A stretch of DNA of 41,829 nucleotides, from assembly GCA_016178625.1 (NCBI GenBank), contig JACOSX010000146.1:1-41829 (forward strand), given 5' to 3'. The DNA comes from Ignavibacteria bacterium (GTDB lineage Bacteria; Bacteroidota; Ignavibacteria; UBA10030; SZUA-254). Below the pieces are notes generated by a model. That model made no database searches, was not told the DNA's origin, and worked only from the letters and a program-made list of their open reading frames with translations. Shown in pieces: positions 1 to 41,829 of the stretch (positions are counted from its first letter, which is position 1; each line of letters opens with the position of its first letter). A program made the position numbers and the translations under genes.

Positions 1-866
1 ACTTCGACGGTCGCAGTTCCAGAAGAGAGAAGAACTACCTGGCAGCGGCTCAGGCACGTATACACGTGTTTATTGATGATGGTAACACGGTCGGTCATCC
101 CAGCACGGGCGATTTCCACTTCCAGCGCCGGCAAGAGATGCGGGGCTGCCAGAGGAAGAATAATTTGCACTCTCGGAATTTGTTCTTTGATGATACGTGC
201 CGCGCCGAGCATTGCAGCAGTCAGTTCTTGAAGCTCTTGAAACCTGCTGCCGGGCATGATCGCAAGAAGCGGACGATTGGGATCAAGCCCTTCATGGGAA
301 AGTACTGTATCGGGATTCCCCTCAGTTTTCACGATGTCGAGAAGAGGGTGCCCGAACCAATGCACTCGCGCTCCTTCGCGTCGATAAATTTCTTGCTCAG
401 CCGGAAAGGCGGGAATTACTGCGGTTGCTCTCTTTGCAATGGCCTTTGCGCGCCACTCACCCCATAACCAGACTTTGGGAGGGAAATAATAAATAAAGGG
501 TATTCCTACGTTATAAAGAAATTTTGCAAGTAGTCCATTGAACCCTTCATTATCAACAAGCACAGCGAGATCGGGGGATTCGGCGCGCAGCATTGCTCGT
601 AACTGGGAGAGGATGGCTCTTAGCGGTCTGAGATACTGGATGGATTCCTGGAAGCCGACAGAACCAAGATGAGACGTCTGGATCCTAATGTCGATCCCTG
701 CTTCACGCATCTTCTCTCCTCCAGATCCGAACAACTCGACGTTAGGGTTCTGTGAGAGTATTGCATGAGCCAGGTATGCAGCTTGTCGATCGCCGGATAC
801 TTCTCCGGCAGCAAAGAATATTTTTAGATGATCGCTTCTACCCCCACCCGGTATCGAACTCACCAT
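1..866 (-). CDS. lpxB: Lipid A disaccharide synthase LpxB (partial, 5' part)
   Basis: Reading leftwards from an ATG at 864-866 the frame stays open to the window edge, giving 288 residues of a protein that is about 380 residues in E. coli, so the C-terminal quarter lies outside. LpxB joins UDP-2,3-diacylglucosamine to lipid X at the inner membrane to form the lipid A disaccharide. Visible family features are the N-terminal FAAGEVSGD, then VDNEGFN, YYFPPKVWLWGEWRAK, PAFPAEQEIYRR, WFGHPLLD, the UDP-sugar-binding region LLAIMPGSRFQEL, and SSGTATVE near the edge. This order is typical of LpxB (GT19). The start is the first ATG before the conserved block; no strong ribosome site precedes it. It is transcribed away from the bat operon and shows that the cell makes lipid A. 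Confidence 0.93.
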   Translation of the reverse strand, partial: MVSSIPGGGRSDHLKIFFAAGEVSGDRQAAYLAHAILSQNPNVELFGSGGEKMREAGIDIRIQTSHLGSVGFQESIQYLRPLRAILSQLRAMLRAESPDLAVLVDNEGFNGLLAKFLYNVGIPFIYYFPPKVWLWGEWRAKAIAKRATAVIPAFPAEQEIYRREGARVHWFGHPLLDIVKTEGNPDTVLSHEGLDPNRPLLAIMPGSRFQELQELTAAMLGAARIIKEQIPRVQIILPLAAPHLLPALEVEIARAGMTDRVTIINKHVYTCLSRCQVVLLSSGTATVE

Positions 867-946
867 TCAATGATTATTCTCAAATGAAACATGTTGGAGA
901 CAACATCTTCCTCGCTTCGACTATTTGAGGCGTCTTCAAACGGCAT

Positions 947-975
947 ATTATCACGAATCCCCAATTAAAAGTCAA
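947..975 (-). promoter_or_regulatory. Candidate promoter for lpxB
   Basis: On the minus strand TTGACT (970-975) and GATAAT (947-952) are separated by 17 bases, one mismatch each from the sigma-70 consensus. The predicted start of transcription lies about 75 bases before the lpxB ATG. This is sequence matching only. Confidence 0.4.
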
Positions 976-989
976 GATTCCATATCGTT

Positions 990-1009
990 GACAATGAACT
1001 CTCATTGTC
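990..1009. promoter_or_regulatory. Perfect 8-bp inverted repeat, possible operator
   Basis: GACAATGA (990-997) and TCATTGTC (1002-1009) are exact reverse complements around a 4-base spacer. The site lies between the two divergent promoter candidates, just upstream of the lpxB -35 box, a usual place for a dimeric repressor or activator. It has no T-run and is distant from both gene ends, so a terminator is unlikely. The regulator is unknown. Confidence 0.35.
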
Positions 1010-1066
1010 TAAATGTTGTTCATGATTACACAAAAGAAAACCGATGAATCATTAAACAGCCAAAAC

Positions 1067-1096
1067 TTGATTTTTTGCTTATTTTTGCTAAATTTA
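1067..1096 (+). promoter_or_regulatory. Candidate promoter for the moxR/bat operon
   Basis: TTGA (1067-1070), 18 bases, then TAAATTTA (1089-1096) resembles the Bacteroidota -33/-7 pattern (TTG, about 19 bases, TAnnTTTG). As a sigma-70 site it reads TTGATT, 16 bases, TAAATT. It would leave a leader of about 190 bases before moxR. Confidence 0.35.
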
Positions 1097-1128
1097 AAAC
1101 ACGATATGTGGTTTCCTTCGAGATAATT

Positions 1129-1163
1129 ACCTGCATTGATTCGTTCTTAGGGGGGATGCAGGT
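1129..1163 (+). promoter_or_regulatory. Hairpin in the moxR leader
   Basis: ACCTGCAT (1129-1136) and ATGCAGGT (1156-1163) form a perfect 8-bp stem around a 19-base loop that ends in a run of G. It lies in the predicted untranslated leader of the bat operon. No T-run follows, so it is not a canonical terminator; a role in RNA stability or control is possible but unproven. Confidence 0.3.
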
Positions 1164-1294
1164 TCCCTGACTGAACAGAATCTACCGGCTCTCGTATACC
1201 AAGCGACGCTTTTGTTCGCCCAGAAGTTTTACCGAGTCTCGTGCCTCAAGAAACCACAATCGGATTATCATCATAACAATTGGTTGCAACGAAC

Positions 1295-2281
1295 ATGACA
1301 GATATCAAAACGATTAACGAACGAGTCCAGCGCGAAAGCGCGTTTGTAGATTTGCTTCAGATGGAAGTAAGCAAGGTCATCATCGGACAGAAGTACATGG
1401 TCGAACGCTTGCTGGTGGGACTACTTTCCAATGGCCATGTACTGTTGGAAGGTGTTCCGGGTCTCGCGAAAACCCTTTCAATCAAAACTCTCGCGGCAGC
1501 GATTCAGGCGAAATTCCAACGAATCCAATTCACGCCGGATCTTCTGCCCGCCGATGTCATCGGCACGATGATCTATAATCAGAAGAATGGTGAATTCACT
1601 GCTCGGAAAGGTCCTATCTTCGCGAACTTCATCCTCGCCGATGAGATCAACCGCGCACCGGCTAAAGTGCAAAGTGCTCTTCTTGAAGCGATGCAGGAGC
1701 GACAAGTGACGATCAGTGAACAAACGTTTAAGCTGGATGAACCATTCCTCGTGCTTGCGACGCAGAACCCCATCGAACAGGAAGGAACATATCCGCTTCC
1801 GGAAGCACAAGTCGATCGATTCATGTTGAAGATCAAGATCGATTATCCCAGCCGAGAGGAAGAGCGACTCATCATGCGCCAAAACATCAACGGTACATCT
1901 CCTGAACTGAAATCTGTCGTCAGTCCGTCGGATATTTTGAAGGCGCGTTCCGTGGTGCAAGGCGTATATATGGACGAGAAGATCGAACGGTATATTTTAG
2001 ATATCGTCTTCGCTACTCGAACGCCTAAGAATTTCAAGCTCGACAAGCTTACCTCGCTCATCAATTATGGCGCATCGCCCCGCGCGAGCATCAACCTGGC
2101 GCTTGCCGCGAAAGCATTTGCGTTCATCAAGCGTCGAGGGTACGTGATACCCGAAGACGTTCGCGCAATCTGTCACGATGTTCTCCGTCATCGCGTTGCC
2201 GTTACGTATGAAGCAGAAGCAGAGAACGTCAGTTCGGAAAATATCGTCGACGATATTCTCAACGCGGTCGAAGTTCCCTAA
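1295..2281 (+). CDS. moxR: MoxR-family AAA+ ATPase
   Basis: A 328-residue AAA+ ATPase of the MoxR family; such proteins are thought to act as chaperones for VWA-domain partners. Walker A is GVPGLAKT (residues 53-60), Walker B is FILADEIN (112-119), and the sensor region ATQNP lies at 155-159, followed by the family signature EGTYPLPEAQVDRF. A GASPRA element near residue 265 fits the sensor-2/lid region. An in-frame TTG at 1280 would add five residues; the ATG at 1295 was preferred because MTDI fits the family's usual short N-terminus. It is the first gene of the operon, and the DUF58 gene follows 9 bases later, the classic moxR-DUF58-bat order. Its likely clients are the BatA/BatB and DUF58 proteins, an inference from context. 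Confidence 0.95.
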   Translation: MTDIKTINERVQRESAFVDLLQMEVSKVIIGQKYMVERLLVGLLSNGHVLLEGVPGLAKTLSIKTLAAAIQAKFQRIQFTPDLLPADVIGTMIYNQKNGEFTARKGPIFANFILADEINRAPAKVQSALLEAMQERQVTISEQTFKLDEPFLVLATQNPIEQEGTYPLPEAQVDRFMLKIKIDYPSREEERLIMRQNINGTSPELKSVVSPSDILKARSVVQGVYMDEKIERYILDIVFATRTPKNFKLDKLTSLINYGASPRASINLALAAKAFAFIKRRGYVIPEDVRAICHDVLRHRVAVTYEAEAENVSSENIVDDILNAVEVP

Positions 2282-2290
2282 CCTTTCTGT

Positions 2291-3166
2291 ATGGAAACCT
2301 CAGAGCTCCTCAAAAAGGTCCGGAAGATCGAGATCCGCACCAAGGGTCTCGTTAATCAGATCTTTTCCGGCGAGTACCACAGCGTGTTCAAGGGACGCGG
2401 TATGGCGTTCAGCGAAGTGCGGGAGTATCAGTTTGGTGACGACATCCGTCAGATCGACTGGAATGTATCTGCTCGTTTCAATCATCCATTTGTGAAGATC
2501 TTTGAAGAAGAGCGTGAATTAACAGTGATGTTGCTTGTCGACGTGAGCGGTTCCGGAGAATTTGGCACAGTCCACCAGCTCAAGAAGGATGTGGCGGCTG
2601 AGCTCTGTGCCGTGTTGGCGTTCTCTGCCATCCAGAATAATGATAAAGTCGGTGTGATTTTTTTCAGTGATATCATCGAGAAATTCATACCGCCGAAGAA
2701 AGGCAGAACTCACATCCTTCGCATCGTGAGAGAGCTGTTGGACTTTCAGCCCACGCATAAGAAAACGAACATCGCAGAAGGGTTACGGTACTTGACGAGC
2801 GCGATCAAGAAACGGAGTACAGCATTTCTGATTTCAGATTTCATCGATGATGGGTATGATGACGCGTTGAAGATTGCAGCCAGAAAACATGATGTGATCG
2901 GCGTTCGGCTGTTTGATCTTCGTGAATCTCAGTTGGTTCCTCTCGGGTTGCTCCGAGTTGTTGATGCAGAGTCTGGGGAGGCAATGTGGGTCGATACTGC
3001 CGATCCCCTCCTCCGTGATCGTTATAGGCAATGGTGGAACGACCGGAGTGATCGCCGGACCCGACTGTTTCGTCGGAGTGGTGTAGACGCAATTGATATC
3101 CGAATTGATCAATCATATATCAACCCTCTGGTGTCCTTTTTCCGCGCGCGAGAAAAACGGTGGTGA
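2291..3166 (+). CDS. DUF58 domain protein, VWA-like
   Basis: A 291-residue soluble protein of the DUF58 family that regularly follows moxR. The DUF58 signature GRGMAFSEVREYQFGDD begins at about residue 35 and continues into IRQIDWNVSAR. A VWA-like fold follows, with the MIDAS-type motif DVSGS at residues 84-88 and later FLISDF. No membrane segment is seen, so it probably works in the cytoplasm next to the membrane with MoxR. Its start lies 9 bases after the moxR stop and its TGA overlaps a possible GTG start of the next gene, indicating translational coupling. The exact biochemical role of DUF58 proteins is not established. Confidence 0.92.
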   Translation: METSELLKKVRKIEIRTKGLVNQIFSGEYHSVFKGRGMAFSEVREYQFGDDIRQIDWNVSARFNHPFVKIFEEERELTVMLLVDVSGSGEFGTVHQLKKDVAAELCAVLAFSAIQNNDKVGVIFFSDIIEKFIPPKKGRTHILRIVRELLDFQPTHKKTNIAEGLRYLTSAIKKRSTAFLISDFIDDGYDDALKIAARKHDVIGVRLFDLRESQLVPLGLLRVVDAESGEAMWVDTADPLLRDRYRQWWNDRSDRRTRLFRRSGVDAIDIRIDQSYINPLVSFFRAREKRW

Positions 3167-3177
3167 GTAACAACAGG

Positions 3178-4149
3178 ATGAAATCCAGTTTTCTTCGTGG
3201 GGTAATCGGTGTACTGATCTGCTGTGTTTTCCTTGCATTCGTGGCTTCATCTCAAGAAGTCCGAGTCACAGCGAAAGTCGATTCCAATCACATCCTTATC
3301 GGAGATTGGATCAAACTGCATGTCGAGGTAGAGCACTTGTCGAATGCCACTGTCACCCTTCCGTCGCTTCCAGATTCGATAGAAGGATTCGAGATTATCC
3401 AGCGCGAAGCACCAACCGTCAAGAAATCAGATCGCCTGGTGGTGGAGTCTGCTACGTTCACTCTTACGGCGTTTGATTCCGGCATGCATGTGATTCCACC
3501 TATTTCGGTGAAGTATACCCTTACCGGCGATACCACGAAGCACACGGTAGAATCATCTCCGATCCCGATTATGGTTCGCGGTGTGGCTGTTGATACGACG
3601 AAGGAAATCAAAGACGTTAAACCGCCACTTTCTGTTCCGATTTCGTTTGCGGAAGTGCTGCCCTATCTCATTGGCATCCTTGCAGTTGCCGGTTTGGTGT
3701 GGCTTTACTATTATATTCGTAGGAAGAAAGCAATGGGCGAAAGCCTCCTGCCTGAAGAGCCACCCCGACCCGCACATGAAATTGCACTCGATGCGCTTCG
3801 ATCGCTTCGAGCTGAACAATTATGGCAGCGCGGCAAAGTCAAAGAGTACTACTCACAGTTAACCGACGTTATTCGTTTATACATTGAAGGACGGTTTGAT
3901 GCCATGGCAATGGAGATGACGTCGGATGAGATTCTTGCCTCGTCTCCTGTCTCAATGCTTTCCCGTGATATTATCGAGAAGCTCCGAGAGATTCTAATCC
4001 GCGCTGATCTCGTGAAGTTTGCCAAATTCCAACCGCTACCCGAAGAACACGAGTCGAGCATGACGCTTGCATTCGGATTCGTCGAATCGACGTGGCAGAA
4101 AACATCTGATTCCACAGTGCTGGAACCAGTGAGTGAAGTGAAGTCATGA
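3178..4149 (+). CDS. Short BatD-like membrane protein
   Basis: About 323 residues: a signal peptide ending near VASSQ, a periplasmic beta-rich domain, one membrane helix (PYLIGILAVAGLVWLYYYI), and a cytoplasmic helical domain. That last domain (YYSQLTDVIRLYIEGRF, then a VKFAKF motif) resembles the C-terminal domain of BatD encoded at 6994-8817 (FYAEISRALWGYIGDKL, FARFAP), so this looks like a reduced BatD paralogue, near DUF4381-type proteins. The start was set at ATG 3178; an in-frame GTG at 3160 overlaps the DUF58 stop and would add six residues. The stop overlaps the batA start (ATGA at 4146-4149). It occupies the slot often annotated as a hypothetical protein between DUF58 and batA genes. 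Function is inferred from context only. Confidence 0.8.
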   Translation: MKSSFLRGVIGVLICCVFLAFVASSQEVRVTAKVDSNHILIGDWIKLHVEVEHLSNATVTLPSLPDSIEGFEIIQREAPTVKKSDRLVVESATFTLTAFDSGMHVIPPISVKYTLTGDTTKHTVESSPIPIMVRGVAVDTTKEIKDVKPPLSVPISFAEVLPYLIGILAVAGLVWLYYYIRRKKAMGESLLPEEPPRPAHEIALDALRSLRAEQLWQRGKVKEYYSQLTDVIRLYIEGRFDAMAMEMTSDEILASSPVSMLSRDIIEKLREILIRADLVKFAKFQPLPEEHESSMTLAFGFVESTWQKTSDSTVLEPVSEVKS

Positions 4150-5138
4150 TGGGCGTGACATTCGCGAATCCTGAATATTTCCTCCTGTTGCTCCTGATAC
4201 CCTTGCTCGTGTTTTGGTACTGGAAGAAACAGAAATCACAGCTCGTCGAGCTGAAGGTCTCCACAGTGCATGTGTTCCATATCGCCCCACGGAGTTGGCG
4301 TCAAAGGCTCCGTCATGCGTTGTTTGCATCGCGGGTGATCGCTCTCGTTTTTATGACTGTGGCGCTTGCCCGTCCGCAGTCAACTTCCCGCGGGGAAAAT
4401 GTGAACACAGAAGGGATCGATATCGTTCTCGCCACCGATATCTCCGGCAGCATGCTGGCGGAAGATTTCCGACCGAATCGCATAGAAGCGGCGAAGAAGG
4501 TTGCCACAGATTTCATCGAGGGGAGACCGGATGACCGCATTGGTCTGGTGATTTTCGCCGGTGAGAGTTTCACCCAGTGCCCTCTGACGCTGGATCATGC
4601 CGTGGTGGCAAACTTGCTTAAACAGGTGCAAAGCGGTATGATCGAGGATGGAACTGCAATCGGTATGGGACTTGCCACTGCCGTCAGTCGACTCAAAGAG
4701 AGCAAGGCAAAAAGCCGCGTGATTATCTTGTTGACGGATGGCGTTAACAATCGTGGCTTTATTGATCCCCTGACTGCCTCTGGTATTGCACAATCGTTCG
4801 GTATCCGTGTCTACACGATCGGTGTGGGGACGCAAGGCACGGCGCCATATCCGGTGCAGACGCCTTTTGGTGTGCAGTACCAAAACATGCCTGTTGAGAT
4901 CGACGAGGAATTGCTTCAGAAGATTGCAGACCAGACGGGCGGGAAATACTTTCGGGCAACGGATAACCGAAAGCTGAAAGCGATCTATGATGAGATCGAT
5001 AGGTTGGAGAAAACCAAAATCGAAGTGACACAATTCCGTCGCCACAAGGAAGAATTTTACAGTGCCGGGATATTCGCCGGAATGTTTTTATTATTGGAGC
5101 TGCTACTATCTCAAACTATCTTCAGAAAAACGCCGTAA
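4146..5138 (+). CDS. batA: BatA, VWA-domain membrane protein
   Basis: A 330-residue inner-membrane protein of the Bacteroides aerotolerance family. An N-terminal helix (about residues 11-26) and a second one (about 58-76) are followed by a VWA domain with the complete metal-ion-dependent adhesion site: DISGS (98-102), the threonine in DGTAIGMGL, and TDG in IILLTDGVNNRG. A third helix lies near the C-terminus. The VWA domain is expected to bind a partner through Mg2+, probably BatB or the MoxR/DUF58 pair. The ATGA overlap with the gene before suggests translational coupling. The family name comes from Bacteroides fragilis; the molecular function remains uncertain. Confidence 0.93.
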   Translation: MMGVTFANPEYFLLLLLIPLLVFWYWKKQKSQLVELKVSTVHVFHIAPRSWRQRLRHALFASRVIALVFMTVALARPQSTSRGENVNTEGIDIVLATDISGSMLAEDFRPNRIEAAKKVATDFIEGRPDDRIGLVIFAGESFTQCPLTLDHAVVANLLKQVQSGMIEDGTAIGMGLATAVSRLKESKAKSRVIILLTDGVNNRGFIDPLTASGIAQSFGIRVYTIGVGTQGTAPYPVQTPFGVQYQNMPVEIDEELLQKIADQTGGKYFRATDNRKLKAIYDEIDRLEKTKIEVTQFRRHKEEFYSAGIFAGMFLLLELLLSQTIFRKTP

Positions 5139-5187
5139 GTATTCCGATCGACGACCATGGTGCTCAACCATTGACCGGAGGCGATCA

Positions 5188-6225
5188 ATGATTCGGTTTG
5201 CACATAGCGAATACCTCTACGCGCTTGGGCTCCTGCCCTTGTTGGTGGCTCTGTTCTGGTGGGCAGTTCTGATGAGGCGGCGCGGGCTCGAACGATTTGG
5301 GAATCCTGCACTTCTTGCACAACTCATGCCTGAGGTAGGTCCGTATAAGCGCGCCATCAAGGTCCTCCTGCTTTTTGGATCGTTCGGTCTTCTTGTGCTT
5401 GGTGTAGCGAATCCTCAGATTGGGACAAAGATGGAAGAAGTGAAGCGCGAGGGGGTGGATATCATGATTGCTCTTGATGTCTCGAACAGCATGAAAGCGG
5501 AAGACATCAAACCGAACCGTCTCGAGAGTGCGAAGCAAGAAATTTCTCACATGCTGGATAAACTCCAGAACGATCGAGTCGGATTGATCGTGTTCGGAGG
5601 GGACAGTTATCTCCAGCTCCCGCTCACAACTGATTATTCAGCGGCTCGTCTCATCCTCAGCACAATCGATGTGGATGTTGTACCGGTGCCGGGCACAGCT
5701 ATTGGTTCTGCGATCAAACTCGCGATGAAATCATTTGCCTCAGGTGAAAAGAAACACAAAGTGATCATTCTCATCACGGATGGCGAGAACCATGAGGATG
5801 ACGCCGTTGCCGCGGCGAAAGAAGCCGCTGCTGAAGGCGTTATTGTTCACGCGATTGGCATGGGTTCTGTAGATGGTGCCCCGATTCCGGTGTACCAGAA
5901 CAATGTGCAGGTCGGATTCAAGAAAGATCAGGACGGCACGACAGTCATCACCAAGCTCGACGAGCAAGCGCTGCGTCAAATTGCTGACGCCGGTGGCGGT
6001 ACTTTCATCCGGGCAACCAATCAACAGAATGAACTAGACATCATTCTGAAAGAAGTTCAGTCGATGGAGAAAAAAGAATTCGGCGCGAAGGTGTTCACAG
6101 AGTATGAAGATCGATTTCAGTTCTTTCTCGGCGCTGCGCTTCTCTTGTTAATCGTTGAATTCTTTGTCTCGGAGCGAAAAAGCCAATGGTTTAGTCGGCG
6201 GACATTGTTCAAGGGGCGGTCATGA
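5188..6225 (+). CDS. batB: BatB, VWA-domain membrane protein
   Basis: A 345-residue paralogue of BatA. It has N-terminal helices (about residues 10-28 and 57-75), a VWA domain with DVSNS at 97-101, the threonine in GTAIGSAI and TDGENHEDD, and a C-terminal helix (FFLGAALLLLIVEFF). The open frame extends upstream to 5062 inside batA, but the ATG at 5188 is preferred because GGAGG (5177-5181) lies 6 bases before it and the protein then begins with the usual short leader and membrane helix. A 49-base gap separates it from batA, and it overlaps batC by ATGA. It probably pairs with BatA in the membrane. Confidence 0.93.
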   Translation: MIRFAHSEYLYALGLLPLLVALFWWAVLMRRRGLERFGNPALLAQLMPEVGPYKRAIKVLLLFGSFGLLVLGVANPQIGTKMEEVKREGVDIMIALDVSNSMKAEDIKPNRLESAKQEISHMLDKLQNDRVGLIVFGGDSYLQLPLTTDYSAARLILSTIDVDVVPVPGTAIGSAIKLAMKSFASGEKKHKVIILITDGENHEDDAVAAAKEAAAEGVIVHAIGMGSVDGAPIPVYQNNVQVGFKKDQDGTTVITKLDEQALRQIADAGGGTFIRATNQQNELDIILKEVQSMEKKEFGAKVFTEYEDRFQFFLGAALLLLIVEFFVSERKSQWFSRRTLFKGRS

Positions 6226-6956
6226 AAACATTCCTCACATCACTGTGCTTCGTCGTCTCCTGTTCGGTAGTGATCGCTCAATCAGAGCGCTCGCTGATAC
6301 GCGAAGGCAACAATGCCTACAAGCAAGGGAAGTTTGCCGATGCGGAAGTCGATTATCGCAAGGCGCTCGATAAAAACAAGGAGATGGAATCGGGAACATT
6401 CAATCTCGGTGATGCCTTATACAAGCAGGGAAGATTCGACGAAGCAGCGGAACAATACCGCATCGCGACGACACGCCAGAGCGAGGCAAAAACCAAAGCG
6501 CAGGCGCTTCATAACCTCGGTAATGCACTGGTCAAAGGGCAAAAGATCGCTGACGGCATTGGCGCCTATAAAGAAGCGTTGAAGCTCAACCCAAAGGATG
6601 CAGACACGAAGTACAATCTCGAATACGCTAAAGCCCTGTTACAACAGCAGCAGCAACAGCAAAATCAAAAGAAGGACGATAAGAAAGATCAACGGAAGCA
6701 GGACCAATCAAAACAAGATCAACAAAAACAAGACCAACAGAAACAACATCAACAGAAAGATCAGCAACAGCAAGATAGACAACAACAGCAGCGTGATCAA
6801 GACAAGCAGCAACAGGGGAAACAGCCAAAGAAGATGCAGATCTCAAAAGAAGATGCTGAGAGAATTCTTCAGGCATTGCGGAATGAGGAGCGCGACGTCC
6901 AAAAGAAATTAAAGAAAAAAGCTCCTGCGAGGGTTCAAGTAGAAAAAGATTGGTAG
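6222..6956 (+). CDS. batC: BatC, secreted TPR protein with Gln/Lys-rich tail
   Basis: A 244-residue protein with a signal peptide (cleavage likely after SVVIA, about residue 19), two to three TPR repeats (about residues 22-130; NAYKQGKFADAEVDYRKAL and ALHNLGNALVKGQ are typical) and a long low-complexity Gln/Lys/Asp region (about 140-205). A short charged helix containing EDAERILQALRNEE follows. The TPRs probably scaffold other Bat proteins in the periplasm. The ATG overlaps the batB stop as ATGA. The C-terminal AERILQAL/NEE element also occurs in BatC relatives. Confidence 0.88.
   Translation: MKTFLTSLCFVVSCSVVIAQSERSLIREGNNAYKQGKFADAEVDYRKALDKNKEMESGTFNLGDALYKQGRFDEAAEQYRIATTRQSEAKTKAQALHNLGNALVKGQKIADGIGAYKEALKLNPKDADTKYNLEYAKALLQQQQQQQNQKKDDKKDQRKQDQSKQDQQKQDQQKQHQQKDQQQQDRQQQQRDQDKQQQGKQPKKMQISKEDAERILQALRNEERDVQKKLKKKAPARVQVEKDW
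6640..6838 (+). repeat. Low-complexity CAA/CAG/AAA/GAT-rich tract inside batC
   Basis: The DNA here is an irregular run of Gln, Lys and Asp codons (CAG, CAA, AAA, AAG, GAT) without one exact period. It encodes a flexible, very polar linker and would be prone to length changes. The reading frame through it is intact. Confidence 0.8.
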
Positions 6957-6980
6957 GATGATGTTTCTTGCTTATATTTG
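6950..6980 (+). promoter_or_regulatory. Candidate internal promoter for batD-batE
   Basis: TTGG (6950-6953), 19 bases, TATATTTG (6973-6980) matches the Bacteroidota -7 element TAnnTTTG exactly. The predicted transcript would begin only a few bases before the batD ATG, giving a very short leader. It overlaps the batC stop codon. Confidence 0.35.
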
Positions 6981-6993
6981 AATCAGCTCAGGT

Positions 6994-8817
6994 ATGAATA
7001 CACTAAACGTTTCCATCGGAGTGATACTTATTCTGTTCACCTTCACCAAGGATGGACGTGCACAGAGTTCTTCGTTCACGGCATCGGTGGACAAGAATAG
7101 AGTTACGGTGGGAGAACAGTTCGAGATCACCTTTTCGCTGAGTGGGTCAGGCGGGGGGAGCAATTTCCAACCACCATCGCTCAACGATTTTCTCACGCTC
7201 TCGGGACCGAATCAATCGACAAGCATGCAGATCATTAATGGCTCCGTGTCGTCATCGGTCTCGTACAGCTACGTCCTTCAGTCGCGAGCGGAGGGAAAAT
7301 TCACGATTGGATCGGCGACGATCAACCAGGGCGGGAAACAGCTCCGGACACAGCCCATCAGCATCGAGGTCACTAAAGGAGCTCCTCAGGCAAAGCAACA
7401 GCCACGACAATCCGAGGATTCCGATATCGGTCGGCAGATCGGTGATAACCTGTTTTTGAAGGTGAGTGTTGACAAATCTCGGGTGTATCAAGGGGAACAA
7501 GTTACTGCAACGTACAAAATTTATACGCGTGTCAACGTTGTGAATTACGGCGTCAGTAAGGTTCCTGCCCTCACGGGCTTCTGGAGTGAAGACCTCGATG
7601 TGCCGAAACAGATTCAACTGACGACCGAAGTTGTTAATGGAAAACAGTATCGTGTCGGCATCCTGAAAAGAGTTGCTCTCTTCCCGCAGCACTCGGGCAC
7701 ACTGGAGATTGATCCCATGGAGGTCGAATGTGTAGTCCAGGTACAAACAAAACGACGTTCGAACGATATCTTCGATCAATTCTTCAACGATCCTTTCTTC
7801 GGTAACCCGTCGAGCGTGAATCATCGGGTGCGGAGTGAACCGCTGAAGATCACAGTTGTACCGCTACCGGGCGCAGCACCCAACGGGTTCAATGGAGCTG
7901 TCGGAAAATTCTCGATCGAAACCTGGCTTGACAAACACCAAACGAAAACCAACGAAGCAATCACTCTCAGAGTGAAAATCTCGGGTCACGGGAATCTGAA
8001 GTTGCTCGAAGCCCCAGCGATCAACGTCCCGCCTGATCTTGAACGATATGAGCCGAAGATTTCCGACAACATCACCAAGCAGGGAGATCAGATTGCCGGT
8101 AGTAGAACGTTCGAGTACTTGCTCATCCCACGCCATGCAGGCGACCAGGATATCCCCTCGTTTCCATTTTCCTATTTTGATGTCGACAAAAAGAGCTACG
8201 TTACCGTCAACAGTCCCGAGCTTGCGTTGAGTGTTGAGAAAGGGTCCGATCTTGTATCGGGATCGACTGCCGGTATCAGCAAAGAAGATGTCAAGCTACT
8301 CGGCGAGGATATTCGTTTCATGAAGAGCGGGAACACTTCATTGCAACGAAGGGGAGAATCGTTTGCCGGATCGCTTATGTTCTTCATACTCTCATTGAGT
8401 CCGATTCCGGCGTTCGTCGGATTTGTCGTCTTTGTTCGTAAGCGGGAGAACATGATGGGCGATGTCGCTGGAGTACGCAACCGGAAAGCCCGAAAGATGG
8501 CGCAGCGAAGACTGACGGAAGCGAAGAGATTTCTTGACTCGAAAAAGAAAGAAGACTTCTATGCCGAGATTTCTCGTGCACTATGGGGATACATTGGAGA
8601 CAAGCTCGGTATTCCACCGGCGGCACTTTCGATTGATGTCGTCAGGTCCTCTTTGGCGGCACGCGGTGTTTCAGATGAAACGGTTTCGAAGCTGGCTTCA
8701 ACAATCGAACAATGTGAATTTGCCCGATTCGCGCCGTCGTCTGATTCGCTGCGGATGGACGGTACCTACCAGGGAGCGGTTGAACTCATCTCTATAATAG
8801 AGGCACAGCTCCGATGA
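6994..8817 (+). CDS. batD: BatD, oxygen-tolerance family membrane protein
   Basis: A 607-residue protein with a signal peptide (cleavage near GRAQS, residue 24), a long periplasmic part made of repeated beta-sandwich domains (SFTASVDKNRVTVGEQFEIT starts the first; a second starts near LFLKVSVDKSRVYQGEQVT), a membrane helix near residues 460-480 (FFILSLSPIPAFVGFVVFV), and a cytoplasmic helical domain (FYAEISRALWGYIGDKL). This is the BatD layout. It is the largest bat product and is likely the periplasmic part of the complex. The 37-base gap before it is the longest between consecutive genes from batB to batE, and its stop overlaps the batE start by ATGA. Confidence 0.92.
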   Translation: MNTLNVSIGVILILFTFTKDGRAQSSSFTASVDKNRVTVGEQFEITFSLSGSGGGSNFQPPSLNDFLTLSGPNQSTSMQIINGSVSSSVSYSYVLQSRAEGKFTIGSATINQGGKQLRTQPISIEVTKGAPQAKQQPRQSEDSDIGRQIGDNLFLKVSVDKSRVYQGEQVTATYKIYTRVNVVNYGVSKVPALTGFWSEDLDVPKQIQLTTEVVNGKQYRVGILKRVALFPQHSGTLEIDPMEVECVVQVQTKRRSNDIFDQFFNDPFFGNPSSVNHRVRSEPLKITVVPLPGAAPNGFNGAVGKFSIETWLDKHQTKTNEAITLRVKISGHGNLKLLEAPAINVPPDLERYEPKISDNITKQGDQIAGSRTFEYLLIPRHAGDQDIPSFPFSYFDVDKKSYVTVNSPELALSVEKGSDLVSGSTAGISKEDVKLLGEDIRFMKSGNTSLQRRGESFAGSLMFFILSLSPIPAFVGFVVFVRKRENMMGDVAGVRNRKARKMAQRRLTEAKRFLDSKKKEDFYAEISRALWGYIGDKLGIPPAALSIDVVRSSLAARGVSDETVSKLASTIEQCEFARFAPSSDSLRMDGTYQGAVELISIIEAQLR

Positions 8818-9566
8818 AGTGGATTGCGCTCTTCATCTTCCTGAGCGGCATTCAGGGGGCTCTTGCACAAGAGGCAGCAGTGCAATTCGACCATGCGAAC
8901 CAGCTTTATCGGAACGGCGATTACCAGAAGGCTGCTGCGATGTATGAGCAAATTGTAAAGAACGGTTATGAAAGTTACGCTCTCTATTATAATCTTGGTA
9001 ACACATATTTCAAGTTGAAGAATATTCCTGCAGCCATTCTCCAGTATGAACGCGCAAGACGCCTCGCGCCGCACGACGAGGATGTCCTCTACAACTTGCG
9101 TCTGGCAAATCTTCGTGTCATCGATAAGATTGAGCCGCTACCACAACTCTTCTTCATCGAATGGTGGAGATCAATCATCAATCTGTTTTCATCAAGCGGA
9201 TGGGCGATGATCGCAATCCTCAGCCTCTGGTGCGCAACGATTGCCGGTGCCGTTGTTCTGGTTAACCGAGCAGGGTTTCTCCAAAGGATAATGTTCGTAA
9301 GCACACTGATCGCCCTTTGCATCTGCGTTCTTGCGTTCGTCGGAACATTCCAGCGACTCCACCGTGAGCGGGATGAACAGACCGCGATCGTCTTTGCTCC
9401 ATCAGTTTCTGTGAAGAGTGCGCCTGATGTGCAAAGCACAGACTTATTTGTCCTTCACGAAGGTGTAAAAGTAGAGTTCCTCGACGAAGTGGGAGAATGG
9501 CGCAAGATCCGCCTCGCAGATGGGAAAGTGGGATGGCTCTCTGTCTCTTCCATTGAGGTTATCTGA
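8814..9566 (+). CDS. batE: BatE, TPR and SH3-like membrane protein
   Basis: A 250-residue protein with a signal peptide (ending near GALAQ, residue 19), TPR repeats at about 23-100 (NQLYRNGDYQKAAAMYEQIV; YYNLGNTYFKLKN), two membrane helices (about 131-150 and 157-178) and a C-terminal bacterial SH3-like domain (about 195-250, with GEWRKIRLADGKVGWL). This order is typical of BatE. The SH3-like domain may bind cell-wall material. It is the last gene of the operon, followed by 234 bases without a gene. Confidence 0.92.
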   Translation: MKWIALFIFLSGIQGALAQEAAVQFDHANQLYRNGDYQKAAAMYEQIVKNGYESYALYYNLGNTYFKLKNIPAAILQYERARRLAPHDEDVLYNLRLANLRVIDKIEPLPQLFFIEWWRSIINLFSSSGWAMIAILSLWCATIAGAVVLVNRAGFLQRIMFVSTLIALCICVLAFVGTFQRLHRERDEQTAIVFAPSVSVKSAPDVQSTDLFVLHEGVKVEFLDEVGEWRKIRLADGKVGWLSVSSIEVI

Positions 9567-9569
9567 CCA

Positions 9570-9600
9570 TTGATTTTGAGAGAAAAGTTTCGTAGATTCA
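9570..9600 (+). promoter_or_regulatory. Candidate upstream promoter (P1) of the polysaccharide locus
   Basis: TTGA (9570-9573), 19 bases, TAGATTCA (9593-9600). It shares the 11-base string TTTCGTAGATT (9588-9598) with the downstream site at 9765-9775 and has identical internal spacing. Confidence 0.3.
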
Positions 9601-9746
9601 TTCCAGTTATGTTTAATTCCTAAACACTCTAGAGGACAGCTTCTCCTGCCAACTTGCTACGATTGAGCGTTGCTCTGTTATTCAGCGTTTCACTAAGATT
9701 ATCCTTACACGTCCAAGAGTTCAATGGGTGATGACCGGTCAACTGA

Positions 9747-9777
9747 TTGACTTTAGAACCCCATTTTCGTAGATTTA
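9747..9777 (+). promoter_or_regulatory. Candidate promoter (P2) for rmlB
   Basis: TTGA (9747-9750), 19 bases, TAGATTTA (9770-9777). A transcript would start roughly 15-20 bases before the rmlB ATG. The repeated TTTCGTAGATT at 9765-9775 matches P1. Confidence 0.4.
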
Positions 9778-9800
9778 ATCCCGTATTTAGTACAGATCAA

Positions 9801-10811
<1,011 letters not shown>

Positions 10812-10815
10812 GAGA

Positions 10816-12504
10816 ATGAAGCTTTGTGGAATCTTAGCCCACCCTTCTGCCGGCTTTAGAATTTCCATCATCCTCTTGCTGGTCATTAGTCCGTCCTGGC
10901 TTCGGTTGTCATCGCAAGAACGTCAGCGCCCAAAACCGGTGGAAGAATTGGGAAACACACTGTTGGAACGCTCGGCGGCAGCGACGGCGCAGTCCTCCGG
11001 CGTCGCTCTCGAATCGACTGTTGATCCAGAAAAATATTTTGTCGGACCCTCCGATGTTATCGCCGTCAACATCTGGATGAGTCCTCCACTGAATCTTTCG
11101 CTCACGGTGACCCCTGAAGGAACGTTGATCATTCCCACCGTTGGCGAGGTCATGGTTGCCGATCTTACGCTTGCGGAAGCAAAGGCAAAAATCCTGAGGG
11201 AAGCGCGGAAGAAATATCTCTCGGTTGAAATCACCGCAACGTTGGTCAAGCCGCGTCCGATCATCGTGAGTGTTACGGGGCATGTTCTGAATGCAGGCTT
11301 GTACACGCTCAGCGCGGTCGATCGCGCACATAGAGCGATTGAAGAAGCAAATAAACTCAGCCGGACTCAATTTCCTGAAGACCTTGATCCCTACTCGAAA
11401 GAAATGTCAACGCGCAATATCGTTCTGAAGCACAAGGATGGATCGCAAGATCGGGTGGACATCCCGAAATATTTTGCCACACACGAGGATCGATGGAACC
11501 CCTATCTCCGTGAAGGTGATATCATCGTCGTTCCCAAGAAGAGTAGGATGAAAAATGTGTTTGCGGTGTACGGCCAGGTCAACGTCCCGGGTCGTTTCGA
11601 ATTCGTCGACGGCGATAGTGTCCTTGATGCAATCCGCATTGTCCATGGTACCACGCGCCTTGCGTTGGCAGATCAGACACTGTTCTCACGACTCAATGAA
11701 GACGGGTCAATACTGTCAACCCGTACGATCAACATTCCGGCAATCATGGAAGGGAGAGAAGCGAATATAGCGCTCGAACCCGGAGATCGTATCATCGTCC
11801 GTGGGAAGAATGACCTCCGAGAAGATTACAATGTCGATCTCAAAGGGGAGGTGGTCTATCCTGGAACCTACCCGATCACGAAGAACCGGACGCATCTCTC
11901 CGAAGTTGTTCGACAAGCCGGTGGGTTTACCGATTTTGCCGCTCTCACATCGGCTCAGGTATCCCACAGGTCCGAGGAGGAAATGAGGAACGCTGAGGGT
12001 GATCAAGCGTTAAGCATGAGAGGCGGTGTCGCGACGCAGGATAGTGCCGGCTTTGCCCTCGAGACCGATTTGCGGTTGAGAAGGCAAGCCGTGACGGTTG
12101 ATCTGGCGCGATTGTTTCTTCAGAACGATTCAACGCAGGATATTATCCTCCAGGCAGAGGATGAAATCATCATTCCTCGGCGACAACAGACAATCTATGT
12201 TTTTGGTCAGGTCGCTGAGCCGGGACATATTCCGTACGCGCAGGGGAAAGAACCCAAATACTACGTTTCGAGAGCAGGTGGCTTCACCGGTCGTGCGAAC
12301 ACCGGACACCTGACGATCATCAAGGCGAAAACGAAGCAGTGGCTCTCTCCAGACGATACGAAGTTAGAAGAAGGAGATTACATCTGGGTTCCGACAGATC
12401 CCGATCGCCCATTTTCCTATTACATGACGATCGCAAGCCAGGCGGCAACGGTGCTGAGTGTGATCATCGGAGTGGCAGTGGTAATTAGCCAAGTAACAAA
12501 ATAG
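10816..12504 (+). CDS. Wza-like polysaccharide export protein with SLBB domains
   Basis: A 562-residue outer-membrane-type export protein. The ATG at 10816 follows AGGAG sequences and gives a hydrophobic leader (SIILLLVISPSW). The Poly_export domain is at about residues 65-150 (DPEKYFVGPSDVIAVNIW, later PEGTLIIPTVGEV). It is followed by at least three SLBB-type segments (VTGHVLNAGLYTL, VYGQVNVPGRFEFVDGDSV, VFGQVAEPGHIPYA). A C-terminal membrane helix (AATVLSVIIGVAVVI) is present. No lipobox cysteine is obvious at the signal-peptide end, unlike E. coli Wza. It probably forms the envelope-spanning exit channel with the Wzz-like protein encoded next. Confidence 0.9.
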   Translation: MKLCGILAHPSAGFRISIILLLVISPSWLRLSSQERQRPKPVEELGNTLLERSAAATAQSSGVALESTVDPEKYFVGPSDVIAVNIWMSPPLNLSLTVTPEGTLIIPTVGEVMVADLTLAEAKAKILREARKKYLSVEITATLVKPRPIIVSVTGHVLNAGLYTLSAVDRAHRAIEEANKLSRTQFPEDLDPYSKEMSTRNIVLKHKDGSQDRVDIPKYFATHEDRWNPYLREGDIIVVPKKSRMKNVFAVYGQVNVPGRFEFVDGDSVLDAIRIVHGTTRLALADQTLFSRLNEDGSILSTRTINIPAIMEGREANIALEPGDRIIVRGKNDLREDYNVDLKGEVVYPGTYPITKNRTHLSEVVRQAGGFTDFAALTSAQVSHRSEEEMRNAEGDQALSMRGGVATQDSAGFALETDLRLRRQAVTVDLARLFLQNDSTQDIILQAEDEIIIPRRQQTIYVFGQVAEPGHIPYAQGKEPKYYVSRAGGFTGRANTGHLTIIKAKTKQWLSPDDTKLEEGDYIWVPTDPDRPFSYYMTIASQAATVLSVIIGVAVVISQVTK

Positions 12505-12526
12505 ATGAGTATGGATTATCTCTGAT

Positions 12527-13711
12527 ATGGATGAAAAACAAGACACCATTCGTGATGATCACGCGAATGAAGGAGACCACAAAGTAAACTTCCTTGATTA
12601 CGTTTCCATCTTGGTGAAGTGGCGGAAGTTTATTGCGATTAACTTTGTTGTTGTAACTCTTGGCGCTGTCATTATTAGTCTCCTTCTTCCGAAGTGGTAC
12701 AAGGCGACGGCATCCATCCTGCCTCCGAAAGATCAAGGGCTCTTCAGCTCGTTGGGGGTTGCGGGTTCCGTGCTGAAAGGGCTTGCCCCGAACCAAAGGA
12801 TTGGGGGGCTTGGCCAGAAAACTGGAACGTATAATTTCCTGGCGATTCTGAAGAGCCGTTCTGCTATGGAGGCCGTAGTTCGTAAGTTTGATTTGATGAA
12901 CGAGTACGATGTGAGTGATAGTTCGATGGAGAAGGCTCTCGAAGAACTCCAAGATAACGTTTCGTTTGAGGTCCAAGATGACGATAACATTACAGTGGAG
13001 GTTCTTGACAAAAGCCCACAGCGGGTAGCAGAGATTGCCAATTACTTCGTCGAACAGCTGAACACCATCAGCAACCAATTGGGGACACGGGAAGCGAGAA
13101 ACAATCGCGAATTCATTGAGAAGCGGATCGGGGAGAGTAAAGACGAACTTCGCAGAACTGAAGATGCGTTGAAAGCCTATCAAGAGAAGAGCGGTGTCAT
13201 GGTCGCTCCGGAGCAAAACTCTTCAAGCATTTCTGCGATCGCGGAGATGTATGGAATGAAAGCGAAGAAGGAAGTGGAGCTTGCAATTCTGAGAAGGACT
13301 GTCACGGGCGAAAACGCAATGATTCGACAATTAGAAGTTGAGCTCAGCGAGCTTAACAAGAAACTGGGCACATTCCCGCAAGTGGGACTTGAGTCGTTCC
13401 GACTCTATCGAGATGCAGCGATTCAGCAAAAAGTCGTGGAGTATTTAATTCCGCTCTATGAGCAAGCGAAAATCGATGAGCAAAAAGATACTCCGGTGAT
13501 CCTCGTATTGGACAAGGCTGTGCCGCCGGAAAGGAAATTTAAACCGAAACGGTCGATCATTGTAATATCATCCGGCCTCTCAGCACTCCTGTTGTCATTG
13601 GTTGCTGCGTTTTTGGTCGAGAGGGTTCATCAATTCAGGCACATTGATCCCTCACGATTCCAAATGATCTCGAGGCTGTTTCATTGGCGTTCTGAAATTA
13701 CAGAGCGATGA
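12527..13711 (+). CDS. Wzz-type chain-length determinant (polysaccharide co-polymerase)
   Basis: A 394-residue protein with the Wzz topology: a cytoplasmic N-terminus, a membrane helix near 37-55, a long periplasmic region rich in coiled coil (about 170-290), and a second helix near 343-363 after the proline-containing segment DKAVPPERKFKPKRS. It sets polymer length and links synthesis to export. There is no Walker motif, so it lacks the fused BY-kinase domain found in Wzc, and no separate kinase gene is seen in the window. It lies between the export gene and the ligase/polymerase gene, and its TGA overlaps the next start (ATGA at 13708-13711). Confidence 0.88.
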   Translation: MDEKQDTIRDDHANEGDHKVNFLDYVSILVKWRKFIAINFVVVTLGAVIISLLLPKWYKATASILPPKDQGLFSSLGVAGSVLKGLAPNQRIGGLGQKTGTYNFLAILKSRSAMEAVVRKFDLMNEYDVSDSSMEKALEELQDNVSFEVQDDDNITVEVLDKSPQRVAEIANYFVEQLNTISNQLGTREARNNREFIEKRIGESKDELRRTEDALKAYQEKSGVMVAPEQNSSSISAIAEMYGMKAKKEVELAILRRTVTGENAMIRQLEVELSELNKKLGTFPQVGLESFRLYRDAAIQQKVVEYLIPLYEQAKIDEQKDTPVILVLDKAVPPERKFKPKRSIIVISSGLSALLLSLVAAFLVERVHQFRHIDPSRFQMISRLFHWRSEITER

Positions 13712-15153
13712 CGCAAACCGTTTCTATACCCTCCAATCCCATAGATTTTTCTGGGAGGAGGGTTATCCTATGGGCTCTTCTGGGGCTGGTTGTGTTAGAG
13801 CTCATGATGGTTTCGCTATGTGCCTGGTTCGGGGTGGCTCCGCTACTTCCGGCCGCTCTCGTAGCTATCATCTTCGGTTTCTGGTCGATTCAGTCTCCCA
13901 AGGTTTGGGTTGTAACGGTTATTCTCTTTCACATTCTGATTCTTCCTAAGAGCGAGGGCATCACAGTGTGGGAGATTTTGTTTGGTTTGTATTTCCTTGG
14001 AGGCACAGGTGTCTGGTTTGTCAGAAAGTTCTTGCGGCGAGGGAAGATCATTCTTTCCAGGGCAGATACGTGCCTTATCGTGTTTTTTTCATTGGTTCTG
14101 TTATCAATCATTCCGGGGTTACTCAATCATGCAACCATTCTGAAATGGTTCCGGGAGATGATCACATTCTCAGCCTACCTCGCATATTTTCCCTTGCGCG
14201 AAGCGTTGTCGGATAAGAGGACCCTTCCACTTGTCGGGATTGGGTTTCTTATTCTAGCGCTCTCAATCGGATGGCAGAATCTGACCAATTACCGGCATGC
14301 TGCCACTTCGGCGATTTATGCGTGGCAGCTTCTTTCCGGCCGCCAAACTGCGAATGAGCCGCTGTTTATGGCGAGCATCCTGGTTGGAGTGCCGATGTTC
14401 CTTTACGCGAAATCTCTGAAGTCGAGACTTTTCCTCCTTATGCTTATTGCATTCTTTATGATCGCGCTTGTTCTCACATTCTCGCGCGGGTACTGGATCG
14501 GAGCCATACTCGGCATGGTTGTACTGCTGCTCATGATGAATGGGAAGGATCGAATACGGATGGTAGTGACGACGGCGATTCTTGGTATCCTCGCAGTCGG
14601 CATCATGACACTGTTCTTTAGCTCTCAGAGCTCGACTATTTTCAAAACTATCGTCGGGAGGCTTGGTTCAAATAGCCTCAGCGTTGCATCTGATATTTCG
14701 TTATATACCAGACTCGCTGAAACAAGGGCAGTGTTCGATCTCATCACCCACAATCCGTTGGTCGGTTATGGATTGGGTTTCCTGTTCCGATTTTACAATC
14801 CTGCTGACCGCGTTACTGTTGAAACATGGTATGTCCACAATGGATATTTGTTTCTCTGGCTGAAGTTGGGTTTATTCGGCCTGATGGCATTTTTGTTCGC
14901 CTACGTCACGATGATCCGGGATGGATATAGGATGACGAAAGCACAAAAGAATGAGTTTAGTGGGTATCTGCTTTCGGGACTACTCAGCGTCCTTGTTGCG
15001 ATGCTGGCAGTCTCGATCACGTCACCACAATTCATTACGAGAGATTCTATCCTTATTATTATTTTGTGTTGGGCGATGATTGGTAGCGTCAGGCGATCCA
15101 ATGATGGTGAGGAAGGCAAAGGTTCATTGCATGCGCTGACAAGGAATCAGTGA
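13708..15153 (+). CDS. O-antigen ligase/polymerase family membrane protein
   Basis: A 481-residue polytopic protein with about 11-12 membrane helices and one large outside loop around residues 310-380 that includes TRLAETRAVFDLITHNPLVGYGLGF and VHNGYLFLWLKLG, the hallmark of the Wzy_C (O-antigen ligase) family. Enzymes of this fold either polymerise undecaprenyl-linked repeat units (Wzy) or transfer the glycan to an acceptor (WaaL-like); sequence alone does not decide. The position right after wza- and wzz-like genes favours a polymerase. Confidence 0.85.
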   Translation: MTQTVSIPSNPIDFSGRRVILWALLGLVVLELMMVSLCAWFGVAPLLPAALVAIIFGFWSIQSPKVWVVTVILFHILILPKSEGITVWEILFGLYFLGGTGVWFVRKFLRRGKIILSRADTCLIVFFSLVLLSIIPGLLNHATILKWFREMITFSAYLAYFPLREALSDKRTLPLVGIGFLILALSIGWQNLTNYRHAATSAIYAWQLLSGRQTANEPLFMASILVGVPMFLYAKSLKSRLFLLMLIAFFMIALVLTFSRGYWIGAILGMVVLLLMMNGKDRIRMVVTTAILGILAVGIMTLFFSSQSSTIFKTIVGRLGSNSLSVASDISLYTRLAETRAVFDLITHNPLVGYGLGFLFRFYNPADRVTVETWYVHNGYLFLWLKLGLFGLMAFLFAYVTMIRDGYRMTKAQKNEFSGYLLSGLLSVLVAMLAVSITSPQFITRDSILIIILCWAMIGSVRRSNDGEEGKGSLHALTRNQ

Positions 15154-15303
15154 AGCGAAAGCTGGAATATAACACGCCAGAATATTAATCAAGAAAAAGA
15201 AGATTTGCTGTCGGAGTTTATCTAGATAACCGAATCTGAAGACGCTGATGGGGGAGATGCAAACGGCACCATTGTGCAGATGAATGATGAAGAAAAGTAA
15301 ATC
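15154..15303. other. Gene-free gap in the polysaccharide locus
   Basis: These 150 bases hold no supported gene, clear hairpin or promoter match. They mark the change from the conserved export genes to the more AT-rich central part of the locus. Confidence 0.6.
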
Positions 15304-15957
15304 ATGAATGATCAAAAGCTCTATAAGGAGAAAAATGTCGCATACTTCTCGGGAACTCGACCGGAAATTATTAGTTTAGTGCCTAGAGGGATCAAGAAAC
15401 TTTTAGACGTTGGATGCGGAAACGGTGATCTCGCTTATGTGGCGAAAACCTCACTCGCTATTCAAGAAGTTGTTGGGGTAGAGTTGTACAAACCCGCTGC
15501 AGAGGTCGCTAGGACAAAACTGGATCGTGTCATAGAGGGAAACATTGAAGAATTAGCCTTGCATTTTCCGGATGGTCATTTTGATTGCATCGTTTGCGCG
15601 GACGTTCTTGAACACACCAAGGATCCTTGGCTCGTTCTGAGAAAACTTCGTCGTTGTCTGAATGATGAGGGCGTTCTTATTGCGAGCATCCCGAATCTTC
15701 GTCATATTGACCCTATTCTTATGATACTCTTCGACCGCTTTGAATATGAGGAATCAGGGATTCTGGATAAGACTCATCTGCGTTTTTTTTCTTTGCGCAC
15801 GATGCGAAAAATGTTCGATGAAACTGGCTACAAGATCCTCACAGAATGGACAAACAGGAGCCGAAGCTGGAAATTCAAATTGCTCAATCTTTTCTCTCTC
15901 GGACTTATGCGGCCATTCTCAGTTTATCAGTATATATTTGTGGTAAATAAAAAGTGA
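15304..15957 (+). CDS. Class I SAM-dependent methyltransferase
   Basis: A 217-residue methyltransferase. Motif I LDVGCGNGD is at residues 34-42, an acidic residue ends strand 2 (GVELY, E60), and the FDCIVCADVLEHTKDP segment is typical of Methyltransf_11/23 enzymes. The C-terminal SVYQYIFVVNKK is common in small methyltransferases of polysaccharide loci. The substrate is probably a sugar or a lipid-linked intermediate. The stop overlaps the GTG start of the flippase (GTGA at 15954-15957). Confidence 0.85.
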   Translation: MNDQKLYKEKNVAYFSGTRPEIISLVPRGIKKLLDVGCGNGDLAYVAKTSLAIQEVVGVELYKPAAEVARTKLDRVIEGNIEELALHFPDGHFDCIVCADVLEHTKDPWLVLRKLRRCLNDEGVLIASIPNLRHIDPILMILFDRFEYEESGILDKTHLRFFSLRTMRKMFDETGYKILTEWTNRSRSWKFKLLNLFSLGLMRPFSVYQYIFVVNKK

Positions 15958-17483
15958 TTGGTTCGCGACGCTCATACTCGAGCAATAGCTTCTTGAATTT
16001 TTCCGCTCAGGGTTTTATTTTCGTTTTAGCCTTGTTTTGTACGCCTTTCATCGTAAGGCAATTGGGAAATGAAGCGTTTGGTCTGTTGTCGCTACTATGG
16101 TTATTTGTCGGTTATTTTGCGTTCTTCGATTTGGGTATTGGCCAGGCAACTCTCAAGTTCCTTTCTGAGAGCATCGCCAGGAATGATCGTCCTCATGCAG
16201 CTTCCCTCGTACGCGGTGCGATCCGATTAAGCGTGATGCTTGCGCTATTTGCCTGCGTAATCGCCGTGGTCGTGTTATTGCTCGGAGTCGAATCAATGAT
16301 TCACATCAGCCCGGAGATACGGCAGCAGAGCACAACGGCGTTGTGGCTGATTATTGCCAGTCTGCCCGCAATACTGTTACAGATGCCCCTCAGAAGTGTT
16401 GCGCTGGCATTCAACCGCTTTGATCTGGTGAACATCATTCTGGGAATCACAGGTATTATCCAGTGGGGAGGTTCAGCTCTTGTCTTATATTTTGGCGGGA
16501 ATGTGATTTCGGTGGTAATCCTTACCTCCATGGCTCGATATGCGGTTGTGTTCGCCTATGCCTTTGTAGCAACACGCTTGCTGCCTGAGATCCTAAGCCC
16601 GACCATTCCCACTGGAGAACGAATCATCACAAAGCTCATGAGTTTCGGTGGTTGGGTTTCAATTTCACAGATCGCCGGTCCAGTTGTTGCTCTTACTGAA
16701 CGGCTCTTCATTGGTGCGCTGCTCTCGCTTTCATGGGTAACTTTTTATGCTGTCCCGAATGATGCCGTCATTAGGGTTCTGATTATCCCGATAAGTCTGG
16801 TGAGCGCTCTCTTCCCGCTCATGAGCGGCGGCTGGTCGGAGGACAGCCGGAAAGTGGAGGTAAAAAATCTATATCGACGGACACTCAAATATACATACCT
16901 CGTGATGCTGCCAATCGCGATCTTTCTTGCCCTCTTCAGTCGCGATATCTTGCTGATTTGGCTCGGCAAGGAATTCGCAGAGAAGAGCTCGCTTGCTTTG
17001 ACCTTATTCTCCGTAGGCATCTTTGTGAATTCCCTCGCTCAACTTCCCAGTTCAGCGCTGCAAGCGTTGGGTCGGCCAGATCTTCCCTCGAAGTTACTCC
17101 TGGTCATCGTACCGTTACATCTGATATTTTTTTTCGCGATGACGTTACAGTATGGAATAATTGGAGCGGCCATTGCGTGGCTTGTCAGGGTTGTGATTGA
17201 GGGAATACTCTTGTTATACTTTGGGCATAGGGAAATGCGCGCTGTGGCATCGTCAAACGATTTGTCCTTCTTCTGGAAGGGGTTCGCGTTGGCTCTCGCA
17301 GTGATTGTGGGGACAGGATGCGGGCAATTGGCTTCCTTTGGTGTTCTCGCCCGACTGGAAATCTTCACAGTAATGGTCGTGTTCTATGGAGTTGGAGTCT
17401 GGAAACTGACGCTTGATAAAAGAGATAGGGGATTTTTAATGCAGTTAAGATCGAGTGTGTTTAACAGAATCGCACGCGCTTGA
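15954..17483 (+). CDS. Wzx-type polysaccharide flippase
   Basis: A 509-residue integral membrane protein of the MATE/MOP superfamily with about 12-14 predicted helices. The N-terminal amphipathic segment and FVRQLGNEAFGLLSLLWLF match Wzx/RfbX-type exporters. It would flip undecaprenyl-linked oligosaccharide to the periplasmic face for polymerisation. The start is GTG within a 4-base overlap with the methyltransferase gene, which points to coupled translation. A different flippase-like gene is at 33428-34957. Confidence 0.87.
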   Translation: MIGSRRSYSSNSFLNFSAQGFIFVLALFCTPFIVRQLGNEAFGLLSLLWLFVGYFAFFDLGIGQATLKFLSESIARNDRPHAASLVRGAIRLSVMLALFACVIAVVVLLLGVESMIHISPEIRQQSTTALWLIIASLPAILLQMPLRSVALAFNRFDLVNIILGITGIIQWGGSALVLYFGGNVISVVILTSMARYAVVFAYAFVATRLLPEILSPTIPTGERIITKLMSFGGWVSISQIAGPVVALTERLFIGALLSLSWVTFYAVPNDAVIRVLIIPISLVSALFPLMSGGWSEDSRKVEVKNLYRRTLKYTYLVMLPIAIFLALFSRDILLIWLGKEFAEKSSLALTLFSVGIFVNSLAQLPSSALQALGRPDLPSKLLLVIVPLHLIFFFAMTLQYGIIGAAIAWLVRVVIEGILLLYFGHREMRAVASSNDLSFFWKGFALALAVIVGTGCGQLASFGVLARLEIFTVMVVFYGVGVWKLTLDKRDRGFLMQLRSSVFNRIARA

Positions 17484-17578
17484 TTATGACGAATGAGCCG
17501 GATGATCTTTCTACTTCGATACCTAAGGCTAGTTGGGGAACGCGATCTGTTGAATCTACGGTGGTATGGTAATTCGCA

Positions 17579-18520
17579 ATGCAACCTGATCTCTCAGTCA
17601 TTATCGTAAATTACAATACGCGCGGTCTCCTGCGGAATTGTTTGGAATCTCTATTCAAGAATGGCGAAGAAATTTATTACGAGGTTATCATTGTTGATAA
17701 CGACTCCTCGGATGGCAGTAGAGAGATGATTACGCGAGATTTTCCAACTGCGAGGCTGATCTGCAATAGTGAAAACTCAGGTTTTGCAAAAGCGAATAAC
17801 GTCGGTTTAGAGGCGGCGACGGCCGAATTCATACTCCTGCTCAATTCCGATACTGTCATCACAGCGGGTAATTTATCGTCATCGATCAGCTACATGCACA
17901 CTCAACCCGACGTTGGAATACTGGGAAGTAAAGTCCTTAACCCTGATGGAACGATCCAACAGTCTGCTCGTGACTTTCCTACATTATGGACTCTCTTTCT
18001 GGAAACTTTCTTCTTGTACAAGATCCTTCCACACTCAGGTCTTTTCCGCAATCCGTGGATCACTGATACCGATAAGGAACAAGATGTGGATGTCGTGAAG
18101 GGTGCGTATTTCTTGACCCGGCGGAAGCTAATTGATGAAATTGGTGCGCTTGATGAGCGCTTCTTTCTGTATTCAGAAGAGCAGGACTGGTGTCTTCGAG
18201 CAAAGCGATCTGGATGGCGCGTTGTCTATCTACCTTCGATTGCAACCTATCATCACGATGGCGGAAGCAGCTCCATTCACCGAAACTCCCCTAAGTATTA
18301 TCTGTTTGATAGCGAGTTCAAGTACTTTCAAAAGCATTTTGGGTCGGCCTCTGCTGTCGCAGCAAGGTTGCTGATGTTCATTGGCGTGGTGTCTCGTCTC
18401 TTGCTATGGTTGCCTTCTGGTGTCATCCACAATGTCGCACACAATCATTCCGCGCGCGCTTGGGATAAGGTGAGGTATTATTGGTTTGCAGTCCTACACC
18501 TTCTCAAGAGTGTAATCTAA
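17579..18520 (+). CDS. GT2 glycosyltransferase, rhamnosyltransferase-like
   Basis: A 313-residue GT-A enzyme. It starts with [13 protein letters not shown] (residues 5-17) and has IVDNDSSDGS, the metal-binding region LLLNSDTVI, NPDGTIQQSARDFP and a catalytic-region motif ending SEEQDWCLRAKRSGW. These match WbbL/RfbN-like rhamnosyltransferases, which fits with rmlB in the same locus, although donor specificity cannot be read from the sequence. It has no membrane domain in the N-terminal half. The N-terminal part of the fusion protein at 28862-30856 is a paralogue. Confidence 0.88.
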   Translation: MQPDLSVIIVNYNTRGLLRNCLESLFKNGEEIYYEVIIVDNDSSDGSREMITRDFPTARLICNSENSGFAKANNVGLEAATAEFILLLNSDTVITAGNLSSSISYMHTQPDVGILGSKVLNPDGTIQQSARDFPTLWTLFLETFFLYKILPHSGLFRNPWITDTDKEQDVDVVKGAYFLTRRKLIDEIGALDERFFLYSEEQDWCLRAKRSGWRVVYLPSIATYHHDGGSSSIHRNSPKYYLFDSEFKYFQKHFGSASAVAARLLMFIGVVSRLLLWLPSGVIHNVAHNHSARAWDKVRYYWFAVLHLLKSVI

Positions 18521-18526
18521 CCTCCC

Positions 18527-19675
18527 GTGGGTTCGAAAAATAAAATACTTTTTCTGAGAACGGATGCGGGAGTATATGACCCGAGGATACGGAAGGAATC
18601 ATCGAGCCTCAAGGCTCTCGGCTACGATGTCCGCGTCTTCGGATGGGATCGCCGATCGGAGTTTCCCCACGAAGAGATTATTAATGGCGTCCGATACCGA
18701 CGCAGTCGGATCCCCGCGCCCTACGGCAGCAAGACTCTTCTGTTCGTTTTGCCGGTCTTCTGGTTGCAAGCGATCTGGGAAATGGTTAAGGAATGGCCGG
18801 ATATGGTTCACGCATGTGATCTGGATGCGATGGTACCTGCAATTTTCATGAAGCCGGTTCTTCGATTGAAGGTTGTTTATGACATCTTTGATAATTTTGC
18901 AGACAAGATTACCAATTTACCATCATTCGTTCGGAATATCATCAAGGCCTTCGATCATTTCACGATGCGCTTCGCCGATGTTGTCATTGTGACGGACGAG
19001 TATCGTAAATCGCTTCTCTCCGACCGTTCACAGGATGCGATCCAGGTTATCATGAATGTGCCTCCCACTCTGAAGATTGATCTTGGATCTCGCGATACAT
19101 CATGCTTCCGCGTTTGTTATGCCGGGGTAATCCACGAACATCGCGGACTTCACATCATTGCCGAGGCTGTGCGAGGTCTTGATGGAATCGAGACGGTCTT
19201 TGCCGGGTGGATCCCGCGCCAGATTGATTACGACTACCTCACCTCAAGAGACGACCTGCGATACGTGGGAAAACTGCCATACGAAGAATCACTAAAACTT
19301 ATGGCAGAAAGTGATATTATCCTCGCGCTGTATGACCCGTCGCTCCCGATAAATGCGATTGCAAGTTCCAACAAAATTTTCGAGGCGATGTCTGTCAGCC
19401 GGCCGGTTATAACTAATATCGAAACAACTATGGCTCGTATCGTTAGTGAGGAACAATGTGGCAGTCTCATCGCCTACGGAAGTCCGGCTCTCCTACGAGA
19501 GGAAATTGTTCGGCTCCATGATCATCCTCTGCTCCGTGAGCAGTTGGGACGGAACGGCTATAGTGCATTTTGCGAGAAGTACAACTGGAATATTATGGAA
19601 AAAAGATTGAAATCGATATATTCACGCCTGCTTCCAGAATCCGAGGAAACTCCATCCTCATTTGTAGATTGCTGA
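18527..19675 (+). CDS. GT4-like glycosyltransferase
   Basis: A 382-residue GT-B glycosyltransferase starting at GTG (18527), six bases after the previous stop. The N-terminal domain contains WPDMVHACDLDAMVPAIF. The C-terminal domain begins near FRVCYAGVIHEHRGLHIIAEA, and the nucleotide-sugar pocket includes SSNKIFEAMSVSRPVI (about 280-295), where the glutamate is the usual GT4 residue. It adds a sugar on the cytoplasmic side. A 110-base stretch (19320-19429) has a diverged copy at 20694-20803, evidence of a former paralogue. The stop codon shares a base with the next ATG (TGATG). Confidence 0.87.
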   Translation: MGSKNKILFLRTDAGVYDPRIRKESSSLKALGYDVRVFGWDRRSEFPHEEIINGVRYRRSRIPAPYGSKTLLFVLPVFWLQAIWEMVKEWPDMVHACDLDAMVPAIFMKPVLRLKVVYDIFDNFADKITNLPSFVRNIIKAFDHFTMRFADVVIVTDEYRKSLLSDRSQDAIQVIMNVPPTLKIDLGSRDTSCFRVCYAGVIHEHRGLHIIAEAVRGLDGIETVFAGWIPRQIDYDYLTSRDDLRYVGKLPYEESLKLMAESDIILALYDPSLPINAIASSNKIFEAMSVSRPVITNIETTMARIVSEEQCGSLIAYGSPALLREEIVRLHDHPLLREQLGRNGYSAFCEKYNWNIMEKRLKSIYSRLLPESEETPSSFVDC

Positions 19676-20601
19676 TGAAGTGGGTTCTGAAAGCTTTGGT
19701 TCAGAAGGGGATCAGCGGGATGCCGGGAAGAGAGCGTATCCACTACCTCCTCCAGAAACATCTGTCGCGATCGCTACCGATTCCAGATGACATTTTTCGG
19801 AACAAGGCGAAGATTGCCCTGAAACATTTACAAGTATGGAAGAAGCACTGCAAATCCAACTTACGTAGTCAAGCGAAATTTCTAGAATTTGGAGCCGGAT
19901 GGGAACTTGTAGGGCCTCTAGTAAATGCGGCGGCGGGAATTAGGAATCAGACTGTGGTGGATATTTCAAAGCACGTCCGGTTAGAGCTAATTCGTGATAC
20001 TCTAAATAAGATCCGGCAACAAAAGGAGTGGGTAGAAAACCAAATAGGTGCTCCTATCTCACCTGATATCCAGAAAATTATTGTTGCTTTGCCTTCGAAT
20101 CTGGCTTTTCTCAATGATCTCGGTATTCATTATTCGGCACCCATCGACATGAGATCGACGAACTTTGCTCCAGATTCGTTTGATCTAATCCTGAACACTT
20201 CTACTCTTGAGCACATACCCCGTGAGGATATTGTTCGAATATTGGTCGAGTGCTTTAGAATCCTGCGTAAGGGCGGCATGATGAGTTGTGTCATCGATCT
20301 AACCGATCACTTTGCACATTATGATCAGACGATTACGCATTATAATTTTCTTAAGTATTCCGATGCATTGTGGTGGTTGTTCAATTCGAAGATTCACTTC
20401 CAGAATCGTTTGCGTTGTTCGGATTATCTTGAGATGTTTTTAAATGCTGGATTTCAAGTCGTAGAATACCAGAAGATAATTGAGAGGCAGGCCGACGCCG
20501 ATCTGTTACCCAACTTGAAGCTTGCGAAGCGATTCAAGTCAAATGATATCCGATCGGATATCGCCGTAGGTAGGTTAGATGTTGTTCTTCGGAAGAATTA
20601 A
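19675..20601 (+). CDS. SAM-dependent methyltransferase-like protein
   Basis: A 308-residue protein; the ATG at 19675 overlaps the previous TGA by one base. The frame is open further upstream, but that part lies inside the glycosyltransferase gene. Motif I reads FLEFGAGWELVG (residues 69-80), and LILNTSTLEHIPRED with FRILRKGGMM fits the Methyltransf_11 fold. The long N-terminal extension and the central insert are less typical. The gene is clearly AT-richer than the bat operon. The substrate is unknown; a polysaccharide modification is the most likely role from context. Confidence 0.78.
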   Translation: MKWVLKALVQKGISGMPGRERIHYLLQKHLSRSLPIPDDIFRNKAKIALKHLQVWKKHCKSNLRSQAKFLEFGAGWELVGPLVNAAAGIRNQTVVDISKHVRLELIRDTLNKIRQQKEWVENQIGAPISPDIQKIIVALPSNLAFLNDLGIHYSAPIDMRSTNFAPDSFDLILNTSTLEHIPREDIVRILVECFRILRKGGMMSCVIDLTDHFAHYDQTITHYNFLKYSDALWWLFNSKIHFQNRLRCSDYLEMFLNAGFQVVEYQKIIERQADADLLPNLKLAKRFKSNDIRSDIAVGRLDVVLRKN

Positions 20602-20693
20602 GATGGATACGCACTCTCTTGGCATATCTACATAGTATGGTAATGACAGGTTATGAGCCTTCACAATTGAGATTATTCTCTGGTTGGGTCTAC

Positions 20694-20803
20694 TCCTCGC
20701 TTTGTACGACCCATCGCTTCCGATTAATGCGTTTGCGAGATCCAACAAAGTTTTCACGACGATGTCTGTCAGATGGCCGGTTATTACCCATATCAAAACA
20801 ACT
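20694..20803 (+). pseudogene. Remnant of a GT4 glycosyltransferase gene
   Basis: This stretch aligns without gaps to 19320-19429 inside the GT4 gene, with about 19 differences in 110 bases. The conceptual peptide LALYDPSLPINAFARSNKVF matches LALYDPSLPINAIASSNKIF of the intact enzyme, and translation ends at a TGA shortly after, near 20835. Upstream and downstream similarity is lost, so only a piece of the C-terminal domain survives. The rest of the gap 20602-20911 shows no other supported gene. Confidence 0.75.
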
Positions 20804-20911
20804 AGTTTCTATCAACTTCGCCGCGGAGCTTTGTGAGTGGTTGATAGAAAAAAGGCGTACTGCCCGCATTCTTCGAATAGGATCGTCATTTGTTCTCCCA
20901 GGCACTATTCA

Positions 20912-22096
20912 ATGACATTTTCTAACTTCATTAATGTTCTTCTTTTTTGGTTGAGCGTATGTGTAATTGGCTACACGTATCTCTTGTACCCGCTGATCTT
21001 ATTCTTCTTTTGGTGGTTACGAGACGAAAAACGTAGCAATTCCGAACCTCGTGAACTCGCTCTACTATCCGTAAGCATTGTAATCTCAGCGTACAATGAG
21101 GATAAGATTATCGAGGAGAAACTCAGGAACTTAGAATCAATCGAGTATCCTCGCGAGAAGATTGAATTCGTTATTGGCTCCGATGGCTCAAGTGATCGGA
21201 CAAATGCTCTTCTCAGAGCGCAGGCACATCCTAACTTAAAAATTAAAACGTTTGCTCAACGGAGAGGAAAAGCTGCAGTACTTAATGATTTGATTTTAAG
21301 TGCAGCTGGAGAGATCATCGTATTCTCCGATGCGAATACTTTTTATACACCCACGACAGTGAAAGAACTTATCCGGCATTTTGGTGATCCATCGGTAGGG
21401 GGTGTGGTGGGTGAATTATTGCTGGAGTCACAGACGAAAACTGTTGGAGCACATGGCGAGAAAATCTATTGGTCATATGAAAATACTCTTAAAAAGCAGG
21501 AGAGTGATGTACGCACAACACTTGGTGCGACAGGACCAGTCTACGCAATTCGGAAAGAATTGTTTAAACCTCTTCCGACAACAAAAGTAGTAATGGATGA
21601 CCTTCTGATTCCCTTGAAAGTGATTGAACAAGGTTACAACGTAAAATACAATCCTGATGCAATTGCGTATGAGAAAACCTCCGAGAGCATCGCCCTTGAG
21701 TTCAAGCGGAAAGTACGAATCAGCGCGGCGAACTTCCACTGCATCTCCGAATTCGCCCATCTTCTTCACCCTCGGTATGGATTCGCTTCTTTTGCTCTTT
21801 GGTCACATAAGATGCTACGATGGTTTGTCCCGTTTTTTCTTCTAAGTGCGATTGCCAGCAGCGCTATTCTTGCAATAGATTCAGAATTTTTTTGGCTTGT
21901 TTTCATCGGGGAAGTATCCTTCCTAGCTCTTGCCACAGGAGGTTTTGTATCTGAAAAATCGAAATTGCATATTGGTGTACTCGGTTTGCCATACTACTTT
22001 CTTGCAATGAATACGGCACTGCTGGTGGGATTTATTAGGTTTCTTTTGAAGCGACAGAAGCCAGCCTGGGATATCCTCCGGCATACTGAGGCATAA
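20912..22096 (+). CDS. Membrane-bound GT2 glycosyltransferase
   Basis: A 394-residue processive-type GT2 enzyme. An N-terminal helix (about residues 5-28) precedes a GT-A domain with SVSIVISAYNEDKIIEEKL, the first acidic motif in IGSDGSSDRTN, FSDANTFYTP, and TGPVYAIRKELF. C-terminal helices (about 300-385) follow. The layout resembles PgaC/HasA-like synthases that use a UDP-sugar. A QxxRW-like motif is not clear; KRKVRIS sits at the corresponding position, so it may be non-processive. ATG 20912 was chosen, because the longer frame from 20837 reads through the decayed glycosyltransferase region. It may work with the deacetylase encoded next. Confidence 0.85.
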   Translation: MTFSNFINVLLFWLSVCVIGYTYLLYPLILFFFWWLRDEKRSNSEPRELALLSVSIVISAYNEDKIIEEKLRNLESIEYPREKIEFVIGSDGSSDRTNALLRAQAHPNLKIKTFAQRRGKAAVLNDLILSAAGEIIVFSDANTFYTPTTVKELIRHFGDPSVGGVVGELLLESQTKTVGAHGEKIYWSYENTLKKQESDVRTTLGATGPVYAIRKELFKPLPTTKVVMDDLLIPLKVIEQGYNVKYNPDAIAYEKTSESIALEFKRKVRISAANFHCISEFAHLLHPRYGFASFALWSHKMLRWFVPFFLLSAIASSAILAIDSEFFWLVFIGEVSFLALATGGFVSEKSKLHIGVLGLPYYFLAMNTALLVGFIRFLLKRQKPAWDILRHTEA

Positions 22097-22124
22097 TTAA
22101 GAATTAATCCACAACCGACTTCTG

Positions 22125-22955
22125 ATGCAACCAATTCTCAATGCCATGTCAGTCGATCTGGAAGCCTGGTTCTGTGCATATAATCTCAGCCAGGTAATCA
22201 GGCGGGCTGACTGGGACAAATGCGAACTCAGAGTCTATGAAAATACCACACGGATCCTCACCCTGCTGGAAAGGTATAAGGTGAAGGCAACGTTTTTCGT
22301 ACTCGGATGGATCGCGGAACGGATTCCTGAACTCATCAGGGACATTGATCGGCGCCAGCACGAAATCGCGGTCCATGGATATGATCACATACTACTAACT
22401 CAGACGACACCATCGGAATTTGAAGAAGACTTGAATAAGACACTTGCACTGCTGAAGCGTATTGGCGTCCGACAGCAAATTGTGGGATTTAGGGCACCAT
22501 CATTCACCCTCGTCAAGAACACAAGATGGGTGTTGGAGATTCTCGAAAAGTATCAGTTCAAATATGATTCATCCGTCTTTCCTGTCGGATTTCATCCCGA
22601 TTACGGAATGCCTGATGCTCCGCTGGATCCATACCAGATTACCCCGGGACTCATGGAATTTCCAATCAGTTGTATCGAGGTATTTGGGAAGCGCGTGCCC
22701 TGCGGAGGTGGCGGATATTTTCGTATCTTTCCATATGCGTACAGCAAACAGTGCATCAAGCGTTGTAATGCCGAGGGACGAAGCGCAGTCTTCTATATCC
22801 ATCCCTGGGAATTAGATCCCGACCAACCCCGCTTGAATTTGCCATGGATAAGAAAGTTCCGACATTACTATGGTCTTAATTCGACGGAAAGGAAACTGGA
22901 TCGCTTGCTCCAGGACTTTCAATTCACAACCATTCGGGACATACTTGCACTATGA
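22125..22955 (+). CDS. Polysaccharide deacetylase, XrtA/PEP-CTERM-locus type (DUF3473)
   Basis: A 276-residue carbohydrate esterase of the NodB fold. SVDLEAW supplies the catalytic/metal aspartate (D11), HGYDH supplies the metal histidines H84 and H88, and GFRAPSF is motif 3. The C-terminal CGGGGYFRIFPY and FYIHPWELDPDQPR segments are diagnostic of the DUF3473-containing subfamily found in exosortase A (PEP-CTERM) polysaccharide loci. It lacks a signal peptide, as usual for this subfamily. It removes acetyl groups from N-acetylated sugars. No exosortase or PEP-CTERM protein is encoded in the window. The stop overlaps the next ATG. Confidence 0.9.
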   Translation: MQPILNAMSVDLEAWFCAYNLSQVIRRADWDKCELRVYENTTRILTLLERYKVKATFFVLGWIAERIPELIRDIDRRQHEIAVHGYDHILLTQTTPSEFEEDLNKTLALLKRIGVRQQIVGFRAPSFTLVKNTRWVLEILEKYQFKYDSSVFPVGFHPDYGMPDAPLDPYQITPGLMEFPISCIEVFGKRVPCGGGGYFRIFPYAYSKQCIKRCNAEGRSAVFYIHPWELDPDQPRLNLPWIRKFRHYYGLNSTERKLDRLLQDFQFTTIRDILAL

Positions 22956-23608
22956 GCACTGAAATTGCCTCACAAAGCGATTATTGGAACGATGAAGCAG
23001 ACTCTTTTCGAAAAATCTATTCTCACGAAAAGTCTGCTTTCTCGAATTTTCTCGACAAAGTTTTTCGGAAAGACATGTATGAACGATTCGTATTTACCTT
23101 ACATCACAGCGCTCCTTTTCCCGACAAAAAATTTCTTGATGTCGGATGCGGCAGCGGGAAGTACGCGGTTGAGTTTGCGCGAAAGGGTGCGCAACATGTT
23201 ACCGGCATCGATATTGCAGAGAACATGCTCGAACTTTCCCGTCGGCTTGCCGAGCAACATAGTGTCCAAGATCGATGTACGTTTCTGCACACCGATCTGT
23301 TGGGATATGAATTGAAGGAGTTGTTCGATGTCAGCATCGGGATAGGTTTGTTTGATTATATTGCTAACCCATTCCCTGTGCTGAGCAGAATGCGGCAGGC
23401 AACCACCGATCGCGTTGTGATTTCCTTTCCAAGGTTATGGACCTGGCGTGCACCTGTAAGAAAGATCCGGTTAGCCACGAGGAGGTGCCCAGTATATTTC
23501 TATTCACGAAAAAGGATCGAGAGGCTGATGAGCGATGCTGGATTCTCGAAGATGAAGATCGAAAAGATCGGCAAGCTGTTTTGTGTTGTGGGGTACGTGA
23601 ATGGATGA
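22952..23608 (+). CDS. Class I SAM-dependent methyltransferase
   Basis: A 218-residue methyltransferase with motif I FLDVGCGSGKYAVEFA (about residues 61-76), the acidic GIDIAENML segment and an FDVSIGIGLFDYI region. It overlaps the deacetylase by ATGA, so the two are probably co-translated. The UbiG/Methyltransf_25-like fold is clear but the substrate is not. It is the third methyltransferase in the locus, which suggests a methylated glycan. Confidence 0.85.
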   Translation: MSTEIASQSDYWNDEADSFRKIYSHEKSAFSNFLDKVFRKDMYERFVFTLHHSAPFPDKKFLDVGCGSGKYAVEFARKGAQHVTGIDIAENMLELSRRLAEQHSVQDRCTFLHTDLLGYELKELFDVSIGIGLFDYIANPFPVLSRMRQATTDRVVISFPRLWTWRAPVRKIRLATRRCPVYFYSRKRIERLMSDAGFSKMKIEKIGKLFCVVGYVNG

Positions 23609-23675
23609 CCAGTCTACGTCGCGCTGTTGCACACATTGTCGGTATCCTCTATTACTTGTACTTGACATGTGAACC

Positions 23676-25073
23676 ATGCAAAATCACAGAGAGAAAATAG
23701 TTCTCATCTGTCTTGACATTTTCACCCTCAACCTCGCCTGGTCTATGTACTTCTGGATCCGGGTGCGGAGTGGGTGGTTCTCACACTCGCTCGAGCCCGA
23801 TTTCTGGGCACCAATGCTTGCAGTCTGCGTTTTTTGGATGCTGGTATTTTTCCTTTTCGGATTATATCGTTCGTGGTACGCGCAGTCGCGGTTTGACGAG
23901 TTTGCAGCGATCTCCAAGTCAGCGACCTTTGGTGTTCTGGTTTTGTTCTTCGCCATCTTCGTTGATGACCGAGGGGTCGGAACTCCTCTTGAATCGCGCC
24001 TTCTCATTCTCATCTATTGGACGCTGATGGTAGTCTGCGTTGGAGGTGGTCGATTCTTGCAGCATACGTTTCAACGCCGATTGCTGCAGGCTGGAATCGG
24101 GTTGCGCAACACGCTGATCGTTGGCTGGTCGGCAAAAGCCCGCGAGCTGTATGATTCAATCAAACTGTATCCCGCTCTGGGCTACAAGATCGTGTGTTTT
24201 GTCCCTGTCGCAACTGAACCACTACGAGAGTCATACAAAGATGTTCCAATCGTCGACTCCATCAGGGAGCTGCCTGCGATCATTGATCGGTACGATGTGA
24301 AAGATGTCCTTATCGCTCTCGACTCGACCGAGCATGACAAACTTCTCTCGGTCATCGCTTCATGCAATTCTCATGAGATTAGTTTGAAGATCATCCCCGA
24401 TCTGTACGATATCATTAGCGGACAGGCGCGCACTAACCAGATCTACGGATTCCCCCTCATTGAGATCATGCCTCAGTTGATGCAGCCTTGGGAACGGGCA
24501 GTGAAGCGGACGATCGATATCGTGGTCTCGTTCATGATTCTTTTCATAGGATTTCCCCTCTGGCTTCTTGTCGGTCTTCTCATTAAGCTCGAATCCCAGG
24601 GTCCGGTCTTTTACACGCAGGAACGTGTTGGGAAGGAGGAGAAACATTTTCGCATCATTAAGTTCCGCTCGATGCACGCAGAAGCAGAGCGGGACTCAGG
24701 TCCGGTGTGGGCTGAAAGGAAAGATCCGCGAGTGACCCGCGTTGGCAAAATCCTTCGGATGTCACGGATCGATGAAGTACCTCAGTTCATCAATGTCCTT
24801 GACGGCAATATGAGTCTTGTGGGGCCACGGCCCGAGCGCCCGTTTTTTGTCGATCAACTTTCGAAGGAAATCCCACTCTATAAACGTCGCTTGAAGGTTC
24901 GCCCCGGCGTTACAGGTTGGGCACAGGTCAAGCATAAGTATGATGAGAGCGTTGAAGATGTCCGGAAGAAAGTTCAGTACGACCTATGGTACATCGAGAA
25001 CATGACGCTGCGGTTGGACTTCAAGATCCTTCTCAATACGATTGTCGTTGTGCTCACCGGAAGGGGGCACTAG
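23676..25073 (+). CDS. Undecaprenyl-phosphate sugar phosphotransferase (WcaJ-like, initiating)
   Basis: A 465-residue polyprenyl-phosphate hexose-1-phosphate transferase. It has four N-terminal helices (about residues 8-125), a CoA-binding-like Rossmann domain (about 145-265), and a C-terminal catalytic domain with a membrane re-entrant segment (about 277-303). The catalytic part is intact: GPVFYTQERVG (309-319), FRIIKFRSM (325-333), the essential Asp-Glu dyad in RIDEVPQF (D366, E367), SLVGPRPERP and RPGVTGWAQV. It loads the first sugar phosphate onto undecaprenyl phosphate and so starts each repeat unit. It closely fits the EpsB/WcaJ-type family common in XrtA-type loci. Confidence 0.92.
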   Translation: MQNHREKIVLICLDIFTLNLAWSMYFWIRVRSGWFSHSLEPDFWAPMLAVCVFWMLVFFLFGLYRSWYAQSRFDEFAAISKSATFGVLVLFFAIFVDDRGVGTPLESRLLILIYWTLMVVCVGGGRFLQHTFQRRLLQAGIGLRNTLIVGWSAKARELYDSIKLYPALGYKIVCFVPVATEPLRESYKDVPIVDSIRELPAIIDRYDVKDVLIALDSTEHDKLLSVIASCNSHEISLKIIPDLYDIISGQARTNQIYGFPLIEIMPQLMQPWERAVKRTIDIVVSFMILFIGFPLWLLVGLLIKLESQGPVFYTQERVGKEEKHFRIIKFRSMHAEAERDSGPVWAERKDPRVTRVGKILRMSRIDEVPQFINVLDGNMSLVGPRPERPFFVDQLSKEIPLYKRRLKVRPGVTGWAQVKHKYDESVEDVRKKVQYDLWYIENMTLRLDFKILLNTIVVVLTGRGH

Positions 25074-25076
25074 GAA

Positions 25077-26765
25077 TTGAGGACTCTGAGGAGTGGGTCG
25101 CTATTTGTTTATGGCAGTAGGGTTTTCCTGACATTAACAGTTTTGTGCTATGGAACGGTGCTCAGCCAGATTGAAAATGTGCCCGTCAATAATCAAGTGT
25201 ATGAATTTCTGGATCGCATGGGTGTGAAAGGAATTCTCCCGCTCTACAGCAACACGATGATTCCGATTTCCCGACATCACGTTGGCGAGCTTCTTCAACG
25301 AGTAGATTCTCAAAAAGATCGACTAACGAGCGCAGAAATTCAATATCTTGAAAAGTTTGAGCAGGAATTTATGCACGACATTGACCCGTCGCGGGAGAAT
25401 GCTGTTGGACTTTTCAACGGAAGCTCGCCCGAGGATTTCTTCTCGGATCGGGAGAAATATCTCTATTGGCATTCCGACTCATCCGTTTCGCTCTATACCG
25501 AGTTCATCGGTACGCTCGAATATCGTGCGATTAGCGGCGATTCGTATGGTTCAACGCATGCTTCATTTGAACAACATGGAGCTAGAGCGCGTGGGACGAT
25601 AAAGAACAAACTCGCGTATTTTTTACAGGCGACTAACGGGACGCTCTCTGGAGATAAGTCGTTTGCCCTTTCCGACTCGAGGTTGCGCGGGAATGTAAAA
25701 TTCAACAATCTCAATTCTCCTTATTTTGATTTTACTGAGGGCTATCTGCGTGCCGATCTGGACTGGTTCAATTTCCAATTTGGGAGAGAATATACACTCG
25801 TGGGCACCGGCTATTCAGATCGCCTCCTGCTTTCGGAGAATGCCCCCGCGTTTGATTTCTTGAAGATCGACGCGGCATATAAATCATTTCGATTCGTTTT
25901 CCTCCATGCGTCATTGCTTGGAGATTCAACTGTGGCTCCGGGCATTCGCGTAGTCGAGCCATCGGGGAGCAACAAATATCTTGCGCTTCACAGGATTCAG
26001 TTTTCGGCGTTTGACATCCTGAATGTCGGCATTTCTGAAATGATTATCTATCAGCGGTTTACACCGGAGGTCGCCTACCTGAATCCGATCAACTTTTACA
26101 AATCGTCGGAACACTCGCTGCGAGATCGAGATAATGCCTTCCTCAATTTTGATCTGGAACTGTTTCCGATTCCGAAGTACAAGTTCTATGGCATGTGGCT
26201 GATCGACGATATCGATGTATCCAAAATGGGAACCGGCTGGTGGGGGAATGAATTTGGCTGGCAGGGCGGCGCGTCTCTTGCCGAAGTAGCGGGCGTCTCT
26301 GATCTGGATGTCGTTGTCGAGTACACCCGCATTGAGCCTTACGTGTACAGCAACCGCTTGAACGGAAACGACTATACTCATAACAACATCGGGCTTGGTC
26401 ACCATCTCGATCCAAACTCCGAAGAGTGGTTTGTGCAGTCACGCTATCGCCCGATGAAGCAGCTTCGTACATGGTTGACCTACACCAGATCACGCCACGG
26501 TGAGAACATTGTTAATAATGGTCAGCTCGTACGAAACGTAGGGGGAAGCGCTCTTCAAGGTCACCGCGATGTCGATTCGGACGTAGCTCCATTTCTGGAT
26601 GGTGACATTGCCAAAAGAAATGCACTTCAATTTCGCTTCGCATTTGAACCGATCAATAATCTCTTTCTTGTCGGAACATATGAGTTGCGAGATGAAACGC
26701 GAGACTCTCCATCATCTAACAACAGGGATAGTTATTTCTCTCTCCAGATGAAAATGGAATATTAA
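25077..26765 (+). CDS. Wzi-like capsule assembly outer-membrane protein
   Basis: A 562-residue protein with a signal peptide (VFLTLTVLCYGTVLSQ), an N-terminal helical region (about 25-110), then beta-rich sequence to the C-terminus, which ends in an aromatic residue (FSLQMKMEY) as in outer-membrane barrels. FQFGREYTLVGTGYSDRLLLS and NPINFYKSSEH resemble the Wzi capsule-assembly family (PF14052). In E. coli, Wzi binds exported capsule at the surface. The start is TTG at 25077, three bases after the previous stop, with GGAAGGGGG upstream; the first in-frame ATG is at residue 48, beyond the signal peptide. Confidence 0.82.
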   Translation: MRTLRSGSLFVYGSRVFLTLTVLCYGTVLSQIENVPVNNQVYEFLDRMGVKGILPLYSNTMIPISRHHVGELLQRVDSQKDRLTSAEIQYLEKFEQEFMHDIDPSRENAVGLFNGSSPEDFFSDREKYLYWHSDSSVSLYTEFIGTLEYRAISGDSYGSTHASFEQHGARARGTIKNKLAYFLQATNGTLSGDKSFALSDSRLRGNVKFNNLNSPYFDFTEGYLRADLDWFNFQFGREYTLVGTGYSDRLLLSENAPAFDFLKIDAAYKSFRFVFLHASLLGDSTVAPGIRVVEPSGSNKYLALHRIQFSAFDILNVGISEMIIYQRFTPEVAYLNPINFYKSSEHSLRDRDNAFLNFDLELFPIPKYKFYGMWLIDDIDVSKMGTGWWGNEFGWQGGASLAEVAGVSDLDVVVEYTRIEPYVYSNRLNGNDYTHNNIGLGHHLDPNSEEWFVQSRYRPMKQLRTWLTYTRSRHGENIVNNGQLVRNVGGSALQGHRDVDSDVAPFLDGDIAKRNALQFRFAFEPINNLFLVGTYELRDETRDSPSSNNRDSYFSLQMKMEY

Positions 26766-26789
26766 GTGTTCAATCCACGACGAGTACAT

Positions 26790-28073
26790 ATGGATGAACA
26801 GGGTTCTGTTGAGATCAAGACGCATACGCGCAGTCATGGATGGTGGATCTTTGGCGCTGCTTTGGTCGCGAGGTTTGTTGCAGTGTTGGTCATCGGTAAC
26901 GCGACTACTCCCCAACTCTGGGAATTCGGCATGATTGCCAAGAATATCATCTCAGGATCGGGTTATAGCATGTCGTACACAGCCGCTGGTGCAATTCCGA
27001 ACGAAGAAAAAGGTGCATTCACGGTTCCCAGCGCCTATATGCCACCGGCTTATGTGCTTTTCCTTGCCGGATTCATGAATGCTTTTGGCGAGGGACCCAC
27101 ATCGTTCCTCGCGTTACTCATCGCACAATGTGTCATAGGTGCGTTCAGTGCCGTCGTGCTGTATTGGATATCGACAAAAATATTCAGCCACGGCGTCGGA
27201 ATAATCACAGGATATCTATGTGCGTGTTATCCTCCATATCTATACACAGTCACTGATTACGGGTCAACAACGCTGTATCTTTTGGTGTTGGGAATTGTCT
27301 GGCTATTCGTTGTTGATTCTATGAGAAAATCTACAATCCTGAACACTGTACTCAGTGGGCTCGCTGCCGCATTGCTCGCACTCATCCGCGCAGATGGAGT
27401 ATTGATAGCATGTGGCTTAGCGGTTTGGTTGGCGCTTCGGGGGTTGACGCCGTATGCACTGGTTTTCTTGGTTGTGCTGGTGGTCGGGCTCTCGCCCTGG
27501 CTCCTCAGAAACTATCTGGTCTTCGATCGCATTGTCCCGATTACGACTTCATTTGGCTTCAATTTCTGGCGCGGTCATAATCCGATAGCGTCTGGATCGG
27601 GAAGAGAGATGTCCGGTGAGGGAATCTGGGGCTCTGAGGAAATCGACCGAAAGTTGATCCCACTATCTCCTTCTACACACTATGAGATCGAACGTGATAG
27701 AGTGTTTCTCGATGAAGCTCTGATTTTTGCTCGCAGCCACCCGAAGGAAGAGATTATTCTTGCGGGGAAGAAATTGTTGTTTTTGTGGGGGCTCGATCTC
27801 ACGCACCCCAAAGCACGCAGTCTCCCTTATCTTCTTTCCTGGGGGGTGATGCTGTGCCTATTTTGTTTCGGGCTATACCACGCTATAGGGAAAGGTTACA
27901 ATCTGAGCCTTCTCGTGATGTACTATGGTTGCATGATATTGATTGTATTAATATTTTTTGTTCTCCCGCGATATCAGATCATTCTTTCATACGGGATGGT
28001 TCCCGTTGCGGCTCTCGGTCTCTCGATGGCGTGGAATCAGTTGAAGAAGTATGGCCATCGATCAAATTCGTAA
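26790..28073 (+). CDS. GT-C family glycosyltransferase (GT39/ArnT-like)
   Basis: A 427-residue polytopic protein with about 10 helices. The first loop contains LWEFGMIAKNIISGSGYS, the pattern found in GT-C transferases that use polyprenyl-phosphate sugars, with glutamate in the place of the usual acidic residue. RNYLVFDRIVPITTSFGFNFW GHNP-type residues after the middle helices are typical of the GT39/DUF2029-like group. It probably transfers a sugar from a lipid carrier at the periplasmic face. A GTG at 26766 would add eight residues; ATG 26790 was preferred. The polyprenyl-phosphate sugar synthase encoded next would supply its donor. Confidence 0.75.
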   Translation: MDEQGSVEIKTHTRSHGWWIFGAALVARFVAVLVIGNATTPQLWEFGMIAKNIISGSGYSMSYTAAGAIPNEEKGAFTVPSAYMPPAYVLFLAGFMNAFGEGPTSFLALLIAQCVIGAFSAVVLYWISTKIFSHGVGIITGYLCACYPPYLYTVTDYGSTTLYLLVLGIVWLFVVDSMRKSTILNTVLSGLAAALLALIRADGVLIACGLAVWLALRGLTPYALVFLVVLVVGLSPWLLRNYLVFDRIVPITTSFGFNFWRGHNPIASGSGREMSGEGIWGSEEIDRKLIPLSPSTHYEIERDRVFLDEALIFARSHPKEEIILAGKKLLFLWGLDLTHPKARSLPYLLSWGVMLCLFCFGLYHAIGKGYNLSLLVMYYGCMILIVLIFFVLPRYQIILSYGMVPVAALGLSMAWNQLKKYGHRSNS

Positions 28074-28135
28074 TCACAATATCCGATTTTCAACGAGAGA
28101 CATAATCTATTGGAATCACACATGAAACAATCGTT

Positions 28136-28852
28136 ATGGCGAAAACACTTGTCGTAACACCGACTTATGACGAAGCACCAAACATTGAAACCTTCATCAC
28201 TCAGGTTCTCAAACAGGATGCAGGTGTTGAAATCCTTGTGGTAGATGATAATTCCCCGGATGGAACCGGTGATCTTGTCGAGAAACTGATGTCGCAGAAC
28301 CCGAGGATCCACCTTCTCCGTCGACCAGGGAAAATGGGATTGGGGACTGCCTATGTTGAAGGGTTCAAGTATGCCATTGCGAATACGTTCGATTACGTCT
28401 TCGAGATGGACGCGGATTTCTCTCATAGTCCGGAAGAGATTCCTTCGTTTCTTACGAAGATGGAGATGTTCGACTTAGTGATTGGCTCCCGATACACAAA
28501 CGGAGTCCGCGTTATCAACTGGCCCATACGCCGGCTGATCTTAAGTTACGCTGCGAATGTCTACACGCGCATCATAACCGGTATGCCGATCAAGGATGCC
28601 ACAGGCGGCTTCAAGTGTTTCCGACGTCGTGTGTTAGAAGCAATCGATCTTGACAATATCCACTCCAACGGGTACGCGTTCCAGATTGAGATGAACTTCA
28701 AAGCATGGAGCAAAGGATTCAAGGTATGTGAGCATCCGATCATTTTCCTGGAGAGGACTTCGGGTGTCTCGAAAATGTCGCGGAAGATTGTGTATGAAGC
28801 TGTCTTCATGGTGTGGAAATTGAAGATTCGAAAGTTATTAGGAAAACTCTGA
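28136..28852 (+). CDS. Polyprenyl-phosphate sugar synthase (DPM1-like GT2)
   Basis: A 238-residue GT2 enzyme like dolichol-phosphate mannose synthase. Motifs are TPTYDEAPNIETFI, VVDDNSPDGTGDL, the metal-binding MDADFSHSPE and DATGGFKCFRR. It has no C-terminal membrane helices, like the soluble short DPM1 type. It makes a polyprenyl-phosphate monosaccharide, probably mannose or a related hexose, from a nucleotide sugar. The neighbouring GT-C transferase is a fitting user of this product. Confidence 0.9.
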   Translation: MAKTLVVTPTYDEAPNIETFITQVLKQDAGVEILVVDDNSPDGTGDLVEKLMSQNPRIHLLRRPGKMGLGTAYVEGFKYAIANTFDYVFEMDADFSHSPEEIPSFLTKMEMFDLVIGSRYTNGVRVINWPIRRLILSYAANVYTRIITGMPIKDATGGFKCFRRRVLEAIDLDNIHSNGYAFQIEMNFKAWSKGFKVCEHPIIFLERTSGVSKMSRKIVYEAVFMVWKLKIRKLLGKL

Positions 28853-28861
28853 TTTCAAGCA

Positions 28862-30856
28862 ATGCAGCTTTCAGTGATCATAGTGAACTACAATGTGCGC
28901 GCGTTTCTGGAAAACGCTCTCATTTCCGTCAGGAAAGCACTGGCTGGGATTGATGGGGAAGTAGTTGTTGTTGACAACGCATCAGATGACGGGAGCGTTG
29001 AGATGGTTGAATCAACGTTTGCCGATGTGGCGCTCATTATCAACAAACACAACGATGGGTTTGCCGCAGCAAATAACCTTGCCATGCACGAGTGTACTGG
29101 CGAATATATTCTTCTCCTCAACCCCGATACGATTGTGCAAGAGGATACCTTCCGAACGATGCTTGAGTTCATGAATCAGCATCAAGAGGTGGGGATTGCC
29201 GGTTGTAAGATTCTGAATCCGGACGGAACACTTCAGCTACCGTGTCGACGTAGTTTTCCAACGCCCTGGGTTGCCTTCACGAAGATCAGCGGCTTGAGCA
29301 CGCTCTTTCCTTATTCGCGTTTCTTCGGAAAGTACAACCTTGCATATCTCGATCCCGACCAGACGTACGAGGTTGACGCGATCAGTGGCTCGTTCATGTG
29401 TGCGCGGCGAAAGGCGATTGAGGATGTGGGCGGACTTGATGAGCAGTTTTTCATGTACGGCGAAGATCTTGATTGGTGTTTTCGAGTAAAACAGGCAGGA
29501 TGGAAAATCTTCTACGTCCACACAACGCAAATTATCCATTATAAGGGAGAGAGTGCCCGCAGGAGCGATATCGATGAAGTCAAATTATTTTACAAGGCGA
29601 TGCGCGTCTTTGTGCAGAAACATTTTCGCCGCGGGATACTCCTCGATCTGATCCTCCGCGCAGGGATTGCCTCGCGTGAATGGGTCGCGTTCATCGGAAG
29701 GATTGCCAAACCGCTGCGCGCAGCCGCGCTGGATTTTGCTCTCGTCAATCTTTCGTTATTGCTCGGTGAGATGATCTGGTTCGGTGAGTTCTTTCATTTC
29801 CCTCGATATGCCTATCCGATCACGACAACGGTTCCGGCGCTTATGATCATCAGTGCGATGTATTCGCTTGGTGCCTATACGAGGCGGAAGTTATCCGTTA
29901 CACATGCGGCGGGTTCGGTGATCATCGGCTACGTGATTCTCTCAGCACTCACATTCTTTTTCAAACAGTATGCCTTCAGTCGAATGGTCGTTGTCATCTC
30001 CGGCATGGTCAACATGCTCGCCCTTCCGGGCTGGCGGCTGGCGGCTCGGGCGATCCTTCGTTCACCCGAGCATCGCCGTAAAAGCTTATTCGGTAGACGG
30101 ACGATCATTGTGGGCGCAGAGCGATCGGGACAAGAAGTTCTGCGGAAGTTGCGCGTACGGATTGATGATGGCTACGAAATTGTGGGATTTGTCGACATGA
30201 ATAGGAAACGCGTCGGGGAGAAAGTTTCGGGAGTTGAAATTCTCGGAAGTATTGACAATATTGGAAAAGTCATCCAGGAACAGAAGGCTTCAGAAGTGAT
30301 TTTTTCGACTGATACACTTTCGTACAGTGATATTCTCTCGATCATCGGTCGGAGTGGCAATCGGAACGTCAACTTCCGGTTGGTGCCAAGTAGTCTGGAA
30401 GTCATCATCGGGAAAACACATATCGATGAGCTCGATGACATTCCTCTTGTCGACATTGAGTACAACCTGAATCGCCCGGTGAACCGGTTTCTGAAGCGGC
30501 TGTTTGATCTTTGTGTTTCTCTTTTCCTCCTGGCGACGGTGTACCCATTTGTGTTACTTCGGAAGACATCGGAGAAGGGCAAGTTCGGAAGGAAAATTTT
30601 ATTACTTCCTAATGTCCTCCGAGGCACCATAAGCCTCGTCGGCGTACCGGAGTATACCGTGGAAGAGCTGCGCAATGGGTCGATGCCAGTGTACTGGGGG
30701 AAACCTGGTCTGACAGGACTTGTACAGATCAACTATCATGATGATTTACAGGCTGAGGAAGTGGAAAAATACAATTTGTATTATGCGAAAAACCAGTCGC
30801 TCATCCTTGACATCGAGATCCTTCTGAAGTCCTTTATTCTCCTCATCAGGAAATAA
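28862..30856 (+). CDS. Fusion: GT2 glycosyltransferase + Rossmann domain + degenerate sugar transferase
   Basis: A 664-residue fusion. Residues 1-260 form a complete GT2 domain ([38 protein letters not shown]) close to WbbL-like rhamnosyltransferases. Residues 285-400 contain about four helices, and 411-530 a Rossmann domain ([14 protein letters not shown]) as in WcaJ-like proteins. Residues 538-664 keep only the start ([19 protein letters not shown]) and the end ([48 protein letters not shown]) of a phosphoglycosyl transferase. The catalytic middle, including ERVG, KFRSM and the DE dyad, is missing, about 70 residues compared with the enzyme encoded at 23676-25073. The frame is intact, so this is probably an inactive membrane scaffold or regulator rather than a broken gene. 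It ends the polysaccharide locus. Confidence 0.85.
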
Positions 30857-30864
30857 GAACACCT

Positions 30865-31815
30865 ATGGCAAAGGCTGTTTTGGATTTCGAAAGGCCGATT
30901 GTTGAGCTCGAACAAAAGATCGAGGAGATGCGATCATATGCTGACTCACTTGACATTGCTGACGAGATCAAGACCCTCGAGGAGAAAGTGTTCCAACTGC
31001 GGAAGACTGTTTACACCGGTTTGACGCGCTGGCAAAAGGTCCAGCTCGCCCGTCATCCGGACCGACCGTACACGCTTGATTACATTTCGATGATGATGAC
31101 CGACTTCGTTGAGTTGCATGGCGATCGAAGTTTCAGCGATGATAAGGCAATTGTTGGAGGTTTCGCACGACTCGAAGGGGAACCAGTCATGGTTATTGGT
31201 CATCAGAAAGGAAGAGACACAAAGTCGAACCTCTATCGCAATTTCGGAATGCCGAACCCCGAGGGGTATCGAAAAGCACTACGTCTTATGAAGCTCGCGG
31301 CGAAATTCGAGCGACCGATTATCTCGATGCTCGACACACCGGGCGCCTACCCGGGGCTTGAAGCTGAAGAGCGCGGCCAAGCGGAAGCAATCGCACGCAA
31401 CCTTTTTGAAATGTCTCACCTTCCCGTCCCGATCATCATCGTTATCATCGGTGAAGGCGCTTCGGGCGGGGCGTTAGGAATTGGCGTCGGCGACCGTATT
31501 CTGATGATGGAGAATACGTGGTATTCTGTCATCTCGCCCGAATCCTGTTCCAGTATTCTGTGGCGAAGCTGGGATTATAAGGAACAAGCAGCAGAAGCGT
31601 TGAAGCTTACTGCCCCTGATCTGCTTGCACAAGGAATCATCGACAGTATCGTTCCTGAGCCTCTTGGCGGCGCTCATCGTAATCCACAAGAGGCTGCAAC
31701 GATGTTGAAGGATGTGCTGACCGAAGAACTTAAGAAGTTGAAAAAGATCAAGCCGGAGAAACTTATTGACAAACGCATCGAGAAATTTTCCGAAATGGGT
31801 GAGTACGAGGAATGA
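30865..31815 (+). CDS. accA: Acetyl-CoA carboxylase carboxyltransferase subunit alpha
   Basis: A 316-residue protein of normal length. It moves the carboxyl group from carboxybiotin to acetyl-CoA, together with AccD, to make malonyl-CoA for fatty-acid synthesis. Family motifs are [49 protein letters not shown]-like [11 protein letters not shown], and the oxyanion-hole glycines in [26 protein letters not shown] follows. It starts 8 bases after the fusion glycosyltransferase gene. accD is not in the window. Confidence 0.97.
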
Positions 31816-31921
31816 TGTTCAATGGAAAAATCAAAATGAAAAATGCAAGGATTCATTCAATCAGACAGCCATTCGAAAGTTCTATCGGTACCTTCTCGCA
31901 TCCCATATCACACATCCAACA

Positions 31922-32359
31922 ATGATCTTTAGCACTGAGACAACCATTCGCGTTCGCTACGCAGATACCGATCAAATGAAGATGGTCTATTACGCGAAGT
32001 TCTTCGAGTATTTCGAACAGGGTCGATCCGATTTGCTGCGCGATCTCGGCTTGCCTTATCCTGAGATTGAAGAGATGGGGTATTACCTTCCCGTCACCGA
32101 AGCTCATGCAAAGTATGTGAAGGCTGCGCGGTACGACGACCTCCTTCGTGTAAAGACGATCTTGAACGAGGTTCCCCAAGTAAGAGTTCGCATCAGCTAT
32201 GAAGTTCGCAATGACGAGTCGAACGAGCTCCTTGCAGAAGGATACACAATCCATTCATTCGTGAACGCAGCAAACGGAAAGCCGGCACGCGCACCGGAAC
32301 AGTTCATAGAAATCGTTAGTGAAGCCATCGGGAAAATAATGTCGCGGCAATCAACATAA
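31922..32359 (+). CDS. YbgC/FadM-type acyl-CoA thioesterase
   Basis: A 145-residue single hot-dog domain. The catalytic segment YADTDQMKMVYYAKFFEYFE carries the usual aspartate, and RSDLLRDLGLPYPEIEEMG with YDDLLRVKT is typical of the 4-hydroxybenzoyl-CoA thioesterase/YbgC family. It hydrolyses acyl-CoA or acyl-ACP. The start is ATG 31922; the frame is open back to 31766 but that part lies in accA. The 106 bases before it show no clear promoter. Confidence 0.88.
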   Translation: MIFSTETTIRVRYADTDQMKMVYYAKFFEYFEQGRSDLLRDLGLPYPEIEEMGYYLPVTEAHAKYVKAARYDDLLRVKTILNEVPQVRVRISYEVRNDESNELLAEGYTIHSFVNAANGKPARAPEQFIEIVSEAIGKIMSRQST

Positions 32360-32370
32360 AGGAATTCCGC

Positions 32371-32538
32371 ATGCTCTCCAAAGAACTTCTTGAGATTCTC
32401 TGTTGTCCGAAGTGTCACGGTGATCTCCTGTACGAACCGGAGAAAAATACATTGACCTGTAAGAAGTGCGGTAAGGTCTATCAGATAAAGGACAATATCC
32501 CAATCATGTTGGTCGATGATGAGCCAAGATCTTCGTAG
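32371..32538 (+). CDS. Small Trm112-like zinc-ribbon protein
   Basis: A 55-residue ORF starting ATG 32371 with GGA a few bases before it. Its sequence has two CxxC pairs (CPKC and CKKC) and the pattern SKELLEILCCPKCHGDLLY, LTCKKCGKVYQIKDNIPIML, characteristic of the UPF0434/Trm112 family (E. coli YcaR-like). Eukaryotic Trm112 activates methyltransferases; the bacterial role is unknown. Its 3' end overlaps the nadC start region by 23 bases in another frame, which suggests translational coupling. Confidence 0.88.
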   Translation: MLSKELLEILCCPKCHGDLLYEPEKNTLTCKKCGKVYQIKDNIPIMLVDDEPRSS

Positions 32539-33427
32539 CGCGGTCAATGAAGTAGTACACGATAGCCGGGTAAACCGACTTATCGAGGAAGCAATTCTGG
32601 AGGATCTCGGCATGGGAGATATCACCACGCAGGCGATCGTCCCGTCCGAGTTGATCGGTCGTGGGGAACTCCTTGCAAAAGGATCGGGGGTTCTTGCGGG
32701 GATTGATATTGCCGGGCTTGTTTTTGACTTTATCGATCACGAGCTGAAATTCACTCCCTTCTTTCGTGAGGGATCAAACATCAAAACGGGGGCAGTGCTC
32801 GCGACAGTTGAGGGGTCTATTGCCAGCATTCTGAAAGCGGAGCGGACTGCATTAAACATCCTCCAACGCATGAGCGGCATTGCGACGTTGACTCGCGCAT
32901 TCGTCACGGCGGTAGAAGGAACGCGAGCGAAGATCACTGATACGCGAAAAACTGCCCCGGGCATCCGCGTGTTTGACAAACTTGGTGTCCGCATCGGTGG
33001 AGGCGTCAATCACCGATTCGGATTGGATGATATGGTGCTTATCAAAGACAACCATATTGCGGCGGCTGGAGGTATCGGTACGGCAATTGAACGATGCAGG
33101 GAGTTTCTTACACAACATCATTATATGCTCAAGGTCGAAGTGGAGACGAAAACGCTCGATGAGGTGCTGGAAGCGATGAGACATCGTGGTATTGATCGCA
33201 TTATGCTCGATAATTTTTCTATTGAGGAGATGAACAAAGCTGTCGATCTTATCAATCATGCTGTCGAGGTTGAAGCTTCGGGGAATGTTTCGCTTGAGAA
33301 CGTGCACTTGATTGCAGCAACAGGGGTCGATTTCATCTCGATCGGTGCGTTGACCCACTCACCGAAGGCGCTTGATATTTCCCTCAACATCGTGCAGTCC
33401 TCCGTCTATTCACATCCGTCCGCCTGA
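32516..33427 (+). CDS. nadC: Nicotinate-nucleotide pyrophosphorylase (quinolinate phosphoribosyltransferase)
   Basis: A 303-residue enzyme that converts quinolinate and PRPP to nicotinate mononucleotide in de novo NAD synthesis. Features are EDLGMGDITTQAI near the N-terminus, ERTALNILQRMSGIAT, the binding-site block TDTRKTAPGIRVFDKLGVRIGGG-type (TRKTAPG, GGGVNHRFGLDDMVLIKDNHI), and IMLDNFS. The start ATG 32516 has a second ATG right after it (32519); either is possible. Genes nadA and nadB are not in the window. Confidence 0.96.
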   Translation: MMSQDLRSAVNEVVHDSRVNRLIEEAILEDLGMGDITTQAIVPSELIGRGELLAKGSGVLAGIDIAGLVFDFIDHELKFTPFFREGSNIKTGAVLATVEGSIASILKAERTALNILQRMSGIATLTRAFVTAVEGTRAKITDTRKTAPGIRVFDKLGVRIGGGVNHRFGLDDMVLIKDNHIAAAGGIGTAIERCREFLTQHHYMLKVEVETKTLDEVLEAMRHRGIDRIMLDNFSIEEMNKAVDLINHAVEVEASGNVSLENVHLIAATGVDFISIGALTHSPKALDISLNIVQSSVYSHPSA

Positions 33428-34957
33428 ATGTTCCAACATCTGAAGCGCCTGGGCACCGAGACGGCGATCTACGGCATTAGCACGATCGTCGGCCGTTTCC
33501 TGAATTTTCTCCTCGTTCCATTTTATACTAACGTCCTTGCGCCGGGTGAGTACGGTATCGTCGCGTACATCTACTCCATCATCGCATTTGTCACGGTGAT
33601 CTACTCGTACGGGATGGAGTCGGCGTATTTCAAGTACTCTTCGACGCTGGAGATCGGGACGCCGAAACAAAATTTCAGCACACCATTCTTTTCGCTGCTC
33701 GGTTCTTCCATCGTTTTCTCTCTCATTATTACACTGTTAACGTCACCGCTTGCACAGATGCTGAATATTTCATCACACTATGAAACGATCGTCATCTACG
33801 CAGGATGGATTCTGGCATTTGATGCGATGGCGATCATTCCATTTGCCATGCTGCGGATGGCACACAAGCCGAACGTATTCGCAGCGATTAAGTTCATCAA
33901 CATTGTAATTAATGTAGGGTTGAATATTGTATTGTTAGTGGTGATGAGAATCGGGATCGTCGGCGTCTTCATCAGCGGACTGGTCGCTTCGGTTGTGACA
34001 TTTCTTGTGCTGCTTCCATCCATCTTCCGGCATTTGACGAAAGAATTCAGTACGCCGTTGTGGAAGGCGCTGCTCAAGTTTGGACTTCCGTACGTACCGG
34101 CTGGGCTTGCGAGCATGGTGGTGCAGGTTATTGATCGACCGATTTTGCGCGCGCTGACCAACGACGCGACTGTTGGCGTGTACCAGGCAAATTATCGCCT
34201 CGGGATTTTCATGATGCTTGTCGTCTCTATGTATGATTACGCCTGGCGGCCGTTCTATTTTTCCGTCGTGAAGGAACCGAATGCAAAAGAGATCTTTGCG
34301 CGGGTGCTTACCTACTTCCTCCTGTTCATGTCCGGGATCTTCCTGGCCCTAACATTATTCGTTGAGAATCTTGTGAATATCAGCATCTTCGGGAAACATC
34401 TCATTCATCCGAGCTATTGGAGCGGACTCAACATTGTGCCGATTGTTCTTCTCGGGTACATGTTTTTAGGGATCTCGACGAATCTCTCCGCCGGAATGTA
34501 CATCCAGAAGAAAACTCAATACGCACCGGCGATTACCTTTATCGGCGCGCTCGTCAACATCGTCGCAAATTACATTCTCATTCCGTCCATGGGTATGCTC
34601 GGTGCTGCATGGGCAACGTTGCTCGCGTATTTTGCGATGGCGGTGACGCTGTATTTCGTTGTTCAAAGCTTCTATCCCGTGCAGTATGAGTTTAGCAGGA
34701 TGATAAAAATTCTCGCTGCGGTTGCTGTGGTCATGGTGCTATACTATAGCGTTCCGCTCCCTGAAATGACGCGCTCATCTCCCTTGAGGATCGGATGGAA
34801 GTTTGGATTGCTGGTGCTGTTTCTCGGATTGATGTATGGGTTGAGGTTCTTCGAGGCAAAAGAGATCTCGGTTCTGAAGCGGTTCCTGAAGAGAGAAAGG
34901 ACTGACGAAGCGCCCATTGAGGAAGGTGCCCGGCCGATGGATCGAGACGGAGTGTAA
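33428..34957 (+). CDS. Second flippase-like protein (polysaccharide exporter family)
   Basis: A 509-residue MATE/MOP-superfamily membrane protein with about 14 helices: LKRLGTETAIYGISTIVGRFLNFLLVPFYT at the N-terminus, and the middle segment GLPYVPAGLASMVVQVIDRPIL. A charged, non-membrane C-terminus (about 480-509) follows. It starts directly after the nadC stop. It resembles the O-antigen or teichoic-acid exporter group, but lies 2.5 kb past the end of the polysaccharide locus, next to housekeeping genes, so its substrate may differ from that of the Wzx encoded at 15954. Confidence 0.85.
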   Translation: MFQHLKRLGTETAIYGISTIVGRFLNFLLVPFYTNVLAPGEYGIVAYIYSIIAFVTVIYSYGMESAYFKYSSTLEIGTPKQNFSTPFFSLLGSSIVFSLIITLLTSPLAQMLNISSHYETIVIYAGWILAFDAMAIIPFAMLRMAHKPNVFAAIKFINIVINVGLNIVLLVVMRIGIVGVFISGLVASVVTFLVLLPSIFRHLTKEFSTPLWKALLKFGLPYVPAGLASMVVQVIDRPILRALTNDATVGVYQANYRLGIFMMLVVSMYDYAWRPFYFSVVKEPNAKEIFARVLTYFLLFMSGIFLALTLFVENLVNISIFGKHLIHPSYWSGLNIVPIVLLGYMFLGISTNLSAGMYIQKKTQYAPAITFIGALVNIVANYILIPSMGMLGAAWATLLAYFAMAVTLYFVVQSFYPVQYEFSRMIKILAAVAVVMVLYYSVPLPEMTRSSPLRIGWKFGLLVLFLGLMYGLRFFEAKEISVLKRFLKRERTDEAPIEEGARPMDRDGV

Positions 34958-34986
34958 GAGTCGAATCTCGCTGATCACGGAACAAT

Positions 34987-35033
34987 AACTCCGATTTCTA
35001 CCCCACAATATAACTCTGCAAGAAATCGGAGTT
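34987..35033 (+). terminator. Perfect 13-bp stem-loop after the second flippase gene
   Basis: AACTCCGATTTCT (34987-34999) and AGAAATCGGAGTT (35021-35033) are exact reverse complements around a 21-base loop. It lies 30 bases after the stop. The loop is long and no T-run follows at once, so it is not a textbook intrinsic terminator. It may still end transcription, protect the RNA, or bind a regulator before the DUF1385 gene. Confidence 0.5.
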
Positions 35034-35045
35034 CTCACCTGCCGG

Positions 35046-35079
35046 TTTTTGCAACTCCACCTGCAAAAAACTATATTAA
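35046..35079 (+). promoter_or_regulatory. Candidate promoter of the DUF1385-prfA unit, with inverted repeat
   Basis: TTGC (35049-35052), 19 bases, TATATTAA (35072-35079) resembles the Bacteroidota promoter pattern. An 8-bp inverted repeat TTTTTGCA (35046-35053) / TGCAAAAA (35062-35069) covers the -33 element, so the site could also hold an operator. The predicted transcript start lies about 50 bases before the gene. Confidence 0.4.
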
Positions 35080-35135
35080 GTGTGGAAGAAGATAGAAAAT
35101 CTTGAAAAGAGTTTCAATTTCAGCATTTATCAATC

Positions 35136-36170
35136 ATGGGAGTTCTCTTGTCAGATAACAATAATCATCTGTTGCGCTTCGATCCGAACAAACCCCTGGC
35201 GGTAGGCGGACAGGCAGTCATCGAAGGGGTGATGATGCGCGCACCGGGTCGCATTGCCACGGCAGTGCGTCGTTCGAGCGGACAGATCATTGTAAAGAAG
35301 CGCGATTATGTATCGCTTGCTGAGAAGAATAATATCTTCAAGTTGCCGATCCTTCGTGGCGCAGTCGGACTAGTGGAAATGATGTTCGTTGGAATCGAGA
35401 CACTCAACTTTTCCACTGAAGTCGCAATGCAGGACCTCAAGGAAAAAGCGCGCGCAAACGGCAATGGGAAGATGACGAAGCAAAAGAAATCCGCATCCAA
35501 CCTTCGGCTTGCCCTTACTGTGATGCTCTCGTTAGTTGTTGGCATCACCATTTTCTTTATTACACCTCTCATTATCACAACGAAGCTGTTCAACGTCGAA
35601 CAGACAGCATTTGGGTTTAATGTCATCGCGGGCACGATTCGCCTGAGTATTCTGGTAGGATACCTACTGGTCATCTCCATGATGAAGGATGTGAAGCGAC
35701 TATTCGAGTATCACGGTGCGGAACACAAGGCAGTGTTTACATTCGAATCCCAGGGTGCACTCACGATCGATTCCGCCGCGCGGTACACAAGGTTTCATCC
35801 CCGCTGTGGAACGAGTTTCATCCTGATCGTCATGGTGATCTCCATGTTACTTTTCTCTATCCTCGATTCTCTTCTGATCCTGTGGCTTGGAAAAATTTCT
35901 CTGTTGGTACGCATGCTAACACATCTCCCTCTCATTCCGCTTGTAGGCGGTGTGGCGTATGAGTTCATCCGGTGGTCTGCAAAACGCAGCACTACATCAA
36001 TTGGCAAAATGCTTGTTGCACCCGGACTTTGGCTTCAGCGCATCACGACGAAAGAACCGGATCCTTCGCAAATTGAAGTCGCTCTCGTTGCACTCAAATG
36101 CGCGCTCGGTGTCGAAGAACCGCAACAAGCAACTTACATCCGACACATTTCTGAACTCGTTCTCAACTAA
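35136..36170 (+). CDS. DUF1385 family membrane protein (YqhQ-like)
   Basis: A 344-residue protein of the DUF1385 family. Signatures are [17 protein letters not shown] near residues 22-40, a middle [13 protein letters not shown], and [12 protein letters not shown]. It has about four membrane helices (for example [19 protein letters not shown] and [21 protein letters not shown]). The function of the family is not established; members often sit beside prfA or related translation genes, as here, three bases upstream of prfA. Cysteine and histidine residues in EHKA and HPRCGT suggest metal binding, which is inference. Confidence 0.9.
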
Positions 36171-36173
36171 CGT

Positions 36174-37250
36174 ATGTTCGATCGATTAGAAAAAGTAGCG
36201 GCTCGCTACGATGAATTGACGCGGTTGCTTTCGGATCCGTCGGTGATCAGTAACCCTGAACGGTTTCGCGATCTCGGCAAGGAGCATAACGAGATCGCGG
36301 AGATTGTCCGCACGTACCATGCGTACAAGAAAACTAAATCGGACGTGGATAACTTGCGCGAGCTCGCGAAAGCGTCAGACGATGCTGAGATGCGCGAGCT
36401 TGCAGAAGTGGAATTGAAGGACGTTGAAGCAAAAGCGGCGAAGCTTGAAGAAGATTTGAAAGTTCTTCTTATACCGAAAGATCCAAACGATGACAAGGAT
36501 TGCATTGTTGAGATTCGCGGCGGAACAGGCGGTGAGGAAGCAGCATTATTCGCTGCCGATCTTTACCGGATGTATACGCGGTACGCGGAACGGCGAGGGT
36601 GGAAGACCGAATTAATGGACTGGAATGATACCGGCAAGGGTGGCTTCAAGGAGGTGATCTTCTCGTTGAAAGGAGAAGGAGCCTACGGTACGCTAAAGTA
36701 CGAGAGCGGCGTACACCGCGTTCAGCGCGTGCCGGAAACAGAGGCGCAAGGTCGAGTGCACACCTCAGCGGCAACGGTGGCAGTGTTGCCCGACCTTGAG
36801 GAAGTAGACTCCGACATTCAAATCAGTCCGGCTGACTTGGAGTTTACGACGTACCGTGCTGGTGGGAAGGGTGGGCAAAACGTCAACAAGGTTGAAACAG
36901 CAGTGCGCATCACTCATAAGCCGTCTGGTATTGTCGTCGCGTGCCAGCAGGAGCGATCGCAGTTCCAGAACCGCGAACGCGCGATGAAAATGCTTCGAGC
37001 CAAACTCTACGAGATGAAAGTGCAAGAACAAACCGCATCCATTACCCAGCAACGCCGCTCAATGGTGAAGAGTGGCGACAGGAGCGATAAGATCCGCACG
37101 TACAACTTCCCTCAGAATCGCGTCACCGACCACCGCATCGGTCTGACACTCTATAACCTCTCTGATGTCATTGATGGAAAGCTCGATGATCTGATCGAGC
37201 AGTTGAAGCTTGCCGATAAGGCGGAGAAGCTGCAGGCAGGTATGGAGTGA
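36174..37250 (+). CDS. prfA: Peptide chain release factor 1
   Basis: A 358-residue class I release factor of normal length. The catalytic GGQ is at about residues 233-235 within [10 protein letters not shown]. The codon-reading tripeptide has the RF1 form PET in [20 protein letters not shown] (RF2 has SPF). The N-terminal helical domain includes [20 protein letters not shown]. It reads UAA and UAG stops and releases the peptide. No prmC (RF methyltransferase) gene follows; instead the converging tadA gene begins on the other strand 53 bases later. Confidence 0.97.
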
Positions 37251-37303
37251 TAAACGAACGACGCTGAATGGTTGGTCCTACGTGACTCTTCCAAGGCGTC
37301 CAG

Positions 37304-37816
37304 TCACCTCTTCAAACCTGCACCACGACCAGATAGTTTCTCTTTCCCGTTTTTATTTCTTCTTGCCGAGAAGAACTCTTTAATCATTCCTCCGGTCTTC
37401 TCTTCGAGCACACCGCCGATGGTATGAACCCGATGGTTGAGGCGAGTATCATTCGTAATCGTGTAGAGGGATGTGCATGCGCCGGCTTTCGGATCGTAGG
37501 CGCCGAACACAAGCAACGGGATGCGTGCGAGAACGATCGCACCCGCACACATGGGGCAAGGCTCTAACGCAACATACATGATGCAATTCTCTAATCTTCG
37601 GCTTCCCAGGTGCGACGCTGCGGCTGTAAGAGCAATCATCTCGGCGTGGGCGGTCGGGTCCTGCAATAATTCGATTTGATTGGATCCTTTTCCGATGATC
37701 GCGCCTTCGTGAATGATCACCGCCCCGACAGGCACTTCGTTGCGTTTCAACGCAAGTTCGGCTTCTCGCAGTGCGAGTTCCATCCAATATTCGTGTTGCT
37801 TATCGTTATTCAGCAT
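37304..37816 (-). CDS. tadA: tRNA-specific adenosine deaminase
   Basis: A 170-residue deaminase (from the chosen ATG) that converts adenosine-34 of tRNA-Arg(ACG) to inosine. The zinc and catalytic motifs are present: HAEMIAL (His, Glu) and EPCPMCAGA (two cysteines). DYWM-like EYWMELALREAELA marks the N-terminus. Longer starts exist at ATG 37855 and TTG 37882, adding 13 and 22 residues; a TATAAT-like string just before 37855 (minus strand) argues for the shorter form. The C-terminus extends past the domain with a basic tail (GRGAGLKR). It faces prfA tail to tail. Confidence 0.9.
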   Translation of the reverse strand: MLNNDKQHEYWMELALREAELALKRNEVPVGAVIIHEGAIIGKGSNQIELLQDPTAHAEMIALTAAASHLGSRRLENCIMYVALEPCPMCAGAIVLARIPLLVFGAYDPKAGACTSLYTITNDTRLNHRVHTIGGVLEEKTGGMIKEFFSARRNKNGKEKLSGRGAGLKR

Positions 37817-37939
37817 GTAGCGCCGCTCATGATTCTCAGTTTCTTTGCGATCCATTATAACGAAAATTCGCTCGTTCGGCAAACCATGTTATGGGATGAA
37901 GATCACAGATCATTGATTCTGGATCGGATTTTGATTACC

Positions 37940-37971
37940 TTGATACACAAATCGAGTTACATTTATATATA
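37940..37971 (+). promoter_or_regulatory. Candidate promoter for the secreted PHP protein
   Basis: TTGA (37940-37943), 20 bases, TATATATA (37964-37971) gives an AT-rich -7-like element about 20 bases before the ATG at 37993, with a short leader. A weak match to the pattern seen elsewhere in the window. Confidence 0.3.
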
Positions 37972-37992
37972 GAGAAAGTTATTTCGTAGTAG

Positions 37993-40900
37993 ATGAAAAT
38001 CCGCCTCCCAATTGTTCTCACACTCATGGTAGTGTGTGGACGATGGATGTCTGTCTACTCACAAACATCCTACAATTTTTATTTTGGTGATATTCATTCC
38101 CAGTCATGGTATTCCGATGGAAACAAGGAGAAAGATACCAACACGTACAAAAAACCAGTTGCTCAGGCGATCACGTACGCTCGCGATATCGCGAACAACA
38201 TGAACTTTCTTGGGGTGAGCGATCATAATCATCATGAGAGCTCCGACCTTCACATGAATCTGGGTTACTGGCGCGCCGGCAACGCTGAAGCCGATTCCGT
38301 CAATCAGGACAATGTCTTTGTCGGAATGCGAGGTCAGGAATGGGGAACGATCAGTGGCGGCGGCCATGTGCTTGTGTACGGCACCGATAAGTTGTTCGGA
38401 TGGGAAGCAGGGAATTATGATGTCTTCGTTACCAAGTCGAACTATGGAATGTTGTTCGATTCGGTGAAGAAGTACAATGGATTTTGCTACCTCGCTCATC
38501 CACAACAAAGCGACTACAGCGGGATCTTCTCAAATCCATACAACGCGTCGTGGGATAGTGTCGTGATGGGCACCGCGATGAAAAACGGTCCCGCGCTTGA
38601 CAATGTCACTACAGAAAACGATCCCTCCAGCACCGATTATACTTCTCGCTATCATGATCTCCTGCGTCTTGGGTATCATGTCGCGCCATGCGCCAACCAA
38701 GATAACCACTACACGAATTTTGGAAGATTGAATCAGCAACGTACGGTTGTGCTTGCGACGTCGTTAACGAAGGCAAATGTTGTAGACGCGCTGCGCAACA
38801 GGAGGGCATACGCAACCGAGGATCATGATCTGCAAGTGAGGTTTGAAGTTGGAACACATCAGATCGGTGAGATTTTTACGATGGGGGGTTCTATCCCGAT
38901 ACACGTGAAGGCGTTCGAACCGGATGGCGACCCGATCAGTCGGATTGAAATACGGTACGGTATTCCGGGATCGGGCACAGCTCCTACCACACTTGCGTCG
39001 GTAATCAATCAGGACTCCCTTGTTATTTCTCAGTCGCAAACTGTTGGGACGACCTACTATTATTATGCGTATGTGCTCAATGCGAGCGGGCGCGAAGCGT
39101 GGACTGCGCCAATGTGGATTACCATCACAGCAACTACACCACCAAGTGCTGTCTCATTGATCTCCCCATCGAACAATGCGACTAATCAACCAACGTCTCT
39201 CACCTTGCAGTGGAGTTTATCGGCAACGGCGACATCGTACAGAGTGCAGGTCGCAACCGACTCTACCTTTGCTTCGGGAATGTTCTTAGATGACCCTGCC
39301 GTGATTGATACCTTCAGAAGTATCAGTGGTTTCAATGTGTCGACGAAGTATTACTGGCGAGTCAATGCAAGCAACAGTGGTGGGACGAGTGCGTACGCCG
39401 GTCCATGGAATTTTACAACCGCAACGCCATCGTACACCCTAACCGCATCTGCGGGAAGCAACGGAAGCATAACGCCTTCAGGAGTTGTCGTTGTATCGTC
39501 GGGTGAAAATCAGTCCTTTACAGTCATACCCAACACAGGTTACCATGTTGATAGCGTCATCGTCGATGGTATTAATCAGGGTGGAGTGACGAGTTATACC
39601 TTTACCAATGTCACGGCAAACCACACGATCTCCGCAAAGTTTGCCATCAACACATATACTCTCACAGCGTCGGCAAGTGTGAATGGATCGATTGCTCCTT
39701 CAGGAAATATTGTCGTGAATGATGGGTCGAGTCAAAGTTTTACGATGTTACCTGACGTTGGTTATCATGTCGATAGTGTGCTCGTTGATGGATCGTCCGT
39801 TGGATCTGTCTCTGACTATACATTTACGAACATTACATCAGCCCATACAATAAGCGCACGGTTTGGGATCGACGTCTACACAATCAGTGCTTCGTCGAGC
39901 CCACATGGTTCGATCTCACCTCAGGGTACATCTTCTGTAAATTATGGCGCGAGTCAGTCATACACCATCATCCCCGATACAGATTACCACGTTGCCGATG
40001 TTGTTGTAGATGGTAGTTCTGTCGGAACGGTCACCGTCTATACATTTCAAAATACTTCAGCGAACCATACGATTGCAGCGAGTTTCTTGATCAATGCCTT
40101 TACAATCGTTGCCGCGGCAGACTCACACGGCATAGTTAGCCCGACCGGCCTCGTTGGCGTAGATTCAGGAGCCAATCAGCCGTTTACCATTACTGCGCAG
40201 ATAGGATATCATATCGACAGCGTCTTCGTCGATGGTGCTTACGCCGGAGTGGAATCGAGTTATACGTTTAGTAACATTCAAGCTAACCATACAATTCGGG
40301 CAAAGTTCGCGATCAACACATATGTTCTCACGGCTTCAGCCGGTTCGAACGGTTCGATCTCGCCTGAAGGAACAATCGCTGTAGATTATGGAGCGGATCG
40401 AACCTTCGTGTTCGGCGTACATCCGGATTACGTGGTCGACAGTGTCATTGTTGACGGCGTTTCGGTTGGTGCAGTGTCTTCATATACATTCAATCAGATT
40501 GGTTCAAACCACACCGTCCGAGTCACGTTCGCGCTTGCCCAGGTTTCAACGCAATATACTCTCAACGCAAGCTGGAACATGGTCTCGGTGCCCGTATCGG
40601 TACCGGATTATAAGAAGTCATCTCTCTTCCCACCGGCAACATCCGATGCATTTGCTTACCAGGGATCGTACGTGGCTCAGACAATCCTTTCGAATGGAAC
40701 CGGTTACTGGTTGAAGTTCGATAATGCTCAAGCCCTGACGATCGCGGGTGCGATCCGGACCACGGAAGCCATCAGTATATACAAGGGGTGGAACTTGATC
40801 GGATCTGTTAGCAGCCCCGTGTCGGTAAGTTCTATTTCGACGAATCCATCAAGTCTCCTGCTGGGTAATTTCTTCGGTTATAATGGGGCGTATGTTGTTG

Positions 40901-41697
40901 TCAGCACGATTGAGCCTGGAAAGGCATACTGGGTAAAGGCAACCACAGACGGAACACTCATGCTTTCCTCGAATGGTACCGAAGCAAAGTCTTCAACACG
41001 GTTGTCTTCCGAACGAATGGGAGAACGGTCGGCCGCGTTCACGTTTGTGGACAATGCGGACAACAAGCAAACTCTTTATGTTGAAGATAGTCGAGGAAAT
41101 AAAGAGAGTGAGAGTCAATTTGACCTTCCACCCATCCCACCAAATGGCTCATTCGATGTTCGATTCTGGTCGCAGAAGTATGTTGAATGTGTGAAAAATG
41201 ATCGCAGTGTGCAAGAGTTTCCAGTAGTCATACAAGCTTCAGCGTATCCCCTGACGCTTTCGTGGAATATAACCAGTTCAGATAACCAATTCCATTATAG
41301 ACTCTCAGATGGTGTGACAGCGAAGCTGCTTTCCGATCATGGGAGAGTTGTTCTTTCAAGTGAAATTACGAACGTGAAGATTATTGTGAGTCCTTCAAAA
41401 GCATCGTCACTGTCGAAGGAGTTCGCTTTGTTTCAGAACTATCCGAATCCATTTAACCCATCCACGAGGATACAGTTCGATTTGCCGCGTCAATCAATTG
41501 TGACGTTAAAAGTCTATAACATCATAGGCTCAGAGGTTGCATCACTGATTGACCATCAGACAATGGTACCTGGTGTTTACGAATCGAAGCTTGATGGATC
41601 GGATCTTTCCTCCGGCATCTATTTCTATCGGATAGCCGCAGAGGTAATTGATGGGAAGAACTTCCAGAGTGTGAAGAAAATGCTTCTCATGAAATGA
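37993..41697 (+). CDS. Secreted PHP-domain hydrolase with tandem repeats and type IX sorting domain
   Basis: A 1234-residue secreted protein. Residues 1-24 are a signal peptide (cleaved near VYSQ). Residues 27-290 resemble the PHP/CehA-McbA metallohydrolase family: FGDIHSQSWYSDG (31-43), GVSDHNHH (74-81), GQEW (114-117), GGGHVLVYG (122-130), LAHP (167-170), QDNHY (236-240). In motif I the usual HxH reads H35-S-Q37. Next come a beta-rich segment, an FN3-like domain (about 386-480: PSNNATNQPTSLTLQWSLSA), five 74-residue repeats (481-850), a region with paired SWNMVSVPV/GWNLIGSVS elements (about 855-1005), and a C-terminal type IX sorting domain starting at FALFQNYPNPFNPSTRIQF. The protein is likely exported through the type IX system and attached to, or released from, the surface. 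The substrate of the hydrolase is unknown. Confidence 0.87.
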   Translation: MKIRLPIVLTLMVVCGRWMSVYSQTSYNFYFGDIHSQSWYSDGNKEKDTNTYKKPVAQAITYARDIANNMNFLGVSDHNHHESSDLHMNLGYWRAGNAEADSVNQDNVFVGMRGQEWGTISGGGHVLVYGTDKLFGWEAGNYDVFVTKSNYGMLFDSVKKYNGFCYLAHPQQSDYSGIFSNPYNASWDSVVMGTAMKNGPALDNVTTENDPSSTDYTSRYHDLLRLGYHVAPCANQDNHYTNFGRLNQQRTVVLATSLTKANVVDALRNRRAYATEDHDLQVRFEVGTHQIGEIFTMGGSIPIHVKAFEPDGDPISRIEIRYGIPGSGTAPTTLASVINQDSLVISQSQTVGTTYYYYAYVLNASGREAWTAPMWITITATTPPSAVSLISPSNNATNQPTSLTLQWSLSATATSYRVQVATDSTFASGMFLDDPAVIDTFRSISGFNVSTKYYWRVNASNSGGTSAYAGPWNFTTATPSYTLTASAGSNGSITPSGVVVVSSGENQSFTVIPNTGYHVDSVIVDGINQGGVTSYTFTNVTANHTISAKFAINTYTLTASASVNGSIAPSGNIVVNDGSSQSFTMLPDVGYHVDSVLVDGSSVGSVSDYTFTNITSAHTISARFGIDVYTISASSSPHGSISPQGTSSVNYGASQSYTIIPDTDYHVADVVVDGSSVGTVTVYTFQNTSANHTIAASFLINAFTIVAAADSHGIVSPTGLVGVDSGANQPFTITAQIGYHIDSVFVDGAYAGVESSYTFSNIQANHTIRAKFAINTYVLTASAGSNGSISPEGTIAVDYGADRTFVFGVHPDYVVDSVIVDGVSVGAVSSYTFNQIGSNHTVRVTFALAQVSTQYTLNASWNMVSVPVSVPDYKKSSLFPPATSDAFAYQGSYVAQTILSNGTGYWLKFDNAQALTIAGAIRTTEAISIYKGWNLIGSVSSPVSVSSISTNPSSLLLGNFFGYNGAYVVVSTIEPGKAYWVKATTDGTLMLSSNGTEAKSSTRLSSERMGERSAAFTFVDNADNKQTLYVEDSRGNKESESQFDLPPIPPNGSFDVRFWSQKYVECVKNDRSVQEFPVVIQASAYPLTLSWNITSSDNQFHYRLSDGVTAKLLSDHGRVVLSSEITNVKIIVSPSKASSLSKEFALFQNYPNPFNPSTRIQFDLPRQSIVTLKVYNIIGSEVASLIDHQTMVPGVYESKLDGSDLSSGIYFYRIAAEVIDGKNFQSVKKMLLMK
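39433..40542 (+). repeat. Five tandem 222-bp coding repeats (74 residues each)
   Basis: Units start at 39433, 39655, 39877, 40099 and 40321 with exactly equal length. Each encodes a beta-repeat of the kind YTLTASAGSNGSI.PSG, then a GYHVDSVIVDG core and a YTF.N...NHTI..F ending, which resembles the divergent InlB B-repeat family (Pfam Flg_new_2). The protein repeat is conserved while the DNA has diverged, so the array is old. They probably form an extended stalk for surface display. Confidence 0.92.
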
Positions 41698-41724
41698 GCG
41701 CCAAGCTAAACTGATCCTAATCTT

Positions 41725-41826
41725 GTCGGGTGAGGGAGGGAAGGGCGCTCCCCTCCCAAGTCCCGACCGTGGTAAAACTCTGTAAGCCACGTAGCGAGGA
41801 GTCAGCCCGGGGTCGAAAACACCCCG
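41725..41826. other. GC-rich segment with consecutive hairpins
   Basis: Three structures can be drawn. First, GTCGGG (41725-41730) pairs with CCCGAC (41762-41767) around an inner perfect stem GGGAGGG (41734-41740) / CCCTCCC (41751-41757). Second, CGTGG (41768-41772) pairs with CCACG (41787-41791). Third, CGGGGT (41808-41813) pairs with ACCCCG (41821-41826) around a 7-base loop. No T-run follows the first stem. It may be a terminator region, a structured RNA, or a palindromic repeat element; the window ends before this can be decided. Confidence 0.5.
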
Positions 41827-41829
41827 TGG

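Follow-up and report, generated by a model that had tools for sequence, protein, structure and literature searches.

Fusions between phosphoglycosyl transferases (PGTs) and glycosyltransferases are known, and both halves are taken to work. Large monotopic PGTs, such as WbaP and WcaJ (PDB 8t53), are composed of a four-helix bundle, a CoA_binding_3/Rossmann domain with a hairpin, a re-entrant helix, the SLVG and PG.TG motifs, and C-terminal helices. The WbaP dimer is held by the swapped beta-hairpin of the Rossmann-like domain, which points toward the active site of the partner chain, and a mobile helix-turn-helix lies close to the active site (PMC10942596). The same paper describes the class of bifunctional monotopic PGTs (Bi-PGTs), which carry two catalytic domains on one chain.

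The window analyzed here is a stretch of 41,829 nucleotides from an Ignavibacteria bacterium. It hosts an uninterrupted reading frame of 664 amino acids (28862-30856, forward strand) that joins a GT2 glycosyltransferase to an incomplete large PGT (Table 1). The fusion shares with large monotopic PGTs all the elements listed above, but its catalytic domain is about 68 residues short, without the Asp-Glu dyad and the PRP motif, and it has an additional GT2 at the N-terminus. Like Bi-PGTs, it links a PGT-type domain to another enzyme of the pathway; however, its PGT half is predicted to be dead and only the partner appears active. With the PGT active site absent, the fusion falls outside the Bi-PGT class and may be seen as a one-armed derivative of it. 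The N-terminal domain has the fold of WbbL-type GT2s and, by analogy with them, probably acts on a polyprenyl-pyrophosphate-linked sugar, but it differs from them in scoring below the rhamnosyltransferase cut-off and in possessing its own membrane scaffold. Judging from sequence comparisons, this is a real fusion of a pseudo-PGT with a GT2, widespread and anciently conserved, and a variant of the known PGT fusions. Among the papers searched, none links 'phosphoglycosyl transferase' with 'pseudoenzyme'. We considered FpgA of Flavobacterium psychrophilum (PMC4293000) as a characterized relative, and claim no relationship.

Table 1. Features of the fusion gene and of its neighbors in the window
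Feature	Position	Strand	Remarks
Complete WcaJ-type PGT, presumably active	23676..25073	+	Dyad D366/E367 at nt 24771-24776
Dpm1-like GT2	28136..28852	+	Adjoins the 5' side of the fusion, from Ignavibacteria to Marinimicrobia
GT2 fused to a large (WcaJ/WbaP-type) PGT predicted to be catalytically dead, whole gene	28862..30856	+	664 aa + stop
GT2 (GT-A fold) domain, residues 1-235	28862..29566	+	Pfam PF00535, conservation, AlphaFold2 model
Membrane helix bundle, residues ~283-398	29708..30055	+	AlphaFold2 helices; PDB profile match to WbaP; counterpart of the WbaP four-helix bundle
CoA_binding_3/Rossmann domain and hairpin segment, residues 410-535	30089..30466	+	PF13727, 70.3 bits; model
Re-entrant membrane helix of the PGT domain, residues 539-566	30476..30559	+	K545, R546, D549 and helix-breaking P562 retained
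Deletion junction, residues 567-581	30560..30604	+	Without RVG, KFR.M, mobile helix-turn-helix segment and Asp-Glu dyad
C-terminal PGT remnant, residues 582-664	30605..30853	+	SLVG and PGLTG loops, C-terminal helices; PRP motif lost; K643-E652 in place of the E-K pair of active PGTs
accA (acetyl-CoA carboxylase carboxyltransferase alpha)	30865..31815	+	Adjoins the 3' side of the fusion in most relatives; no role in the mechanism assumed

The initial annotation of this gene described a GT2, WcaJ-like helices, a Rossmann domain and a partial PGT in an unbroken frame. The reading frame and Pfam confirm this order, with GT2 at residues 4-231 and CoA_binding_3 at residues 333-509. The first half is a member of the GT2 family (PF00535, 78.9 bits against a cut-off of 23.3). 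Bac_transf (PF02397) scores 54.4 bits against a cut-off of 27, although the match covers only positions 94-177 of the 179 in the profile. This calls for caution in annotation, as PF02397 clears its cut-off on a domain devoid of the active site. Besides the partial match in the fusion, the genome of the window contains two complete Bac_transf matches, which makes three in all. On the large-PGT model EPS_sugtrans (TIGR03025), the fusion remains below the cut-off (186.8 versus 295.55 bits), and the protein encoded at 23676-25073 passes it with 444.6 bits. The score on the rhamnosyltransferase model TIGR01556 is so far below the cut-off (51.8 versus 200.55 bits) that the term 'rhamnosyltransferase-like', used at first for this enzyme, is unsupported and can only be a loose label. 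No family model above cut-off assigns a donor sugar to the GT2, nor do structures.

The AlphaFold2 model of the fusion (mean pLDDT 83, pTM 0.62) consists of a GT-A domain, a helical bundle (helices 259-307, 315-335, 346-364 and 374-398), a Rossmann domain, a helix-break-helix at residues 539-566 and C-terminal helices, and its best match among PDB structures is WbaP (8t53, E 1.6e-12). In profile searches, residues 279-658 align to WbaP (E 6e-33) and residues 541-659 align to residues 7-186 of the small monotopic PGT PglC (PDB 8e37/8g1n; E 4e-17), whose catalytic loop and dyad are absent in the fusion. By analogy, the hairpin segment of the fusion would be equivalent to the dimer-forming hairpin of WbaP and would likewise have a dimerizing role.

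We compared the PGT domains of 45 truncated relatives with 51 complete PGT domains, 45 stand-alone and six fused. When the fusion is aligned by BLASTP to the protein encoded at 23676-25073, residues 412-566 and 584-662 match and the catalytic core is skipped. Between the proline of the re-entrant helix (P562, equivalent to P294) and the glycine of SLVG (G594, equivalent to G383), the fusion has 31 residues and its neighbor 88, with around 57 missing; around 10 more are gone after SLVG. Overall, 120 residues separate K545 from the C-terminus in the fusion, compared to 188 from K277 in the neighbor, which corresponds to a loss of approximately 68. The roughly 70 missing residues reported initially are thus correct as a total, but they form two blocks and not a single gap. 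The Asp-Glu dyad, confirmed as D366/E367 in the neighbor, is kept at 98% in active PGTs and is absent in all 45 truncated relatives, which have mainly N/R/K and K/F/R at the two positions (R577-K578 in the fusion). RVG, KFR.M and PRPE/PRP are lost or replaced in the fusion and in nearly all truncated relatives, and the RR pair is likewise missing or substituted in the truncated domains. The segment missing from every truncated member also includes the counterpart of WbaP's mobile helix-turn-helix close to the active site. Since the dyad, RVG, KFR.M and PRP are all gone, the PGT part of the fusion should be catalytically inactive, in agreement with the first reading of the sequence. The re-entrant helix has stayed: the equivalents of K277, R278, D281 and P294 are retained in 41-44 of the 45 truncated relatives, and the fusion itself has both the basic motif (K545, R546, D549) and the helix break (P562).

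Matches to the fusion (E <= 1e-60) are found in 59 of the 60 genomes sampled from the same order. In the genome collection, the search gave 80 loci, which belong to Ignavibacteria, Kryptonia, KSB1, Calditrichota, Thermochlorobacter, Marinimicrobia and Balneolales, and relatives occur also in Balneolia/Rhodothermia and Chlorobi. Among the carriers of the family is the culturable Stygiobacter electus (L083). With a looser threshold (E <= 1e-40), matches are detectable in 211 out of 296 genomes of the phylum, in 80 out of 82 of the KSB1-containing phylum and in 86 out of 100 of the Marinimicrobia phylum, all of which are upper bounds for the fusion because some matches involve the GT2 only. The truncated fusion is present as roughly one gene per genome across the order and several phyla. 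A pseudoenzyme fusion of this kind, initially considered unusual, is therefore common, and a search for the same domain order in relatives showed that the deletion is shared by all 45 aligned members. The recurrence of the same deleted-but-kept design about once per genome across phyla suggests that the dead half probably fulfils some function, the likeliest being that of a membrane anchor or docking platform. In Bacteroidia, relatives of around 390-430 amino acids (loci L220-L224) are composed of the GT2 and a Rossmann remnant, with neither the membrane bundle nor the PGT part, which indicates that the anchor is dispensable in some lineages. The genes near these relatives are mostly metabolic (GH3-like, 2-oxoacid dehydrogenase acyltransferase and others) and give no functional clue. 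A further Bacteroidia GT2 relative with a C-terminal Rossmann remnant (L182:4150-5433, minus strand), likewise without bundle and PGT part, has accA among its neighbors.

A quick tree built on the bundle and Rossmann region has a branch (SH-aLRT 99) that sets apart all 45 truncated fusions, and six GT2-PGT fusions that are intact (L213-L217, from KSB1) are placed among stand-alone PGTs. In a quick tree of the GT2, the same intact fusions group with stand-alone GT2s (98-99), and the Bacteroidia relatives L220-L224 fall on the side of the truncated family (SH-aLRT 98). As both of their halves tree with stand-alone proteins, the intact KSB1 fusions look like a separate fusion event; their distribution is far narrower than that of the truncated group. 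Relatives with a complete domain, which the initial annotation would have taken as a sign of recent deletion, do exist in KSB1, but the trees make them a separate fusion and not the parent of such a deletion. Both trees disfavor them as direct ancestors of the truncated family, while a single clade of all fusions is not rejected by the AU test on the bundle and Rossmann region (p = 0.33). In one KSB1 locus, a second copy of the intact type lies in tandem (L213:4093-6369, plus strand) and reads LEK where the dyad motif LDE is expected; it may be a second pseudo-PGT forming next to the intact copy. Another KSB1 gene encodes an 860-aa PGT-CapD-like fusion (L218:92-2671, minus strand) whose PGT domain is apparently dead, with V-H (LVHLPR) at the dyad, which is kept in a similar fusion at L219.

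On balance, we favor the reading in which a working GT2 is mounted on a dead large monotopic PGT that serves as membrane and dimerization scaffold. The GT2 half is predicted to be active, as all examined motif residues (D38-N39, N87-P88-D89, E201-D202-x-D204 and H226) are invariant in the 45 relatives, and the catalytic residues are invariant or nearly so among 59 aligned proteins. According to this scaffold model, an ancestral GT2-PGT fusion would have lost the first-step activity once, and initiation would be carried out by a separate PGT, in the window probably the one at 23676-25073. Three elements that survive, the four-helix bundle, the Rossmann/hairpin module and the re-entrant helix, would hold the GT2 at the inner membrane. 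The fusion would probably be dimeric, with the GT2 positioned next to the polyprenyl-linked acceptor; anchoring and dimerization are both suggested by the homology to WbaP. The GT2 would then attach one of the early sugars of a lipid-linked glycan, and the conserved pathway involved would also draw on the adjacent Dpm1-like enzyme, a probable polyprenyl-phosphate sugar synthase. What may speak against an anchor is that the rate of evolution is 2-3 times higher in the remnant than in the GT2, and that the Bacteroidia relatives do without bundle and remnant. Under the scaffold model, a first-step enzyme was deleted from within, with its shell kept under selection and the GT2 left intact, and the family would represent a natural experiment on the non-catalytic parts of large PGTs, namely anchoring, dimerization and lipid docking. 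It would also mark a conserved, uncharacterized glycan step in Ignavibacteria, KSB1 and Marinimicrobia.

The surroundings of the gene bear on how closely the fusion works with an active PGT. In four sets of loci, the Dpm1-like gene is immediately 5' of the fusion in 63 out of 68, 28 out of 29, 21 out of 21 and 16 out of 16 cases, and accA is immediately 3' in 66 out of 71, 27 out of 27, 20 out of 21 and 15 out of 16; in a deliberately distant set the counts are 12 out of 45 and 21 out of 48, respectively. Wherever an Ignavibacteria-type locus extends far enough upstream (42 loci), it has a complete PGT on that side, encoded on the same strand as the fusion and separated from it by a median of 850 nt. 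The Balneolia/Rhodothermia loci run fusion, other gene, PGT, Dpm1-like gene, accA, and thereby keep fusion and PGT in one cluster. This proximity is consistent with a mixed dimer, in which the dead PGT part would bind the active PGT encoded at 23676-25073 via the Rossmann/hairpin module and hand the new lipid-linked sugar to the GT2. Such a dimer would also fit the swapped hairpin of WbaP-type PGTs, which reaches the active site of the other chain (PMC10942596), and the independent intact fusion shows the benefit of joining both steps. We nevertheless consider it unlikely. The hairpin sequences of the two proteins clearly differ, and none of the nine KSB1, Calditrichota and Marinimicrobia loci with wide flanks has a complete PGT near the fusion. 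Among 100 genomes of the Marinimicrobia phylum, the fusion and a full Bac_transf match occur together in 71, the fusion alone in 11, a full PGT alone in nine and neither in nine, so that a full monotopic PGT is not detected in 11 of the 82 fusion-bearing genomes, most of which may be incomplete. One of the 11 (G484), assembled into one contig of 3,404,291 bases, has no full Bac_transf match but two matches to polytopic PGTs (PF00953), and its fusion frame still has the PGT remnant. Obligate partnership with a monotopic PGT throughout the family is therefore rejected, within the limits of possibly incomplete drafts, and a link from the GT2 to the initiating PGT cannot be what the remnant provides in general. 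The initial proposal of a scaffold that ties the GT2 to the initiation complex thus fits the lineage of the window but not the whole family: to the extent that draft genomes can show it, fusion and PGT are closely partnered in the former and need not be elsewhere.

The PGT remnant could also be a decaying leftover that provides at most a crude membrane attachment and is slowly being shed. The distance between the re-entrant proline and SLVG, 87-98 residues in complete PGTs, is 48-60 in truncated proteins from KSB1, Marinimicrobia and Balneolia/Rhodothermia, and 22-36 in those from Ignavibacteria, Chlorobi and others. These three length classes suggest a stepwise loss of the PGT core, and decay would agree with this shortening, with the complete loss of bundle and PGT part in Bacteroidia, and with the relaxed dN/dS of the remnant relative to the GT2. 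In pairs of close relatives, however, the dN/dS of the remnant is well below 1 (approximately 0.05-0.5, mostly near 0.13, with most pairs at 0.05-0.2 and a maximum of 0.49), compared to approximately 0.03-0.07 in most comparisons of the GT2. This points to purifying selection on the remnant, less tight than on the GT2. Moreover, D549, G594, G616, Y641 and D650, all of them structural positions, are invariant among the 59 aligned sequences, and a charge pair that is E/D-K/Q in all 51 complete PGT domains is reversed in a coordinated manner to K/R/Q-E/D in 37 of the 45 truncated ones. Together with the presence of the gene in almost all genomes of the order, this makes simple decay quite unlikely. 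The constraint on the kept portion, seen in dN/dS and in the conserved KR..D..P helix, G.TG and C-terminal helix, makes a non-catalytic role reasonable, as had been suggested from the start.

A broader proposal combines the conserved pseudo-PGT with the adjacent active PGT, with which it would pair to channel the lipid-linked sugar to the GT2, within a core glycan pathway that Bacteroidota would share with sister phyla. We regard this combination as very unlikely. A review notes that the conserved core of protein O-glycans in Bacteroidota has as yet no assigned machinery (PMC12871550). That core is one candidate pathway for the fusion family, put forward speculatively and worth testing only, on the grounds of the broad distribution and the neighboring Dpm1-like gene and of nothing else.

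It is highly improbable that the truncated domain still performs PGT or related chemistry using other residues. The conserved acidic residues D549 and D650 do remain, but active PGTs conserve them just as well, at positions with a structural role (D281 and D448), whereas the dyad positions and the other catalytic motifs have changed as described above. The alignment reveals no replacement acidic pair, which could have contradicted the predicted inactivity, other than residues common to active PGTs. An assembly or annotation artifact, or a recent deletion in this genome alone, is practically excluded and finds no support, as independent assemblies across phyla have identical architecture and the same missing segment.

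Two further types of gene were observed around the fusion. In the window, the Dpm1-like gene is adjoined by a gene (26766-28073) for a hydrophobic protein of 435 amino acids with no Pfam or NCBIfam match, which by eye looks like a glycosyltransferase with multiple membrane spans. In five loci (L242:5123-7606, minus strand; L243:3724-6225, minus; L244:1641-4127, plus; L245:4719-7211, minus; L246:1194-3695, plus), the upstream complete PGT is itself a fusion of 828-834 amino acids, composed of a WecA/MraY-like polytopic PGT (IDGLDGLA, GDTGS and HIHHRL) and a complete monotopic PGT. Polytopic-monotopic PGT fusions were reportedly described by O'Toole in 2021.
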